Positions 1 through 64,000 of a stretch of DNA of 64,000 nucleotides are shown one piece after another. The stretch's first letter is position 1. Every line of letters starts with the position of its first letter. Source of the DNA: Chloroflexota bacterium. Lineage in GTDB: Bacteria; Chloroflexota; UBA11872; VXOZ01. The notes under the pieces were generated by a model. The model ran no database searches and was not told the origin of the DNA. It worked only from the letters and a program-made list of their open reading frames with translations. The stretch is taken from the NCBI GenBank assembly GCA_958295775.1, contig CATQHC010000009.1, forward strand, positions 310,001 to 374,000, given 5' to 3'. Both the position numbers and the translations under genes were made by a program.

Positions 1-194
1 GGCCACAGCACCTCCATGGCGAGATGGCGCACGCCGGCTTCATGGGCCGCAGGTAAGATGCGCCAACCAATCTCGCGCGTACGGATGCACCGCTGAATTC
101 CGCTATGGGCCTCATTCATCATCACAACCGTGGACCGCTCAAATCCGATTGTGACCAATTCCTCAGGGCTGCGCCAAGCAATAGTGTCTTCCAT
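1..194 (-). CDS. Partial gene, ChaN/erythromycin-esterase-like protein (N-terminus only)
   Basis: The first 64 codons of a minus-strand gene that runs off the left edge of the window. It begins at an ATG (complement of 192-194) preceded by a GATGAGAAG ribosome-binding stretch. The peptide starts MEDTIAWRSPEELVTIGFE and contains VVMMNEAHSG, then R-CIRTREIG and a HEAGVRHLAME segment. A 'MNEAH' strand-loop followed by a second 'AxE' strand resembles the start of the EreA/ChaN-like fold, whose Glu-His residues act in catalysis or metal/haem binding. That assignment rests only on this short similarity. The gene lies 155 bp downstream of the metallo-beta-lactamase gene on the same strand and could be cotranscribed with it. 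Confidence 0.55.
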   Translation of the reverse strand, partial: MEDTIAWRSPEELVTIGFERSTVVMMNEAHSGIQRCIRTREIGWRILPAAHEAGVRHLAMEVLW

Positions 195-349
195 TTTTCT
201 TCTCATCCGCTTCAGGCAATGAAGTGTGGTAACTTCAAGTCTACCAAGTCAAGAGGTAGAGCACGCCGGACCAAAGAAACGGAAACGGCAATCGTCCCGG
301 CTTACATCGCATGCATCGAGGTGCGTCGCAGAAAAGCCCTGCAGCTTGT

Positions 350-1903
350 TTAGATGTGCAATGGGCGTTCGAGCGCAGGAAGAATTACCTCAATGCCATC
401 GTTGGCCAGGGAGTCTGAGAAGAACTGGGGGTTTTGGGTGTGGATAGGAACAAGCGTTTGGGGACGGACTTGGCGGATTATGTCGATTAACTCATTGCCG
501 CTCGCGTGGCCGGAGGCGTGCAGGGGACTGTCCTGAGTTTCGCCTAGACCGTGAATTTCCACCCCGAAGTGTTCCAGCCAATTGCGTAGGCGTCCCTGGT
601 CAATCCGCATTTCTTCGTCGAAAGCCTCGCTGCTGGAGTAGATGTAGACTGCCGGTACCGGCGCCAGGCTCGCGAGCTCGTTGATGTCCCAAAACGAGAA
701 GCAGAGGATGTAGTCGCCGGGATTGCGCCGTACCTCTGCCGCATCCGCTAGTAGAGTGGTGTGGCGTTCCAGGAGCTGCTTTTCCCAACCGCTCAAGCGA
801 GCGCGACCTTTTTGGTAAAGCGCAAAGCCGGGCACCGTGCTGATGTCCGGCGCCTCCTCCGGTGCGGCGTAGTGCATCGCCTTTAAGAGATAGGCATCCT
901 TGTTGAGCACGGCGAGGCGGCGTCCGGTTGCCTGGGCAATCTCGTGAAAAATGAGCAGCCGTTCCACGTTACGCGGGCCGAAGTCTGCAAATACCAGCTT
1001 CCCCGCAGCCTGCTGCACGATTTCCAATGCCGTATCTTGCACGCCTTCTTCTGTAGCGTCGGTACCATCCGCGCCGCGTGTTCCCTCGCAGAGCAAGACT
1101 GTCGGCTGGATTGCCGCCATAGCTGCCACTGCTTGCCGTGACTGCTCGCCGCGCTTGCCGTGCAGGCGCAGGTCGCCGGTATAAGCCACCCAACCTGCCG
1201 AAGTCTCAACCGCAAACGCCGCCGCGCCATAGATTGAGTGGTCCACCGGAAACCAGCGCAGCTTGTTGCCCGCGCCGATCGTGTCACCGGCCGGTGCTAA
1301 GGGAGCAACTTCCATGCTGCGGGTAGCCTGCGGCGATTCATGCCAAAACCGCTCTGCTTCAAGCGAAAGCGGCCCGTCTAAGACTCGCAACGGCCGCTGC
1401 TGCAATGCAGCGCCGCGCTGTGACTGCAGCACGCCGTCTTTGCGCTCCCGCGGCACGGCATACACAAGTTCACGCTCCATATCGGAGGGCGCGCTATCTT
1501 GGATTGCTTTCGAGATGAGTGCCGTCAGGGCGGTTGTATAGAGCGGGATGTCAGGGCAGAGAAAGGATACGGAACCGGTGTGGTCCACGTGCGCATGGCT
1601 CAGCAGCACGCCGTCTACGTGATCGAGCGCGCGATATTGACCTTTGGCTTGCCAACGCTCCCAGAAGCCCGCGTCCGGTTCCAAGTCCGGCCGGTAGATG
1701 CCGTGTAGCAACGGCAACATGCCGGTCTGAAAATAGTCGTTCAGGCCGTAGCCGGCACGCGGGTTAAGGAATTCCTCAAAGTACTTGCCCCGCACCTTGA
1801 AGGAGACACCGAAATCAAAGAAGAGGCGGGTTAGGCCATCCTCGAGCAGGATCTTGTTGCCGCCAATCTCGTTGCTGCCGCCATAGAAGTGAAGTTCAGG
1901 CAT
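350..1903 (-). CDS. RNase J-like MBL-fold/beta-CASP metallohydrolase
   Basis: A 517-residue protein of the metallo-beta-lactamase superfamily. It opens with LHFYGGSNEIGGNKILLEDG, the start typical of RNase J and related beta-CASP nucleases. The zinc motif SHAHVDHTG lies near residue 105, a further WVAYTGDLRLHG metal-site strand near residue 240, and the C-terminus has HASGHASGNELIDIIRQ followed by PIHTQNPQFF, the late beta-CASP and zinc motifs of RNase J. The likely activity is phosphodiester hydrolysis of RNA in the cytoplasm, but the protein is shorter than true RNase J (about 550 residues) and the substrate cannot be fixed. The ATG has no convincing Shine-Dalgarno. It lies downstream of hppA, separated by a palindrome that could end hppA transcription. 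Confidence 0.8.
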   Translation of the reverse strand: MPELHFYGGSNEIGGNKILLEDGLTRLFFDFGVSFKVRGKYFEEFLNPRAGYGLNDYFQTGMLPLLHGIYRPDLEPDAGFWERWQAKGQYRALDHVDGVLLSHAHVDHTGSVSFLCPDIPLYTTALTALISKAIQDSAPSDMERELVYAVPRERKDGVLQSQRGAALQQRPLRVLDGPLSLEAERFWHESPQATRSMEVAPLAPAGDTIGAGNKLRWFPVDHSIYGAAAFAVETSAGWVAYTGDLRLHGKRGEQSRQAVAAMAAIQPTVLLCEGTRGADGTDATEEGVQDTALEIVQQAAGKLVFADFGPRNVERLLIFHEIAQATGRRLAVLNKDAYLLKAMHYAAPEEAPDISTVPGFALYQKGRARLSGWEKQLLERHTTLLADAAEVRRNPGDYILCFSFWDINELASLAPVPAVYIYSSSEAFDEEMRIDQGRLRNWLEHFGVEIHGLGETQDSPLHASGHASGNELIDIIRQVRPQTLVPIHTQNPQFFSDSLANDGIEVILPALERPLHI

Positions 1904-2040
1904 GGGAAAATATGACTCTGCGCGACGGGGTCAATAGCACCTGTCCATCGTACAGCGAGGGCGCTCTTGGTCGCAGGACTCTGTTCCTTCGTATAAGAAA
2001 AAAGGCCCAAACGCCAGCATCTAAGCGAGTGTATATACCT

Positions 2041-2077
2041 AGTCGTTCATACTTCGACAAGCTCAGCACGAACGACT
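2041..2077. repeat. Dispersed repeat with core GACAAGCTCAGCACGAACG
   Basis: The arms AGTCGTTC (2041-2048) and GAACGACT (2070-2077) are perfectly complementary and flank a CTTCGACAAGCTCAGCAC core. A second copy with the same core is at 25545-25579, and a shorter inverted relative is at 44426-44445. All three lie between genes, as expected of a small dispersed palindromic element. Confidence 0.6.
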
Positions 2078-2136
2078 TTCATTCCTGTACCCCGTGCAAT
2101 TGATGCAACGTGACTCCGCAATGGTTATCAAAGCGT

Positions 2137-2164
2137 GTAGGGGCGGTTCGCGAACCGCCCCTAC
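2137..2164. terminator. 28-bp perfect palindrome, possible bidirectional terminator or repeat
   Basis: The sequence is GTAGGGGCGGTTCG followed by its exact complement, centred on TTCGCGAA. It sits 79 bp past the hppA stop codon on the minus strand and upstream of the MBL gene, so it may end hppA transcription. There is no T-tract, so it may instead be a dispersed repeat. Confidence 0.45.
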
Positions 2165-2242
2165 CGCATACTATTCCTATTGTCGGCAAGCCCTATCGGT
2201 TGACTAAGCTTGTTAGCTTCGCCGCTCGCAAGTCTGTCTTGT

Positions 2243-4354
2243 CTAGATGAACAGCGGCGCAAGCACGAGCGTAATCGTCGAAAAGAGCTTGATGAGCACG
2301 TGCAGCGATGGTCCGGCCGTATCTTTGAGCGGGTCGCCAACCGTATCGCCGACCACAGCCGCGTGGTGGGCCACCGTATTCTTGCCGAGCACATTACCGT
2401 CGTCATCTTTCAAATGGCCCGCCTCGATGAACTTCTTCGCGTTATCCCACGCGCCGCCGCCGTTATTGAGGACTGTCGCCAGGATTATGCCGGACATCGT
2501 ACCCACCATGAGGAAAGCGGCCTCAGCCTCCCAGCGCAGCACGACGCCAACGATGATCGGGGCCGATATCGCCAAGAGGCCAGGGAGGATCATCTCACGG
2601 AGGGCCGAGCGTGTCGTAATATCCACACAGCGCGCGTAGTCGGGCCGCACGGTTCCTTCCAAAATGCCGGGGTTTTCAGCGAATTGGCGGCGCACCTCTT
2701 GGATAATGTCGCTCGCCGCGCGTCCCACAGCGCGGATAGCCAGCGCGCTAAAGAGGAAAACAACCATCGCACCGATGAAACCGCCGATAAAGACCTCGAC
2801 CTTTACCAAGTCCACCTGGATCACCTCATGGGGCAGCCCCAACTTGTGCCGCACCTCATCGAGGAAGGCCTGGAAGAGCAGGAACGCCGCCAGACCGGCA
2901 GAGCCTATGGCGTAGCCCTTGGTGAGGGCCTTCGTCGTGTTGCCGACCGAGTCGAGCTGGTCCGTAATCACGCGTGCTTCTTCCGGCGCATCCGACATCT
3001 CGGTGATGCCGCCGGCGTTGTCGGTGATCGGCCCAAAGGTGTCCATGGAAAGCACATAGGCCGCGCTCATGAGCATGCCCATGGTCGCCACCGCCGTCGC
3101 GTAGATGCCCTTCACCGCCGAGCTGACACCCTCCACCTCGGCCAGCGTGCCGAGCCAGAACGAGAGACCCAGCGCCAGGGCAATTGCCAGCACCGACGTA
3201 GCGGTCGTTTCGAGTCCAATCGCAAAACCGCTGATGATATTCGTGGCCGGGCCGGTCTTGGAAGCTTCCGCGATCTCCTTCACCGGACGCCAGCTACCGG
3301 ACGTGTAGTACTGGGTAATGTACACAAAAGCCAAGCTGGTCAGAATGCCAACCGTGCCTGCCCAGAAGAACATCAAGTCTTCCAACAGGTAGTACACGGA
3401 CACGAACATGAAGACGATCGAGAGCACCGTAATGACGTAGTAACCCTTGTTGAGCGCATTCATGGGATTTTCCGGATCGGCCCCGCGCGCCAGCATAACG
3501 CCGACGATAGACGCGACCAGCCCAAAGGCACGCACGATCAGCGGGAACAAGACCCATGCCAGGTTGTTGGTCGCCACGGCGAGGCTTGCACCCAGGATCA
3601 TCGCGCCGATATTCTCGGCAGCCGTCGACTCGAAGAGGTCGGCGCCGCGACCGGCGCAGTCGCCTACGTTGTCGCCCACCAAGTCAGCAATCACCGCCGC
3701 ATTCCGCGGGTCGTCTTCCGGAATGCCCTGCTCAACCTTGCCCACCAAGTCCGCGCCGACGTCGGCAGCCTTGGTATAGATACCACCGCCCAATTGCGCA
3801 AAGAGCGCTACGAAGCTCGCGCCAAAGCCGAAGCCGACGATGCTGCTCACGACCTGAAGCGAATTCTCCGGCGTGAGATTGTTCCCACCATAAACTAGTA
3901 ACATTGCGCCGACGCCGATGAGACTCAGCGCCACCACGAGGAAGCCGGAAACCGCGCCGCCGCGCAGCGAGACTTTCAATGCTTCTTCCAAACTCGAGCG
4001 CGCCGCGTTGGCCGCGCGGCCATTGGACTGCACGGCAATATTCATACCGACAAAGCCGGAGATACCCGAGCAGATGGCGCCAACGAGGAAGGCCACCGAA
4101 GTCTTAATGCCAAGTTCGACATCAGACGCAAAATAGCCGATAATAGCGCCAATTACGATCGCCGCCACAATCGCCAGCATGGCAATCGTGCGGTATTGCC
4201 GGTTGAGAAAGGCGGTTGCGCCTTCGAAAATCGTGCCTGCGATTTCCTGCATCTGCTCCGTGCCGCGATCACGGCGCAACACATCGTATGCGAGCCAGAT
4301 CGCGAATACTACAGAAATCAGACAGGCTATAGGGACTGCCCAGACTAGTTCCAC
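2243..4354 (-). CDS. hppA: Membrane-bound proton-pumping pyrophosphatase, K+-independent type
   Basis: Hydrolyses pyrophosphate in the cytoplasm and pumps protons out across the membrane. The 703-residue protein is strongly hydrophobic with about 16 helices. It carries the pyrophosphate-binding segment GIPEDDPRNAA (about 210-220), DNVGDCAGRGADLFES (228-243) and a second acidic site near SMDTFGPITDNAGG (436-449). The motif GNTTKA (471-476) has Lys at the position that is Ala in K+-dependent enzymes, so this should be the K+-independent class. I chose a GTG start at 4354: it follows GGGAGG with an 11-nt gap and lies one base past the hisC stop codon. Longer readings would overlap hisC and lack family similarity. 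Transcription is presumably from the hisC promoter. Confidence 0.93.
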   Translation of the reverse strand: MELVWAVPIACLISVVFAIWLAYDVLRRDRGTEQMQEIAGTIFEGATAFLNRQYRTIAMLAIVAAIVIGAIIGYFASDVELGIKTSVAFLVGAICSGISGFVGMNIAVQSNGRAANAARSSLEEALKVSLRGGAVSGFLVVALSLIGVGAMLLVYGGNNLTPENSLQVVSSIVGFGFGASFVALFAQLGGGIYTKAADVGADLVGKVEQGIPEDDPRNAAVIADLVGDNVGDCAGRGADLFESTAAENIGAMILGASLAVATNNLAWVLFPLIVRAFGLVASIVGVMLARGADPENPMNALNKGYYVITVLSIVFMFVSVYYLLEDLMFFWAGTVGILTSLAFVYITQYYTSGSWRPVKEIAEASKTGPATNIISGFAIGLETTATSVLAIALALGLSFWLGTLAEVEGVSSAVKGIYATAVATMGMLMSAAYVLSMDTFGPITDNAGGITEMSDAPEEARVITDQLDSVGNTTKALTKGYAIGSAGLAAFLLFQAFLDEVRHKLGLPHEVIQVDLVKVEVFIGGFIGAMVVFLFSALAIRAVGRAASDIIQEVRRQFAENPGILEGTVRPDYARCVDITTRSALREMILPGLLAISAPIIVGVVLRWEAEAAFLMVGTMSGIILATVLNNGGGAWDNAKKFIEAGHLKDDDGNVLGKNTVAHHAAVVGDTVGDPLKDTAGPSLHVLIKLFSTITLVLAPLFI

Positions 4355-4355
4355 G

Positions 4356-5438
4356 TTACTGTGTACCTCCCGTTGTTGGCACGACACTGTTCTCCAGCAC
4401 CACCCTAAGGGCGTTGAAGAATACTTCCATTTCTTCTTCTGTTCCAATGGTTATGCGCAGGTACCGCTCCAAACCGTGTTGACGGAAGTAGCGCACCAGC
4501 ACTTTTTGCGTCTTCAATGCTTCAAATACATCGGCTGCCGCGTGTTGCGTCGGCTCGACGAAGAGGAAATTCGCATCGGAGGGGTAGACTCTGCAGGGAA
4601 ATTCCTGCTTCAACCTGCCGGCTACACGATCACGGCGCGCGCCGATCTCCGCACAAACTGTCCGCATCCACTCGTAGTCTTCCAACGTCGCGACCGCAAT
4701 CGCCTGGCTGGGTCGACTGACGCTGTAGGAGTCCCGCAACTTCCACAAAGGTTCCAACAGTTCCGGCCGTCCGAAAGCATACCCAACACGCACACCCGCG
4801 AGCCCGAATGACTTGGACATGCTCCGCGACACAATAATGTTGTCATACTGCTGTACCAAGGACAAGGCAGAGGCCGATGCAAAGTCGACGTATGCTTCAT
4901 CCACGACCACTAAACCCGCGCACTGCTGCGCCAGACGCTCGATCTGCGCAGGCGGCGTGAACGTGCCCGTGGGCGAGTTTGGATTAGAAATAGCCGTAAG
5001 CGTCGCCTGCAGTCCCGCCAATTCATCGATAGGCACCGCAAAGTCGGGGCCCGGTTCAACGGTCTGGATGACGGCATCCTGCATGTGCGCCCAAACTTCA
5101 TAGTAAGGGTAGGTGGGAAAGGTGTACGCTACGGATTGTCCCCTGTCAACATAGGCGCGAAAGGTCAAATTGAGGATTTGGTCCGAGCCGTTGTCAACGT
5201 AAATCCAATCGACGTCGAGCTCGTAAATCTCCGAGAGTTTCTGACGCAAGTCCCGCGCCAAGGGATCAGGGTATCGTGATAGAGCCTGATTGGCTTGGCC
5301 TTCCAGCGCAGCCAGCGCCTTGGGTGAGGTATGGGGATTCTCATTCGTATTGAGCTTCGTCCACCCCGTTCCCTGGGGCTGTTCCCCGGGAATGTAAGGC
5401 GACATCTCCTGGACGGCTTTTCGTGCTGCCGGAATCAC
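4356..5438 (-). CDS. hisC: Histidinol-phosphate aminotransferase
   Basis: A PLP-dependent fold-type I aminotransferase of histidine biosynthesis (imidazole-acetol phosphate to histidinol phosphate, with glutamate as donor). The 360 residues are the usual HisC length. Visible motifs are KLNTNENPHTSP (28-39), SNPNSPTG (151-158), the PLP-contacting VVDEAYVDF (178-186), and SRSMSKSFGLAG with PLP lysine 209. It may also act on aromatic keto acids, as some HisC enzymes do. No other his genes are nearby. It is the first gene of a tight pair with hppA, separated by one base, and has a near-consensus promoter 143-171 bp upstream. Confidence 0.92.
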   Translation of the reverse strand: MIPAARKAVQEMSPYIPGEQPQGTGWTKLNTNENPHTSPKALAALEGQANQALSRYPDPLARDLRQKLSEIYELDVDWIYVDNGSDQILNLTFRAYVDRGQSVAYTFPTYPYYEVWAHMQDAVIQTVEPGPDFAVPIDELAGLQATLTAISNPNSPTGTFTPPAQIERLAQQCAGLVVVDEAYVDFASASALSLVQQYDNIIVSRSMSKSFGLAGVRVGYAFGRPELLEPLWKLRDSYSVSRPSQAIAVATLEDYEWMRTVCAEIGARRDRVAGRLKQEFPCRVYPSDANFLFVEPTQHAAADVFEALKTQKVLVRYFRQHGLERYLRITIGTEEEMEVFFNALRVVLENSVVPTTGGTQ

Positions 5439-5906
5439 TGGCTATCTCGCCTTCTTAGCATCGAACAACATCACGGTCATTCCCCTCGCTGCAACATTCC
5501 AATCGCCAAGGCCACTGTCTACCTAAAGGCCCTGATTGGTGGACAAAACAGCCTCGTCCAGATAAAGTGGCGACTGCAGCATTATAGCGAAGATTTCGAC
5601 CAATGTCACACAGGCTTCATGTTCCTGGATGGGAATGCTCTCAAGACTGTTGATGCTTGAATCTGTTGCACGGCTGGGCCATCGCTTCCCCTATTGTCGA
5701 GTGAAAACAACGGCCCCAATGGCGCAGAATGTTAGCTTGCGATACGTCCTCAATTGCGGTCGCCACAAAAGTGAGCAGGCATTTGCAGAGATTGCATCGT
5801 CTGCTGCTTAAGCTGTAGTATTGTTTACTTGCCCTTGCGTTGTTGTGGTAGCACTCGAGACATTTGACACCTTGGGCCTCTGGAAACAATTCATGACTAT
5901 TCCGCT
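5439..5906. other. Divergent intergenic region between hisC and the YfhO gene
   Basis: 468 bp with no supported gene. It contains the minus-strand promoter for hisC-hppA (5581-5609). The YfhO gene promoter must also lie here, but I could not single one out. Confidence 0.5.
5581..5609 (-). promoter_or_regulatory. Sigma-70-type promoter for hisC-hppA
   Basis: On the minus strand a -35 box GTGACA (complement of 5604-5609; 5 of 6 match TTGACA) is followed by a 17-bp spacer and a perfect -10 box TATAAT (complement of 5581-5586). The predicted start is near 5574, giving an mRNA leader of about 135 nt before hisC. Confidence 0.6.
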
Positions 5907-8828
5907 ATGAGAAGGACTCTTGCGCAAAAGTCCCTCATCTGGGCCTTCTGGACACTAAGCACTTTGACTTGGTCCGGCTTGAGCCTTTCGCTTGTGCTGG
6001 GTCGCACAACACCAGTGACGCTCAGTCGGTGGTGGCTGGCAGGGCTATTGGGAATCTTAATCGCTAGTTTCGCGTGGCGCCTGCTCGTTCTCGCTCTCTT
6101 GCGGAATGGTCTTGCAGGCTCTCGTTCGCCGCTTGCTACTTACAGGCTTGCCGCATTGACGGACATACCGCTCGCTTCAATGTTGCCCCTGCTCGTTCTC
6201 TTATATCTCTTCGATGATATAAACCACTACTTCAGCACATTCCCTCTCTTACGATGGTTGGCGATAGCTGTACCTATTGGTGCAGCCGGCGTCATTCACG
6301 AAGTCATCCTTAGTCAGTCGGTACCTAGCTGGACAAACGCAGCTTTGAGAAGCTCGGTTCTCAAGCACTTTACCAACCAGTTTTCGCGGGACTTGCTCTC
6401 TGTTGCCCTGCTCGTTGGGATAGCGGTGCTCTATCTCTGGCCGGTTTTCACCGGCAGCGTACCGGTGCCCGCAGACCTGCTAGCTTTTGGGCCTCCTTGG
6501 GGTTGGCACACAATAGAGAACCTCCCGCAAGTGCACAATCCAGTGGGATCGGATGCACTCTGGCTCTTCTATCCATATGCCCAATTTCGAAACTCCATTG
6601 TTGACCAGTCCCTCTTTCCACTTTGGAATCCTTATATCTTCTCGGGCACCCCATTCCTGGCGGAATCCAGTAATACACAGCTACTCCAGCCACTGAACTT
6701 TATCTTTGCACTCTTGCCGCCGGGCGCATCCATCTCCGCCGCAATGCTGTTGTACCTCACGCTGGCCGGGGTAAGCATGTTCGCCTTTCTGCGAGTCATC
6801 GGTTTGCAGCGAGGGCCTTCTCTGATAGGTGCAGCTACATTTATGCTTGCCTCAGCAATCTGGTGGCTACTCTTAACCTATTTCCTTTCAAGCACTGTCT
6901 GGCTCTTACCGTTAGCGCTGATAGGCACGGAGATCACTCTCCGCGGCCGGTTCCGGTGGGGGACAATCATCACGTCGAGCGCGGTCGGGCTGGCACTGCT
7001 AGGGAACACACAGATTGCCTTCTACATTCTGCTTGCAATCTGCATTTATGCGTTGTGCGGGTTAGCAACGGGCCATAGAACAGAGCGAGCCAGCTTCCAG
7101 TCGTTATGTGCGCGAGTCGGAATCCTAGCTTTGAGCATCATGCTTGGCATCGCCGTTGCTGCGGCGCAGCTCCTGCCCAGCATTGAGCTTTCACAAATTT
7201 CCCATCGCGCCGCCGTCACCGATCTCACCACAGTCAATCCCGTTCCATTCCACCGACTCTTAACTTTGATACTACCCGGAATCTTAGGGTATCCTCCCGC
7301 CGGCACCTCGTGGGGAGACACAAATCCATTTGAAACGACATTGTATATAGGAATCGTACCACTCGCTCTTGCAGTCTGGGCAGGTTGCACCCATCCAAAC
7401 CGCTATGTCACGTGCAGTGTGATCCTCATTGCCGTTGGCGTCATGTTGGCAATGGTCTGGTACAGTTCCTCGGCTCTTTCCGCAGTCATCCCGGCCTATC
7501 CATTCTTCCCTTCGCTAGGTCGAGCCCTAATTCTGGTGAAGTTTGGGGGTGCTTTGCTCGCCGCCTTTGGCGCGCAAGCCTTACTGTCGCAGGCGGTAGC
7601 TTCTCCTAGAAAGCTGCTGCTACTTGGCGTGTTGCTGGTGTTTCTCATTTCTGGGTCAGGAATTGCCTTCTTGGTTCATGAATGGCCCGCACCGACGGAT
7701 GAGAGTTACTCGCGCGCCGTATCCGCATTGCGAGACAGCATCGGCTGGCTTGCCACAGTGAGCGTGGCGGGTTTTGGCATCCTCTTCGCGGCGGGCCGTT
7801 GGGGAAAACTGATGCGCACAAGCAGCCTCGTTTTCTTGAGCGCAATCATAATTCTTGACCTTGCGGGTTTTGGCGCACCTCTTCACACGTATTCTCCCAA
7901 GTCTTCGATCTATCCCTCCACTCCCGCAACGGAGTATCTGAGACTCAATCAAGGGGAGCGGATCTTCCGGATTATTGGCGTGCCATACACGACGTTTCTG
8001 CCCAATTCTGCAATGGCCTACGGCCTCACCGATGCTCGAGGTTACAACGCGCTCTATCCTAAACGCATTTTGCAGTTCGCCAACCTAGTAAATGGCGAAA
8101 GTCCGCTCCCGGCACTACGTCCCACAACGCCTTTTTCCGGCTACTATTCGGACTTTCATCGCGTTGACTATGACGCGATTGGCGACTTGCGACTGCTGAG
8201 CCTGCTAAATGTGGAATACATCGTCCTCGACAAGCAATACCAACCCACTCCGCCGCTGGACATGTCAGAATTCGAACTCGTGATGGAACAGCCGGGCTTA
8301 CGGGGTGGTGTCCTCTATCGAAACCCAAACGTCTTACCACGCGCCTTCATAGTCGGCAGTACAGAGACCGTTCCTGACTCTGCTGGAGCTATCAGGCGTC
8401 TGCAGGACCCTGAGTTCGATCCAGCAAGACACGTTGTCTTGGAGAATTCTTCGGTTCTACCGTCTTATCCCATGCCGCAAGTCTCGCGCGTTGAAATCGA
8501 GTTATATGAGCCGGAGCGGGTCCACGTGCGTGTGGAATCCAGCACACCCGCGTGGCTTCTGCTCACTGACACCTATTACCCGGGCTGGCAGGTAACCGTG
8601 AATGGCGAAGACACACGCATCTATCCGGCCGATCTTCTCTTTCGCGCGGTTCACGTGCCTGCGGGCATCAGCGAAGTGGGGTTCAGCTATCGGCCTGCTT
8701 CATGGACTTGGGGTGTGCGCATCTCTGTGGCGGCGATCCTCGCTTGGCTAGTGATCTTGCTCTTACCTTTACGTCGCAGAATCACAGCACAATATCCCGT
8801 TTGGCGAACGATCGGGAAGACGCCGTAG
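5907..8828 (+). CDS. YfhO-family large membrane protein (paralogue 1)
   Basis: A 973-residue integral membrane protein. The N-terminal two thirds hold many hydrophobic helices, the C-terminal third is soluble, and a last helix precedes a basic tail. The segment DALWLFYPYAQFRNS, then FPLWNPYIFSGTPFL (about residues 215-250), is the hallmark of the YfhO family. These resemble GT-C glycosyltransferases, and YfhO of Gram-positive bacteria is tied to glycosylation of surface polymers. The C-terminal extracytoplasmic part includes DTYYPGWQVTVNGED, a motif typical of the family. A second member lies at 38827-41961. No polysaccharide cluster is adjacent, so the substrate is unknown. Confidence 0.8.
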   Translation: MRRTLAQKSLIWAFWTLSTLTWSGLSLSLVLGRTTPVTLSRWWLAGLLGILIASFAWRLLVLALLRNGLAGSRSPLATYRLAALTDIPLASMLPLLVLLYLFDDINHYFSTFPLLRWLAIAVPIGAAGVIHEVILSQSVPSWTNAALRSSVLKHFTNQFSRDLLSVALLVGIAVLYLWPVFTGSVPVPADLLAFGPPWGWHTIENLPQVHNPVGSDALWLFYPYAQFRNSIVDQSLFPLWNPYIFSGTPFLAESSNTQLLQPLNFIFALLPPGASISAAMLLYLTLAGVSMFAFLRVIGLQRGPSLIGAATFMLASAIWWLLLTYFLSSTVWLLPLALIGTEITLRGRFRWGTIITSSAVGLALLGNTQIAFYILLAICIYALCGLATGHRTERASFQSLCARVGILALSIMLGIAVAAAQLLPSIELSQISHRAAVTDLTTVNPVPFHRLLTLILPGILGYPPAGTSWGDTNPFETTLYIGIVPLALAVWAGCTHPNRYVTCSVILIAVGVMLAMVWYSSSALSAVIPAYPFFPSLGRALILVKFGGALLAAFGAQALLSQAVASPRKLLLLGVLLVFLISGSGIAFLVHEWPAPTDESYSRAVSALRDSIGWLATVSVAGFGILFAAGRWGKLMRTSSLVFLSAIIILDLAGFGAPLHTYSPKSSIYPSTPATEYLRLNQGERIFRIIGVPYTTFLPNSAMAYGLTDARGYNALYPKRILQFANLVNGESPLPALRPTTPFSGYYSDFHRVDYDAIGDLRLLSLLNVEYIVLDKQYQPTPPLDMSEFELVMEQPGLRGGVLYRNPNVLPRAFIVGSTETVPDSAGAIRRLQDPEFDPARHVVLENSSVLPSYPMPQVSRVEIELYEPERVHVRVESSTPAWLLLTDTYYPGWQVTVNGEDTRIYPADLLFRAVHVPAGISEVGFSYRPASWTWGVRISVAAILAWLVILLLPLRRRITAQYPVWRTIGKTP

Positions 8829-9049
8829 ACACAAGTGTGTCGCGTTGCAGGGTCCAGTCAATTGACTGTGTTCTGCAATGCCCATTCCTGCTTCCAGGTG
8901 CTCGCATTCAGCTAATGCACTAGCTGCGGCAGTAATTCGGGACTATTGGCGTAAGTGGCGTCCTAGTCTAGCAGTCCGCACCATTTGTACTCCGGCGTGA
9001 AATGACCGGGGCAAATCTCTCAAAGAGCGCCTTGTCCAGAAACAGCAGA

Positions 9050-9067
9050 GCACCCCGCGGGGGATGC
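9050..9067 (-). terminator. Possible terminator of the solute-binding protein gene
   Basis: On the minus strand, a GCA-(T)-CCCC / GGGG-TGC hairpin about 30 bp beyond the stop codon of the 9099-10454 gene, followed by TCTGCTGTTTCTGG. The stem is short and the T-run is poor. Confidence 0.3.
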
Positions 9068-9098
9068 CCTGCTTCTCTTGTGTCCGAATACTCGTGAC

Positions 9099-10454
9099 TT
9101 ACTGGATGCAGCCGCCTTCGGCCAGCCAGTTCTCCAACTGACCCTGGGTGCGATCCAGAGCTTCGGGCACAGTGAGGCTGCCCTCGACCAGCTCTGCCCA
9201 CGTCTCCGTCCAAGCCGCGTTGAAATCGGCCTGCTTGAGGATTGTGGGGGTGATGCGGCTATTTGCAGCCTGCATCAGATAGACGTTGACATCCTCATAG
9301 TCGGTGGTGGTGGCCGGCGTGATGTTCTTGTTGGCAACATAGCGACCGCCGCCCATGGCGCCCACTTCGTCAACCACATCAGCGCTGACCGTGTGCTTCA
9401 GGAATTCCCAGCCGCCATCGGGGTTCGCGCCGGAGCCGCCCAGGTACATGGCGTTATTCGCCAATGCGACCGGACGTCCGGCGGGGCCGTTCGGCATCGG
9501 CGCCATGCCGATCTCAAAGATTCCCTCAGGTGTGATATTGGCTTCGAACGTGCGGACGTTGAAAGAGCCCGTGTTGAACATGGCCTGCGTGCCCTCAATA
9601 TAGGAGCCGCCCATCACATTATGCTTCAGCGCCACGTCCACGTGGAACTGCACAGCTTCGCGGAAAGCGTCGGTATTAAAGGTGGGCATTGTGCAGCCCT
9701 CATCCCAGAAATCTGCGCCATACGCCCAGGCGTACATGCAGAGGTAAGACGTGAAACCGGCATAGAGCTGCACGCCGCCCTGTACGATTTCGTCGCCTTC
9801 CATCTTGGTCAGCAACTTGGCGTCCTCCAAGAGCGCTTCCCAGGTCCACTCGCCGTCGGCTTCTCTCTCGGTTGGGTTCTTCAGGCCGGCTTCGGTGAAG
9901 AGATTCTTGTTGTACCAAATCTCTTTGCCGTTGCTGAACCACGCCAGGCCGTAGGTCTGACCCTGATACCGCTCTTTGGTGGCATCGTAGAAGTCATCGG
10001 GAGAGACATCGGCATCCGCGGCCAAGTACGGGTCGATATTGGTAATAATCTCGGACTCGATGAAGGGGCCAAGCCACGCAAAATAGCCATAGACGGCGTC
10101 AAAGGCGATGCCGCCCGCCTGGGCCGCGCCAGCCTTGGCCGGCAGTTCGCCAAAGCTCGTACCGGTTACGGTAAGTTCAAGGTCAGGATGCTTGGCCTTG
10201 TACGTATCAAAGATGCTGCCCCAAGAATTCTGCCAGATTTCATTCTGGGCCAAGTCGACGTGCAGATAGTTAACCACGGCGGCTTCAGCCATCTCAGTCT
10301 TTTCGGCAGCCTTGGGCTCCTCGGCCATCTCCTCCTTGGCCGGAGCTTCCTCAGCCATCTGCGCCTGTCCGCAGGCTGCCAAGAGCAGCCCTGCGCCCGC
10401 AAGCGCACTTCCGCCGAGAAACGTTCGGCGGGACAAACCTTTTCGCATGCTCAA
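9099..10454 (-). CDS. ABC sugar-type solute-binding lipoprotein with Tat signal
   Basis: A 451-residue extracellular solute-binding protein of the sugar-binding (family 1) type. The N-terminus has a twin-arginine motif LSRRTFLGG (8-15), a hydrophobic stretch and a lipobox LLAAC with lipidated Cys28. It is therefore exported folded by Tat and anchored to the membrane. An Ala/Glu-rich linker (about 30-60) precedes the binding domain, which includes GLAWFSNGKEIWYNKNLF and the substrate-cleft motif GEWTWEALLEDAKLLT. The ligand cannot be read; sugars are usual for the family. No permease or ATPase gene is adjacent, so it must work with components encoded elsewhere. A palindrome (10515-10531) lies just upstream. 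Confidence 0.85.
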   Translation of the reverse strand: MSMRKGLSRRTFLGGSALAGAGLLLAACGQAQMAEEAPAKEEMAEEPKAAEKTEMAEAAVVNYLHVDLAQNEIWQNSWGSIFDTYKAKHPDLELTVTGTSFGELPAKAGAAQAGGIAFDAVYGYFAWLGPFIESEIITNIDPYLAADADVSPDDFYDATKERYQGQTYGLAWFSNGKEIWYNKNLFTEAGLKNPTEREADGEWTWEALLEDAKLLTKMEGDEIVQGGVQLYAGFTSYLCMYAWAYGADFWDEGCTMPTFNTDAFREAVQFHVDVALKHNVMGGSYIEGTQAMFNTGSFNVRTFEANITPEGIFEIGMAPMPNGPAGRPVALANNAMYLGGSGANPDGGWEFLKHTVSADVVDEVGAMGGGRYVANKNITPATTTDYEDVNVYLMQAANSRITPTILKQADFNAAWTETWAELVEGSLTVPEALDRTQGQLENWLAEGGCIQ

Positions 10455-10514
10455 CCTCCTATTGCGGCATACGCTTCCTCTGCATCTTGATCGCGCCTGA
10501 AAGCAGAGGAACTA

Positions 10515-10531
10515 CCCTATCACCTAGGGTT
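10515..10531 (-). promoter_or_regulatory. Operator-like inverted repeat upstream of the solute-binding protein gene
   Basis: ACCCTA-TCACC-TAGGGT is a perfect 6-bp inverted repeat about 60 bp upstream of the start codon at 10454. It could be a regulator binding site in the promoter region; no regulator is identified. Confidence 0.3.
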
Positions 10532-10718
10532 TACAATACAAACCAACTCCGATGGGCTTCCTCCCATCCTTGCCGTGCCAGCATAGACTGAATAGGTAGC
10601 GTAGTCAAGTACCCCAATACTGACACTTGCTCATTGCAGACCAAGCGCCAAAGAATCGCCAATGGAGTACCTGGAATGCGCGACAATGTGAAAGATGCCC
10701 ACACCCTTGGGATGGTAG

Positions 10719-11075
10719 CTACTGTCGCTTACGTGGCCGTTCGACATGCCACTCCGCCCGCTGCAGTTCGGCGCGCCGCAAGCGTACGCGCCAGAGCCGC
10801 GCCCAAAAGAGGCCAAGCGGCAGCAGAAGCGCTACTATCGCCGCCGGCGCCATCCAATGGGTGCCGATGACGAAGACGAGCGCCTTATCGGCGTTGAAGA
10901 AGAAGAGAATGGCGCCGCCGATGAAAAGCTTTATTAGGATCAGCGACCAGATCAGCACCCAGCCCGGGACTGGGCTTTCATCTATCGACGGCTCGATAAG
11001 TTCGCGCGGCCGCTCCGTCAAGAGCCGCAAGACGTACTTGCCCAAAACGTGCTGTTCAGCCAATTGCCGTTTCAT
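10719..11075 (-). CDS. Small two-helix membrane protein of unknown function
   Basis: 118 residues. The first 40 are soluble (KRQLAEQHVLGKYVLRLLTE, then an acidic/proline stretch). Two hydrophobic helices follow, about 43-61 (VLIWSLILIKLFIGGAILF) and 68-90 (ALVFVIGTHWMAPAAIVALLL), and the tail is strongly basic (RLWRVRLRRAELQRA). The positive tail suggests the C-terminus is cytoplasmic. I do not recognise the family. It stands alone, 178 bp from the tRNA gene on the other strand. The alternation of soluble and hydrophobic parts supports a real protein. Confidence 0.55.
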   Translation of the reverse strand: MKRQLAEQHVLGKYVLRLLTERPRELIEPSIDESPVPGWVLIWSLILIKLFIGGAILFFFNADKALVFVIGTHWMAPAAIVALLLPLGLFWARLWRVRLRRAELQRAEWHVERPRKRQ

Positions 11076-11203
11076 TGCAATTGATTATACCGCATCCGAT
11101 CGTGTCAACCGGTGCGGCAAGCCGACTTTGGGGGGAAGTCGCAAGAAGAGTCTGGAATAAGATGTGACCTCCATAGATACAGCCTGTGGCGCGCCGGCTG
11201 CCA

Positions 11204-11232
11204 TTTCGCCTCACCCGACACTGGGCTATAAT
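11204..11232 (+). promoter_or_regulatory. Probable tRNA-Gly promoter
   Basis: A perfect -10 box TATAAT (11227-11232) ends 20 bp before the mature tRNA start. The -35 region (TTTCGC at 11204-11209, 17-bp spacing) is weak. Confidence 0.45.
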
Positions 11233-11252
11233 TGAAGTCAGCAGCAGCCGTT

Positions 11253-11325
11253 GCGGGAGTAGCTCAGTTGGTAGAGCGCTAGCCTTCCAAGCTGGATGTC
11301 GCGGGTTCGAGTCCCGTCTCCCGCT
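11253..11325 (+). tRNA. tRNA-Gly (anticodon TCC)
   Basis: A full cloverleaf of 73 nt. The acceptor stem GCGGGAG (11253-11259) pairs with CTCCCGC (11318-11324). The D arm is GCTC-AGTTGGTA-GAGC, the anticodon arm CTAGC-CTTCCAA-GCTGG with anticodon TCC, the variable loop ATGTC, and the T arm GCGGG-TTCGAGT-CCCGT. The discriminator base is T. CCA is not encoded (the DNA reads TCCCTC), so it must be added after transcription. Confidence 0.97.
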
Positions 11326-11717
11326 CCCTCCGTTACTCGCCATTCTTTCTCTGGCTTGAACTTACTTTCTTTTGTTGTCTCGTTGCGTTCCGACGGCTCG
11401 CGAGAATGTAGCTTGCATAAGGGAGCTCTCCGGCTCGTTGCCACGGACCGGCCCCCGGCTCGAGAGCCCAAGGGAATAACAGCCCCGACGCATCGGTGAG
11501 GGGTTGGCTGCGGACGGGCACCAGTCAAATGGGAATCGTCACCCCTGCGAATAAGCAAATTACCGCATTCCAATGAACAAAGGAGGGTCAATGTAAAGCA
11601 AAGCGCGCAGGATAGACGTGGATTATTGCCCCGTTGACGGTTTGTTTTCCGCTCAGCACAACGGGATTCCGTACGAATGCACACACAAAACTTTCAATCA
11701 AGAGGAGATTGCCTTTT
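11326..11717. other. Intergenic region between tRNA-Gly and the VOC gene
   Basis: 392 bp without a supported gene. It includes a small GC-rich hairpin, GGCTC-GA-GAGCC (11457-11468), and a ribosome-binding-like AAAGGAGGGTCA immediately followed by ATG-TAA around 11579, which has no open frame behind it. Readings that cross the tRNA on the minus strand are artefacts. Confidence 0.5.
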
Positions 11718-12074
11718 ATGCCCAATCCGATCGTGCATTTTGAAATAGTCGGTTCCGATAGCGCCAAGACCCAACAATTCTACACCGAGCTCTTTGACTG
11801 GACCATAGACTCCGATAATCCGATGGACTATGGGGTGGTGAATACGGGGAGTGACCGCGGCATTGGCGGCGGTATCGTCGGCGTGGAAGAGGAGGGTGAT
11901 CGCACCGGAGTGAAGATCTACATCGAGGTAGACGATCTGCAGGCCTACCTTGACAAGGCGGAGCAATTGGGTGGGAAGACCATCCTGCCGCCAACCGTAA
12001 TCCCCGATATGGTGACCTTCGCGTTGTTTGCCGATCCGGACGGCACCTTGATTGGTCTCGTCAAAGGCGAGTAG
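11718..12074 (+). CDS. VOC-superfamily (glyoxalase/bleomycin-resistance-like) protein
   Basis: A 118-residue protein starting MPNPIVHFEIVGSDSAKTQ at an ATG preceded by AAGAGGAG. The paired beta-alpha-beta-beta-beta modules are visible: an IVHFEIVG strand, a helix with FYTELFDWTI, a VKIYIEVDD strand opening the second half, and the closing FALFADPDGTLIGLV. This is the pattern of single-copy VOC proteins that form a metal site across a dimer. His8 and a late acidic residue could bind metal. Reaction and substrate cannot be assigned. The gene ends 28 bp before a strong bidirectional terminator. Confidence 0.85.
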   Translation: MPNPIVHFEIVGSDSAKTQQFYTELFDWTIDSDNPMDYGVVNTGSDRGIGGGIVGVEEEGDRTGVKIYIEVDDLQAYLDKAEQLGGKTILPPTVIPDMVTFALFADPDGTLIGLVKGE

Positions 12075-12102
12075 GTCTCTGGTTTCGTCTCGGGAAGAAT
12101 AG

Positions 12103-12136
12103 GAGCGGTGCGGCGGAGAAATCCGCCGCACCGCTC
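12103..12136. terminator. Bidirectional terminator, 15-bp stem with GAAA tetraloop
   Basis: A perfect stem, GAGCGGTGCGGCGGA (12103-12117) with its complement (12122-12136), is closed by a GAAA loop and followed by TCCTTAAT. It lies between the converging VOC gene and the ABC-2 permease gene, as expected for a shared terminator. The T-run is short on both sides. Confidence 0.65.
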
Positions 12137-12203
12137 TCCTTAATCCTGACCGCGCGATACGGCATTTTGGCGAGTGCCGCGGCAAGCGAATCCTGCGATT
12201 CAA

Positions 12204-13286
12204 CTACTCCCAGCGGAAGAAGCGCCAAGCGAGCAGCGCCGATGCAACCATGAAGAGCAGCAAGATGCCCATGCCTTGCAGCACGGTAGCATACGGCGTG
12301 GCATCCACCATGGTCTGGCGCAGTATGTCGGCAAGATAAGTTAGCGGCAGCGCCACGGCAATTGGGTGCAGGAACTCAGGCAAGAAGTCTAAGGGGAATA
12401 AGGCGCCCGAAAGGAACATCATGGGAAAGTTCACCATCTGCACAATTGCGATCAGCGCTTCCGCACTGGGCGCCAGTGCGCCCAAGAGAAAGCCCAGCGC
12501 AATAAAGACCAGTGTGCCGAAGACAACTATGCCGATGATGGCGGGCCACGACCCCACAACCTGAATGCGGAAGAGCGCTAGGGCTACCCCCAACAGAATC
12601 CCAGTCTGCACGAATGCCGTGATGAGCCGAACGACAATCATGCTGAGCAACACCTTCCAGCGTGAAACAGGAGTAGCTTGCAGACGCCGCAGGAGCCGTT
12701 GCTGCCGTTGTTCCACTAAGGTTGTCGCCCCAAAGAGACCGAGCTGCGCTACCGAAAGGGCCAGTATGCCCGGCGCGATGTAATCGATGGGCCGGAAGCC
12801 CTCCGCTTGCACTGAGTGGGTTTCAATTGACACCAAGCTTGGCTGCTGAGTAAACTCACGCTGCACGCCCTCAACGACCTGCTGCACCACGCTCATCGCG
12901 GTACCCGCCGACTGTTGCTGGCTGGCGTCGAGGTGAATCTGGATCGTTGCCACCTCCTGCCTCTGCCACGCGGCGGAAAGGTCTTCCGGTATGATCACAA
13001 CGGCCCGTCGGTCTCCTTCTGCCAGTGCGGCTAACTCGACCTCTTGCGACCCGGTTGTCACCTCGAAGATCGGGATCCCTGCAAGCGCTTGCGCCACCGC
13101 CTGTCCGGCCGGTCCTCTGTCCTCGATGACTAGTCCCACCGGCAGCGACGCCGTGCCGGCCTCGCCAAACGCAAATCCAATTATGACCATCAACACCACG
13201 GGGAAGGCCAAAGTCCAAAAGAGCGCAACCTTGTCGCGGGCAAACTGCACGCCCGTGTAATAGGTGAGTATCCCAAGCGCCTTCAT
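12204..13286 (-). CDS. ABC-2 type transporter permease
   Basis: A 360-residue membrane component of an ABC-2 exporter. One helix (about 20-40, LFWTLAFPVVLMVIIGFAFG) is followed by a large extracytoplasmic domain (about 45-175) and five C-terminal helices (about 180-355), the layout of the ABC-2 membrane family. The loop 'EQRQQRLLRRLQATPVSRW' (about 210-230) is the usual cytoplasmic coupling segment. Substrate unknown; drugs or lipids are common for the class. Its start overlaps the end of the ATPase gene by 4 bp, so the two are translationally coupled and surely form one exporter. Confidence 0.9.
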   Translation of the reverse strand: MKALGILTYYTGVQFARDKVALFWTLAFPVVLMVIIGFAFGEAGTASLPVGLVIEDRGPAGQAVAQALAGIPIFEVTTGSQEVELAALAEGDRRAVVIIPEDLSAAWQRQEVATIQIHLDASQQQSAGTAMSVVQQVVEGVQREFTQQPSLVSIETHSVQAEGFRPIDYIAPGILALSVAQLGLFGATTLVEQRQQRLLRRLQATPVSRWKVLLSMIVVRLITAFVQTGILLGVALALFRIQVVGSWPAIIGIVVFGTLVFIALGFLLGALAPSAEALIAIVQMVNFPMMFLSGALFPLDFLPEFLHPIAVALPLTYLADILRQTMVDATPYATVLQGMGILLLFMVASALLAWRFFRWE

Positions 13287-14230
13287 TCGCGGATGGTCCT
13301 TCCCGTAAGGTGCAAGAAAACATCCTCCAAAGTGCCGCGCTGAATTCGCAGATTATCCAGGCTTACCGCGGTTTTACTCGATTCTGCCAAGATTGCCGTC
13401 AATGACTCCCGTAGATTCATCGTGTGTATAGCGGCCGACCCATCCTTCACGTCAACGTGAGTAACGGCTGGCAAAGACTCCAGACGGCTTGGCGCCACAC
13501 TGTCGGAGAGTGGAATCTCGATGGCCCTTTCCGGTACGTATTCGTCTACCAATTCGCGGGGCGCGCCAAGCGCCAGTATCTTGCCGTGATCGATGATTGC
13601 CACGCGCTGGCACAAGACCTCCGCTTCTTCCATGTAGTGCGTCGTAAGCAAGACCGTCTTTCCCTGTTCGCGCATCTGCTCCACGATGTCCCAGAGCGCG
13701 CGGCGAGCCTGAGGATCGAGACCGGTTGTGGGCTCATCGAGAAACACCAGTTCCGGATCGTTGATGAGCGTCAACGCCAGCGAAAGCCGCTGTTTCTGGC
13801 CGCCGGAAAGATGCTGGTACTTTGCCTTGCGCCGGTCCTGTAAACCTACAAGCTCCAGCAGGTCATCTACCGGCTTGCTGTTGCGGTAGAAGCTGGCAAA
13901 GAGGCTAAGAATCTCTTCTGCACTGAGCAATGGGAAAAGCTGCGTTTGTTGAAGCTGGACGCCAATATGGGTCTTTACCGCATCACCTTCTTGCGCAGGA
14001 TCAAACCCCGCTACCTGTACGCTGCCTCCGTCCCGCTCGCGCAAACCGATGAGAATCTCAATTGTCGTGGTCTTGCCGGCCCCGTTGGGTCCCAGCAGGC
14101 CGAAGACTTCGCCCTGCTCCACGGCAAAGCTCAAGCCGTCCACAGCCTTGAGATCGCCGTACGACTTTTGCAGATTCTCTACTTCAATTGCCGACACAAT
14201 AGTATCCATTCCCTCTTCAATGATAGCCAT
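13283..14230 (-). CDS. ABC transporter ATP-binding protein (ABC-2 exporter)
   Basis: A DrrA/CcmA-type ATPase of about 315 residues. Motifs in order are Walker A GPNGAGKTT, Q-loop at QLQQTQLFPLLSAEE, signature LSGGQKQRLSLALTL, Walker B ELVFLDEPTTGLD and switch histidine LLTTHYMEEAE. A C-terminal domain of about 80 residues follows. The start is uncertain: the ATG at 14230 is used here, but family alignment would also fit the ATG at 14209, which has AAGAGGGA directly in front, or a GTG at 14257. It is the first gene of the exporter operon and overlaps the permease gene by 4 bp. An AT-rich stretch upstream (14270-14340) probably holds the promoter. Confidence 0.92.
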   Translation of the reverse strand: MAIIEEGMDTIVSAIEVENLQKSYGDLKAVDGLSFAVEQGEVFGLLGPNGAGKTTTIEILIGLRERDGGSVQVAGFDPAQEGDAVKTHIGVQLQQTQLFPLLSAEEILSLFASFYRNSKPVDDLLELVGLQDRRKAKYQHLSGGQKQRLSLALTLINDPELVFLDEPTTGLDPQARRALWDIVEQMREQGKTVLLTTHYMEEAEVLCQRVAIIDHGKILALGAPRELVDEYVPERAIEIPLSDSVAPSRLESLPAVTHVDVKDGSAAIHTMNLRESLTAILAESSKTAVSLDNLRIQRGTLEDVFLHLTGRTIRE

Positions 14231-14257
14231 CTCTGAGCATACCATCCAAGGTGTCAC

Positions 14258-14619
14258 TTTACAACTTGCAACAATCCCACCGCTCTACGCCCAATTAGTC
14301 ATATTGAACATAATATCATTTAAGGTTTATATTCCAATTGCAGAGTTGCCCCGGCTGTAGGGTCTGCCAAACTCATACCTTCGACGAGCGCAAGAACGCA
14401 AGCGAGGGCACTAGGTCCCATTTGCCCGCACTCACGCTTGTCGAACACGGCTGGGCACAAGGCGCCGTCCTACTTCTTGGCCCATGCGGCAGGCTCCACG
14501 GCAACGCGCTCAGGACGGTACAAATCTCCGCCCCAGCCCCGGCATCCTTACGCGGGGCAATGATATATAATCGCCATTAGCAATTAGGCAAAACCATTTA
14601 ACCCTTTGGAGGCATTTCC
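14258..14619. other. Divergent intergenic region between ABC exporter and amidohydrolase
   Basis: 362 bp without a supported gene. It has an AT-rich left part (14290-14340). Near the right end, a perfect TATAAT (14566-14571) without a good -35 box could be the -10 box of the amidohydrolase gene. Confidence 0.5.
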
Positions 14620-15495
14620 GTGGTCATTGATGCGCATCATCATCTCGGTCAGGAAAAAGACTACGCCGACAAACTTATCGACACTATGGCAAAACTTGGC
14701 GTTGACAAAACTGTCTTGCTGGCGACCAGCACCAGCGGACCGGGCAGTTCGAATGAAGAGATTGAGAAGGCCTTCAAGAAGCATTCGGATAAACTCGTTG
14801 GATTCGGTTGGGTAGACCCGGCGTTGGACCCCGGTGCCGTGGACACTGTGCAGCGGCTCTATGACAACGGCTTCAGGGGCCTGAAATTCATCAAGACGCG
14901 CAAGGCCTACGACGACCGCTCCTACTTACCCACGTATCAAAAGGCCGCCGACCTGGAGATGCCGATTCTCTTTCACCAGGGCATTGTGGCCCGGCACGCC
15001 AATGACATTGAGAACGACGTTCACTCCGGCCGCATGATGCCGGTGCATCTCGACTACATCGCGCGCCAAGTGCCCGAACTCGTCATGATCGGCGCCCACC
15101 TCGGCAACCCCTGGTGGTTCGAGGGCGGGATGGTGCTGCGTTGGAATCCCAACCTTTACATGGACATTACCGGCTCAACCCTGAAGATGCTGAACCCCAA
15201 GGACGTGGGCAAAATCCTGTGGTGGCGCCGTGACAGCCAGTACCGCGATCCCTGGGGACGCGATGCTTGGGAGAAGATCATCTTTGGCACCGACGTGCCC
15301 TACTTCCTGATGGAAGACGTGATGAACGACTATCGCAACTGCATGGACGTGCTCGGCGTAGCACCCGATATCCAGCAGGGCGTATGGGGCGACACGATGG
15401 AGAAGATCCTGAGCTACGAGCTCTCCGAAAAGCACCGCCCGTTTGACGACAGCGGCGGTCACTATCCCCACGCCATACCTCAAGATGACAAGTGA
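14620..15495 (+). CDS. Amidohydrolase-2 family metal-dependent hydrolase
   Basis: A 291-residue TIM-barrel hydrolase of the amidohydrolase-2 group. The start is a GTG with TTTGGAGG seven bases ahead, giving MVIDAHHHLGQEKDY. The DAHHH segment supplies the first metal-binding histidines, FHQGIVARH (about 128-136) and IGAHLGNPWW (about 160) add strand histidines, and FGTDVPYF (about 225) carries the late catalytic Asp. Relatives act as decarboxylases or lactone and amide hydrolases, so the substrate is open. A similar but shorter enzyme lies at 44642-45418. The MFS transporter begins 57 bp downstream on the same strand and may import its substrate. Confidence 0.85.
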   Translation: MVIDAHHHLGQEKDYADKLIDTMAKLGVDKTVLLATSTSGPGSSNEEIEKAFKKHSDKLVGFGWVDPALDPGAVDTVQRLYDNGFRGLKFIKTRKAYDDRSYLPTYQKAADLEMPILFHQGIVARHANDIENDVHSGRMMPVHLDYIARQVPELVMIGAHLGNPWWFEGGMVLRWNPNLYMDITGSTLKMLNPKDVGKILWWRRDSQYRDPWGRDAWEKIIFGTDVPYFLMEDVMNDYRNCMDVLGVAPDIQQGVWGDTMEKILSYELSEKHRPFDDSGGHYPHAIPQDDK

Positions 15496-15552
15496 GTTCT
15501 GGGCGGGGCCACACTCAATAGCTGATACTCTCTGCGCAGTTACTAGCGTTCC

Positions 15553-16815
15553 GTGAAACGAGTCGTATCCTCGCTGGGTTTGCTATTCTACGTTCCGTCT
15601 ACTGAGCGGACGTTTCGCCGCAATCTCTTGGTACTCTTGAACTGGGAAGGGATGTGGGGGTGCGGCCTCGCGTTCGTGGCGCCGCCGGTCATCAACGCGC
15701 TTCTCCTGCAGTTAACTGATTCACGCACCCTCGTCGGCTTGGTATACCTCGCCCACGTCGCATCACTGCCGGCCCTGATACCGGCCGCCATGCTGAACCA
15801 GAGGCTCCGGTCGCGACGCCAAATCATTGCTGGCTTACATGCAATCATTGGGCTCTTGTACGCCCTCATAGGCGCGGTGGTATGGCTGTTTTGGCAGCAA
15901 CCGGTAGTAGCCATTCTGCTACTGTTCACACTGCTCGCCCTCACGTGGCTGTTATTTGGGGCCGTGATTGCTCCGGCGTTCGAGCTGTTTGGCATTCTTT
16001 TCGGCCGGCACTACGGCACTGTAAGCGGCTGGCAATTCTTCGTGCACCGCATAACCGGCGTTGCCGGCGGACTCATCGTAACGTGGCTGCTAGCGACTTG
16101 GGCCTGGCCGGCTAACTTCACGCTGGTATTCCTCCTGGGCGGCATAGTCATCATGCTGGGCAATCTCATCTTGTTGCAAATCGTTGAACCGGTCGCGACG
16201 CCGCGCATGTCGTCCGAATCGCTACGCGCCTATACACGCGCATTGGTAGAACAAGTGGCAGGTCACCGAGATTTCACCTGGCTGTTGGTGGTGGCTGCAT
16301 TGACCGGTCTCCTGCAATCTGTACTAAATTTCTACTCAGTCTATGCGTTTGATTCGGTAGCCGTGCCCCTGGCTGCAGCAGGGCTGCTGGCTGCCATAGG
16401 ATTTATCGCCAGCGCGTTTGGCGCCCTGCTTGGCGGCCCAGTTGGTGACAGAAAAGGTCATCGCGCTCTGATGCGCATTGCACTCACTGTCTACTTAGTC
16501 TCTTTGCTCCTCCTGCTGCCTGCCTGGCAGCCCGCCTTCTACGTGGCCTGGACACTCGGCAACGCTGCCCTCTTTGCCATGATAGTTGCGCGCATCAACT
16601 TGGCAATGGATCTCGCCCCCACCGGCGACAAAGGGACGTACACGATGGTTGTCTACCTAGTTGCGCAGCCAACCCTCGGCCTATCCGCCCTGGGCGCGGG
16701 AGCAATAATCGATCTTGCCGGATACCTGCCCCTCTTTGCGGTAACCCTCGTCCTCGCGCTGCTGGCTCTCGGAATCACATTCTCCTTCAAAGACCCTCGG
16801 CTTGCCTCGACCTAA
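15553..16815 (+). CDS. MFS transporter
   Basis: A 420-residue major facilitator superfamily protein with 12 predicted helices. The loop between helices 8 and 9, GGPVGDRKGHRALMR (about 295-309), is the MFS motif-A copy of the C-terminal half. The GTG start has no clear Shine-Dalgarno. It follows the amidohydrolase by 57 bp on the same strand, so a shared transcript is plausible. The substrate cannot be read. A second MFS protein lies at 17849-19147 on the other strand. Confidence 0.85.
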   Translation: MKRVVSSLGLLFYVPSTERTFRRNLLVLLNWEGMWGCGLAFVAPPVINALLLQLTDSRTLVGLVYLAHVASLPALIPAAMLNQRLRSRRQIIAGLHAIIGLLYALIGAVVWLFWQQPVVAILLLFTLLALTWLLFGAVIAPAFELFGILFGRHYGTVSGWQFFVHRITGVAGGLIVTWLLATWAWPANFTLVFLLGGIVIMLGNLILLQIVEPVATPRMSSESLRAYTRALVEQVAGHRDFTWLLVVAALTGLLQSVLNFYSVYAFDSVAVPLAAAGLLAAIGFIASAFGALLGGPVGDRKGHRALMRIALTVYLVSLLLLLPAWQPAFYVAWTLGNAALFAMIVARINLAMDLAPTGDKGTYTMVVYLVAQPTLGLSALGAGAIIDLAGYLPLFAVTLVLALLALGITFSFKDPRLAST

Positions 16816-16969
16816 GGTGAGGACCCATCCTAACGAGTTTGTTTGAACTGAAACGCCAGCATTGCGACATTCTTGGAAAAGTGGGCAAAAGCGAGAAGCA
16901 GTATAATCTCGGACATACTCTGGGAATCGGCACACGCATGCCATACAAGCAAAGCTTAGGAGCACCAGC

Positions 16970-17857
16970 ATGGAAAGACGCAGACTGGGCGGGACCGATA
17001 TGGATGTGAGCTGGCTGGGGTTCGGCGCGGCGCGTATCGCCACGGATACGGGCTCGCCTGCCGCGGCCGAGCAACTGCTCAACGCCCTCCTCGACAGTGG
17101 CGTCAACTACATCGACACAGCGGACTGTTACGGGGAAAGCGAAGAGACCCTCGGCAAGTACATTAGCCACCGCCGCGACGAGTATTGGCTGACCACCAAG
17201 TGCGGCCACGCCGCGGGCGAAGTTACGGCGCCGGAGTGGACGGCTGAAGCGGTGACACAAGGCATTGACCAATCGCTGCGCCGCATGCAGACCGACTACC
17301 TCGACCTGGTCCACATCCACTCCTGCGAAGTTGACGTGCTGCGCCGGGGTGACGTGCTGCGCGCGCTCCAAGACGCCCAGAACGCCGGTAAGACGCGCCA
17401 CATCGGCTATAGCGGCGATAACGACGCGGCGTTGGAAGCCATCGGGATGGGGGTATTTGCCACTCTGCTGACGTCGTTCAGCGTAGTCGATCAGAGTGGA
17501 TTGGATGAGGTCCTGCCCGCCGCTGAAGCCGCCGGCATGGGCATCATCGCTAAGCGCCCCATCGCCAATGCCGCGTTCAACCGCCCGGCCTCGCCCTACA
17601 GCTATGCCGATGAGTACTGGCAGCGCGCGCAGCACTTCACGCTGCCGGCAGGCGCGCCGGAAGACGGCGTGGCGCTGGCATTGCGTTTCTGCCATTCGTT
17701 CGACTACATCGATACGGCCATAGTCGGCATCGACAGTTTGAACCAACTGCAGAGCAATGTCGAGCAGGTCGCGGCCGGGCCGCTACCCCCGTCCGTACTT
17801 AAGTCATTGAGAGGGCAATTTAAAGAACACGGCCACGACTGGTCGCAGCTAATGTAG
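16970..17857 (+). CDS. Aldo/keto reductase
   Basis: A 295-residue NADPH-dependent oxidoreductase of the aldo/keto reductase superfamily. The catalytic tetrad is complete: Asp49 and Tyr54 in DTADCYGES, Lys77 in TTKCG and His117 in DLVHIHS. The N-terminus RRLGGTDMDVSWLGFGAAR and late IVGIDSLNQLQSNVE are typical of the bacterial YghZ-like/general AKR group. The native carbonyl or sugar substrate is unknown. GGAGCACC lies just before the ATG. The last 9 bp overlap the end of the convergent MFS gene. Confidence 0.9.
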   Translation: MERRRLGGTDMDVSWLGFGAARIATDTGSPAAAEQLLNALLDSGVNYIDTADCYGESEETLGKYISHRRDEYWLTTKCGHAAGEVTAPEWTAEAVTQGIDQSLRRMQTDYLDLVHIHSCEVDVLRRGDVLRALQDAQNAGKTRHIGYSGDNDAALEAIGMGVFATLLTSFSVVDQSGLDEVLPAAEAAGMGIIAKRPIANAAFNRPASPYSYADEYWQRAQHFTLPAGAPEDGVALALRFCHSFDYIDTAIVGIDSLNQLQSNVEQVAAGPLPPSVLKSLRGQFKEHGHDWSQLM

Positions 17858-19147
17858 CGCATCGGCGCGCCGCCTTCTCGATAGAGCGCCGCTCGGCAGG
17901 CCAAAATACCACAAGAAGATTACAGCGCTGATGCCGGTCAGGGCCGCGCTCGCCAAGAAGAAGCTCTGGTAGCCGTAGATGCCCACCAGGTAGCCGCCGG
18001 CGAAACCCATCGTACCCCAGCCGATGCCCGCCACCATGTTGGCGACGCCTGCCGCCGTTTCCCGCCAGCGCGCCGGCACGACTTCCATCGTGTGGCGCAG
18101 GCTGCACGGGCGCTGAATGTAGGTAAAGCTGACCAGCCCCGCGTAACCTACCGCCGCGCCGGCCCAATGCGGGAGCAGCGCAAATGCCGCGGTGCTCACG
18201 GCCATGCCCAAGCTCGCCCATACGATCACCGGTTCAAGACCCCACCGCCGCGCAAGAAAGGGTGACATGAGGGCGGCAAAACCACCCACAAGTTGCCCGA
18301 CCGCGGCCAACATGCCGATCTGCGCGGTGGGCATCGCCAAGATCTCATCTAGATAGACGTTGAAAAACGTGCGCTGGGCGCCCTCTGATGCAATACGCAG
18401 CATGATGACCAAGCCCATCATCGCAATAATGAGCACGGGCAGACCGGATGAAGACCTGCTCGTGCGCACCGGCGGCTCTTGATCGACTTCTCCTGTTGCG
18501 GTCGCGGTGGTATTGAAGAGCGCGACGACGCCGACGACCAAGGCGACCGCCGCCACCAGCAGCGCCAACGCAAAGGAGGCCGTGTCGGTGATGGGCAGGA
18601 GTCGCGCCAACGTCCCCGGCAGAAAGCCACCGATCAGAGCACCGACAAAAGCCGCGATGGGGCTCATCCCAACCCGCAGTGAGTACAGATACATGCGTTC
18701 GCGGGGGGTCGTCGACTGCAGCATGAACGGATTGCTGTTTACAAAGTAGGCATCGAGCCCCATGGAAGTGACGGTATAAGTGACCGCAATCCACGCCACT
18801 TGCAGATCGCCGGACAGGAATTGCGCGGCGGGCAGCAGCCCAGTTCCCAATGCCGCGAGCACGAATCCCACCTGGAGCATGCGCCGCGTGCCAAAGCGCG
18901 CTCCCAGAGCCCCTGCGGGCAAGCTGAACACGGCATATGCCACAAAGCCCATACCGTTGACCAAGCCAACGACCGTAGTGTCGTATCCCAGGCGCAGCAG
19001 GTAGAGATTGAGGAGTACCGCGTAAATGCCGAAGAAAGCGAACCCCAGGAGCAGCGCGCTGAGAATGAAGATCCGCACATTGCGGTTGAAGAGCCGCAAG
19101 GCGTGGAAATAGCCGGTCACCGCCATCGCGTCTTGGGGTGTCTGCAC
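17849..19147 (-). CDS. MFS transporter
   Basis: A 432-residue major facilitator with 12 predicted helices. It starts MQTPQDAMAVTGYFHALRLF and enters helix 1 at about residue 28. GALGARFGTRRMLQ (about 78-91) is the MFS motif-A loop between helices 2 and 3, and LARRWGLEPVIVW (about 295) is its C-terminal counterpart. Substrate unknown. It converges with the aldo/keto reductase gene, their 3' ends overlapping by 9 bp with no room for a separate terminator. It is not closely similar to the MFS protein at 15553. Confidence 0.87.
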   Translation of the reverse strand: MQTPQDAMAVTGYFHALRLFNRNVRIFILSALLLGFAFFGIYAVLLNLYLLRLGYDTTVVGLVNGMGFVAYAVFSLPAGALGARFGTRRMLQVGFVLAALGTGLLPAAQFLSGDLQVAWIAVTYTVTSMGLDAYFVNSNPFMLQSTTPRERMYLYSLRVGMSPIAAFVGALIGGFLPGTLARLLPITDTASFALALLVAAVALVVGVVALFNTTATATGEVDQEPPVRTSRSSSGLPVLIIAMMGLVIMLRIASEGAQRTFFNVYLDEILAMPTAQIGMLAAVGQLVGGFAALMSPFLARRWGLEPVIVWASLGMAVSTAAFALLPHWAGAAVGYAGLVSFTYIQRPCSLRHTMEVVPARWRETAAGVANMVAGIGWGTMGFAGGYLVGIYGYQSFFLASAALTGISAVIFLWYFGLPSGALSRRRRADALH

Positions 19148-19305
19148 GGGGTCATTGCCCTCTACAAAACGAAATCGCGCCGCGAAAGACGGCGCGCAAT
19201 TTTCTGCCGTGTGCAGGAATTATGGTACCACGCAGTTAAGTAGATTCGCTGAGGCAGGGCGCTTGCCGACAATCAAGCCGGACCTAACGCGAGGCATCCC
19301 ATGTG

Positions 19306-20772
19306 CTAGCGCACACGAGGAATAGCCTGTTCAATATCGACATCGCCCGCCAAAACGCATGCACGCAGCGCAGAAGCCAATGACAGGTCACTTGAGAGGG
19401 GGTCAATTGCTGTCTCAGCAGGCAAAGCTTCTTCGGTGTCAAAATCCAAGGCCATCGCTTCATCTCCAACAACTAGGCCCCAGACCGCGCGGCTGCCGCG
19501 AGCGCCGTCCACACAATGGTCGCATCCTGCGGCCACGTATACCTTTGCGGTAGTAGGCGCGCGGAGGAAATTCGCTTCGTCCAGTGTGATGGTTCGTTGC
19601 GCTCTGCAATCCAGGCAGAGCTGCGGTACAAGGTTACACTCGCTGACTGCAAGGAGGTAGCGTGCCAATTCGCGTCGGCCAAAGCCAACTTCGAAGAGAT
19701 GCCTCAAGGCGGCAACACTCGTCGCAGCCGGCGACTGAACCAAGACTGCCGTTCCGGCGGCAAGCGCGCCAATCAAACTCTCCACCTGGACGCCACTGGC
19801 AACCCGGTCCACCATGACCACATCTGGGCCCAACCTCATTGCGGCCTGCCAGAGCTCGACGCCGTCTGTATTCTCGTCGTGACTCCCATCAAGGTGCACG
19901 ATGCTTTCTGATTGGTAATTGAGCGCCCGGTCAATGGAAACTATCAGCTTTCCCTTAGCGCCCATATAATCTGCCAAAGCCAAACGATGCTGTTGCACGA
20001 TGCGATCATGGCTGCCGGCAAGCACTAGCAGACCGGGCTTTCCTGAGAGTAATCCTCGCAGCTCCTTGCTCTGTATTGGTGTATATCCCAAGCATTCGAG
20101 GGTCTGCACTTCACCTGAATGAAAGAATTGCAGTTGCAGGTGCTCGCCAGCCAGTGTCTGCAAGACGCTTACGCGCACCTGGGCAGAGAGGTTTTCGCCC
20201 GTATGCCTGAAGATGGCGGCGCTCGTTGACCCAGTTTCCCCGTCGCCCAATGATGCCAAGGCCTTGAGTTTCTCCTTCAGCAGGTTTCCCAGGTCGCGTT
20301 CCACGCGCACAATTTCTCTAAGTTTGTCCCCATTGCGCAGGAGCAACCGGTCGCCGTCTTCAATTGGCATCACGTAGAGGTCACTTGCTCGCGCCGCCAT
20401 ACTCACGAGCAGCAGCATATTCGCCACTTCGCCCATGCCGGACTCAATTCCCTCCACGCAAATTTCGGGGAGATCGTCAATGCCATGTTCGACGAGTATG
20501 GCCGTGAAGAGTCGGAGCAACACGGCGATTCTTTCTCGATGCACAGCGAGATCTGCGGCAGCCTCCGCCACGTCACAATCGCTAAACTGCAACAGCGCGT
20601 CCTGCTTGCTTGCCTTGAGGATGCCATCCTTCACTAGGCGATAGACCTGGGCCCGGCTCAGGGAGAGTCGCACCATCACTTCCGCTACACCAAGCGTGGC
20701 ACTTTCGTGCGGCTGGCCGTCTGCAGGCGAATCTGTTGTCCGACCTATTGTGTGCCGGCCCTCTTTTGCCAT
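19306..20772 (-). CDS. Degenerate GspE/PilB-like protein with N-terminal helix-turn-helix
   Basis: 488 residues. Residues 27-75 (LGVAEVMVRLSLSRAQVYRLVKDG onward) look like an excisionase/MerR-type helix-turn-helix. The rest follows the secretion-ATPase layout of GspE/PilB: ASDLYVMP (128-135) replaces the SDIHI motif, GYTPIQSKELRGLL (229-242) precedes the P-loop, PDVVMVDRV (316-324) is at Walker B, and a zinc site CLDC...CDHC (386-420) is intact. Key residues are lost. The P-loop reads LAGSHDRIV instead of GPTGSGKTT, the GEIRD glutamate is missing, and the His-box STLHTN is VQSPAA. It should not hydrolyse ATP. The ATG has GAGGAA seven bases ahead and overlaps the MscS gene by 28 bp. Role unknown; a regulatory or scaffold function is inference. 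Confidence 0.75.
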   Translation of the reverse strand: MAKEGRHTIGRTTDSPADGQPHESATLGVAEVMVRLSLSRAQVYRLVKDGILKASKQDALLQFSDCDVAEAAADLAVHRERIAVLLRLFTAILVEHGIDDLPEICVEGIESGMGEVANMLLLVSMAARASDLYVMPIEDGDRLLLRNGDKLREIVRVERDLGNLLKEKLKALASLGDGETGSTSAAIFRHTGENLSAQVRVSVLQTLAGEHLQLQFFHSGEVQTLECLGYTPIQSKELRGLLSGKPGLLVLAGSHDRIVQQHRLALADYMGAKGKLIVSIDRALNYQSESIVHLDGSHDENTDGVELWQAAMRLGPDVVMVDRVASGVQVESLIGALAAGTAVLVQSPAATSVAALRHLFEVGFGRRELARYLLAVSECNLVPQLCLDCRAQRTITLDEANFLRAPTTAKVYVAAGCDHCVDGARGSRAVWGLVVGDEAMALDFDTEEALPAETAIDPLSSDLSLASALRACVLAGDVDIEQAIPRVR

Positions 20773-21584
20773 AGGTATTCCTCGCCCGTCAGACTTATGT
20801 CCTTCGCCGGGATCGTTACCGCTAGACCGGCGTCAGCAAATTCCTTGCGCAGCTCAGTGATCAGTTCCCCGTAGAGGTTTACGGACTTTGCAGCCGTCCA
20901 GGCCAGCAGTTGGGCTCTTTCTACCTCTGCCGTTACTTCCAGCATCTTGAAGCGTGGGGCCGGATCATCCAAGATCGCGGTGTGGGTACGCAGCCTCTCC
21001 AATGCGATGTCCTTTACCCAATCGAGGTCCTCCTCATAGGCAACCGCCAGCGGAATCTGCAGCACTCGCATGTCGTAGCTGGAGTGATTGATGATCTTAT
21101 TTCGCCAAAGCACTGAATTCGGCACCACGATGCGGGCATTGTCCAAGGTAAGCAGACCGGTGTAACTCAGATTTACGTGGGTGACAAACCCGATTTGCTG
21201 CGGCGGGCCGAACTCGACCAGATCGCCTTTGCCGAAAGGCTTGGCGCCCAACATCATCAAACCCGCGAAATAGTTTGCAATAGAACGCCGGGCGCCCATG
21301 CCGATGATGATGCCGGTGATGCCAACCGAGACTAAGAACGACTCGATTGGAAATCCAATTTGCTTAAGCGCCGCCGTGAGCATGATCGCCAAGAAGAAAT
21401 AGCGGGTGAATGTGCTCACATAACCCCACGTAATCTCGTCCCAGCCAACCTTCACCACGAGGCTGTCAACGCTGCGCTTGACCCAGTAGGAGCCAATCCA
21501 GCCGACGGACGCAATGAGCAAGGCGCCGACTAGCGATGGCAGGAAGTCTCGGAGGTAAAGAAGAAACTCATCGAGAACGGTCAT
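20745..21584 (-). CDS. Small-conductance mechanosensitive channel (MscS family)
   Basis: A 279-residue membrane channel. Three hydrophobic helices (about 12-35, 55-80, 84-112) end in the pore helix region GITGIIIGMGARRSIANYFAG. A beta domain follows, with PFGKGDLVEFG and the conserved VVPNSVLWRNKIINHS (about 155-170). Such channels open under membrane tension during hypo-osmotic shock. The usual Gly/Ala-rich pore packing is only partly kept. It lies upstream of, and overlaps by 28 bp, the degenerate GspE-like gene, so the two are probably co-expressed. Confidence 0.9.
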   Translation of the reverse strand: MTVLDEFLLYLRDFLPSLVGALLIASVGWIGSYWVKRSVDSLVVKVGWDEITWGYVSTFTRYFFLAIMLTAALKQIGFPIESFLVSVGITGIIIGMGARRSIANYFAGLMMLGAKPFGKGDLVEFGPPQQIGFVTHVNLSYTGLLTLDNARIVVPNSVLWRNKIINHSSYDMRVLQIPLAVAYEEDLDWVKDIALERLRTHTAILDDPAPRFKMLEVTAEVERAQLLAWTAAKSVNLYGELITELRKEFADAGLAVTIPAKDISLTGEEYLWQKRAGTQ

Positions 21585-21805
21585 AGTCTACTTGCATGGG
21601 TAATGCCCGTACTGAAACTGCTCGCTGAACCGCGCGGTATCGTCCAATTGCAGCTTGGACTCTAGCACACTCAGCGACTGGAATGGGAAGGTTATTCAAT
21701 CTTGCCAGTCGAAGGCAGTTTGCCTACGGCCGATTCGCGGAATGCAACGCGCCCTACTGCCGGAGTCCAAGCGGCAAGGATAAGGTCCTCTAAGGCATAC
21801 CGAAG

Positions 21806-22576
21806 TTAGAGCGACGCCATCACCATTTTCACATGCGCCGCCGCCTCGGTCACGCATTTCACCGAGTTGCAGTGCTCGATGTGCATGGCGACGTCGAGGC
21901 CCCGGTCGAGCAGCGCGCGGAAGATCTCCGCATACGGCACCTCGCCCTCGCCCACCGGGCGTTCCGCCTTCTCGTCGGCGTGGTAGACGGCGTCCTTCAC
22001 GTGGCCGTTGATGATGCGGTCGGCGTAACGCTCGATAACCAGCAGCGGGTCGCTGCCGACGACGTAGTAGTTGGTGGGATCGTAGTTCAGCCAGAAGTTC
22101 GGGTGATCGACCAACTCCATCAGCCGCTCGACCCGCTCCAGTGTGTGCACGAAACACGGCGGGTCGGCCTCCAACGCAAAGCGAATGCCGCGCTCAGCCG
22201 TTCGTTCGCACACCGTGCGCGTAATCTCCGTGCATGCCGCCCACGTGTCGGCCTGGGGCACGCCCGGCGCCGGCCACATGACGCGGGTGAAGAAGATGTC
22301 CACGTCCAACACCGCGCACGCGTCGAGCGCGAAGTCGAGCTGTTCCAGGATCTCTTCCCGGAGAGTAGGGTCGCACAGGCCCATTGCGCCACCCATGGAC
22401 GTCACCTCTACGCCCAATGCGGCACACGCCTCGTTCAGTTCAGCGCAGTCCGCCAGCGACGCAAACTCCGTCCGCGCCACCTCGATCGCCGGCAACCCCA
22501 AGTCCGCCGCAAGCTGCACCTTCTCCCGAAACGAAAGCGCTTTCAATCCAGGCGTGCGGTATCCAAAGCGAATCAC
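21806..22576 (-). CDS. Sugar phosphate isomerase/epimerase (xylose isomerase-like TIM barrel)
   Basis: A 256-residue TIM-barrel protein of the AP-endonuclease-2/sugar isomerase group. The GTG start follows GAGAGGA by nine bases and gives VIRFGYRTPGLKAL. Metal-site strands are ALEADPP (about 138), WLNYDPTNYYV (about 172), INGHVKDAVY (about 200) and AMHIEHCNS (about 238), supplying the expected Glu, Asp, His and Glu. Substrate unknown; relatives epimerise keto sugars or inosose. It lies 90 bp downstream of the PhyH dioxygenase gene on the same strand, and such pairs are probably catabolic. Confidence 0.85.
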   Translation of the reverse strand: MIRFGYRTPGLKALSFREKVQLAADLGLPAIEVARTEFASLADCAELNEACAALGVEVTSMGGAMGLCDPTLREEILEQLDFALDACAVLDVDIFFTRVMWPAPGVPQADTWAACTEITRTVCERTAERGIRFALEADPPCFVHTLERVERLMELVDHPNFWLNYDPTNYYVVGSDPLLVIERYADRIINGHVKDAVYHADEKAERPVGEGEVPYAEIFRALLDRGLDVAMHIEHCNSVKCVTEAAAHVKMVMASL

Positions 22577-22666
22577 TATGCTCAGTCCTCTCTGCCTGCC
22601 AATTGCGACCCTTTTGCGACATAGGCCGCCCAATCCCTGACGCTTCTCAAATCGATAGTCTCTGGA

Positions 22667-23506
22667 CTAATCATCGTCTCTTGGCGCTACAGCTTGCGGG
22701 CCCCAGTTGCCATAGACCTCGATGGTCTGGTTTTCCAGCTTGGGGCGGACGCTGCGCACCATGACGCCGGGGCGGCCCATGGCCTGGCCGCTCACCTGGA
22801 GATTGCGCGGGTTGCGGTAGCCGAAGCGCACCACGCGCCGCCAGCGGGGCTGCTCGTTGAGGGCGGAACCGTGGATGGTCCAGATGCTGAACAGCACCAC
22901 GTCACCCGGGTCTGCCGGCACCGAAACGGCATCTTGCAGGCGGTACACGTTCTGATCGAGGTGCGGCGAGCCCTCACGGCTGTGCTCCAGCGGCCCCAGC
23001 TTGTGGCTGCCTTCCAGGAACTTCAAGCAGCCGCTGGTATCGTCGGCGCCGTCGACGTGCACGATGGCGTCGATGTAGCGGCCGTCCTGGTGCGGGTAGA
23101 AGGGGTAGTCCTGGTGCATGGGGAAGGGCGTGCCGGTGTCCGGGCCTTTGGCGTGGAGCGTGCTGTGGTGGAACTCCAGGTCCGGTCCGATGATGTCGGC
23201 AACGGACTGCACCAGCCGCTCCTGCACCAACGCCCGCGCCCAGGCCTCGCTGTAGCTCTGCAATTCGTGGATGGTCACCAGGAGGCTCTTGTCATCCGCG
23301 TCCTTTTCCATCAGTTGCTTGCGCCACGGGCCGCTCCAGCCTTTGCCGTGGGTTGCGAAGTACTGGATGATGTGGTCGAGTTCCTCGCTAAGGGCCGCCA
23401 CTTCAGCCGGATCGAAGACCTGCTTCAGCCGCAGATAGCCGTGTTCGTTAAAGAATTCCACGTCGTCCACGGACAACTTCCTGGGTTCTGCTATGGTTAC
23501 GCTCAT
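22667..23506 (-). CDS. Phytanoyl-CoA dioxygenase (PhyH) family oxygenase
   Basis: A 279-residue Fe(II)/2-oxoglutarate-dependent dioxygenase. The iron triad is visible: His131 and Asp133 in PFPMHQDYPF, and His212 in WTIHGSALN. Arg224-225 in the following RWRRVVRFGY can bind 2-oxoglutarate. The jelly-roll strands GCLKFLEGSHKLGPL and PADPGDVVLF are typical. The substrate is unknown; the family hydroxylates many small molecules. AGAGGAG lies nine bases before the ATG. The sugar isomerase follows after 90 bp, so the two likely act in one pathway. Confidence 0.88.
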   Translation of the reverse strand: MSVTIAEPRKLSVDDVEFFNEHGYLRLKQVFDPAEVAALSEELDHIIQYFATHGKGWSGPWRKQLMEKDADDKSLLVTIHELQSYSEAWARALVQERLVQSVADIIGPDLEFHHSTLHAKGPDTGTPFPMHQDYPFYPHQDGRYIDAIVHVDGADDTSGCLKFLEGSHKLGPLEHSREGSPHLDQNVYRLQDAVSVPADPGDVVLFSIWTIHGSALNEQPRWRRVVRFGYRNPRNLQVSGQAMGRPGVMVRSVRPKLENQTIEVYGNWGPQAVAPRDDD

Positions 23507-24009
23507 CGCACTTGACTCCTCTGAATACTTGCTTCCCGGATCAATTCTCAGCCTTTAGACGTGCGTTTCATACGCCAATACACGTTAGTTGCTATGCTGC
23601 TGGGGCAGCACGCTGCTGTCAAGGTGCGCAAGCCTGATGCCGCATAGGGCATGCGCAATGTACTGCTCTAGTCTTGCCCAGATCCAGATTATTGACAAGT
23701 CTCTGCCACCGCTTCAATATATAGCGCGAGAGACGGACTTCCAGATTTTGCCTGCCTACCGTGTAGCCGTTGCGGGGAGTGCGCCCTGGGCGTGCGCCCT
23801 ACCTGAAAGGACCGGCTTTTTTTGAGTGTGTCGAAGGCTGCCTGTCCTTTCACTGATTGCCGCGCCGAATTGGCGAGGCAGCCAATCCCGCTGTCAGGCG
23901 GGGGACAAGCCCCCGCGCTACGGCCCGCTCAATGAACTTTTCGATACCTTTGAACTCTTGAGCCGAGACATTGGAGGCTCTTGAATAAGGACCTAGCTAA
24001 GGATATGCC
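23507..24009. other. Intergenic region before the YIP1 genes
   Basis: 503 bp with no supported gene. It contains a GGGCG-TG-CGCCC hairpin (23788-23799), a run of seven T (23817-23823) and the repeat-like hairpin at 23898-23916. No promoter stands out. Confidence 0.5.
23898..23916. repeat. GC-rich hairpin, repeat-like
   Basis: GCGGGGG-ACAAG-CCCCCGC, a perfect 7-bp stem, in the context CAGGCGGGGGACAAGCCCC. It looks like a small dispersed palindromic element, but only one copy is in this window. Confidence 0.35.
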
Positions 24010-24594
24010 ATGCTTGCCGACCGCATGTTCCGTGCCGCCATGCTGGATTCGCTAGTCTTCGACGAGATTAAAGCAGACCGCACGGCCACAACCCAGGCCG
24101 TGCAGGTTGTCATCATCATTGCAGTCATCGGCATTATCAGCACGCTCGTACAGACGCTCAACTCTACGGTAGAGTCTGCGGTTCAGCCCGAAGCCATCAC
24201 CAGCATCGCGACCTCCGCGGCTACTGCGGTTGTCGGTTGGCTGCTCTGGGCCTTCCTTGCCTATCTCTTGGGCACCGCGGTCTTTGGCGGGACAGGCAGC
24301 TACGTGGAAATGCTGCGCGCAATCGGATTTGCGCAATCGCCGTCAGTTATTTCCATTCTCTCCGTTCCTCTGGTTTTTGTCCCGGTGGCCGGGGCGGTTT
24401 TGGGGGGCCTGCTGGGCGTTGCGGCGGCGCTTTGGGTCCTCATTGTCGACGTCATCGCAACGCGGCAGACCCTGGGCATAAGCACCGGCAAGGCAACGAT
24501 TATCACTGTCATAGTATCCATAGTAATGGTCGTGTCGTTCGTGGCGATAACGATTGCGCTGTTTCCCGAAAACTTCCAACTTGAAGGAGTTTGA
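24010..24594 (+). CDS. YIP1-family membrane protein (tandem copy 1)
   Basis: A 194-residue membrane protein with five predicted helices. It starts MLADRMFRAAMLDSLVFDEIKADRTATTQAVQVVII. The core helices include ATAVVGWLLWAFLAYLLGTAVFGG and SYVEMLRAIGFAQSPSV, the YIP1 pattern in which a helix-end 'R-x-x-G-x-A-x-x-P' follows the 'W-x-x-x-x-x-x-x-G' helix. Bacterial members have no established biochemical role; eukaryotic YIP1 proteins act in membrane trafficking. A paralogue of equal length and matching motifs lies 250 bp downstream, so this is a tandem duplication. Confidence 0.75.
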   Translation: MLADRMFRAAMLDSLVFDEIKADRTATTQAVQVVIIIAVIGIISTLVQTLNSTVESAVQPEAITSIATSAATAVVGWLLWAFLAYLLGTAVFGGTGSYVEMLRAIGFAQSPSVISILSVPLVFVPVAGAVLGGLLGVAAALWVLIVDVIATRQTLGISTGKATIITVIVSIVMVVSFVAITIALFPENFQLEGV

Positions 24595-24769
24595 TTGGCC
24601 GCGCGCCGGACAGCCTGGCAGCTAAAGGCGAGACGAGGCCCGCAGCGGCAGCGCTATTAGGTACCATCGACTTTCTGCTCCCAGAGACATGGGATAAGAC
24701 GAAGAGATTTCAATATTCTGAACACTTAAATTGCAGTTTCTAACCTTTCATGCTACTATTTGGCTAGAA

Positions 24770-24795
24770 CCGCAAGTATAATATTTTACTTGTGG
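24770..24795 (+). promoter_or_regulatory. Inverted repeat overlapping a -10-like box upstream of the second YIP1 gene
   Basis: CCGCAAGTA and TACTTGTGG form a 9-bp inverted repeat (one G-T pair if transcribed) with 8 bases between. TATAAT (24777-24782) lies within it, about 62 bp before the ATG. It could be an operator or an mRNA hairpin; no -35 box is obvious. Confidence 0.35.
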
Positions 24796-24844
24796 GTGGC
24801 AGCACTCAGGGGATGTTGAAGCATGCAACAGAAAGGAAGACGCC

Positions 24845-25432
24845 ATGCTTGTCAACCGTATGATCCGAGCGGCGATGCTCGATCCTCGTCTCTATGAGGA
24901 GGTGGAGCACGACCGTTCTGCAACCAGTCAAGCGATGCAGGTGGTCATCATCGTGGCCCTTGCGAGTGGCATCGGCGGCGCGATCTGGAAGCTCATCACC
25001 CTCAGTCCGATCGACGCGGTAACGGGTCTCATCGGCGGCATCCTTGCCGCAGTACTCGGCTGGCTGGTCTGGGCGTTTGTCACCTACATTATCGGCGACA
25101 AAGTTTTCGGCGGCACCGCCACCTACGGCGAGATGCTCCGCACGCTCGGTTTTGCCCAGTCGCCAAACGTGCTTCTCATCTTCACAGGCATTCTTGGTGG
25201 CATTCCGTTGTTTGGCGGCTTGCTGCGGTTAGCCCTGCTTATTTGGGTTCTTCTCGCAGGCCTCATCGCGATCCGGCAGGGGCTCGACGTGAGTACCGGC
25301 AAGGCTATCTTAACCGCCATCATCGGCTGGATCATCATGGCAATTGTCATCGCGATTATCACCTCTGTATTTGGCATTGGTATTACGGCAGAAGAGACTG
25401 AGGCTGTGTTAGGGACACTTGCTGTCGGCTAG
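24845..25432 (+). CDS. YIP1-family membrane protein (tandem copy 2)
   Basis: A 195-residue membrane protein with five predicted helices, starting MLVNRMIRAAMLDPRLYEEVEHDRSATSQAMQVVII, close to copy 1. It shares the WLVWAFVTYIIGDKVFGGTATYGEMLRTLGFAQSPNV block, and its C-terminal helices (LDVSTGKAILTAIIGWII) align with copy 1. GAAAGGAAGA lies just before the ATG. Function unknown, as for copy 1. The identical topology and clear similarity show tandem duplication followed by divergence, and the proteins may form a heteromer. Confidence 0.75.
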   Translation: MLVNRMIRAAMLDPRLYEEVEHDRSATSQAMQVVIIVALASGIGGAIWKLITLSPIDAVTGLIGGILAAVLGWLVWAFVTYIIGDKVFGGTATYGEMLRTLGFAQSPNVLLIFTGILGGIPLFGGLLRLALLIWVLLAGLIAIRQGLDVSTGKAILTAIIGWIIMAIVIAIITSVFGIGITAEETEAVLGTLAVG

Positions 25433-25544
25433 GTTTCACTGCCTGCAGTAGAAAAAGAGCGAGGGAGCGCACCGCCCGTCAAGTTGCACCTTCCAGAATC
25501 AGATTGCTGCATTCCTACCGAATTGTTCTCGGTGCGTAGCAAAG

Positions 25545-25579
25545 GCCGTTCAGGCTGCGACAAGCTCAGCACGAACGGC
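25545..25579. repeat. Dispersed repeat, second copy of the GACAAGCTCAGCACGAACG element
   Basis: GCCGTTC (25545-25551) and GAACGGC (25573-25579) flank a core sharing GACAAGCTCAGCACGAACG with the copy at 2041-2077. It lies between the YIP1 and fabI genes. Confidence 0.6.
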
Positions 25580-25641
25580 TCTTGGGAAGGCCTCTGTCGA
25601 TCAGACGGCCTTTCGTTCTATTTCGTCTCGCCTGCGTACGA

Positions 25642-26421
25642 TCAAAGGCCGATGATGTGGTATCCAGCATCCACGTGGATGGTTTCGCCGGTCACGCCGG
25701 ATGAGAGTGACGAGGCCAGGTAGAGCGCGGTATCGCCCACCTCGGCCTGGGTGATGTTGCGGCGCATGGGTGTGCGTTCCGGCAAGTCGAGGAGAAAGTT
25801 GCGGCCGCCGGGAATGCCTGCCAAAGAGAGAGTACGCATGGCGCCCGCGGAGATAGCGTTCACCCGGATATTGTGGGGGCCAAGATTCTCGGCGAGGTAG
25901 CGTACGTTGGCGTCCAGCGTCGCTTTGGCCGGTCCCATGAGCTTGTAGCCCGCGACCACACGCTCGCCGCCAAGATACGTCAGCGCCATAATGCTGCCGC
26001 CTCCGGCTTTCTGCATGAGCGGCAGCGCCGCCCGCGAGAGCGATATAAGGGAGAGTGCGCTGATTTCAATAGCCTGCAAGAAGCCTTCCCGCGACGTATC
26101 TACAAACTCTTTCGCGAATTCATCGCGACTGGCGAAAGCAAGGCTATGCACCAGAATGTCCACCTTGCCGAATTCCCGCTTCACCAGGGAAAACAGCGAG
26201 TCGACCTCTTCAGGATGGGTCACGTCGCACGGCGCAACCAGTGGGTTGTCTAAGGTGGCAGCCAGGTCCTGTACGCGCGTGGCCAAGCGTTCAGTTTGGT
26301 AGTTCAGAGCAATGCGCGCGCCCGCGCCCGCCAGCGCCTCCACGATCGCCCACGCCGCGCTCTCTTTATTGGCAACACCCATTACCAGCGCATGCTTGCC
26401 CTGTAGATCAATTGTGTACAT
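25642..26421 (-). CDS. fabI: Enoyl-[acyl-carrier-protein] reductase (NADH)
   Basis: Carries out the last reduction step of each fatty-acid elongation cycle in the cytoplasm. At 259 residues it is the usual FabI length. The nucleotide site GVANKESAAWAIVEAL (15-30) and the catalytic segment are clear: Tyr149 (YLGGER), Tyr159 and Lys166 (GYKLMGPAKA) match the FabI Tyr-x6-Lys arrangement rather than the Tyr-x3-Lys of ordinary SDRs. Later motifs NVRYLAENLGPHNIRVNAISAG and GVTGETIHVDAGYHI are also FabI-like. GAGGAGA stands six bases before the ATG. No other fatty-acid synthesis genes are adjacent. Confidence 0.95.
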   Translation of the reverse strand: MYTIDLQGKHALVMGVANKESAAWAIVEALAGAGARIALNYQTERLATRVQDLAATLDNPLVAPCDVTHPEEVDSLFSLVKREFGKVDILVHSLAFASRDEFAKEFVDTSREGFLQAIEISALSLISLSRAALPLMQKAGGGSIMALTYLGGERVVAGYKLMGPAKATLDANVRYLAENLGPHNIRVNAISAGAMRTLSLAGIPGGRNFLLDLPERTPMRRNITQAEVGDTALYLASSLSSGVTGETIHVDAGYHIIGL

Positions 26422-26705
26422 GCAGTTTCTCCTCGATCAGCACCTATTTGGAATTCATCATCACTCTAGCGGAATTCGCGGATTCACTGACGCCGCCAGC
26501 GTAAACGCCTACCAGCCCAAGACTCAAGCGGGTTTCGACAGCACTCCGGTTCCAGACCCCTGACAGAGTTTCATAATACCCCAATGCAGCCCCAGGCACG
26601 TGTGGGACGAGAATGCGCGGGCCAATTGGCTCACCGTAATGTTGACAGGATGGGAGAAGCGCTTCGACAATTGAGTGAAGCAGGTTCAAGGAAAGGACTC
26701 GCAAC

Positions 26706-26993
26706 ATGGATACGGCGGATTGGCTTGCAACCGTGGAAGAAGCGCTTGACGTCGCGACAGAGTGGCTGCGGAGTATCGGACCTCAAGAACTGGACCAAAT
26801 TCCCGATTGGGGGCTTTGGGCAATTCTTGGAGTCGGCGTCCTAATTGTCTTCTCACTCGTTTCGCAAATCGCAAATGCCCTGCTGCGCCCAATCCTCAAG
26901 TTGGTGCAAATCATCGCATTTCTCGCACTTGCAGCCGCAGCCGGACTCTATATTTTGCGCTCTTTAGGGTACGTCAACGTTGGCATAGGTTAG
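26706..26993 (+). CDS. Small membrane protein of unknown function
   Basis: 95 residues with an acidic amphipathic N-terminus (MDTADWLATVEEALDVATE) and two hydrophobic segments, about 37-56 (LWAILGVGVLIVFSLVSQIA) and 62-85 (LKLVQIIAFLALAAAAGLYIL). A strong AAGGAAAGGA ribosome-binding stretch precedes the ATG by about ten bases, supporting translation. I do not recognise the family. It stands alone between fabI (divergent) and the gamma-glutamyltransferase gene. Confidence 0.6.
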   Translation: MDTADWLATVEEALDVATEWLRSIGPQELDQIPDWGLWAILGVGVLIVFSLVSQIANALLRPILKLVQIIAFLALAAAAGLYILRSLGYVNVGIG

Positions 26994-27238
26994 CGATTCT
27001 TGTCGTCACCCGCGTTCCCCGTAAATGGCAGTGTGTCGAGCCTCTACAGTTTTCTTAGTACTTTCGGGTACACTCGCAGCAGTACCGCTTTCGGCCTGAG
27101 CGCAAATGCGCTTGCACGCATACCCCGCGCCGCACACTAGTGGAGCCTGGGGTCGTGGATTTGCAATTGACTGAGCCACGCCAGGCGGCGCAACGCACAT
27201 CAAGAGTATTACCTTATATTCAACCATCGGAGGAGAGC

Positions 27239-28960
27239 ATGGCCGCGGAAACGCACTGGGAAGCCCACGTTCAGCCGGCAGTAGCCTCGTCGGGCATGGT
27301 GGCGGCAAAGCACCGTCTTGCCGCCGCGGCCGGTCTGGAAGTATTGCAAGCCGGCGGGAATGCCGTCGATGCCGCCGTGGCGACCGCCTTCGCCGTGGGG
27401 GTGGTAGAGCCGCCCATGAGCGGCGTCGGCGGCGGCGGCTACATGTCCATCTTTCTTCAAGAGACGCAACAACGTGTGGTCGTCGCTTTTCCCATGCAAG
27501 CGCCACGGGCCGCAACACCGGACATGTGGGAATTGGCAGAGGGCTACGACAACGAGCTCTTCGGTTGGCGCCTGGTCAAGGACGACGCCAACATCTACGG
27601 TTACTCGTCTATCGCCATTCCGGGCATGGTGGCGGGCATGGCGGCGGCGCTGGAGCAGTTCGGCACGATCGGCCTCGACCGGGCCGTGGCTCCTGCCATT
27701 CGGCTCGCCGAGGAGGGCTATGGGCTCTCATGGTTCGATACCATGTGGCAGGCGCAAGACTTAGACCTGCTCAATCGTTTTCCCACCACGCGAGCGACGT
27801 ATCTCAGCAACGGCAATCCTCATCGCCTGCCGTTTGCCACAACGCCGGGAGCAGCAGGCACGCTGCGTCAGCCGGAACTGGGCGCGACGCTGCGCGCTAT
27901 CGCGGAGAACGGACCGTCGGTGCTTTACGGTGGTTCAGTGGGCGAGCAAATCGCGCGCCATGTCCAGGACAACGGCGGCATCCTCTCAGCCGAAGACTTT
28001 GCCCAATATGAAGCGACAGTGCACGCGGAGTCCGTCTTGGGCGCCTACCGCGGCGCCAACGTCATCGGCATGCGCGGCGGCACCGGAGCCCCGACCGTGA
28101 TGGAGATCCTCAATATCCTCGAGCACTTTGACGTGCGCGGTTCCGGCCACAACTCGGCCGGCTACCTGCACGCGTTCATCGAGTCCTCCGGCCAGGCATT
28201 TGCCGATCGATTTGCGTACATGGCAGACCCGACGCGGGTGCCGGTTCCCCTCGACGGTCTGCTTTCGCAAGAGTATGCCGCGGCCATGGCACAGACGATT
28301 GATCCCGAGCGGGCGCAACCGCAGCGGACGCCCGGCGCGCCGTGGCAGTTTCAGGCAGGCAACGGCCCGCCGGACCCGGGCGCCTCGCTCAGCACTTCAT
28401 CCGAATCGACCACCCACCTGGCTGCAATGGACGGCGCCGGCAACGCGGTGGCGCTCACACAGACGTTGCTCTCGGCGTGGGGCTCGCGCGTCGTGGCGCC
28501 GGGCACCGGTGTGCTGCTCAATAACGGCATGATGTGGTACAACCCGGAACCGGGCACCAGCAATTCGATTGAAGGCGGCAAGAAACCGCTCAACAATATG
28601 TGCCCGGTTGTACTCGAACGCGACGGCAAGGCGCTCGCCGCATTGGGCGCTTCCGGCGGGCGGCGCATCATCAACACCGTGGCGCAACTCGCCGTCAATC
28701 TGGTGGACTTCGACTATGACATCCAAGCCGCAATAAATGCCCCGCGCATCGATTGCAGCACGACAAACCCGATTCTGAGCGTCCGGATCGATCCCGCCGT
28801 GTGCGCGGAACTCAAGCGGCGCGGCCACGACATTGTCATGGCGGAAGAAGCCTTCTTGCCCCGCTACTTCGCGAGCCCGGTAGCCATACAGCGGCAGGGA
28901 GAGTCGTTGGTCGGCGCTGCCGATCCCTACTACCCGACCTCGGCAGCGTTGGGATACTAG
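27239..28960 (+). CDS. Gamma-glutamyltransferase family protein
   Basis: A 573-residue Ntn-hydrolase of the GGT family. The ATG with GGAGGAG in front was chosen; the reading could extend upstream but lacks family similarity. The large-subunit start SSGMVAAKHRLAAAAGLEVLQAGGNAVDAAVA and GVGGGGYM are typical. The small subunit should begin at the nucleophile Thr391 in the segment STTHLAAMDGAGNAVA, created by autocleavage. The late LNNMCPVV and GASGGRRIINTV motifs are present. Such enzymes cleave or transfer gamma-glutamyl groups, or act on cephalosporin-like amides. No signal peptide is visible, so it may be cytoplasmic, unlike E. coli GGT. Natural substrate unknown. Confidence 0.9.
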   Translation: MAAETHWEAHVQPAVASSGMVAAKHRLAAAAGLEVLQAGGNAVDAAVATAFAVGVVEPPMSGVGGGGYMSIFLQETQQRVVVAFPMQAPRAATPDMWELAEGYDNELFGWRLVKDDANIYGYSSIAIPGMVAGMAAALEQFGTIGLDRAVAPAIRLAEEGYGLSWFDTMWQAQDLDLLNRFPTTRATYLSNGNPHRLPFATTPGAAGTLRQPELGATLRAIAENGPSVLYGGSVGEQIARHVQDNGGILSAEDFAQYEATVHAESVLGAYRGANVIGMRGGTGAPTVMEILNILEHFDVRGSGHNSAGYLHAFIESSGQAFADRFAYMADPTRVPVPLDGLLSQEYAAAMAQTIDPERAQPQRTPGAPWQFQAGNGPPDPGASLSTSSESTTHLAAMDGAGNAVALTQTLLSAWGSRVVAPGTGVLLNNGMMWYNPEPGTSNSIEGGKKPLNNMCPVVLERDGKALAALGASGGRRIINTVAQLAVNLVDFDYDIQAAINAPRIDCSTTNPILSVRIDPAVCAELKRRGHDIVMAEEAFLPRYFASPVAIQRQGESLVGAADPYYPTSAALGY

Positions 28961-28986
28961 GGACGAGCCTCTCTTATCGAGTTTGC

Positions 28987-29679
28987 CTAGACCTGGGCGC
29001 GGTCATAGAGAAACCGATTGCGCAAACGCGTGAAGAGAGGCGTTGTGGAACCGCGGTCTTGGCGCAGTTCCGCGGTGAGGCGGCGCAAGATGATGATTAG
29101 TGAGAACACCGAGAGTGTGAGCACGATGGCAGATGATTCGTCGAGTACAAAAGCCACGAGAGGCAGAATTACAACCGAGACCATCATCAGCAAGGGCACC
29201 ATGCGGCTGTCTTTGCTGTCTTTTCCAAAAATCGCGGCAGCATCCTTCTGCTGACGGCGCATAAGAATAGTGTATGCCGCAAGGCCGGCGACCGCCGGCA
29301 AATGCGCCCAAAAAAGCGTTATAGGCGCAAGCGCAAGCACTGCCCCGGCCACCACGGAGATACCGCGGCCGCCGCGGAAGCGCAGGAAAATCGGCCAGCA
29401 TTGTCCTATGGCCGCCGCAATTGCGGCCAGACCCGCGATACCATCATTGAAGTCGAGCGCCCGTGCCGCCAGCACCGGCAGCACGCCCTTGCCGATATCC
29501 AGCAGAGCGCCGAAGATGCCCGTGAGCGGACCGACGGTGCGAAACAGATTTGTGCCGCCTACATTCCGACTTCCTTCGTCACGCAAGTCGACCCCGGAGA
29601 TCCGCCCGAGCAAATAGACAAATGGAATCGCACCAAACACGTATGCAGCAAGCATCAGACCGAATAACTGTGCGCTCAT
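28987..29679 (-). CDS. PlsY-like glycerol-3-phosphate acyltransferase family protein (divergent)
   Basis: A 230-residue membrane protein with about six helices. GSRNVGGTNLFRTVG (about 36-50) matches PlsY motif 1 (GSGN-x-GATN), and GQCWPIFLRFRGGRGIS (about 92-108) matches motif 2, in which PlsY normally has GH and GGKG. The His-to-Gln and Lys-to-Arg changes, an extended C-terminus, and the lack of a clear HRxNI motif 3 make it a divergent member. True PlsY transfers acyl from acyl-phosphate to glycerol-3-phosphate to start phospholipid synthesis. Whether this one does is uncertain. It converges with the GGT gene, 26 bp apart. Confidence 0.7.
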   Translation of the reverse strand: MSAQLFGLMLAAYVFGAIPFVYLLGRISGVDLRDEGSRNVGGTNLFRTVGPLTGIFGALLDIGKGVLPVLAARALDFNDGIAGLAAIAAAIGQCWPIFLRFRGGRGISVVAGAVLALAPITLFWAHLPAVAGLAAYTILMRRQQKDAAAIFGKDSKDSRMVPLLMMVSVVILPLVAFVLDESSAIVLTLSVFSLIIILRRLTAELRQDRGSTTPLFTRLRNRFLYDRAQV

Positions 29680-29849
29680 AGCCCGGCTCTCACTCCACCT
29701 TCACATCCTGGACGTTTCTTGCCTACAGCGCCAAAGTATACCGCGTTAGCAACATCTTGCTCAACCATGCCACTTTCCTGCAACATGGCGGGCTTGGTAT
29801 CCTGTTCAAGTAACCTCTAGCTCCGGCTTTGTTTCACGGCGAGCGCAAC

Positions 29850-30962
29850 ATGTCATCACCGCTGCATCGAATAGTCATAAAGGTCGGCACGATCCTTCTC
29901 ACGCATGGTGGCAAGGAACTCAACCGGGAGCGCATGGCCGACCTTGTGCGCCAAATTGCCGTAATACGCGAGCAAGGCCTGCAGGTAGTGTTGGTCTCCT
30001 CGGGCGCGGTAGCCGCGGGCGCAAACGCGGGCGTGCCCTATCCAAGCGGAAAAGGCATTCCGGTTCGTCAAATACTGGCAGCCATCGGCCAGCCGCTGCT
30101 CATGCGCACGTATGCGGAATTATTCGCTCCCTATGGCGTAGCCGTGGCCCAGGCGCTCTTTACACGGACCGAGTTGGAACGAGACGGCTACCTGAACGCC
30201 CGCAATACGTTGCTTGGCCTGTTGGAAGCCGGCGTTCTGCCCATCTGCAACGAGAATGACGTGGTCGCGGTGGCCGAACTTCAACAGATTGGCGACAACG
30301 ATACCTTGTCCGCTCTTGTCGCGAACTTGGTGGATGCCGACCTGCTCGCAATTTTGACGGACATCAAGGGTCTCTATACGTCTGATCCGCGCAACAACGC
30401 TTCCGCCACCCACGTGCCGGTCGTTGAAAGCATCACCCGCGAAGTTGAAAACATGGCAGGCGGCGCCGGTTCGTCCGCCAGTATCGGCGGTATGGCTACC
30501 AAGATCAAAGCCGCGCGCATGGCAACCGCCGCGGGCACTAACGTGGTCATAGGTCAAGGCACTGTCCCCGACGTGATTCTCGCTATTGCCGCAGGTGAGC
30601 AGGTGGGCACGCGCTTCGCGAGCAAAATCAGCCGCACGAAGAGTCTCCGGGACGCCTGGATGGCCTCCGACCTCGCGCGCGGCCATCGCATCATCGTCGA
30701 TGCCGGCGCAGCCAGCGCGCTCTTGAAGAACGGACGCAGCCTGCTGCCTGCCGGTATCATCGCCGTAGAGGGCACGTTCAGCCGGGGCGATACGGTAGAA
30801 ATCCGTGCCGCAAACGGCGATGCCTTTGCCTGCGGACTTGTGAACTATCCTTCCGACGACTTGAGGAAGATAATGGGCAAGAATTCAAGCAAGATCGCCA
30901 CGCTGCTGCCCGAGTCGTTTGGCGATGAAGCCGTCCACCGCAACAACATGGTGTTTCTATAG
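29850..30962 (+). CDS. proB: Glutamate 5-kinase with PUA domain
   Basis: First enzyme of proline synthesis, making gamma-glutamyl phosphate from glutamate and ATP. The 370-residue protein has the amino-acid kinase domain (VIKVGTILLTHGGKELN, VLVSSGAVAAGANA, then NENDVVAVAELQQIGDNDTLSALVANLVDADLLAILTDIKGLY) and a C-terminal PUA domain (about 280-365, with IIVDAGAASALLKNGRSLLPAGI). SSGAVAAG and GDND are the usual ATP and glutamate sites. The ATG at 29850 was preferred over an in-frame TTG 21 bases upstream because it aligns with family starts. No proA is adjacent. Feedback inhibition by proline is typical of the family. Confidence 0.95.
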   Translation: MSSPLHRIVIKVGTILLTHGGKELNRERMADLVRQIAVIREQGLQVVLVSSGAVAAGANAGVPYPSGKGIPVRQILAAIGQPLLMRTYAELFAPYGVAVAQALFTRTELERDGYLNARNTLLGLLEAGVLPICNENDVVAVAELQQIGDNDTLSALVANLVDADLLAILTDIKGLYTSDPRNNASATHVPVVESITREVENMAGGAGSSASIGGMATKIKAARMATAAGTNVVIGQGTVPDVILAIAAGEQVGTRFASKISRTKSLRDAWMASDLARGHRIIVDAGAASALLKNGRSLLPAGIIAVEGTFSRGDTVEIRAANGDAFACGLVNYPSDDLRKIMGKNSSKIATLLPESFGDEAVHRNNMVFL

Positions 30963-31184
30963 CTGCCCAGCGCGTACCAATCGCCTACACTGCGGCGCGT
31001 TACTCCGAGGGTTGAACGACCTGAACGACCCGCGCCCAACTTAGGCAGGAATAACCGCTGCGCAATGACTTCTAAAGCACAGATTTGCTACCCGATGCGC
31101 GGCGGTCTTCGCAGTTGGTTGTCGAGTTGAAAGACGTCACTTCCCTGCTGCCATTGTTCTCGCAGCAGCCATAGGAGCGCCCCT

Positions 31185-32192
31185 ATGCAGACCGGCAGAG
31201 TTGTAGTGTTTCCTCGCGTATTCGCGGCCACCCTTGAGGAAATCCCCATACCATGCCCCGGACCCGGTGAAGTCCTGGTGAAGTCCGAGTTTTCCTGCAT
31301 CAGCGCGGGCACGGAACGCAAGCGCTACATGAACGTCTACGCAGACTCCGGCGTGCCCCAACGACCGTTTCCCGTGCGACCGGGCTACGCGAATGTCGGC
31401 ACTATCGCGGCGCTCGGGCCGGACGTCGATTCTTACCAGCCGGGCGAACGCGTGCTCACCATGGCGAACCATACCAGCCACTATCTGCGCACCGTAGGCG
31501 AGGACGCCATCGATCGCATTCCCGCCGGTGTGCAATCAGATCAGGCGGCGCTCGGCGTGCTCGCGCAAGTAGCGCTGGCCGGCGTGCGCCGCGCTCCGCC
31601 GGAAATCGGACAAGCGGCGTTGGTAGCGGGACAGGGTGTGGTCGGGCAAATGGTCGTGCAGTTCTTGAAGGCTGCCGGCTGCACACCGGTAATTGCCACC
31701 GACGTGGCGGATTTTCGGCTGGAGCTGTCAAGGCGCAGCGGCGCAGATCTGACAATCAATGCCGCGCGCGAGGACGTGTATGCCGCCGTGACGGCGGCTA
31801 CCAATGGCAACGGCGTCGAGCGCGTCTATGACGCCACACCTGTGCCCGACGCGCTGCCGACAAGCCTGCGGGTGGCAGCGACGCGCGGCATCATCGTCAT
31901 GCTGGGCGGCCCCATGGGCAAGGCGGAGCTGAACCTCTACGCGGACTTCTTTAGACGCGACCTCACACTGATGGGCGTCTTTCAACCGCTCACGCCCACG
32001 GAAAGAACGCCCCACACGCCTTGGACACAGCAGCGCCACCGTCAATTCTACTTGGAGATGCTTGAGAGCGGGGCTGTAAACGTCGCGCACTTGCTCACGC
32101 ACGTTGCGTCCCCACTGGAAGCGCCGGCAATCTACGTCATGCTTGCTGAAGGTGGGGAAGACTCACTCGGCGTGTTGTTTGACTGGCGCTAG
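31185..32192 (+). CDS. MDR-superfamily zinc-type dehydrogenase (335 aa)
   Basis: A medium-chain dehydrogenase/reductase. The N-terminal GroES-like half has PGPGEVLVKSEFSCISAGTERK and GYANVGTIAALG. The Rossmann half begins ALVAGQGVVGQMVVQFLKAAGC. The catalytic zinc ligands of alcohol dehydrogenases (Cys, GHE His) and the four-cysteine structural zinc lobe are not visible, so it may be a zinc-free oxidoreductase. The substrate is unknown; similar proteins often sit in sugar or glycoside gene sets. AGGAG lies eight bases before the ATG. The neighbouring convergent gene, also 335 codons, is a related protein. Confidence 0.8.
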   Translation: MQTGRVVVFPRVFAATLEEIPIPCPGPGEVLVKSEFSCISAGTERKRYMNVYADSGVPQRPFPVRPGYANVGTIAALGPDVDSYQPGERVLTMANHTSHYLRTVGEDAIDRIPAGVQSDQAALGVLAQVALAGVRRAPPEIGQAALVAGQGVVGQMVVQFLKAAGCTPVIATDVADFRLELSRRSGADLTINAAREDVYAAVTAATNGNGVERVYDATPVPDALPTSLRVAATRGIIVMLGGPMGKAELNLYADFFRRDLTLMGVFQPLTPTERTPHTPWTQQRHRQFYLEMLESGAVNVAHLLTHVASPLEAPAIYVMLAEGGEDSLGVLFDWR

Positions 32193-32221
32193 CGGACTGG
32201 CACAAACGTAAGGAGACCGGT

Positions 32222-33229
32222 CTACCACTCCAAGATGACACCCAGGTACGACGTGCGGTCCTGAAGAAGCTTGGGATAGATGTCCGGTGCGCTCTGGGCC
32301 GGTATGCGGTGCGTGATGAGATCACGTACGTTTACTCGCTCCTGCGCCAAGAGATCCATGAAGAGCGCCGTGTGCGCGCCGCGCGTCCACCGCACTTCCT
32401 TTGAATCTCCGCTGGGGTGATTGCCGATAGCGCCAATAACGTTTAGCGGCTTTATGTGCACCTGTTGCATGTCCACAGGCGCCGGGTAGCGCGGCGATCC
32501 CAGGCCAACCACCCTCCCATGTGGGCGCGTGAGCGCGAATGCCAAGTCATAGGTTTCCGTCAGGCCGGTGGCCTCGAAAACAATGTCGGCGCCGCGTCCT
32601 GTCGTTAGGTCTAAGACTGACCCGACCACGTCGTCCGCCTTGGGGCTCGCAAAGTGGGTCGCGGACCCAATGCGCCGCGTCAGCGCCAGCCGCTTGGCAT
32701 CGGGGTCAACCGCTACTACCGGGTTGCAGCCTCCCAGTCGCAGCAACTGGACCGCGAGCTGGCCGAGCAGGCCCTGCCCTACAACCACCGCACTCTCGCC
32801 AAGCTGCGGCGCCCCGCGGCGGTACGCGTTGAGCACGGTTGCGCCCAAAGTGCAAAACGTCGCCGCTTCATCGGTCACGGATGTGGCAATCTTAGCCGGC
32901 CCATCAAGATTGCCCACAATCTCACGCGTTGCGTGCCGGGCGGCGCTGGCGATGCGGTCTCCCGGCTGCCAAGGGCTAGTATCGTCACCGCCTGCTACTA
33001 CAATTCCGGCATTGGAGTACCCGGGATAGGCCGGGTACTTCGGCAAGGTCCCTGTGCCGGGATTCGTCCACTGCCGACCTGCAAAGAATGCCAATTCGGT
33101 GCCGATACTAATCAATGAACGGCGAGTTTCAACCAGCAACTCGCCACGCTGCGGCGGTGCTACTCGCAACTCATCCCAGGCAACCTGCTGCGGGCCCGGA
33201 AATACCAGACGACGGCTAACAGTTTTCAC
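32222..33229 (-). CDS. MDR-superfamily zinc-type dehydrogenase (335 aa)
   Basis: A second medium-chain dehydrogenase, convergent with the previous gene, 29 bp apart. The GTG start was chosen because GAGGTG lies six bases ahead; this gives 335 residues. Motifs match its neighbour: GELLVETRRSLISIGTELAFF, GYSNAGIVVAGGDD, SAVVVGQGLLGQLAVQLLRLGGC and GRVVGLGSPRYPAP. Catalytic and structural zinc ligands are again missing. The two genes share domain order, length and the 'S-x-I-S-x-GTE' segment, so they are paralogues in inverted orientation. Substrate unknown. Confidence 0.8.
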   Translation of the reverse strand: MKTVSRRLVFPGPQQVAWDELRVAPPQRGELLVETRRSLISIGTELAFFAGRQWTNPGTGTLPKYPAYPGYSNAGIVVAGGDDTSPWQPGDRIASAARHATREIVGNLDGPAKIATSVTDEAATFCTLGATVLNAYRRGAPQLGESAVVVGQGLLGQLAVQLLRLGGCNPVVAVDPDAKRLALTRRIGSATHFASPKADDVVGSVLDLTTGRGADIVFEATGLTETYDLAFALTRPHGRVVGLGSPRYPAPVDMQQVHIKPLNVIGAIGNHPSGDSKEVRWTRGAHTALFMDLLAQERVNVRDLITHRIPAQSAPDIYPKLLQDRTSYLGVILEW

Positions 33230-33680
33230 GGTTGCACCTCGCAGTCCTGGCATTACTCTTAAGAGCTAGAGGCATGCCGTAAGATGTCTTACACGTCTCC
33301 AGAGCAACTCTTGGTAAAGCCAAGAAACTGAATTGAGAGACACTTAAAGCGCAGATTGCTCGCCCTTATACTGCACTCCAGTGTACGCGATGTGCTTTAG
33401 GCGCAGTAATCGCAACCGGAGTGGAGGCGAAGCCAAGGGTGACAAAACTAATCTGAGGATTTGATTGCTAAGGTCACAAGCCCACTTGTCGCGATCCAGC
33501 AATATGAAAGGTGGTAAGAAAAGCCAAAATGATCTCGGCGTGCGAACCGGGAAGACGGGGAAAAGCAGCAGGCAAGAAACTCAAAGGGGGAATTGGAATG
33601 AGCTACGCGTTCGCATCCCGCAAAGCGCTGCTACGCTTCCTGCCGCAACTTCAGGCTATGGGGTTTTCGCACGACTGTGC
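33230..33680. other. Intergenic region downstream of the small membrane protein gene
   Basis: 451 bp where I see no supported gene. Readings here lack homology and ribosome-binding sites. It must contain the promoter of the 335-codon MDR gene on the minus strand (upstream of 33229), but no good box was identified. Confidence 0.45.
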
Positions 33681-33929
33681 TTAGGGGCCGTCGTAAGGCT
33701 GTTGCTCAAAAGGAGGCTCCGGCTTGTCCCAGTCGATCCAGAGCTTCTTCCGACGAAATTGGAACACCCAAAAGTCCAAGGCTGCCAACAGGATAGCCAG
33801 CGTGCCTAGCATAACGGCGGCAAAGACCAGGTAGTTCGTGGAGATCGCCACTGCGCTCATGAATGGTGAGGACTCGATTCCCCACTTGATGAACGGCGGC
33901 ACTTGGAAGAATATGTCTAAACGCGGCAT
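33681..33929 (-). CDS. Small membrane protein of unknown function
   Basis: 82 residues starting MPRLDIFFQVPPFIKWGIES at an ATG preceded by GAGAGGG (five to six bases). One long hydrophobic segment, about 30-56 (TNYLVFAAVMLGTLAILLAALDFWV), is followed by a basic-then-acidic tail (FRRKKLWIDWDKPEPP). The basic flank suggests a cytoplasmic C-terminus. I do not recognise it. The clear start signal and the membrane/tail layout argue for a real protein. It is not in an obvious operon. Confidence 0.55.
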   Translation of the reverse strand: MPRLDIFFQVPPFIKWGIESSPFMSAVAISTNYLVFAAVMLGTLAILLAALDFWVFQFRRKKLWIDWDKPEPPFEQQPYDGP

Positions 33930-34310
33930 CGTATCCCTCTCATAGTATTCGTTCGCCCCTATTATTGCATGGGGACTCGGTTCTCGCAACTACGGCTGGA
34001 GTCACACTGCGAGGCATGAAAGAGGCGGAGGTAATGATGGGAATACTTGCAAGCAGAGACTTACCTTCTAAGGAACCGCCATACTCAAACAATCACCCTC
34101 GAGACTACCCGTGCCGCACTGAATGAATGTACGAGAATTCGTGACAATTAGGCGGCCAGCCCTGGGCTCAGACGCGGGACCAGCGGATGTCCGGACGACA
34201 GGTGCGTGGTGGGAAATGCTGTCGTCACACCGAGCATGCCGGCGGCGGCGTTGCCTCTCCGCGTCACAGGCGTCGGTTTAAGGTAATCAGGGCGCGCAAC
34301 CCAGAGAGAA
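33930..34310. other. Intergenic region downstream of the dprA operon
   Basis: 381 bp with no supported gene. It includes the upstream region of the 82-residue membrane protein and the 3' flank of the 103-residue gene. No strong terminator or promoter was seen. Confidence 0.45.
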
Positions 34311-34622
34311 TCAGTCATCGCAGAACAGCGCCGCGAACCTATCCATGACGCGGCCGTACAAGGGTGCGACGTCCATCTCACCTCCGGCCCACCGACCAAC
34401 GTCGCCGTGGAGCGCCTCGCCTAGCTCGAAGCGCAGATCGCCGAGCAACTCAATTGCTCCCGGCAGTTCTACCTGCAGTTCTGCCAAAAAGATATCGAGC
34501 TCGGGACTGGCGCGCCCCAATTCCGCGGTGCGTTTGCCGAGTAGAAACCGCAGTACGAGTTCCTTTTCCGCTACCGTTGCCTGTTCCAGACGGTCGCGCA
34601 ATGACGCTGGCTCCACACTCAT
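34311..34622 (-). CDS. Hypothetical 103-residue protein in the dprA operon
   Basis: A soluble, acidic, leucine-rich helical protein (MSVEPASLRDRLEQATVAEKELVLRFLL at the start). I do not recognise a family. Its ATG is nine bases past the dprA stop codon, and its ribosome-binding site GAGGTG overlaps that stop (TGAGGTG), so translation is coupled to dprA. That arrangement supports a real gene and a possible role in DNA uptake or recombination, which is inference only. The acidic C-terminal half contains the stretch GGEMDVAPLYGRVMDRFAAL. Confidence 0.6.
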   Translation of the reverse strand: MSVEPASLRDRLEQATVAEKELVLRFLLGKRTAELGRASPELDIFLAELQVELPGAIELLGDLRFELGEALHGDVGRWAGGEMDVAPLYGRVMDRFAALFCDD

Positions 34623-34631
34623 GTTCGCACC

Positions 34632-35732
34632 TCAATGACTGCCGCGAGCATACGTGAGAGGCCCGGCGGCGTAGACGATGCCTCGCACCTCCATCAGCGC
34701 GAGCAGACTGCTTACTTGCTGCACCGGGATACCGGATTGGGCGCTAATTTCGTCCACGTGTACCGGATCACCCGCAAGGAGTTCGAATATCCGCTCTTCT
34801 TCAACACTCAATGGCATAGCGGCTGTGAGCTCCGGCTGCCGACCGGCGAGATGGATGTTCAGTTCGCTAAGAATGTCGTCGACGCTTGCTACGAGCTTTG
34901 CGCCATCCTGGATCAGCCGGTGGGGTCCCACGCTGGTCTGGGTCAGTATGCTGCCTGGCACGGCAAACACGTCGCGTCCCTGCTGTCCAGCAAACTCAGC
35001 GGTGATCAGCGCACCGCTTTTTTCTCGCGATTCCGTGATCACCACCCCTAGCGAAAGGCCGCTGATTATGCGATTGCGCACTGGAAACTGTTCCGCTGCC
35101 GGTTTTCTTCCCAGAGGATACTCAGAGATGAGGGCTCCTCTCTCCGCAACCTGTTGGGCGAGCCGCCGATGCTCGGCCGGATAGATTATGTCCAGCCCAC
35201 AACCAAAGACTGCCAAGGTGCGGCCTCCTGTTGCAAGCGCGGCGCGGTGCGCTTCAGCGTCAATACCCCGTGCCAAGCCGCTCACCACCGTGACACCATT
35301 GGCAGCAAGATCTGCAGCGATTCGGCGCGTGACACTGCGCCCATAGGAAGTGGCATTGCGCGTCCCCACAATCGCCACCGCAAGTTGATCGGTCGCTTCC
35401 AGGCTGCCGCGCACGTAGAGGAGAATTGGCGGGCTTGGGATCTGACGCAGGAGCGGTGGAAACCCGCTATCCTCCCACGTCAACACTGACACCTCGGCCT
35501 TGGCAAGTTTCACCAACTCCTGTGCAGGATCAATCTGATTTCGCGCTTGTTCCAGTCCGGCGGCAACAGCCGGCTCAAGGCCAGCATCCCGCCAGGCGGC
35601 CGCGGTCCCGTGCCATGCAGCCGCCATGGTGCCGAAGTGCCGCAACAAACGGTGCATGCGACCGGGTCCCATGTCCGGAACAGTGCTTAGGGCTACGTAG
35701 TAGGCACGATCTTCGTGCTGTCTCATAGGCAT
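34632..35732 (-). CDS. dprA: DNA processing protein DprA
   Basis: Loads RecA on incoming single-stranded DNA during transformation or recombination. The 366 residues hold a short N-terminal helical domain (RMHRLLRHFGTMAAAW), the Rossmann core (AVAIVGTRNATSYGRSVTRR, VTVVSGLARGIDAEAH, ISEYPLG, RNRIISGLSLGVVITE, KSGALITAEFAGQQGRDVFAVPG) and a C-terminal winged-helix DML1-like domain (about 300-360, EERIFELLAGDPVHVDEIS). The core motifs are all intact. The start could also be the second Met two codons later. Other competence genes are not visible here. A small coupled gene follows. Confidence 0.95.
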   Translation of the reverse strand: MPMRQHEDRAYYVALSTVPDMGPGRMHRLLRHFGTMAAAWHGTAAAWRDAGLEPAVAAGLEQARNQIDPAQELVKLAKAEVSVLTWEDSGFPPLLRQIPSPPILLYVRGSLEATDQLAVAIVGTRNATSYGRSVTRRIAADLAANGVTVVSGLARGIDAEAHRAALATGGRTLAVFGCGLDIIYPAEHRRLAQQVAERGALISEYPLGRKPAAEQFPVRNRIISGLSLGVVITESREKSGALITAEFAGQQGRDVFAVPGSILTQTSVGPHRLIQDGAKLVASVDDILSELNIHLAGRQPELTAAMPLSVEEERIFELLAGDPVHVDEISAQSGIPVQQVSSLLALMEVRGIVYAAGPLTYARGSH

Positions 35733-35939
35733 AGTGCAGATTTGCAGCTTGCAGGAATTCGTCCAAGTTTACATGTTTCTGGCAGAATGCGGGTACTAGA
35801 CAATGGCACCCGGCATTTGAACCCAATTCCAAGGTACTATGCTTAGTGCACGTAAACTCGTTAGAATAGCGTGTATACTCTTAGCGCAACCAATAGTGTA
35901 TTATAGTGTCAAGGCTAATCGGATAGAAGGAGCGATGAA

Positions 35940-37589
35940 ATGCGTTTACGTCCTCTCATCATCTTAGGCTTCTTGTTGTTGGCACTCTGGCCGGCGGCAA
36001 CAGTGTACGCTGATGAATTTGTGAGAGATGACATTGAGAAAGACACCGTCTGGACAGCCAAGAGATCCCCATACATCGTAACCCGAGACATCACGATCGA
36101 AAGAGACATCGGGCTTACAATTGATCCCGGTGTCACAGTGAAGGTTGCGTCTGGTGTGGTAATTGAAGTTCGCGGACGGCTGCGGGCAGAAGCAACTTCT
36201 GAAAAACCCATTGTAATTACGTGGGATAGAGCCGGTCGGCGCTGGGGCTCTATTACCGTAGATGGCGGACAGGCCCGGCTAAATCAAGTGACCATCAGCA
36301 ACGCAAACGTCGGTCTCTTGACGACCGGGTGGGGCTTCGGCACAACCATCTATTCGAGTGTATTCCGTGACAATGGGATTGGGATACACATCGATCAGAT
36401 CAGCCCGGATTTTGGTGAAGACGAAAGGCCAAAGTACACCTTAGTTGCAGAAAATAACCTGATCACAAAAAACTCCATAGGTGTGCTCTTCACCAAAGGC
36501 AATAGTCGGCTGATCGGCAATAACATCAGTGAGAATGAAGAGCAAGGCATCGGTGCGTTTGCCAAGGTGGAAATCGCCTATAACACCGTTTATGCCAACG
36601 GTACAGATGGGATTGAATCGGTCACACGAGGTGGCAGCCCTGATCTTGACATTCACGATAACACCATCAACTTCAACGGCTTTGGTGGGCTGAGCCTGCG
36701 CGAGGGTACGTACAGTGTCCAATTCAACAATATTTTCGGCAACGGCCGCTTTGACATCCGCTGGCTGGGTACTGAACCACTGGATGCCCGCTGGAATTAC
36801 TGGAATACGAGCGACCCTGCAGTACTCGCCACGCGCATTCTTGACGGCAACTATCAGTCCGCTTTGAGCACGGTGAATGAAGAGCCCTTGCAGTTTGCGC
36901 TTTCTGAAAATGCCCCGGCGCCTATCGGTGGGCCACCCGGCCCTGCAGCGCCGCCGGCTGCTGCTCCTGCTCCCGCCCCTGCGCCGGCGCCCGCGCCAGT
37001 GATCCCGCGCGGACCGCGCATCACCGATCCGGTAGCAGCCAAGCCAGGAGCAATCTACTTTGGCGAGACCGGTCACAATATTGAAGGCGTCTTCCTTGCG
37101 CACTTCCAGAATAACGGCGGTCTCGCCCGGTTCGGTTATCCGCGCACCGAGGCCATCATTGAGAACGGTCAGTTGGTGCAGTGGTTCCAGCGGGGGCGGA
37201 TGGAGCACCATCCGCAGCATGCCGGTACCCGGTATGAAGTGCAGCTCGCGCTGCTCGGCGACCTGCTGACAACCGTATTTCGTCCGTACCCGATTGCTCC
37301 GGTACCGTGCGAAACGTCAAGCGAGTGCCGTTACTTCCCCGAAACTCAGCATCTTGTGTACGGGGCATTCTTGAAGTACTTCGAGGCGAACGGTGGTTTG
37401 GAAGCTTTTGGCTTCCCAATCTCCGAGCGCACAAGAGAACTCAATGACGACGGCACCGGTAGGGCCTACACCATGCAGTGGTTCCAGCGCGCGCGCTTCG
37501 AACTACATCCTGAAATTGGCCCTGACGTTGTGCAGCACGGCCTGCTCGGTGATGAACAATTGAAGAACCTGGGCTTGCTTGATAGGTAA
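35940..37589 (+). CDS. Secreted right-handed beta-helix protein with Chloroflexota-type repeats
   Basis: 549 residues. The N-terminus (LIILGFLLLALWPAATVYADE) is a signal peptide with probable cleavage after about residue 24. A first domain (TVWTAKRSPYIVTRDITIE, LTIDPGVTVKVASGVVIEV) leads into parallel beta-helix rungs (about 85-285) with repeats such as NNLITKNSIGVLFTKGN and NTINFNGFGGLSLREGT, the NosD-like layout. A Pro/Ala linker (about 325-355) joins two C-terminal repeats, each with GVFLAHFQNNGGLARFGYP or GAFLKYFEANGGLEAFGFP and a WFQRxRxExHP strand. Such repeats are common in Chloroflexota surface proteins. It is probably exported and cell-surface associated; binding partner unknown. AAGGAG precedes the start. 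Confidence 0.8.
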   Translation: MRLRPLIILGFLLLALWPAATVYADEFVRDDIEKDTVWTAKRSPYIVTRDITIERDIGLTIDPGVTVKVASGVVIEVRGRLRAEATSEKPIVITWDRAGRRWGSITVDGGQARLNQVTISNANVGLLTTGWGFGTTIYSSVFRDNGIGIHIDQISPDFGEDERPKYTLVAENNLITKNSIGVLFTKGNSRLIGNNISENEEQGIGAFAKVEIAYNTVYANGTDGIESVTRGGSPDLDIHDNTINFNGFGGLSLREGTYSVQFNNIFGNGRFDIRWLGTEPLDARWNYWNTSDPAVLATRILDGNYQSALSTVNEEPLQFALSENAPAPIGGPPGPAAPPAAAPAPAPAPAPAPVIPRGPRITDPVAAKPGAIYFGETGHNIEGVFLAHFQNNGGLARFGYPRTEAIIENGQLVQWFQRGRMEHHPQHAGTRYEVQLALLGDLLTTVFRPYPIAPVPCETSSECRYFPETQHLVYGAFLKYFEANGGLEAFGFPISERTRELNDDGTGRAYTMQWFQRARFELHPEIGPDVVQHGLLGDEQLKNLGLLDR

Positions 37590-37924
37590 GCTCCAGCAGT
37601 TACCCGGACACACCGACTCACTAGTGAGTCGGTGTGTCCGGGAACTTAGTTCATTAGGCCAGCGGTCGTTTCAGGGCTGACTCGCTTATGTTGCCGCACC
37701 TCCAATAGTTTGCGTCTTAGCGAGCGCATGCGCTCGCGTCGGCATTGTTGGGAACGGAGAATTCGCCCGCAGGAGGAATCACACCAAAGCCTCTGCAAAC
37801 ACTCTCGGCGGCGATTCTTCAATCCAAGTTGTCCAGAGCGTCATCAAGACGCCAGTATGAGACCCAGGCATCATCGACAGAGACCGGCCAAAGCCATGCG
37901 GCCTTCCTTGCCAAACAAAGTGCC
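37590..37924. other. Intergenic region with long palindrome before the ANTAR gene
   Basis: 335 bp. It contains the 40-bp palindrome 37603-37642. The rest has no supported gene, although the frame of the ANTAR gene stays open upstream to 37745. Confidence 0.5.
37603..37642. terminator. 40-bp perfect palindrome, probable terminator of the beta-helix gene
   Basis: An 18-bp arm beginning CCCGGACACACCG, a CTAG centre, and the exact complement arm make a perfect 40-bp palindrome 14 bp past the stop codon. As RNA it folds into a very stable hairpin. The T-run is weak (AACTTAGTT), so intrinsic termination is likely but not certain. Confidence 0.6.
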
Positions 37925-38545
37925 ATGAACACTGATCTCTCAAATGCATCCGTGTCTGAACAACAGACGCCACACGCGCGAATTCTCATCGTCGATGATG
38001 AGTCGATTATTCGCCTGGATCTAAGCGAGCGCCTGAGCGGTCTGGGATATACGGTTGTAGGAGAAGCGGTAGATGGCGAAATGGCGGTAGCGCTGGCGCG
38101 ACGCCTAGCGCCCGATCTGGTGCTGATGGACATCAAGATGCCGAAGATGGACGGCATTGCCGCCGCGCGCATCTTGCTGCAGGAGCGAATAGCGCCAGTA
38201 GTGCTGCTGACGGCTTTCAGCGATCGCGATCTCATCGAAGATGCCCGTGACGCCGGTGTCCTTGGCTACATTTCAAAGCCCTTTCGTGAAGCCGACCTGG
38301 TGCCCACGCTTGAGGTGGCAATTGCGCGTTTCGAAGAGATGCGCGCCATCGAAAAGGAGAACGTCAGCCTTAAGGATGCGTTGGAAACCAGGCGCCTGGT
38401 GGAGCGCGCCAAGGGGCTGTTGATGGATACGCACGGACTATCGGAAAGCGCCGCGTTCCGACGCATTCAAAAGCTCGCGATGGACCGCCGCAAGTCAATG
38501 AAAGAAATAGCGGAGGCGATTATTCTGGCACGCGAGATCACGTGA
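37925..38545 (+). CDS. Response regulator with ANTAR RNA-binding domain
   Basis: 206 residues. The receiver domain (about 17-135) has the acidic pair Asp24-Asp25 (ILIVDDES), phosphoacceptor Asp69 (LVLMDIKMPKMDG), Thr97 (LLTAF) and Lys119 (YISKPF). The C-terminal ANTAR domain (about 148-203, RRLVERAKGLLMDTHGLSESAAFRRIQKLAMDR) binds paired hairpins in mRNA leaders to stop termination. Phosphorylation should turn it on. The ATG with the MNTDLSNASVSEQQ start was chosen because upstream codons lack similarity. No histidine kinase is adjacent, so its partner and targets lie elsewhere. Confidence 0.92.
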   Translation: MNTDLSNASVSEQQTPHARILIVDDESIIRLDLSERLSGLGYTVVGEAVDGEMAVALARRLAPDLVLMDIKMPKMDGIAAARILLQERIAPVVLLTAFSDRDLIEDARDAGVLGYISKPFREADLVPTLEVAIARFEEMRAIEKENVSLKDALETRRLVERAKGLLMDTHGLSESAAFRRIQKLAMDRRKSMKEIAEAIILAREIT

Positions 38546-38826
38546 GTACCTGGAGCGCCCGGCAGTCGCTCCCTGCATGCTGCATTGAACGGCAATCCTG
38601 ACTTGATTTCGCGGTTTCATGGAGGCGGCGAGACTATTCGCACATCCGCGCAGACGCTAAGAATACCGCTCTGCCACCTCGGTAACTCATGCCTATGGCA
38701 TGGGCTTTCTTGAAGCGGTACCTCACCTCGGGCGCACTGAGCAAAGGCCAGCCGCTTGCCGCCGATCAACGCCCCCGCCCAACATCAACTGAGTAGTCAG
38801 CACGCCACTCAACCAAGTCCTTACAC

Positions 38827-41800
38827 ATGGCATCAGCCTCCCAATTTCCCTTCACAAATTCGCGGTTGGGTCGTCACGGCCCGTGGCTGGGCGCTGCAGT
38901 CTTGCTTGCAGCGCTCGTAACCACTTTCTTTTGGAAGGCACTGCTCACCGATCGAGTGCTGGCAGGCTACGACCTTTCTACATACTTCTATCCCTATCGC
39001 CAGTACGCGGCAGAGGCGCTGCGGCAAGCCAACCTGCCGCTCTGGAACCCCTATCTGTTCCAGGGAGTGCCGTTTCTTGCCAATCAACAGACTGCCGTGC
39101 TCTATCCGCCAAACCTACTCTACCTTCTTGTATCGACCGAGATGGGCTTGGCGCTCTCAATCGCGCTGCATCTCGTCTGGGGTGCGCTCGGCGTTTACGT
39201 ATTCACCCGACAGGCGACCAAACTCGTCTGGCCGGCGGCGTTTGGCGCGGCCATAACCTTCGGCCTCAGCGGGTACCTGGGAGCTCAGGTCGGGCACGTC
39301 AATCAAGTAAACGCCGCCGTTTGGTTGCCCTGGGCATTCGTTGCGACGCACCATCTCTACAGCGGACGCAGTTTGCGGTGGACGGTTGTCCTCAGCCTCA
39401 TCCTTGCGGTCCAGTTTCTTGCCGGACATGCGCAACCATCCTACATGACCCTTTTCGCCCTGATGCTTTATTGGCTGGGACACGCGGTATGGGACTGGCT
39501 TGGCGTTACGAACTACCGACCTGCATTTTTCGCTGCAGCAGGTGCTCCTGAAGCAGATCCCAGCCAGACATTGCCTACAGCCGCAGCAGGACAATCGCCC
39601 GCGCCCACCATGTTCACCTACCTTAGAAACTGGTGCTCACAATTGCTGTGGCGCCCGGTCGTTGGGTTGATCTTGCTGGGCAGCGCATTCGCGGGAACGG
39701 CAGCCCTCACCGCGCCACAGGTGCTGCCCATGCTCCAACTCACCCGCCACTCCATCCGCCAGGGAGGTTTGAGCTTCAATGAGGCAACTGCTTTCTCGCT
39801 CTCGCCACGGGAGCTTCTCGCCGGCATGCTCCCCACACCGGACGGGTTCGTAAGCACCGCCGAATACTTTGGCTTCATCGGGATCCTGGCCGTTGCCCTG
39901 GCGCTGCTCGCCTTAGTTACAACCTACCGCCGCCGCGCCACTTTGGGCTTCGCCGGTCTGGCATTGATTGCGCTGTTCCTTGCGCTGGGCGTTGCCAACC
40001 CACTTTATCCGATCCTCTTTGAGATCTTGCCCGGGCTGGACCTCTTTCGCGTACCCGCTCGTTGGCTTCTGCTCTATACGTTCGCGGCCAGCGTACTCGC
40101 GGGCATCGGACTGGATTGGCTCGCAGGCCGCGCCGGGGATGGCAGACAATTGTGGCAACCGTTGCTGCGTTTCGGCATTGGCGTTCTGCTGGTGGGGCTT
40201 GTCGCCGCCGCCCTTGCGCCGCTGCAACAAACTGTGACCCCCGAACTTCTCATTATTTGGGTTGGTCTCACACTGGCAAGCGTCGCGCTGATACTGTTGA
40301 CGACACGCGTGCCCATGCTGGTTTGGCTCTTACCCCTCTTGGTTGCGTTGGAGCTCTTTTGGGCAACGCGGCATCTGGAATACAACCAAGCGCCGCCGCC
40401 AATTGCCTATACTGACCCCGGACCCGTCACTGCCGCCCTACGCGACTCGTACCAAGGAGGGCGCATCCTCAGCCTTGCCGGCACTGCCTACGCGCCCGGA
40501 GTCGAGCCGCAATTGCGGGAACAATTCGCCCACCTGGGAGATGGCAGCACCTACAATCTGCTCGTGACCCAGAAGTACTTCGAAGTCATGACGCCAAACG
40601 TCCCGCAGAGTTTTCGGATCGCTACCATCGACGGCTATGACGGTGGCGTACTGCCCATGGACGGATACGTGCGCATGAAGGAAGTGCTGCAGCCTGGCGC
40701 GTCCGCGCAACCGGACACGATTCTCCGCGACCAAGTGCGTTCAGTGCCCCCAGCGCGTATCCTCGATCTCTTTGGCGTTGCCTATCTGCTCAAAGACAAG
40801 ATTCGCGATCCCTGGGTAGACGGCGTGTTCTACGACACCACGTTCACTCAAGTCGTCAGCCCCGATAGCCCAACCGCTGCTATCCCTAACGTACCAACTA
40901 TGGCGACCGACCGCATCGGAATTATCTCGTATCTCACCGACGCGTCCCCGCTCCCGCAAGCAAGTTCCATAGCCGCGATTCGGGTTACAACCACTGACAA
41001 CCGTGTGCTTGAGCACGCGATACTGGCCGGCGTGCATACCGCTGAGGGTGAGTATGAGAAGTCTGCGCCCGCCCACCAAGCCGTAACCATTGTTGGCGCG
41101 TGGCCGGACAACCCCCAAGGTCGTCACTATCACGCCATCATCGATCTCGGGGAGACAGTATTCCTGAAGGAAGTCGCTATAGACTACCAGGCCGCCGGTG
41201 GAGCGCTGCATCTGATCGCCATGAGCGCCGTAGGGCCGGAGGACCACGCGCCGGTCATCCTCACCACCGAACCGGTTTCCCTCCTCTTCAGCGGCGACAT
41301 CAAGCTCTATCGTCGCGATCAGGCGCTGGGGCTCGTGTATGCGGCAAGCACCGTACTCATTGCCGACAGCACAGACCACGCACGCGCCGCCATAATGAAT
41401 CCAGAGTTTCACGTGGGCGAGCAGGTCGTCCTCGAGCGAGAGGCCGAATTTCGTGAGCTGCCGCCGCGCAATGCGTTGACGGGATTTGCGCGGCCCCTGA
41501 AGCACTGGCTCCAACAACGAGACTTGTGGGGTGGCGGCCCGCCGTTCGGCGTAGTCTCTGCGCAGGGGGAAGCCCGTCTTGGCGAGAGTACCGGTCCTAA
41601 TGAGTTGGACCTGGCGCGGTACGAGCTTGCGAGTGACGCCGCAGCGGTCACCCTCACTACGGAACGGCCGCGGCCTGAGCACCTTGTAGTGCGGTTGGAA
41701 TCCCCCTCGCCCCAAATTCTCGTCTTTGCAGAGACCTTTATCCCCGGCTGGGAGGCTACTATTGACGGCCGGCCCACCGAGATCTGGCGCGCAAATGCGT

Positions 41801-41961
41801 ACTACCAGGCGGTTTTTGTCCCCGCAGGGGCCCACGAAATCGTGTTCCGTTACCAGCCGGCAGCGCTGCGCCTTGGCTTGATCGTCGCGTTCATTGCTTT
41901 GCCGGCTTTGGCGATGCTCTGGTTGCTCCCCACTCTTGCAAGAAGGCTAGGGTGGACGTAG
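38827..41961 (+). CDS. YfhO-family large membrane protein (paralogue 2)
   Basis: A 1044-residue membrane protein with about a dozen hydrophobic helices in its first 560 residues, a large soluble C-terminal part and one final helix. It shares YfhO landmarks with the protein at 5907-8828: YDLSTYFYPYRQYAAEAL followed by LPLWNPYLFQGVPFLANQQ (about 48-90), and the late FIPGWEATIDGRPTEIWRANAYYQAVFVPAG. The role is presumably transfer of a sugar or similar group outside the membrane from a lipid carrier. The glycosyltransferase gene 270 bp downstream makes a link to surface glycosylation plausible, but that is inference. Confidence 0.8.
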   Translation: MASASQFPFTNSRLGRHGPWLGAAVLLAALVTTFFWKALLTDRVLAGYDLSTYFYPYRQYAAEALRQANLPLWNPYLFQGVPFLANQQTAVLYPPNLLYLLVSTEMGLALSIALHLVWGALGVYVFTRQATKLVWPAAFGAAITFGLSGYLGAQVGHVNQVNAAVWLPWAFVATHHLYSGRSLRWTVVLSLILAVQFLAGHAQPSYMTLFALMLYWLGHAVWDWLGVTNYRPAFFAAAGAPEADPSQTLPTAAAGQSPAPTMFTYLRNWCSQLLWRPVVGLILLGSAFAGTAALTAPQVLPMLQLTRHSIRQGGLSFNEATAFSLSPRELLAGMLPTPDGFVSTAEYFGFIGILAVALALLALVTTYRRRATLGFAGLALIALFLALGVANPLYPILFEILPGLDLFRVPARWLLLYTFAASVLAGIGLDWLAGRAGDGRQLWQPLLRFGIGVLLVGLVAAALAPLQQTVTPELLIIWVGLTLASVALILLTTRVPMLVWLLPLLVALELFWATRHLEYNQAPPPIAYTDPGPVTAALRDSYQGGRILSLAGTAYAPGVEPQLREQFAHLGDGSTYNLLVTQKYFEVMTPNVPQSFRIATIDGYDGGVLPMDGYVRMKEVLQPGASAQPDTILRDQVRSVPPARILDLFGVAYLLKDKIRDPWVDGVFYDTTFTQVVSPDSPTAAIPNVPTMATDRIGIISYLTDASPLPQASSIAAIRVTTTDNRVLEHAILAGVHTAEGEYEKSAPAHQAVTIVGAWPDNPQGRHYHAIIDLGETVFLKEVAIDYQAAGGALHLIAMSAVGPEDHAPVILTTEPVSLLFSGDIKLYRRDQALGLVYAASTVLIADSTDHARAAIMNPEFHVGEQVVLEREAEFRELPPRNALTGFARPLKHWLQQRDLWGGGPPFGVVSAQGEARLGESTGPNELDLARYELASDAAAVTLTTERPRPEHLVVRLESPSPQILVFAETFIPGWEATIDGRPTEIWRANAYYQAVFVPAGAHEIVFRYQPAALRLGLIVAFIALPALAMLWLLPTLARRLGWT

Positions 41962-42003
41962 CGTTCACGCCGCACTGAAAATGGGAGAACTTTGCATAAC
42001 TCC

Positions 42004-42053
42004 GTCATTCCGGCGAAAAGCCGGCCCCGCACCTGATACGGGGCCGGAATCCA
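42004..42053. repeat. Palindromic dispersed-type repeat (GTCATTCCGGC family)
   Basis: Outer arms ATTCCGGC and GCCGGAAT enclose an inner hairpin CCGGCCCCG / CGGGGCCGG. The flanks GTC and CCAG are those of the ATTCCCGC repeats at 59809-59833 and 63972-63996, so it belongs to a related family. It lies after the YfhO gene and could also end its transcription. Confidence 0.55.
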
Positions 42054-42232
42054 GAGGCGGCATCACATCTAAAGATAGGAGAGGTCAATACATTTTACCC
42101 TCATCTCAACCTTCCCCTTCAAGGTGAAAGAGGTTTCGCAAGGGTCTCAAATGAGGTGTAGAGTCAGACACTCCTTCGCAGCAGCAAGCCCTTCCGTCGC
42201 TTGCCGTTGGCTCTAGACCACTCTACACGGAC

Positions 42233-43420
42233 ATGAAAATCACGCTGCTCGCGCCCTTTGCCATGCAACCAAAAGGCACCACCCGCGTGCGGGTGCTGCC
42301 CTTGGCACGCGCGCTGGCGCGGCGCGGTCACACGGCAACTGTGCTCATCCCGCCGTACGACCATCCCCAGGACAGCGCCGTCCACTGGGAAGACCAAGGG
42401 GTGCTGGTACGCAACCTGTCGTCCGAACCCAACCCTAGCAATGCCTCATTAGTCTGGCTCGGCCTGTCCCTCACGCGTACGGCGCGCCGCACCGCTCCGG
42501 ACGTCGTCCACGTCTTCAAGCCGAAAGGCGTAACGGGCATAGCGCAACTCGCCTTGTGGGGCCTGCGACAGCACAATCTGGTCCTCGATATTGACGATTG
42601 GGAAGGTCGCGGCGGCTGGAACGAGCGCGGAGAATACACCGCCCTGCGGCAGCGCGTGTTCGCCTGGCAGGAGCAATGGGGTATCCGCCGCGCCCGCGCA
42701 GTCACTGCGGCAAGTCGGGAACTCCTCACGCGGGCCCGCGAGCTTGGTGTGCACGAAGACCGTCTCACCTACCTCCCCAATGGTGTGGATGAAGCCCTCT
42801 ACGCGTCGTGGCGGGAGGCAAGCCGCCGGGAAATCCGCACCCTCTACGGTCTGGCCGACCGGCCGGTCGTGCTGCTCTACTCGCGGTTTCTCGAGTTTAG
42901 CGCAGCGCGCGTTGCCGCCGTTTTCACGCGCATCGCGCACTCCGTGCCGGCGAGCATGCTCTTGGTTGTGGGATCAGGACCGCGAGGTGAAGAGCATGAA
43001 CTAGCCGCACTCTTGGAGAATAACGGCCTTGGCGACCGCATGGTACTTGCCGGCTGGCAGGAACCGGCAAGCTTGCCCGCCCACGTGGCCGCGGCTGACG
43101 TTGCCCTCTATCCCCTGGACGACACACTGCTCAATCGCGCCAAGTGCCCGGCAAAGCTCGTCGAACTCATGGCAGCAGGCCGCCCTGTAGTGGCAGAGAG
43201 CGTGGGGGAAGCCGCGGGATACATCGACCACGAAGCAAACGGCCTCCTCGTGGAGCCCGGCGACACGGAGGCTTTCGCTGCGGCCGCGACACGCGTGCTC
43301 CAAGATTCGACATTGGCCCAGCAACTCGGCGCAGCCGCCCAGCACCACGTCTGGACGCGCTACCACTGGGACGTTCTTGCACAGCAGGCGGAATCGGCCT
43401 ACGCCGCAGTGTTGGAATAG
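42233..43420 (+). CDS. Glycosyltransferase, GT4/GT1-type
   Basis: A 395-residue GT-B glycosyltransferase. The N-terminal Rossmann half starts MKITLLAPFAMQPKGTTRVRVLPLARALARRGH, and the C-terminal half has the nucleotide-sugar motif AKLVELMAAGRPVVAESVGEAAGYIDH (about 300-340) with the E-x7-E spacing of GT4 enzymes. A GNGVDEALY-like PNGVDEALYASWR segment marks the interdomain region. Donor and acceptor sugars are unknown. It follows the YfhO gene by 271 bp on the same strand and may act with it in cell-surface glycosylation. Confidence 0.85.
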   Translation: MKITLLAPFAMQPKGTTRVRVLPLARALARRGHTATVLIPPYDHPQDSAVHWEDQGVLVRNLSSEPNPSNASLVWLGLSLTRTARRTAPDVVHVFKPKGVTGIAQLALWGLRQHNLVLDIDDWEGRGGWNERGEYTALRQRVFAWQEQWGIRRARAVTAASRELLTRARELGVHEDRLTYLPNGVDEALYASWREASRREIRTLYGLADRPVVLLYSRFLEFSAARVAAVFTRIAHSVPASMLLVVGSGPRGEEHELAALLENNGLGDRMVLAGWQEPASLPAHVAAADVALYPLDDTLLNRAKCPAKLVELMAAGRPVVAESVGEAAGYIDHEANGLLVEPGDTEAFAAAATRVLQDSTLAQQLGAAAQHHVWTRYHWDVLAQQAESAYAAVLE

Positions 43421-43518
43421 AGGCTTGCGCAATACCCGGTAACACGTCGCGGCTTCTTACTCTCACTGCCAAGCTCGTCAATTGAAGAGTGTCACTACCA
43501 AAGACTTATGTAAAACCA

Positions 43519-44262
43519 CTAGCCGCCGTGTCCGCTCGTCTGCTCGCGCTTGCGCCAGATGTGATAGAGCAGCAGCGAACCCGCCACGGCAGCATTGAGG
43601 GATGCCACCTTGCCTGTCATGGGAATACGCACACGATAGTCGCACGCGCGCTTCACCAGCGGGCGCAGGCCTTTGTCCTCGCTTCCTACCACCACCGCCA
43701 CCGGCCAATCGTAGTCCAGCGTATCGTACCTCGTCTCGCCGGCGGGATCGAGGCCCACCACCCAGACGCCACGCTCCTTATACTGTGCCAGCGCGCGCAC
43801 AAGATTCGGTACAGCGCACACCGCCAAGTGTTCCACCGCGCCGCTCGAGGCCCGCGCCACGGTGGTGTTCACGGCGGCGCTGCGGTCTTTGGGCAGCGCC
43901 ACCCCATGGACACCGACCGCCTCCGCGGTGCGCAGCAACGACCCGAGATTCTGAGGATCCTGCAAGTGATCGAGTGCCAGCAGGAAGGGAGTTTCCGCGC
44001 GCTGTTCCGCGAGCGCGAGGGGATAGTCTAGCGCATGCAGAGCGCGGTCGGGAAAGCGCGCGGCTACATTCTGGTGACGGCTACTACCGCAAATATTGCC
44101 CAGTTCCTGTCGCGAGACCGCCCGGACGTTCACGCCGCTCGCGCGCGTGACCGCCGCGATCTCGTCCAAGCCCTTCGCACCCGCTACCGTCCACACGGCT
44201 TCCGGCACACGCCCGGCGCGCAGTGCCTCCCGAACCGGATGAATTCCGAACAATAATTCCAT
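43519..44262 (-). CDS. rlmB: 23S rRNA (guanosine-2'-O-)-methyltransferase, RlmB/TrmH family
   Basis: A 247-residue SPOUT methyltransferase. The N-terminal substrate-binding domain begins MELLFGIHPVREALRAGR. The trefoil-knot motifs follow: LALDHLQDPQNLGSLLRTAEAVG (motif 1), VVVGSEDKGLRPLVKR (motif 2) and RIPMTGKVASLNAAVAGSLLLY (motif 3). The family methylates the ribose of G2251 in 23S rRNA (E. coli numbering), although some members methylate tRNA. AAGGA lies seven bases before the ATG. It stands alone on the minus strand. Confidence 0.9.
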   Translation of the reverse strand: MELLFGIHPVREALRAGRVPEAVWTVAGAKGLDEIAAVTRASGVNVRAVSRQELGNICGSSRHQNVAARFPDRALHALDYPLALAEQRAETPFLLALDHLQDPQNLGSLLRTAEAVGVHGVALPKDRSAAVNTTVARASSGAVEHLAVCAVPNLVRALAQYKERGVWVVGLDPAGETRYDTLDYDWPVAVVVGSEDKGLRPLVKRACDYRVRIPMTGKVASLNAAVAGSLLLYHIWRKREQTSGHGG

Positions 44263-44641
44263 GTGGAGTCCTTAGGCGCCTCTCATGCTTTCGCTACGGC
44301 ATAGTATAGAATGAGAGAAGGGACACGGCTACGCGACCGGTCCCGCGCCGACAACGACACAGCCGCAAATCAGCGCCGGCTCGCAGCTTGGGACTCGCTT
44401 TTGTGGCAATGAACTGATGCTTCCTTTCGCGCTGAGCCTGTCGAAACGCACATTCATGGCGGACTGCGGCTCTTTTTTGGCAAGGAAAGACTCTAGCCGT
44501 TCGCCCTACGGCCCTTAAACAAGCACACAAGAGGCCATCTGAGGGCGGAAGGGGAAACTCTACAGTCTTAGTGTGAAGCGGCTCAGTCTGTGGAAAGAAC
44601 TGTGCGATCAAACCGAACGGCATGGCGCAGAGTGAAATACC
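44263..44641. other. Intergenic region between rlmB and the second amidohydrolase
   Basis: 379 bp, no supported gene. It contains a short repeat at 44426-44445. Confidence 0.45.
44426..44445. repeat. Short inverted relative of the GACAAGCTCAGC repeat
   Basis: TTCGCGCTGAGCCTGTCGAA is close to the complement of the core at 2041-2077 and 25545-25579, with single-base differences, and is itself palindromic at its ends (TTCG / CGAA). Confidence 0.45.
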
Positions 44642-45418
44642 ATGATAATCGACGTGCACGTGCACATTCGTTCAATGCCGATGCTGGAGCGCGCGCTGCG
44701 CCAAGCCGAGCAACTCAACATGATCCTCTGCCTCAACAGCATTAACCTGGAGGACAGTAGTTCGCCCAACTTCCCTTCGCGGCAGTTTGTGACGCTCTGC
44801 AATGATCGTACCGCTGCGTTAGCCGCCGCTCATCCCAGTCGCGTCATTCCCATGTGGTACCTCAATCCCGCCCACGGCCATTACGCCGTTGCTGAGTTAG
44901 AGCGGCGAGTCAAGCAACATCACGGCCCTCAGGGCGTGAAACTCTGGACGGCGGTTAAGGCAGACGATGCGCGCCTCGATGCGGTATTTGCGGTGTGCGC
45001 CGACAACCGGCTGCCGGTATTGCAGCATTCCTGGATGGAAGTAACGGGCAATCTACCCGGTGAAACCGATCCATTCGCAATGCGTGCCGCCGCCTTGCGT
45101 CACCCGAATGTGAGTTTCTTCTGGGGGCATGCCAGCGGCGATATTGAGTACACTGTGAAACTCGCAGGCGGCCTGCCCAACATCTTTCTGGACATCGGCG
45201 GCTGTGAAGCCACGAACGGCTACACGGAAACGCTGGTCAAGTACGTCGGCGCCAACCACATTGTCCAGGGAAGCGACGGTACCGGTAGGTCGTTCGTATC
45301 GCAGCTTGCGAAAGTCTACGGCGCCGACATCTCGGCGGAGGAGAAGGCGCAGATACTTTACAAGAATGCGTCGGCATTATTCACTCAGCAGAACCTTAGC
45401 CACCCGCTCTTCGCATAG
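44642..45418 (+). CDS. Amidohydrolase-2 family metal-dependent hydrolase
   Basis: A 258-residue TIM-barrel hydrolase starting MIIDVHVHIRSMPMLERAL. The DVHVH motif gives the first metal ligands, LQHSWMEVTG (about 124) and FFWGHASGDIEY (about 160) the strand histidines, and VQGSDGTGRSF (about 208-218) the late catalytic Asp. The type and size are like the 14620-15495 protein, but the sequences are clearly different. Decarboxylase or hydrolase activity is possible; the substrate is unknown. It is followed 14 bp later by the ABC ATPase gene on the same strand, so they may share a transcript. Confidence 0.85.
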   Translation: MIIDVHVHIRSMPMLERALRQAEQLNMILCLNSINLEDSSSPNFPSRQFVTLCNDRTAALAAAHPSRVIPMWYLNPAHGHYAVAELERRVKQHHGPQGVKLWTAVKADDARLDAVFAVCADNRLPVLQHSWMEVTGNLPGETDPFAMRAAALRHPNVSFFWGHASGDIEYTVKLAGGLPNIFLDIGGCEATNGYTETLVKYVGANHIVQGSDGTGRSFVSQLAKVYGADISAEEKAQILYKNASALFTQQNLSHPLFA

Positions 45419-45432
45419 ATATTACACCTCCC

Positions 45433-46347
45433 ATGGCCGATCTCGCAATCACCACCCACCAGCTACGCAAAGTCTATGGCGACACGCCTGCCGTCGCGAG
45501 CCTTGATCTCGCGGTGCCGCAGGGAGAAATCTTTGGCTTTCTCGGACCCAACGGCGCGGGCAAGAGCACGTGCGTAAAGATGCTCTTGGGCTTGGTCTTT
45601 CCGACGGGCGGCAACGGCACGTTGTTAGGCGCTCCCTTGGGCGACCGTCACGTCAAAGCACGAATTGGCTTTCTGCCGGAGCTCTTTCGCTTTCACGAGT
45701 GGTTTACTGCGAGGGAGTTTCTCAACTTTCACGGCAAGCTCTACGGCATGAGCGCCAGGCAACGTAAGGAGCGTATCTCGGCAGTCCTGGCACTCGTCAA
45801 TCTAGAGCACACCGCCGGCCAACAACTGCGCACCTTCTCCAAAGGCATGCTCCAACGCATTGGCATTGCCCAGGCGCTGCTCCATGATCCGGAGTTGATC
45901 TTCCTCGACGAGCCCACCAGCGCCCTGGACCCAATCGGCCGCCGTCTCGTGCGGGACATTATCCGCAAACTCAAAGCCGAGCAGAAAACCGTCTTCCTCA
46001 ATTCTCACCTGCTCTCGGAGGTAGAAGCGGTTTGCGACCGCGTGGCAATCATCCAGCGCGGCGAAGTGGTGCGCGACGGCACGTTGGACGAACTCCTCGC
46101 TGCCCGCCGGCTGCTGGACATTCATGTAGAGAGTATGAGCGCCGCTGTCTTGGAGCGCGTGAAGTCGCAGTGGACCGTCGCGACAAGCGAGGGCAATCAG
46201 TTTACGCTGGCCCTGGATGACCCCGCAGACGTGCCGCGCGTCGTGGAGTTGCTCGTCACCGGCGGCGCCGACGTACACCATGTGGCGCTCCGCCATGAGA
46301 GCCTGGAAGACCTATTCGTGCGCACCGTGGATGACACCGGCTCATGA
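45433..46347 (+). CDS. ABC transporter ATP-binding protein (ABC-2 exporter)
   Basis: A 304-residue ATPase. Motifs in order are Walker A GPNGAGKST, Q-loop at FLPELFRFHEWF, signature FSKGMLQRIGIAQALL (SKG replaces the usual SGG), Walker B ELIFLDEPTSALDP and switch histidine LNSHLLSEVE. The C-terminal tail (about 215-304) is typical of exporters with ABC-2 permeases. Substrate unknown. It is followed by its permease gene with a 31-bp gap, and begins 14 bp after the amidohydrolase. Confidence 0.92.
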   Translation: MADLAITTHQLRKVYGDTPAVASLDLAVPQGEIFGFLGPNGAGKSTCVKMLLGLVFPTGGNGTLLGAPLGDRHVKARIGFLPELFRFHEWFTAREFLNFHGKLYGMSARQRKERISAVLALVNLEHTAGQQLRTFSKGMLQRIGIAQALLHDPELIFLDEPTSALDPIGRRLVRDIIRKLKAEQKTVFLNSHLLSEVEAVCDRVAIIQRGEVVRDGTLDELLAARRLLDIHVESMSAAVLERVKSQWTVATSEGNQFTLALDDPADVPRVVELLVTGGADVHHVALRHESLEDLFVRTVDDTGS

Positions 46348-46378
46348 CCGCCCCATGCGAACACAGGAGCACTCTAGC

Positions 46379-47224
46379 TTGACCGGTCCCATACTCATCA
46401 TCGCCCACATAACCCTGCAGGAAGGCGTGCGGAAGAAGGCCGTGCTCGGGGGCGTGTTGCTCGCTGCCGCCTTCCTCGCCCTCTATGGCTTGGGCATGTA
46501 TTTTGTCATGCGCGACCTACGGGTACCCGAAGGCTTTGTGGACCCGGATGTGTTTCGCGACGCCGTTGCGGGGCAGCTCTTGGCTTCTGCGCTCAACGTC
46601 GCGGGCATGCTGACGGCGCTGGTAGCTATCTTCACGTCTGCCGGCGCGATTGCCACCGAAGTTGAGCAGAACACGCTCCATGCCATCATTCCCAAACCGC
46701 TCATGCGGTGGCAGGTACTGGTCGGCAAGTGCTGCGGCTTAGGCGCGATGTCCGCTGCGTTCGCCATAGTGACAACCCTAGCCCTGCTCAGCTTGACCTG
46801 GATTTTCGCGGGGTTCTTCTCGTGGTCGAGCTGGCAGTCCGCGCTCTTACTCGGATTGCTTGGAATTCTGCTCACGTGCGTAACCGTGTGCGCGAGCACG
46901 CTCCTCTCCAGCCTTACGGCGGGAGTTACCGTAATCATGCTGTACGGCTTGGCCTTGGTGGGCGGCATGGTGGAGCAACTCGGCGTGCTTCTGCAAATCC
47001 AAGTGATGCAGAATATTGGCGTTATCTCCAGTCTCGTGCTGCCGTCCGATGCGCTGTGGCGCATGGCTGCGCAGCGGCTGGACGTGCAAAAGTTCGCCGG
47101 CCTCGCGGGCGGCCCGTTCGAAGGCTTCAGTCAACCCTCTATCTTCATGCTCGCCTGGGCGCTCATGTACATCATCCTTGCCGTGCTGCTCGGCGTGCGG
47201 GTATTCGGGCGTAGAGACCTATAG
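46379..47224 (+). CDS. ABC-2 type transporter permease
   Basis: A 281-residue membrane protein with six predicted helices. The first follows a cytoplasmic start (TGPILIIAHITLQEGVRKKAVLGGVLLAAAFL). The segment SAGAIATEVEQNTLHAIIPKPLMRWQ (about 75-100) is the ABC-2 coupling loop. I chose a TTG start because AGGAG lies nine bases before it; an in-frame ATG at 46355 lies 24 bases upstream and cannot be excluded. It forms an exporter with the preceding ATPase. Substrate unknown. Confidence 0.85.
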   Translation: MTGPILIIAHITLQEGVRKKAVLGGVLLAAAFLALYGLGMYFVMRDLRVPEGFVDPDVFRDAVAGQLLASALNVAGMLTALVAIFTSAGAIATEVEQNTLHAIIPKPLMRWQVLVGKCCGLGAMSAAFAIVTTLALLSLTWIFAGFFSWSSWQSALLLGLLGILLTCVTVCASTLLSSLTAGVTVIMLYGLALVGGMVEQLGVLLQIQVMQNIGVISSLVLPSDALWRMAAQRLDVQKFAGLAGGPFEGFSQPSIFMLAWALMYIILAVLLGVRVFGRRDL

Positions 47225-47317
47225 TTTACCCAGCAATGTCGCGGCAATTGGGTGAGGCGAGGAGCGACGAGCGGCAATGCACGCCAAGAAGAAGGGGTTG
47301 CACTGCCGGCAGTTCCC

Positions 47318-47936
47318 TTACACTTTCCGCGCGATCATCCTGCTCATCGCGTGTTGATGCAGAACGCCGCCGGACATACAGTCGAAGATCTCTTCAGTGC
47401 AGTACTCGATCTTCCAGTCATGGTAGAGCGTCAGGAGCTCGCCCGACAGCCAGGGCTCCGCGCCCGGACGCCATCGGGTGCTTTGCCGATGAAAGGCTTG
47501 CGCACAAAGACTGAGAAGCAATGCAAGCCCCCACTGTTGGTACGCGCTTTGTAATGCCCGAATATTTCCCGGCGCAATTCTTGGGGAATGATGTGGAATA
47601 CGCCGGTAGAGAACAGAATATCGAAGCTTTTCTCTAGCCTGTATTCGTTCACATCTGCTTTAAAGACCGAGATTGGTATGCCTGCCGTCGCGGCAAGGCG
47701 TTCTGTCTTGCTACGCCCGCCGCCGAGAGGTCGAACGCCGTAACCCCATAGCCGCGGTGCGCGAAGTAAACGGCATTCCTGCCCTCGCCGCAGCCAATAT
47801 CAAGCAGCGTCACTGTTTGATCCGGCGGCAAGAGCTGCAAGACTTGCTGGCAAATTGCGGAAGGTTTCGTGCCCCAGTAATAGTCCTCAGCCTGGTATCG
47901 CTGTGCGTAGGAATCCTGTTGCATGGTTTTTTTCAA
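47318..47936 (-). pseudogene. SAM-dependent methyltransferase (TehB-like), disrupted by two frameshifts
   Basis: Three pieces in different frames read as one class I methyltransferase. The first (47936 to about 47710) has DYYWGTKPSAICQQVLQLL, the SAM-binding VTLLDIGCGEGRNAVYFAHRGY and VTAFDLSAAGVA. After loss of one base near 47710 (GCAAGACAG in place of GCAAAGACAG), the second (to about 47470) reads TERLAATAGIPISVFKADVNEYRLEKSFDILFSTGVFHIIP. A second shift near 47470 leads to WLSGELLTLYHDWKIEYC and the end MSRMIARKV. All family parts are present, so only the frame is broken. It could be a recent pseudogene or sequence errors. Confidence 0.75.
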
Positions 47937-48021
47937 CTCGCGTTAACTCAGAGAGGCAGCTATCCGCGTTGACCAAGTCCCAACCCCGTGCGCCGCATGC
48001 CCTTAGGAGTGCACTGCACAC

Positions 48022-49281
48022 TTACTCGTAGCGCAGCGCCTGGATGGGGTCCAAGCGAGCCGCGCGATTGGCGGGATAGATGCCAAAGAAGATGCCCACA
48101 GAGGCCGCCACGCTTACGGCAAGGAAGATGATGTCCAGCGTAACCGCGGTCTGCAAACTCTCGCCATCACCTCCAAACGGAATCTGCGCAATTCCGAACG
48201 AGATCAACGTGCCGAGCAGAATTCCCAGCACGCCCCCTAGCACACTCACCACCACGCTTTCCACGAGAAACTGAATGAGAATGTCGCGCCGCTTTGCCCC
48301 CACTGCCTTGCGAATGCCGATCTCGCGGGTGCGTTCGGTCACGGAGACGAGCATGATATTCATGATGCCAATGCCGCCTACCAGCAAGGAGATTCCCGCA
48401 ATCGCGCCCAAGAAGAGGGTAAAGACGCCAAGGGCCGCGCTGACGGCCTCGATGAGGTCCTTGGGACTCATGATGATGAAGTCGTCGTCCGCTTCTTCAG
48501 GGATTTCATGGCGTTCCCGCAGAATCTGCCTGATCCCCGCCGCGCCCGCGTCGATCGTCTCTTCCTGTTCATCCAACAGCTCTATGCTGATAGAATTGAC
48601 GGGCCGTTCACCTCGCGCGGTCACCCACCTACTGAGGCGCGCTTGCGCGGTAGTAATCGGTATCAAGATCGCGTTGTCGCTGCTGTTGCCGAAACCGCCG
48701 CTACCGCCCTGCTCCTCCAACACCCCAATTACGCGCAAGCGCAGGTTTTCCGCGCGGACGGTCTGGTCGATTGGATCATCGTCCGGAAACAGGTCTGCCG
48801 CGGCTTTGGAGCCCAAGACAGCCACGGAAGCGCGCGAATCTACGTCGATTTCAGAGATAGGCTGACCGTAGGCCAGCGTAAGATTGTTCACCGATATGTA
48901 ACTAGCGGTCACGCCCTGCACTGAGACATGCGTATCGTTGCCTTGCGCTACTACGCTGAGGCTGCGGCTGCTTCCTTCCGCAGCCACACCGACAACGGTC
49001 CCATCCCACGTCAACTCCTCCAGCGCCAGCGCATCTTCGTACGTGAGTTGCTGTGGGGGTTCCTCGCTTGGAGAACCGCCCGGCCGGCCGCTGAAGATGA
49101 AGAGGACGTTCGTGCCGGCCGCCTGCAACTCCGTAGTAATCTGCCTCTCCACGCCGCGACCGATTGACATGAGCGCAGTGACTGAGGCCACGCCAATAAT
49201 CATGCCCAGCAAAGTCAGGCTCGTGCGCAGCTTATTTGCAGCCAGGGCGCTGATGGCTACTTTCAATGTCGCGAAATTCAC
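48022..49281 (-). CDS. MacB-type ABC transporter permease
   Basis: A 419-residue FtsX/MacB-type permease. One N-terminal helix ([24 protein letters not shown], about 18-42) is followed by a periplasmic-type domain (about 45-270), then three C-terminal helices (about 285-410) around the cytoplasmic motif [27 protein letters not shown]. This is the MacB mechanotransmission layout. It overlaps the upstream ATPase gene by 4 bp and, with the adaptor gene before that, forms a three-part export operon. Substrate unknown (peptide or drug are usual). Confidence 0.92.
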
Positions 49282-50243
49282 GGGGCAACCTCACTAGACC
49301 GTGCTGGTGTTGCTGGGGAAGATCCGGCTTGCGAGGGAGTCTCCTCACCATCGTCAATTGAGGACTCGCTTGGAGCCTGGCCTGCCTCTGCACCGGAATT
49401 GGAGGATTCACCACCGGCAAAGTCGCCGCGCTCCTCGTCCGCAATGCGACCGTCGCGCATGCGGATGATGCGGTTAGTGCGGCGGGCGATCTCTTCCTCA
49501 TGCGTAATGAAGAGCACCGTAATGCCTCGATCGGCATTGAGTCGCAAGAGGAGCGCCATAAGCTCTTCGCTCGTGCGTGAATCCAAGTTGCCGGTGGGCT
49601 CGTCCGCCAGGATGATGGCAGGGTCGGTTACCAGGGCGCGGGCAATGGCGACGCGCTGCTGTTGACCGCCGGACAGCTCGGTTGGCTTGTGAGACATGCG
49701 GTCTTCCAGGCCGACGGCAATCAACGCCTCGCGTGCGCGGTCGCGCCAGCCGGCGCCGCCTTTCTGCAGCATGAGGTCTCTCGCCACACCGGCCCGTTGC
49801 TCCGCATCGGATAGTTCGTTCGGCGCCTTGCCCGCGCCAACCGGTGCGCCCGCAGCCGCCGGAGCGCTCTTCGCAGGTCTCTTCTGTCTATTCCCGCCGC
49901 CGTAGAGCAATGGCAGTTCCACTTGCTCCAATGCGCTCACTCGCGGCAGCAGGTTGAAGGACTGAAATACGAACCCTATCTTGCGGTTGCGAATTTCCGC
50001 CAAGCGATTGTCATCGAGCGTGGCAACGTCTTCGCCGTCCAGCAAGTAGTCGCCGTCATCGGGACGGTCCAGACAGCCAAGGATGTTCATAAGCGTGGAC
50101 TTGCCCGAACCCGAAGGTCCCGTGATGGCCAACAGGTCGCCCCGCTCCACGTTGAGCGAAACCCCGTCGAGGGCATGAATCTCAGAGCCACCCATCACGT
50201 AGGTCTTTCTGAGGTCGGACGTTTCGATCACAGAATCCCGCAT
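49278..50243 (-). CDS. MacB/LolD-type ABC ATP-binding protein with unusual insertion
   Basis: A 321-residue ATPase. Motifs are Walker [10 protein letters not shown] (42-50), Q-loop [24 protein letters not shown] (about 93-117), signature [16 protein letters not shown] (190-205), Walker [14 protein letters not shown] and switch histidine [11 protein letters not shown]. Between PLLYGG and [10 protein letters not shown] lies an insertion of about 50 residues (116-165) rich in Ala, Lys and Gly that is not usual for the family. A Ser/Gly/Pro-rich C-terminal tail of about 60 residues is also atypical. The ATG was chosen because GGGGA lies five bases ahead. Second gene of the exporter operon. Confidence 0.9.
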
Positions 50244-50305
50244 GGACGTCCCCAATGTCTCAATTCATGCAAAGCCCGCAGGCTCTTTCTTTACCCAAAC
50301 TTCGT

Positions 50306-52159
50306 TTAGCGTGTGCGAATATCAATGCCACCGCCGCCGATGCTCCCGCCCACTCGTGACGGTATGGCGACCTCTTCCCCTTCGCTGATGCCGCTCAGGA
50401 TTTCCGAAACTTCGCTGTCCCGTACGCCAACCTCAACGACACGCCGTTCCAGCTCGTCCCCTGCTTGCCGCACGTAGACGACGCGCTCGTCACCTTCCCG
50501 TCGGATTGCCCTATTAGGCAGCAGCAGGACGTTTGCAAGGCTTGAAACTTCGATCACGGCGTTTGCGGAGAGACCTCCCCGCAGGTCTTGGTTACCCGGT
50601 TCCAGCCGAATTGTGATGGGATAGAGCACCACGCCCTGTTGTTCAACAGCGGTTGGGGAGATTGTCTCTACCGTGCCGGCGATCTTCTCATCGGGAGACG
50701 CATACGTGGTCACTACAACCGGCTGCCCGACTTGAATGGACGAAACATCTGCCTCGTCCACTCTTGCCTGCATTTCGATCCGGTCCGCGCGCACCAGTGT
50801 GACAACCTTATTGCCTGCCTTCTGACCGACATAGCCCTCCACGGCAGCCACCACACCGGCAAACGGCGCCCGCAACACGGCTTGGGTCAAGTCGCGTTTC
50901 GCTTTCTCAAGATTCAATTGCGCGCGCTCGACCTGAAGCTGCTGCAGCTCCACCTCCTGCGAATTGGCGCCGGCGCGGACTGTGTCCAAGTCGAGGCGGG
51001 CACGTTCAATATCGTTGTCCGCCTTTCGCTGCGCCTCTTCGAGCTCGGTTTGGGCAGTCTGCACCTTATCCCTGGCTTCTTCTACTTTCTCCGTGCTCGG
51101 CTGCACCAGCGCATTTTGTTCGTCAATAGCGATTGCCAGCGCATCCCTCGCGCTCTGGACCTCTCGTTCGGCTGCTTGCAGATCACTGTCCGCCGACACG
51201 CGCACGCTCTCTAGGTTGAACTCCGCCTCTAGCACCTTATCCGTAAGCTCGCCAACAATGGTGCCTGGAGGTGGATTGTCGGACAATTCGGCCTGTCGAA
51301 TGCTAATCTCCGGGTCGACGCGATCCTTCACCTCGTTGAAATTCCTCTCAGCGTCTTCCAATTCGGCACGGTGTGATTCATTATCATCCTTGCGCACTCT
51401 CTCCGCCGCATCGTCGAGACGCTTCTGAGCTTCTTCCAACTCGCTGGTGTATTCCTCGATGTCTTTACGTACGCGTACCTTCTCCACATCAACTCTGTTT
51501 TGCGCGGCCTGACGTGCGTTTTTTGCCGCTTTGATTTTTGCAGCGCCACCGCCGGCGCGCAGCGCAGCCAGCCTCTCTTCCGCTTGTAGCAGGGCGCTTC
51601 TGGCGTCGGCCACTTTCTTATCGGCTGCCTTTACGCCGCTCTCTTCAGGATTAAGCAAGTCCGCCAGCGCTTTTTCGGCATCTTCCAAGGTAGTTCTGGC
51701 ATTTCTCAGATTTGCTTCCGCCTGGGACTGCGCAGATTCCAAAGCGAGTTCCGCCTTGCGCACATCCTCTGAAGCGCTCGGCGCCAGGAGCTTTTCCAGG
51801 TTAATTTCAGCGGTACGCAAATTCGACTCTTCCCGCAGCACCGCATCCCGTAGTTCCAGGTCGTCCAGAGAGGCAAGCTGGTCGTCTTTCTCCACGGCAT
51901 CCCCTACGGCAACAAAGACCTCAAGGATGTCTCCCATCACAGGAAAGGCGAGCTCCACTTGCTCCGGATACACAATGTTTCCTGAGGCGTTCACCGTAGT
52001 CATAATCGTCCCGCGAGTGACCGTGACAAACTCAGTTTCCGCAACGACCTGGCCTTCGTCGTCATCGCCGCCGAGAAACTGCAAAACGGCAAATCTTGCA
52101 CCAACAATGAAGGCTGCCAAGATAACTATCAGGACGATGATTTTCTGCCATCTAGCCAC
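50306..52159 (-). CDS. HlyD/MacA-like efflux adaptor with long coiled coil
   Basis: A 617-residue membrane-fusion protein. The N-terminus is a membrane anchor (KIIVLIVILAAFIVGARFAVLQFL, about 5-28). A lipoyl-like half (TVTRGTIMTTVNASGNI, VFVAVGDAVEKDDQLASL) is split by a very long helical hairpin (about 105-425), full of heptads rich in Glu, Arg and Ala. The beta-barrel part ends LLLPNRAIRREGDERVVYV. MacA-like proteins usually have about 370-400 residues, so the hairpin is greatly extended. It is the first gene of the operon with the MacB-type ATPase and permease. In an organism without an outer membrane its role would have to be at the cell envelope. Confidence 0.9.
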   Translation of the reverse strand: MARWQKIIVLIVILAAFIVGARFAVLQFLGGDDDEGQVVAETEFVTVTRGTIMTTVNASGNIVYPEQVELAFPVMGDILEVFVAVGDAVEKDDQLASLDDLELRDAVLREESNLRTAEINLEKLLAPSASEDVRKAELALESAQSQAEANLRNARTTLEDAEKALADLLNPEESGVKAADKKVADARSALLQAEERLAALRAGGGAAKIKAAKNARQAAQNRVDVEKVRVRKDIEEYTSELEEAQKRLDDAAERVRKDDNESHRAELEDAERNFNEVKDRVDPEISIRQAELSDNPPPGTIVGELTDKVLEAEFNLESVRVSADSDLQAAEREVQSARDALAIAIDEQNALVQPSTEKVEEARDKVQTAQTELEEAQRKADNDIERARLDLDTVRAGANSQEVELQQLQVERAQLNLEKAKRDLTQAVLRAPFAGVVAAVEGYVGQKAGNKVVTLVRADRIEMQARVDEADVSSIQVGQPVVVTTYASPDEKIAGTVETISPTAVEQQGVVLYPITIRLEPGNQDLRGGLSANAVIEVSSLANVLLLPNRAIRREGDERVVYVRQAGDELERRVVEVGVRDSEVSEILSGISEGEEVAIPSRVGGSIGGGGIDIRTR

Positions 52160-52282
52160 CGCTCTGTCTCCAAACTGTGCTGAATTGGTGTCCTACTGAC
52201 TCTTGCGGCTTCTTCTTGCGCTATCTCGCCCGTGCCTGTGGACGAAACAGGTACGTCAAGCAGTAGAATAGAATAGTCTATC

Positions 52283-52296
52283 TATACTAAAGTATA
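52283..52296 (-). promoter_or_regulatory. Palindromic TATACT-AA-AGTATA
   Basis: A perfect inverted repeat TATACT-AA-AGTATA. The TATACT copy on the minus strand can act as a -10 box for the export operon about 125 bp downstream, with the repeat as an operator. There is no clear -35 box. Confidence 0.3.
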
Positions 52297-52407
52297 CCAG
52301 CCTGACTTGAAGAGCCGCTGGTCGGAGTTTCAATTGTTGTTCCCGCATCCGATTTGCCCATCAACGTTAGCCGTAGTTCAAATCTCAAACTAACGACGTC
52401 CAGATAT

Positions 52408-52429
52408 TATAATATATAGTTTGCAAACT
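52408..52429 (+). promoter_or_regulatory. -10-like box and 12-bp palindrome
   Basis: TATAAT (52408-52413) is followed by the perfect palindrome AGTTTGCAAACT (52418-52429), suitable as a promoter and operator for the SDR gene (ATG at 52556). No good -35 box was found. Confidence 0.35.
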
Positions 52430-52555
52430 TACAAATACGGTTTACATTTCATCATAGCATTGTAACTTGAACAACTACGATCATTAACATGTATATAGAA
52501 TAGCCATTAGAGATTACCGCGCTATTGTTTGGCGCTGTGCAGGAGGAGCATCACG

Positions 52556-53350
52556 ATGGTAACTCAACGCTTGGCAGGCCGCGCTGCCCTTGTCACGGGC
52601 GGTAGCCGCGGCATCGGCAGAGCAATCGGTCGGGGGCTGGCAGCAGAGGGCGCAGACGTGGCCCTGGCGGCGCGCACGTCCGACGACTTGAGCGAAGCCG
52701 CACACTCGATTGCGCAAGAGACAGGCAGCAGGTCACTTGGCATTGCCGCGGACGTAACGAGCCTTGATGCAATTCAAGAAGCGCTGCACACAGCCAACGC
52801 GGAATTTGGCCGGCTCGACATTTTGGTAGCATGTGCAGGTGGCGGCGTGGTCGGCGGCAACTTTGACGTGCCGGATTCGGCCTGGGAAGAGCAAATTCGC
52901 CTAAAGTTGCTGGGCTACATTCGCTCAGCGCGGGAAGCCGTGCCGTTCCTGCGGCAGAGCGGCGGCGGCGCGATAGTCCTGATTGGCGGCGGCTCTGCGC
53001 ACGATCCTTCTACACATCTGGCCATTGCGAGTGTGATGAACGCCGGTCTGCTCGCATTCACCAAGACATTCGCGGATGAAGTAGCGTCAGACGGCATCCG
53101 CATCGTCATGGTGAATCCCGGCCTCACGGAAACCGGCTTGATCGATGACATGGCGCGGCAGAACGAGCGCCTGCGGGGCGTGCCGGCACAGCAGGCGGCC
53201 GACGAGATGCGCGCTCCCAACCCGTTAGGACGCATGACGATGCCGGAGGATGTCGCCAACTTGGTAGCCTTTCTGGTCTCGGACCGCGCCGCCATGATAA
53301 CGGGCACGTCTATCGACATCGATGCCGGCGCGCGCCGGGGGCTGGCATGA
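52556..53350 (+). CDS. SDR-family oxidoreductase lacking the usual YxxxK
   Basis: A 264-residue short-chain dehydrogenase-like protein starting MVTQRLAGRAALVTGGSRGIGRAIGRGL with AGGAGG ahead of the ATG. The nucleotide motif TGGSRGIG (about 14-21), DVTSLD, CAGGG and the NPGLTETGL segment are intact. At the catalytic site the segment STHLAIASVMNAGLLAFTK replaces the usual Y-x-x-x-K (Tyr becomes Ile, Lys becomes Met) while the helix after it is kept. It may bind NAD(P) but use another mechanism, or be non-catalytic. The usual C-terminal motif is DIDAGAR. It precedes rmuC on the same strand by 97 bp. Confidence 0.85.
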   Translation: MVTQRLAGRAALVTGGSRGIGRAIGRGLAAEGADVALAARTSDDLSEAAHSIAQETGSRSLGIAADVTSLDAIQEALHTANAEFGRLDILVACAGGGVVGGNFDVPDSAWEEQIRLKLLGYIRSAREAVPFLRQSGGGAIVLIGGGSAHDPSTHLAIASVMNAGLLAFTKTFADEVASDGIRIVMVNPGLTETGLIDDMARQNERLRGVPAQQAADEMRAPNPLGRMTMPEDVANLVAFLVSDRAAMITGTSIDIDAGARRGLA

Positions 53351-53447
53351 ACGCTGAACGCTACCTGATGCAACGCGCCGTGTCCGGAGTTTTGGCGCCA
53401 CACACAACCGACAGACACCAAACATTTGGACCTCCAGTGGAGCATCT

Positions 53448-54665
53448 ATGGATACCGTTTCTCTAGTTGTGGGCGGCATCGCCGGGCTGGTGCTCGGCCT
53501 TGCCCTTGCCGCGCTCATTGGCCTATGGCGCAGGCAGACCGCCGAGGCCATCGGCGCGCGCATACGCGAACAATCCGAACGCGCGCAGCAAGAACACGTG
53601 CAAACTCTCTTGCAGTCTATGTCCGACCAGTTCCGCAGCCTTTCCCTGCAGGCGCTCAACCAGAGCACGAGCCAACTGGTTGAGATTGCCAAGAGCCAAC
53701 TCGGCGCACAGCAGACCCAGAACACCCAGGAATTCGAGGGCAAGAAGCGTCTCATCGATCAGCAACTCAATCAAATGGGCGCGACGTTGGAGCAAGTGCG
53801 CACGCTCATGACCGACGTACAGGCGCAGAGCGGCGAGCGCTTGAGCGCGCTTACCACAGAAATCCGCAATACCGCCGACCAGACCAAGCGCCTCACGGAA
53901 ACCACCAATACGCTGCGCGAGACCCTCGCCAACAGCCGCGCGCGCGGCGCCTGGGGCGAGCGCATGGCCGAGGATGTGCTGCGGGCAGCGGGCTTGTTGC
54001 CCAACATCCACTACACAAAGCAGGAAACCACTGCGGCAGGCACACGACCCGATTTCACCTTCAAGCTGCCCAAAGACCTGTTCCTAAACATGGACGTCAA
54101 GTTTCCGCTCGATAACTACCTCCGGGCGCTGGAAACGGAATCCGATACGGAACAAGCACAATTTGAGCAACAGTTCTTTCGCGACGTGCGCGCGCACGTG
54201 AAAGCAGTCACCTCGCGGGAATACATCGACCCTGCCGCCAACACCGTGGATTGCGTACTGCTCTTCATCCCTCTTGAACAAGTGTACAGCTTCATCATGC
54301 AGCGTGACAGCACACTCTTGGAGAATAGTCTCGCAAGCCGTGTCGTCCTTTGCTCGCCTTTCAGCCTCTTTGGCGTCCTTAGCGTCATTCGCCAGGCTGC
54401 CGAGTTCTTCTCACTCCAGCAGGCTGCGGGCGAGATGCTCACGCTCCTAGGCGCGTTCTCTAAAGAGTGGAACCGCTACGTTGACGCGATCAACCGGGTA
54501 GAAAGTGACATCCAAAAGCTCTCCAAGGACTTCGATGCGCTCACCGGCACCCGCCGCCGCGCGATGGAACGGCAACTCCACAAAGTAGAGACTCTGCGCA
54601 CGCAGCAAGCTGACGGTATTGCCGAGCTAGCGGACGGGGAGCAGTCTAAGCCTGAGACTGCATGA
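53448..54665 (+). CDS. rmuC: DNA recombination protein RmuC
   Basis: A 405-residue membrane-anchored protein. The N-terminal helix (SLVVGGIAGLVLGLALAALIGLW) is followed by a long coiled coil (about 25-160, with many QSM/QLG heptads) and the C-terminal nuclease-like RmuC domain: ARGAWGERMAEDVLRAAGL (about 165-183), PDFTFKLPKDLFLNMDVKFPLDNY (about 203-226) and DCVLLFIPLEQVYSF. The Asp and Lys of DVKFP are the expected PD-(D/E)xK-type residues. It limits DNA inversions and stabilises the genome in E. coli. It is 97 bp downstream of the SDR gene. Confidence 0.93.
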   Translation: MDTVSLVVGGIAGLVLGLALAALIGLWRRQTAEAIGARIREQSERAQQEHVQTLLQSMSDQFRSLSLQALNQSTSQLVEIAKSQLGAQQTQNTQEFEGKKRLIDQQLNQMGATLEQVRTLMTDVQAQSGERLSALTTEIRNTADQTKRLTETTNTLRETLANSRARGAWGERMAEDVLRAAGLLPNIHYTKQETTAAGTRPDFTFKLPKDLFLNMDVKFPLDNYLRALETESDTEQAQFEQQFFRDVRAHVKAVTSREYIDPAANTVDCVLLFIPLEQVYSFIMQRDSTLLENSLASRVVLCSPFSLFGVLSVIRQAAEFFSLQQAAGEMLTLLGAFSKEWNRYVDAINRVESDIQKLSKDFDALTGTRRRAMERQLHKVETLRTQQADGIAELADGEQSKPETA

Positions 54666-55151
54666 CTCTTGCGGGCAGACGCCTCTGATCGAGAATCTCA
54701 TGCCCTGTGTAATGCTGATTCGGTTGCGCGCTCGTCAAGTCAGGAGGGCGCAGCACACACGCCAGCGTTGGCAATCCATCCGGCAGGCATCCGAGGCTGC
54801 GTCCTTTACTCCGAATCCGGTCGACAAAGACGAGGGTACGGGGCTTCGTTTCGCAGATGACATCGTGGGCCGGCGCGGCGGCTAAGTGGCGCCTGTATCC
54901 GAATTAGGCGAGAACACAGAGATGATTTTCTCAGCCCAGTAGCTTGAAACTAAGGCGCGAGAGGCGTGCGCAGCGCCAGCAAGCGAGTCCAGATAGAAGA
55001 AGGCAGCAATCGATTATTCCGCAGCACCGACCGCCATCGACACCGATTCTAGCCGCAATCGGGGAGAGGCTGTGAAATGGGCGCGCTTTCCAGCGCACCC
55101 AGCCGCTTCGCATGCTACCCTGGCAACACCAAGACCCGTGCGGCGCGCCGG
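54666..55151. other. Intergenic region between rmuC and topA
   Basis: 486 bp between the convergent rmuC and topA genes. No gene, repeat or strong terminator could be supported. Confidence 0.45.
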
Positions 55152-57227
55152 CTAGTCGCCCGCCACTTCCGCCGGTTCCTTGGCAGGCGCTTTTTCAGCC
55201 GAGTCTTTGCGAGCAGCAGGCGGACGCGAACTCGCGTATTCGCAGTCGGGATATCGGGAGCAACTGTAGAATACGTTGCGGCGTTTGTTGAGCTTCCGCA
55301 CGATCTCCCCTTGACCGCACTGCGGGCAGCCGACGCCAATCGTATCTAAGTAAGGCTTGGTATTGCGGCATTGCGGAAAGCCGCTGCACCCGATGAATTT
55401 GCCAAAGCGACCGCTGCGCAGGAGCAATGGTTTCCCGCACTCTTCGCACATCTCGCCGGTCTCTTCCACTGGCGGCTTGACACGCTCAGCTTCTTGGTCT
55501 GCCTTCTCCAGTGCTTCGCTGAAGCCGCCGTAGAACTCTTCGAGAACGGGCGTCCACTGCTTTTCCCCGCGGGAGATTGCGTCCAGGTCTTCCTCCATAG
55601 CCGCCGTAAATTCAGGTTTGATGATGTCCGGGAAGTGTTTCACGAGCATGTCCCGCACCACCATCCCCAGTTCCGTAGGCTTGAGGGTGCGGCGTTCGCG
55701 CTCCACGTAGGTGCGCTCCTGAATCACCGACAAGATAGGCGCATAGGTGCTCGGCCTGCCAATTCCCTCCTCTTCCAACGCTCGAATGAGGCTCGCCTCG
55801 GAAAAGCGCGGCGGGGGCTGGGTGAAGTGCTGCTCCGGCCAGAGTTTATTGAGATCCAACTCCTCGCGCTCCGCCAATGGCGGCAGGGACTTCTTCTCGT
55901 CCGCTTGTTCTTCGTCTGCGCGGTAGACCTGATAGAAACCGGGAATCTTCACTTTCGTTGCCGACGTTCTAAAACGGTACTTCAGGTCGGTCCCGTCTCG
56001 TTGCGGCACGATGTCTACCGATGTTGTCTGCAGCACGGCCGGGCGCATCTGGCTGGAAACGAAACGCCGCCAAATGAGCGTATAGAGCTTGAGTTGGTTG
56101 GTATCCAAGAACTCCTGCATCTGTTCCGGCGTGCGCGAGACGCTGGTGGGGCGGATTGCCTCGTGGGCCTCCTGGGCATTCTTCACTCGCGACGTGTAGC
56201 GATTTGGCTTCTCGGGCACTTCATCCGGACCGAACGTCTGACCGATGAATTGCCGCACCTGCGCAATCGCCTCATTGCTGACCTGCACGGAGTCGGTGCG
56301 CATGTAGGTGATGAGACCCACTTGGCCTTCGCCGCCAATATCAATGCCCTCATAGAGCTGTTGTGCCAAGCGCATGGTGCGGGCGGCGCCAAAGTTCAAA
56401 CGGCCGGAAGCGTCCTGCTGCATGGTGCTCGTAGTGTACGGCGCGCTTGGCCGTCGCCGTCTTTCTCGCACTGAAATCTTCTGCACCGGCCAGGCGGCGC
56501 CGTCAAGCTCCGCAACGATGTTCTCCGCGGTCTCTCCATCGTTGATTTCAGGCTTCTTGCCGCTCACCTGCACAAGCTCAGCGTCGAATTGGTCCTGAGC
56601 GCGCTTGGCCGGCCGCTTCGCCAGACTAGCGTGAAGCGACCAGTATTCCTGCGGCGCAAACGCTTCGATTTCGCGTTCGCGGTCCACGATGAGACGGAGG
56701 GCGACGGATTGCACCCGTCCGGCGGACAGACCCCGTTGGACCTTACGCCAGAGAAATGGGCTCATTTTGTACCCGACCAGGCGATCGAGCACCCGCCGCG
56801 CTTGCTGCGCGTCCACCAGGTCGGCGTTAATGTCGCGCGGCTCGTCCAGAGCGTGTCTTACCGCATCTTCGGTTATCTCATGAAAGACGACACGCTTCGC
56901 GCTCAAGTCCGGGTTCTTCATTCTCCGCTTGAGCGCCTCGAGCAGATGCCACGCTATGGCTTCGCCTTCCCGGTCCGGGTCGGTGGCAAGCAGGACTTCA
57001 CTCGCTTTCCGCGCGTGCTCAGTGAGTTTCTTTACGGTGGCGCTCTTGTCGCGCGGCACGACATACGACGGCGTAAAGTCTTTCTCCACCTCCACCCCAA
57101 GTTTGCTCTTGGGAAGGTCTCGCACGTGGCCCATAGAGGACTCAACCGCGTAGTTGCGGCCAAGAAATTTCTTGATTGTCCGCGCCTTCGTAGGCGATTC
57201 AACGACGATCAGTTTTCGTTTAGCCAA
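55152..57227 (-). CDS. topA: DNA topoisomerase I
   Basis: Relaxes negative supercoils by single-strand passage. The 691-residue protein has the Toprim domain (KLIVVESPTKARTIKKFL at 4-21 and LATDPDREGEAIAWH near 85), the gate region with VGLITYMRTDSVQVS containing the catalytic tyrosine (about 305), and two C-terminal zinc fingers (CEECG...CSGFPQC and CPQCG...CSRYPDC, about 590-670), followed by a short acidic tail. E. coli TopA has more zinc-binding repeats; two is common elsewhere. The start is TTG, with TAGGA a few bases ahead, an unusual start for a housekeeping gene. Confidence 0.95.
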   Translation of the reverse strand: MAKRKLIVVESPTKARTIKKFLGRNYAVESSMGHVRDLPKSKLGVEVEKDFTPSYVVPRDKSATVKKLTEHARKASEVLLATDPDREGEAIAWHLLEALKRRMKNPDLSAKRVVFHEITEDAVRHALDEPRDINADLVDAQQARRVLDRLVGYKMSPFLWRKVQRGLSAGRVQSVALRLIVDREREIEAFAPQEYWSLHASLAKRPAKRAQDQFDAELVQVSGKKPEINDGETAENIVAELDGAAWPVQKISVRERRRRPSAPYTTSTMQQDASGRLNFGAARTMRLAQQLYEGIDIGGEGQVGLITYMRTDSVQVSNEAIAQVRQFIGQTFGPDEVPEKPNRYTSRVKNAQEAHEAIRPTSVSRTPEQMQEFLDTNQLKLYTLIWRRFVSSQMRPAVLQTTSVDIVPQRDGTDLKYRFRTSATKVKIPGFYQVYRADEEQADEKKSLPPLAEREELDLNKLWPEQHFTQPPPRFSEASLIRALEEEGIGRPSTYAPILSVIQERTYVERERRTLKPTELGMVVRDMLVKHFPDIIKPEFTAAMEEDLDAISRGEKQWTPVLEEFYGGFSEALEKADQEAERVKPPVEETGEMCEECGKPLLLRSGRFGKFIGCSGFPQCRNTKPYLDTIGVGCPQCGQGEIVRKLNKRRNVFYSCSRYPDCEYASSRPPAARKDSAEKAPAKEPAEVAGD

Positions 57228-57385
57228 TGTTTCCTACCTACATAGTTTGCTGTGAGCACGCCTATACTACCTATGCGCTACGGCAAGAAAATGAGAACAT
57301 CCCACGTATGATCCAGGAACCGGGGCGCCACCCATCCTCCATACCCATTCAAGTCGAACACACTACAACAAGAACCCGCGCTTTG

Positions 57386-58675
57386 TCACGCAGGCGATCC
57401 GTCAGCGTGTGCCTGTTCCCAGGCATGAAGTTCAGCGACATTCTCCCTAATCTTGCGCACGGCGTCAAGAATTTGGTCCATGTCTTGCCGTGGCCCCAAG
57501 AAGAGCGTGTGCGAAAAGGCCAGCGCTTCCGTGGCCGCGATGCGCTCAGTTTCAGGGCAGGTGTTGCCGGCATAGTCCAGCATCCGCCCATACACGCGCG
57601 CATTGAAGGGAAAGTTGGTGCGCCCGCAGTCCATCTCCGTTAACGCGGCATGCTTGTAAAGTGGCGCAGTTTGGCCCGTACTCGTCGGCACGCCCTCCGC
57701 CTTGAGCGCCGCGAGGAATGTGTCGCGTTGAATATTCTCGAATTCGGACTGCACAAAACGCCAGTGCCAGATATAGAAACTCCAGCGGGTCACTCGTGAA
57801 TCCCACACGAGACTGTCTACACCGGGAATTTCGGCAAGACCTTGCCTGAGATAGCGGGCGTTGGCTTCACGCGTGGCGATCTGGTCCGGCAAGCGCTCCA
57901 GTCCGACCAGCCCCAACGCGCCAACCCATTCGGTCATGCGCAGATTCGTGGCGGGCAACGAACGTTCCGGCTTGGGGCGCCCTACAATTCCGTTCACGTG
58001 GTGGTAGCCGAAAAGGCGCGCTTGGATCTCTTCCGATTCTGTGAGCACCATGCCGCCCTCGCCCAACGGCAGCACCTTGCTGCCTTGAAAGCTAAAGACG
58101 CCTGCGTCCTCGATGGCTCCCACGCCGCGGCCCCGCCACTGGCTGCCGTGCGCGTGGGCGCAATCGCCCACGAGGGCAACGCCATGCCGGTCGGCCAGCG
58201 CGCGCAGGGCATCCATATCCGCCGGCATGCCTCCGTTGTGGACGCAGAAGATGGCGCGGGTCTTGGGCGTAATTGCTGCGGCCACCTTGCGAGCGTCTAG
58301 GTTGTAGGCGCCGGGGTCGATATCCACAAATACCGGCGCAGCCCCAACGGTGATTACTGCGGTGGCCACGGTAATCCACGTTGCCGCCGGGATGATGACT
58401 TCATCACCGGGCTCTACCCCTACCGCCTTCAGCACAAGCTCCATGCCACTTGACCCCGTGGCAACCGCTACGCCATGTCGCGCATCCTGAAAGGCGGCGA
58501 AGGCGTCTTCAAACCGCCAAACCCACGACTCGGCGCCCTGCGACCTAGTGCGCGTCCATGCTCCGCTCTGCAAGACCGCCAGCAGCGCCCGCTCATCCCG
58601 CTCATCATGCACGGGCCAGGTACTGTCCAATGGCTTACTGACGATCGGTGTCCCGCCAGTTAGGGCTAATCTTCC
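57386..58675 (-). CDS. DegT/DnrJ/EryC1/StrS-type PLP aminotransferase
   Basis: A 429-residue sugar aminotransferase family member. GSSGMELVLKAVGVEPGDEVIIPA (about 75-98), ALVGDCAHAHGSQWRGRGVG (about 168-187) and the PLP lysine Lys201 in FSFQGSKVLPLGEGG are characteristic. The family makes amino sugars (or 3-amino-5-hydroxybenzoate) from keto sugars. The ATG with AGAAGGA in front was chosen, giving a start at MGRLALTGGTPIV; an upstream reading adds 17 codons. No nucleotide-sugar genes are adjacent, so the substrate is unknown. Confidence 0.9.
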   Translation of the reverse strand, partial: GRLALTGGTPIVSKPLDSTWPVHDERDERALLAVLQSGAWTRTRSQGAESWVWRFEDAFAAFQDARHGVAVATGSSGMELVLKAVGVEPGDEVIIPAATWITVATAVITVGAAPVFVDIDPGAYNLDARKVAAAITPKTRAIFCVHNGGMPADMDALRALADRHGVALVGDCAHAHGSQWRGRGVGAIEDAGVFSFQGSKVLPLGEGGMVLTESEEIQARLFGYHHVNGIVGRPKPERSLPATNLRMTEWVGALGLVGLERLPDQIATREANARYLRQGLAEIPGVDSLVWDSRVTRWSFYIWHWRFVQSEFENIQRDTFLAALKAEGVPTSTGQTAPLYKHAALTEMDCGRTNFPFNARVYGRMLDYAGNTCPETERIAATEALAFSHTLFLGPRQDMDQILDAVRKIRENVAELHAWEQAHADGSPA

Positions 58676-58841
58676 CATTCTTACACGATCCTTCTGTAGA
58701 TTCTGCAATTCCCATTGTGGGTTCAACCCCTATTGGAGTGCCGCCCACTCATACTCAATTGAACCGACCAACGGTCGCTATGTGTAGAACGCATTCACAA
58801 ATTCGCGAAACAAAGTACCACCATCAACCAAGTGTAGCCTA

Positions 58842-60014
58842 TTACTCCGACCTCTTCTCTTGCACCAGCACGCGGAAGCCTCCCATGCCATCGGGCCAGA
58901 CGAGATCGGTAATCGCCCGTTTGGCGCGCTGCGTTTCCGCCGTAGGAGGCCGGGCCGACAGGGCAACCAGCTCCTCGCCGATGCCGAGTCCAATCAGGTA
59001 TTCGGCCTGGGACTCATAGTCTGCCGTGCGCAGGCCGGATTCCTCGCCAACGTCCATGAGCGCAGAAAAATTCACGTGGGCAGTGATGTCCTGGGCGCCA
59101 ATTCTCGCATAGGGATCATTGCTCACACGGTGCCGATAGTAACAGGACAGCGTACCGCCGGCATGCCGCGGGCAGCAGAGTTCTTCCCAGGTTGCGCCGT
59201 AGTCGATGGTGATTACTGTACCCCTTGTCAGCAATTGCGCCACGTGCGCAAGCCATGCCGTTGCCTGGAGGCCTATCTCGCCCCGCCAGCCCTCCGGCGG
59301 CATGCCAAGCCGCTCCACGTACACCACGAGATCCTCCGAGGATGGCCTGTCTATAACCTCGCACAGGCGGCCGGCACGCAGCGTTACGTAGACCTCTTGC
59401 AGCTCCTTGCCTTGAACGCACACCCGATGTACCGGCAGCGCATCCAGCAGTTCGTTGGATAGAATCACACCGCTCACAGGCGCGACGAGTTCGCGGTCGC
59501 TGTGCACGGGATGCGCCGCGACTTCAGCGAGGGCTTCCTGTTCTCTCACGCTCGGTCCGGGGCCGCGATCAATCAAGCGGCAATGCACGCGCTCCCAGCA
59601 GCGCGGCGCTGTTCTGCGCAAGCCACGGAGAATGTCCCAGGCGAGGATTCCGCGCCCCGCACCCATCTCCACTACGTCGAAGTGTTCCGGCTCGCCTAGT
59701 TCTTGCCAAGTATGGGCGACGTGTCGGGCAAGATAAGCGCCAAAGACAGCGTGGAGTTGCGGCGCGGTGTAGTAGTCGTGCGGCGGACCGGATCGCGACT
59801 GGCGCTGTGGATTCCCGCTTTCGCGGGAATGACGGTCTGATTTGCGGGAGAGACGGCCTGTGGGAGTACTGCTCTCATTGCATGAACCAGGGGATGCCGT
59901 ATAGTACCCCGCGCCCGGGGCATAGAGCGCGATCTCCATAAACTCAGCAAAGGTAATCTTACCCTTTTCCGCGATCGCTGCCTGCACCAGGCCCGTAGGA
60001 GAAGGAAGACTCAT
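58842..60014 (-). CDS. MidA/NDUFAF7-family SAM methyltransferase with in-frame repeat insertion
   Basis: A 390-residue protein of the DUF185 (NDUFAF7/MidA) family, which methylates arginine in a complex I subunit in eukaryotes. Start MSLPSPTGLVQAAIAEKGKITFAEFMEIALYAPGAGYYTA matches the family, and DYYTAPQLHAVFGAYLARHV (80-99) and the SAM site FDVVEMGAGRGILAWDIL (112-129) follow. Between residues 45 and 78, in place of the family's short loop, lies about 34 residues including RHSRESGNP (61-69). That peptide is the translation of the genomic palindromic repeat at 59809-59833, so a repeat has inserted in frame. The protein may still fold. An upstream reading adds 11 codons. Confidence 0.85.
   Translation of the reverse strand: MSLPSPTGLVQAAIAEKGKITFAEFMEIALYAPGAGYYTASPGSCNESSTPTGRLSRKSDRHSRESGNPQRQSRSGPPHDYYTAPQLHAVFGAYLARHVAHTWQELGEPEHFDVVEMGAGRGILAWDILRGLRRTAPRCWERVHCRLIDRGPGPSVREQEALAEVAAHPVHSDRELVAPVSGVILSNELLDALPVHRVCVQGKELQEVYVTLRAGRLCEVIDRPSSEDLVVYVERLGMPPEGWRGEIGLQATAWLAHVAQLLTRGTVITIDYGATWEELCCPRHAGGTLSCYYRHRVSNDPYARIGAQDITAHVNFSALMDVGEESGLRTADYESQAEYLIGLGIGEELVALSARPPTAETQRAKRAITDLVWPDGMGGFRVLVQEKRSE
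59809..59833. repeat. Palindromic repeat (GGATTCCCGC-TTTC-GCGGGAATGAC)
   Basis: ATTCCCGC (59811-59818) and GCGGGAAT (59823-59830) flank TTTC. The same sequence occurs at 63972-63996, and a relative at 42004-42053. Here it lies inside the MidA-like coding frame. Confidence 0.85.
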
Positions 60015-60338
60015 GCGTTTCCCTTTGCCGCCGGAATTTGCAGCCATCCAACTATCATCACTACCTTCACAGACTCTCTATAGCACGTGGAGGAATGTCC
60101 ACAGCCGCCGTCAACCTCACGCAACACTGGCGTAGGCAGAGTGGGGATGGAGCATTTTGCCGCAAGCTGCCTGCCAAGACTGATAATCTTCCCGACCAGC
60201 AGCCTGTCGACATAGCCCTTCCTACAACTAGCAGCCAACTCCTACCGTCCTCTACGCGTTCACTCTGCACACTATTCTGTACAATAGAGTGCAAGACGAC
60301 ACCACACAACCCATGAATTGACCGAGGGAGGCGAGGGA
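60015..60338. other. Divergent intergenic region before the IlvD/Edd gene
   Basis: 324 bp between the MidA-like and IlvD/Edd genes. It includes a -10-like box with an imperfect palindrome (60267-60290). Otherwise nothing was identified. Confidence 0.5.
60267..60290 (+). promoter_or_regulatory. Imperfect palindrome over a -10-like box
   Basis: CAC-A-CTATT and AATAG-A-GTG (one A-A mismatch each side) are separated by CTGTAC, with TACAAT (60279-60284) inside. TTCACT (60258-60263) could be a weak -35. It fits a promoter with operator for the IlvD/Edd gene about 50 bp downstream. Confidence 0.35.
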
Positions 60339-62099
60339 ATGGCGTTGCGGAGTCAGAAGTTGCGCGACCTCAACCGCCAGGGCGATGCCCTGCGCATGGG
60401 CATGGACTGGACGGTAGACGATCTGGGCAAGCCGCAGGTGCTGGTGGAGAGCGTGACAGGCTGCTCACACCCCTCCAGCGTGCATCTCGGCGACCTGGTC
60501 GAGCAAGCCAAGTTTGGCGTCTACACGCGCGGCGGGAAGCCCGCAGAATTCTACTGCACCGACATCTGCGACGGCGTGGCCCAAGCCCATGCCGGCATGC
60601 GCTTTAGCCTGCCCTCGCGGGATATCATCAGCTATATGACCGAGATCCACGCGCTGGCCCATCCCCATGACGCCATGGTGTGCATTTCCACTGCTGATAA
60701 GGCCGTGCCCGGCCATCTGATGGCGATGGCGCGCGTAAATCTCCCGGCCATTCACATTCCCGGCGGCACGCAGACCAACGGTCCCTGCAACATGTCGTCA
60801 GAACTTATGTATCCGCTCGGTATCATGCGGGACAAAGGGCAGATTACCGAGGAAGAACTGATTGCCAAGCAGAAGCACGCGTGCCCCACGCCGGGTGCGT
60901 GCCAGTTCATGGGCACCGCCAGCAGCAACCAGGTGATTGCGGAGGCGTTAGGGCTAGCGCTGCCAGGCAGCGCGCTCATTCCGGCTGCTCTGCGCGAACT
61001 CACCCGCATGGCCAGGGATGCCGGTGAACAAGTGATGACCCTGCTGGAACGAAATATCCGGCCCCGCGACATCCTGACGCCGGAAGCGTTCCATAATGCC
61101 CTCGTTCTTCACGCCGCCGTGGGCGGGTCCACCAATCTCCTTCTCCACCTGCCCGCTATCGCCGCAGAGGTGGGCATTGAGGTCCTCCCGCAGCAATTCG
61201 ACGAAATCGGCCGCAAAGTCCCGGTGCTGACCGATGTGAAGACGTACGGCACGCATCCCGTGGAGTACATCTGGTATTGCGGCGGCGTGCCGGCCCTGAT
61301 GAATGAGGTCAAAGACTTTCTTTACCTTGACTGCCTCACGGTTACGGGCAAGACCATCGGTGAGAATCTGGAAGACCTGGAAGAGTCCGGTTGGTTCGAC
61401 GAGATCGCAGGCTACCTGGACAACCACGGCCTGCGCAAAGAGGAAGTGCTCTATCCCATTGAACGGCCCTATAAGACCGGCGGCACAATTGCGGTGCTCA
61501 CCGGCAACCTGGCGCCGGAGGGAGCCGTGATGAAGCACGTGGCCGCCGACCCGCGCACGCACCAGATGGTCGGGCGTGCCGTGCCCTATGACTGCGAAGA
61601 AGACGCCATCGCCGGCGTAAAGAACGATGAGATCAAGCCGGGCGACGCCATGGTCATTCGCTACGAGGGCCTGCGTTCCTCCGGCATGCCGGAGATGTAC
61701 TTTTGCACCACCGTCATCTCGGCACGGCCTGACCTTGAAGCCAGCACCGCCATCATCACCGACGGCCGCTACTCCGGCGCTGCCAAAGGTCCCAACATCG
61801 GCCACGTGATGCCGGAAGCAGCGCTTGGCGGGCCGCTCGCGCTGGTGGAAAGAGACGACTTGATCGAGATAGACGTGCCCGCTCGGTCGCTCGCCATCGT
61901 GGGCGTGAAAGGCGAACGCAAGTCTCCGGCAGAGATCGAGCAAATATTGGCGGAGCGCCGCAGCCGCTGGCAGCCGCCGGCGCTCCGGCATGAGCCTGGA
62001 GTCCTGTCGCTCTACCGGCGAGACGCTGCTGTTTCCACGAACGGCCTCCCAGAAGACGTGCCGGCGCGTTCACTGCCGGAATCACTCCCACGTCCATGA
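60339..62099 (+). CDS. IlvD/Edd-family dehydratase lacking the CDK cysteine
   Basis: A 586-residue dehydratase. Family landmarks are CDGVAQAHAGMRFSLPSRDIIS (77-98), GGTQTNGP (142-149) and HACPTPGACQFMGTASSN (180-197), then ALGLALPGSALIPAA. Such enzymes carry an Fe-S cluster and dehydrate dihydroxy acids or sugar acids. Usually three cysteines bind the cluster, one in 'CDK'. Here that position is Ala (STADKAVPG, Ala119), although Cys42, Cys73, Cys77, Cys182 and Cys188 are present. The substrate is not known; a sugar-acid role is likely since no ilv genes are adjacent. GGGAGGCGAGGG precedes the ATG. The stop codon overlaps the next start by 4 bp. Confidence 0.85.
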   Translation: MALRSQKLRDLNRQGDALRMGMDWTVDDLGKPQVLVESVTGCSHPSSVHLGDLVEQAKFGVYTRGGKPAEFYCTDICDGVAQAHAGMRFSLPSRDIISYMTEIHALAHPHDAMVCISTADKAVPGHLMAMARVNLPAIHIPGGTQTNGPCNMSSELMYPLGIMRDKGQITEEELIAKQKHACPTPGACQFMGTASSNQVIAEALGLALPGSALIPAALRELTRMARDAGEQVMTLLERNIRPRDILTPEAFHNALVLHAAVGGSTNLLLHLPAIAAEVGIEVLPQQFDEIGRKVPVLTDVKTYGTHPVEYIWYCGGVPALMNEVKDFLYLDCLTVTGKTIGENLEDLEESGWFDEIAGYLDNHGLRKEEVLYPIERPYKTGGTIAVLTGNLAPEGAVMKHVAADPRTHQMVGRAVPYDCEEDAIAGVKNDEIKPGDAMVIRYEGLRSSGMPEMYFCTTVISARPDLEASTAIITDGRYSGAAKGPNIGHVMPEAALGGPLALVERDDLIEIDVPARSLAIVGVKGERKSPAEIEQILAERRSRWQPPALRHEPGVLSLYRRDAAVSTNGLPEDVPARSLPESLPRP

Positions 62100-63364
62100 G
62101 CGCGCGGTCGCCCTACCCGCTGTATGCCGTGCTCACAGTCGCGGTGCATGCCCAGGGACTAGGCAGATCGCCGGGAGAACCCACCCGCCCGGGAATAGAG
62201 GACATTTACGCGGCGATCGAACGCGTCGGCTGGGTGCAGATCGATACGCTCCAAGTAGTCAACAGAGCGCAATACCTCACGCTCTGGAGTCGGCTGGGCA
62301 CCTATGACACCTCCTTGCTCGACAAGCTCCTCTTCGACGACGGCAACACGTCACCCGACAACAACCGCCGCCTGTTCGAGTACTGGGCACATGCGGCCTG
62401 CATCATTCCTCTAAGTCTCTATCCGTATTTCCTGCCGCGCATGCGCAGCTACCGGCAAGGCGATAACAAATGGTACAGGAATTGGGTGAAGAATCCTGAG
62501 AAGCAGCAATTGGCAAGTGACATCTTCGCAACTGTACGGGAACGCGGGGGCTCCCGGCCGGCGGACTTTCGCACCGGCGAGCGCGCGCCGGGCACATGGT
62601 GGAACTGGGATGACGCGAAGGTAGTTCTGGAACATCTCTATAACATTGGCGAACTCGCGATCGCCAACCGCATCAACTTTCAGCGCATCTACGACGTTCG
62701 CGACCGCGTGCTACCCTCCTGGGTCGATAGAGAGGAGCCAACGGAGAAAGCAGCGCTGAAACACTTGCTGGAAATCTCCATGCGTGCCTTCGGGGTGTGC
62801 GCGCCAGAGCAGGTCGGCAACTACCTTAAGCTAAAGTCTACCGACGCAAGACCGCTGGTGGCGGCGCTGATCGCGGACGGCACGTTCGCCACCATCCAAG
62901 CCCAACTTGCAGATGGGGAAACGCATCAACTCCTGGTGCATCGTGACAATCTGCCGCTGCTCGATGCCGCGGCGGATGGCGCCCTCCGCGTCCGCCGCAC
63001 GACGTTTCTCAATCCATTCGATAGCCTCTTCTGGGCCAGAGGACGCGACCGCGCCATGTGGAACTTCAATCAGACGCTCGAGTGCTACAAACGAGCGCCG
63101 GACCGAATCTGGGGTTACTTCTGCCTGCCAATCCTGGACAAGCGGCGGCTGGTCGGCCGTTTCGATCCGAAGCTGGAACGAAAGACCGGCCTGCTCAGGC
63201 TAAAAGCGCTCTACCTCGAACCGGGCGTAAAACCGAGCGAGCGGCTGGCTGGCTCGGTCGCCCGCGCTATGCGTGACTTCATGCGGTTCCATGACGCAAC
63301 CGACCTGGTGATTGAACGGAGCGACCCGGCAGAATTCGGCCGTAAACTCATGTCTGCCTTATAG
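62096..63364 (+). CDS. AlkZ/YcaQ-family DNA glycosylase (winged-helix)
   Basis: A 422-residue protein of the DUF1006/winged-helix family that includes YcaQ (AlkX) and AlkZ, glycosylases that open interstrand crosslinks and bulky DNA adducts. The segment RVGWVQIDTLQVVNRAQYLTLWSRLG (about 43-68) holds the catalytic QxD motif (Gln48, Asp50). The LFEYWAHAACIIPL segment (about 92-105) and RRTTFLNPFDSLFWARGRDRAMWNF (about 300-325) are typical of the family. Its start overlaps the IlvD/Edd stop by 4 bp (ATGA), so it is translated from the same mRNA as a metabolic enzyme, an unusual pairing. Confidence 0.85.
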   Translation: MSARSPYPLYAVLTVAVHAQGLGRSPGEPTRPGIEDIYAAIERVGWVQIDTLQVVNRAQYLTLWSRLGTYDTSLLDKLLFDDGNTSPDNNRRLFEYWAHAACIIPLSLYPYFLPRMRSYRQGDNKWYRNWVKNPEKQQLASDIFATVRERGGSRPADFRTGERAPGTWWNWDDAKVVLEHLYNIGELAIANRINFQRIYDVRDRVLPSWVDREEPTEKAALKHLLEISMRAFGVCAPEQVGNYLKLKSTDARPLVAALIADGTFATIQAQLADGETHQLLVHRDNLPLLDAAADGALRVRRTTFLNPFDSLFWARGRDRAMWNFNQTLECYKRAPDRIWGYFCLPILDKRRLVGRFDPKLERKTGLLRLKALYLEPGVKPSERLAGSVARAMRDFMRFHDATDLVIERSDPAEFGRKLMSAL

Positions 63365-63437
63365 ACCGCTGCTAGACTCAAGCCAAGGTCAGGTTTTCAG
63401 CCACTGGGATGCGCCAATTACCACGGGAGGTTTCGCG

Positions 63438-63869
63438 ATGCAGTCGGTAGTAATCAGAAGCCACGAGCGGCTTCAGCACGTCGTCGCCACGGACACACAC
63501 GCGCTGGTCGCAGACGAGCCGCCGCCTGAGGGAGAAGGTCTCGGACCCAATCCCTATGAACTCCTGCTGGCCGCGCTCGGCGCCTGAACGGCAATGACGC
63601 TGCGGCTGTATGCCGACAGGAAAGAGTGGGATCTCCGAGCGGTCAAGGTAGAACTCAGCCACGAGCGCGTGCACGCCCGCGACTGCGCCGAGTGCGAAGA
63701 CCAGAGCAAGTCCAAGATCGACCTCATCCGCCGCTACATTGTGGTGACCGGCGCGCTCGACGCAGCCCAGCGCAAGCGGCTCCTGCAGATTGCCGAACGC
63801 TGCCCCGTGCATCGCACGCTGGACGGCGGCCCGACAATCCTGACGGAGTTAGATGTAGTGTCGGGCTAA
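63438..63869 (+). CDS. OsmC-family protein with in-frame TGA at the catalytic cysteine (candidate selenoprotein)
   Basis: A 143-codon OsmC/Ohr-type gene: MQSVVIRSHERLQHVV at the start (GGGAGG seven bases ahead of the ATG), GPNPYELLLAALGA (36-49), TGA at codon 50 (63585-63587), then TAMTLRLYADRKEWDL and ERCPVHRTL (120-128) with the second catalytic cysteine Cys122. In the family codon 50 is Cys (LLAALGACTAMTLR). Both sides stay open in the same frame and show no decay. OsmC-like selenoproteins have been described in bacteria. A hairpin at 63598-63620 fits a bacterial SECIS. Reading TGA as selenocysteine would give a Sec50-Cys122 peroxidase. A nonsense mutation or read error is the alternative; selA, selB, selC and selD are not in this window. 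Confidence 0.75.
63598..63620 (+). promoter_or_regulatory. Candidate bacterial SECIS element
   Basis: CTGCGGC (63600-63606) pairs with GCCG-A-CAG (63612-63619, one bulged A), closed by the loop TGTAT, and a further C-G pair joins 63598 and 63620 past a bulged G599. The loop has G in its second position and starts 20 nt after the TGA, within the range seen for bacterial SECIS hairpins. The element is inside the coding sequence, as in bacteria. Confidence 0.5.
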
Positions 63870-63971
63870 AGGTAATCTCATTGCGTAGGTCATCTAAGCC
63901 GGAGGAGAAGCCGAGAATCGAAAGGTGGCAAACCTCCACTCGACGGCAACTACGACTGGAGAAGATCGGAT

Positions 63972-63996
63972 GGATTCCCGCTTTCGCGGGAATGAC
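63972..63996. repeat. Palindromic repeat (GGATTCCCGC-TTTC-GCGGGAATGAC), second copy
   Basis: Identical in its 25 bases to the copy at 59809-59833, including the flanks GG and GAC. It lies in intergenic sequence at the right edge. Confidence 0.85.
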
Positions 63997-64000
63997 AGAG

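Follow-up and report, generated by a model that had tools for sequence, protein, structure and literature searches.

What can a protein still do when it has the fold of a pilus or secretion assembly motor, lacks the motifs through which such motors handle ATP, and carries a helix-turn-helix (HTH) domain at its front? Pseudoenzymes are well known among the kinases and some AAA+ proteins. The gene considered here lies in a 64,000-bp stretch of a Chloroflexota contig (the window, to which all positions refer unless another locus is named) and is a full-length ORF with an ATG start that encodes a pseudo-ATPase of the GspE/PilB type (Table 1). We put at about one in two the probability that it regulates its own mscS operon by binding DNA, with the dead motor fold as an oligomerising and sensing scaffold. 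The relatives of the protein, its motifs and predicted folds, the machinery of its genome, the selection acting on it and its genomic setting are considered in turn, together with the explanations that compete with this one.

Table 1 Features of the pseudo-ATPase gene and its surroundings, with positions in the window
Feature	Position	Strand	Basis
HTH + pseudo-GspE/PilB protein, 488 aa	19306..20772	-	ORF, Pfam/PDB homology, orthologues, purifying selection
MerR/BldC/RacA-like winged helix-turn-helix, residues 25-64	20581..20700	-	HTH_17, fold prediction, conservation
Predicted long amphipathic helix (65-95), residues 65-98, possible dimerisation helix	20479..20580	-	structure prediction
N2D-like domain of GspE/PilB, residues 113-228; ASDLYVMP for ASDIHIEP	20089..20436	-	family profile, alignment, fold comparison
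RecA-like domain without catalytic motifs, residues 229-380	19633..20088	-	family profile, alignment, fold comparison
Former Walker A, residues 253-261; GPTGSGKTT -> GSHDRIVQQ	19990..20016	-	alignment
Former Asp box, residues 279-286; TIEDPxEY -> SIDRALNY	19915..19938	-	alignment
Former Walker B, residues 315-323; DPDVILVGE -> GPDVVMVDR	19804..19830	-	alignment
Former His box, residues 345-352; His -> P348	19717..19740	-	alignment
First CxxC (C386, C389)	19606..19617	-	invariant in 5/5 members
Second CxxC (C417, C420)	19513..19524	-	invariant in 5/5 members
mscS, 279 aa, first gene of the two-gene unit	20745..21584	-	Pfam MS_channel_2nd 7.5e-15; co-occurrence
mscS/pseudo-ATPase overlap, 28 bp, identical length in four species	20745..20772	-	ORF coordinates
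GAGGAA, ribosome-binding-like, within mscS, 5 nt 5' of the pseudo-ATPase ATG	20778..20783	-	sequence
GCGTGGTACCATA, conserved upstream of the next MFS gene; switch point of cassette and flank ancestry in G005	19221..19233	-	alignment, scan of the G005 contig

Relatives and distribution

Full-length orthologues were found in three of the five other species of the genus (49–55% identity; 61 genomes searched), and a further relative, a C-terminal fragment of 220 residues with 42% identity that is cut by the start of its contig, in a genome from another family of the class (G020). None of these orthologues has intact Walker motifs, the HTH is present in 3/3 of the full-length ones, and the loss of the motor motifs is common to all members in which they can be read. 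A profile search of all 41 genomes of the class added no members. In 400 genomes of the phylum, the further matches were all other T2SSE proteins, much weaker, starting at query residue 81 or later and never covering the HTH. Across the 41 genomes of the class and the 400 of the phylum, no fusion of an HTH with a pseudo-GspE was found outside the family. A scan of genome contigs with the single sequence gave no match, while the same scan with an alignment recovered the Chloroflexi MAG contigs SB0662_bin_44 and jk18x7bins.44, which agree in length and match with the contigs of G005 and G002. Among the matches listed for the plasmid and phage collections there were only ordinary GspE-type proteins, aligned from residue 115 or later, and the viral scans returned one T2SSE relative and no member of the pseudo-ATPase family. 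An HTH-GspE fusion was not found in the literature searched either, a kind of miss that is weak evidence. Neither the genome searches nor the papers searched thus gave another case of a pseudo-GspE core joined to a MerR-like HTH.

A GspE/PilB core without its ATP motifs

The first-pass annotation of the window had assigned the protein to the GspE/PilB type, and sequence and fold comparisons lead to the same family. The Pfam model T2SSE, which takes in the PilB, PilT, GspE and CpaF types, matches residues 121–441 with 75.7 bits (cut-off 24.9, E-value 3.5e−21), and the NCBIfam GspE/PilB models match with scores far under their equivalog cut-offs. The sequence matches in the PDB were EpsE, GspE and PilB (1e−14 with the single-sequence query), and a query with the family profile reached 1p9r at 1.9e−24; the order of N2D, RecA-like domain and tetracysteine site over residues 107–451 is the one of GspE/EpsE and PilB/PilF (T2SSE; 1p9r, 4pht, 5tsh). 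A full-length AlphaFold2 model from three sequences had low confidence (pLDDT 51), too low for reading the form of the old nucleotide pocket. Foldseek with this model placed EpsE first (1p9r, 8.3e−17), with the GspE-GspL complex 4pht among the top matches, and VIA-align gave Z of about 14 for EpsE, GspE and PilB, with a large rmsd because the domain orientation is poorly set. A GspE-like core, RecA-like domain included, was therefore predicted by structure prediction and HMM comparison alike. From the N2D domain to the tetracysteine site the protein follows GspE/PilB, as had been claimed, although the motif described there as SDIHI-like actually reads ASDLYV.

Motifs were compared with 27 canonical Chloroflexi relatives, all of which (27/27) keep GKT and GE. 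The P-loop, the Walker B Glu and the His box, reported as replaced from the sequence alone, are indeed replaced in this alignment, and the Asp box is lost too. Walker A, SGPTGSGKTT in the canonical proteins, has become AGSHDRIVQQ, with [AT]GS-x-x-R-x-x-Q in the four readable members (4/4), while in all five members the Asp box IED has changed to [IV]D[RG], Walker B VGE to [LV]D-x and the His-box His to P or Q. Most of the Arg-rich N2D strand is also lost. As the fragment from G020 does not include the Walker A and HTH regions, the loss of the former and the presence of the latter are shown for four members.

Four cysteines, C386, C389, C417 and C420, are invariant in the five members and are arranged as CxxC-x27-CxxC; the zinc-binding C-x2-C pair of the first-pass annotation is thus kept as far as the cysteines go, but the site really consists of two CxxC pairs. 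The corresponding tetracysteine site of EpsE has the spacing CxxC-x29-CxxC, is found in assembly ATPases and absent from retraction ATPases, and is required for EpsE activity (PMC5061722). Because a site that retraction ATPases lack has been kept, the ancestor of the pseudo-ATPase was most likely an assembly-type (tetracysteine) motor. The four cysteines form a putative zinc site. In a tree, a distance of about 10 substitutions per site separates the family from the canonical proteins, which makes the assignment of an exact parent unsure.

Two GspE-like proteins of other Chloroflexi (L072:748–2634 in G122 and L088:716–2602 in G192) likewise lack the His box, with QSPDS in its place, an apparent partial loss of motor motifs, and have LPRLC before the first CxxC. 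Unlike the pseudo-ATPase family, they have an intact Walker A (GxPGMGKT), GE and MshEN, and in the tree they are not sister to the family, a placement that the long branches make unsure.

The N-terminal domain

A winged HTH and a 31-residue helix occupy the position that MshEN has in assembly ATPases; MshEN gave no match in the pseudo-ATPase (Pfam) and is present in the canonical L012 as well as in L072. The HTH_17 model scored 21.8 bits, under the Pfam cut-off of 27; below that cut-off, it was found in all four full-length members. Modelled alone, the N-terminal fragment (pLDDT 79 overall, about 88 where it is ordered) showed two helices, then a wing and the 31-residue helix, and the Foldseek neighbours were the DNA-binding domains of RacA (top), BldC, Xis, GlnR and SoxR, with probabilities of 0.98–1.00, E-values of only about 0.02–0.15 and TM-scores of 0.70–0.78 against the RacA and BldC domains (normalised by target). 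The excisionase/MerR-like HTH that had been proposed for the front of the protein is supported by these fold neighbours and agrees with the sub-threshold HTH_17 matches. The head shares the helix-turn-helix, wing and long helix of the MerR/BldC/RacA/Xis proteins, from which it differs in its weak sequence score and in being fused to a pseudo-motor of roughly 380 residues.

The HTH (residues 25–64) is the most conserved segment of the protein, with 57% of its positions invariant vs. 36–39% for the N2D, RecA-like and zinc parts (four sequences), and among windows of 40 residues conservation peaks in the one from residue 32 onwards (permutation p about 0.01). Along the long helix, hydrophobic residues follow a near-heptad spacing in the sequence (V68, A72, L75, I82, L86, F89, L93), a pattern that would fit a dimerisation helix of the MerR/RacA kind.

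Absence of a pilus or secretion machine

In the source genome (95% complete), the pseudo-ATPase is the only protein over the T2SSE cut-off; no other GspE, PilB, PilT or CpaF passed it, and the check for a true pilB suggested by the first-pass annotation likewise found none over the cut-off. The platform protein T2SSF (PilC/GspF/TadB/C) gave no match in 8 of 8 genomes (six from the genus, two from a neighbouring family) and was present in 12/12 relatives with ordinary T2SSE. With no second T2SSE over the cut-off and no T2SSF, a role as a pilus or secretion motor is very unlikely. Judged by its sequence, the pseudo-ATPase is clearly homologous to GspE/PilB, yet it lies outside the functional motor class by the defining features: GspE/EpsE and PilB have Walker A, the Asp box, the Walker B Glu, the His box, MshEN and, as assembly ATPases, a cognate platform protein, none of which was found here.

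A different fusion was observed in two other Chloroflexi genomes (L012:331–2676 in G059 and L013:343–2676 in G047), where PilB-like ATPases about 780 aa long, their Walker motifs intact, begin with restriction-endonuclease-like domains of the Mrr type ahead of MshEN (Mrr_cat 1.8e−9, two stretches in L012), an unusual combination of a nuclease-like part with a pilus motor.

Selection on the gene

For the full-length ORFs, dN/dS of the pseudo-ATPase (NG86) is 0.22–0.34, with no stops and with several pairs near-saturated in dS, vs. 0.05–0.12 for mscS and 0.07–0.16 for the MFS gene (NG86). Set against the 0.05–0.16 of the neighbours, these values indicate a constraint that is relaxed but real. 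No segment of the gene had dN/dS > 1 where dS was computable, and between clades MscS is 86–88% conserved vs. 48–54% for the pseudo-ATPase. A pseudogene is disfavoured by the dN/dS well under 1 and the intact ORFs.

A two-gene unit with mscS

The overlap of 28 bp with an mscS gene, part of the original description, is exact, and an overlap of the same 28-bp length is found in the three full-length orthologues. The order sugar-isomerase-like gene, mscS, pseudo-ATPase and MFS gene recurs in four species (in G005, the upstream part is lost at the contig end). Both mscS and the pseudo-ATPase are present in four genomes of the genus and both are absent in the other two (G003 and G004), where the isomerase-like and MFS genes adjoin with neither cassette gene present. 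In addition, the flanks of G005 are close to G003 (dS 0.18–0.47), whereas its cassette is near the G001 cassette (dS 0.16–0.21, compared with 0.5–1.1 for the flanks of G005 and G001), and a scan of the G005 contig located a sharp switch of ancestry at the 13-bp motif TATGGTACCACGC, which lies immediately upstream of the MFS gene. This breakpoint is known from one contig, and an assembly chimera seems unlikely at a shared stretch of such shortness; the motif at the junction, GCGTGGTACCATA, does not recur as a genome-wide repeat. Read from these sequences, the pair would have been gained, lost and apparently exchanged together, and the joint absence and shared exchange suggest that mscS and the pseudo-ATPase act together, or at least travel together.

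The region upstream of the MFS gene (window 19166–19235), made up of GCGTGGTACCATA, an inverted repeat rich in G+C and a T-rich stretch, shows strong conservation in six species, whether they have the cassette or not, and looks like a conserved terminator or leader element.

In G020, the fragment is located in a different setting in which no close mscS was found, the upstream side being missing from the assembly. About 5 kb from this fragment, a gene for a TIR-domain protein (L068:6129–6830; TIR_2 1.1e−16) adjoins another mscS-like gene.

Possible functions

The reading we favour, with a probability of about 0.5, is a regulator made together with MscS. A tetracysteine-type assembly ATPase of the GspE/PilB kind would have lost its nucleotide chemistry, its MshEN being replaced by a winged HTH of the MerR/BldC/RacA kind and the long helix that follows. 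The HTH, dimerised through this helix, would bind operator DNA, probably at the promoter of the mscS operon, while the dead N2D-RecA-zinc module would serve for oligomerisation and sensing, switched by contact with a protein or ligand instead of by ATP. Binding to DNA and to zinc, oligomerisation, an operator and any influence on mscS are what we infer here. In favour of this reading are the conservation and predicted fold of the HTH, the loss of the ATP motifs beside kept cysteines, the purifying selection, the lack of detected pilus partners and the constant pairing with mscS. Against it stand the sub-threshold HTH_17 score, the weak E-values of the fold neighbours and the region upstream of mscS, where neither the window nor G001 has an inverted repeat of 8 bp or more, no shared operator-like repeat was found, and a promoter scan gave a match at chance level only. 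A precedent for signalling by such a protein exists in Myxococcus xanthus, where an ATPase-deficient PilB variant still signals, regulating a pathway although it builds no pili, and the form without nucleotide is regarded as the one that signals (PMC5544727). The PilB of M. xanthus, however, is a real motor with a pilus, while the pseudo-ATPase lacks both catalytic motifs and machine and has a DNA-binding-like head. If this reading is true, it would show that a motor fold surviving without its machine and catalytic motifs can be put to regulatory use. The constant link with mscS offers a specific candidate partner and operator. More tentatively, and with distinctly lower probability, this could be a new family in which a pilus or secretion motor, its ATP chemistry all lost, was exapted as a DNA-binding regulator or DNA-membrane scaffold, moving between species with a mechanosensitive channel and reporting or controlling the state of the channel or of membrane tension.

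In the main rival to regulation of mscS, the dead module might dock on the cytoplasmic cage of MscS, either as a lid for gating or as a partner in assembly, and the HTH would tether DNA to the membrane in the manner of RacA or serve for protein contacts only. This would agree with the constant 28-bp overlap and the joint presence and absence with mscS, with RacA as the top fold match of the head, and with the binding of canonical GspE/PilB to inner-membrane partners, the GspE-GspL complex 4pht being a top match. We consider such a scaffold unlikely, given that MscS is conserved far above its supposed partner (86–88% vs. 48–54%) and that no MscS channel is known to need a partner of this kind.

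Somewhat less probable still is a mobile two-gene accessory cassette with a role in stress or defence, MscS being the effector channel and the fast-evolving HTH/pseudo-GspE protein the sensor and switch. Its patchy presence, a pseudo-ATPase that evolves much faster than mscS, and the different ancestry of cassette and flanks in G005, which switches sharply at the conserved 13-bp motif, point in this direction, but only weak HTH similarity to mad1 was found and no match to a defence family, for which reason a defence gene identified by family match is disfavoured. The lack of segments with dN/dS > 1 where dS could be computed, the metabolic look of the neighbouring genes and the viral, phage and plasmid collections, in which the matches listed went no further than ordinary GspE, also speak against such a cassette.

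That the gene is a decaying, functionless relic of a lost pilus or secretion motor we hold to be very improbable: in its favour, all catalytic motifs are lost, the constraint is relaxed (0.22–0.34 vs. 0.05–0.16) and the genome is without a machine, but full-length ORFs persist in four species, most pairs being near-saturated in dS, dN/dS is well under 1, the HTH, cysteines and overlap are conserved, and the N-terminal domain is one not seen in the canonical relatives examined. Least credible is an enzyme that uses nucleotides through a non-canonical pocket (G253-S254-xx-R257-xx-Q260, with D281 and D322 at the old Walker positions), since the P-loop Lys/Thr, the Asp-box Glu, the Walker B Glu and the His box are gone, as is most of the N2D strand rich in Arg, even if those replacement residues are invariant in the readable members.

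Elsewhere in the window, two tandem genes (24010–24594 and 24845–25432) encode Yip1-domain membrane proteins that are paralogues of each other, and the pair is conserved in G001.
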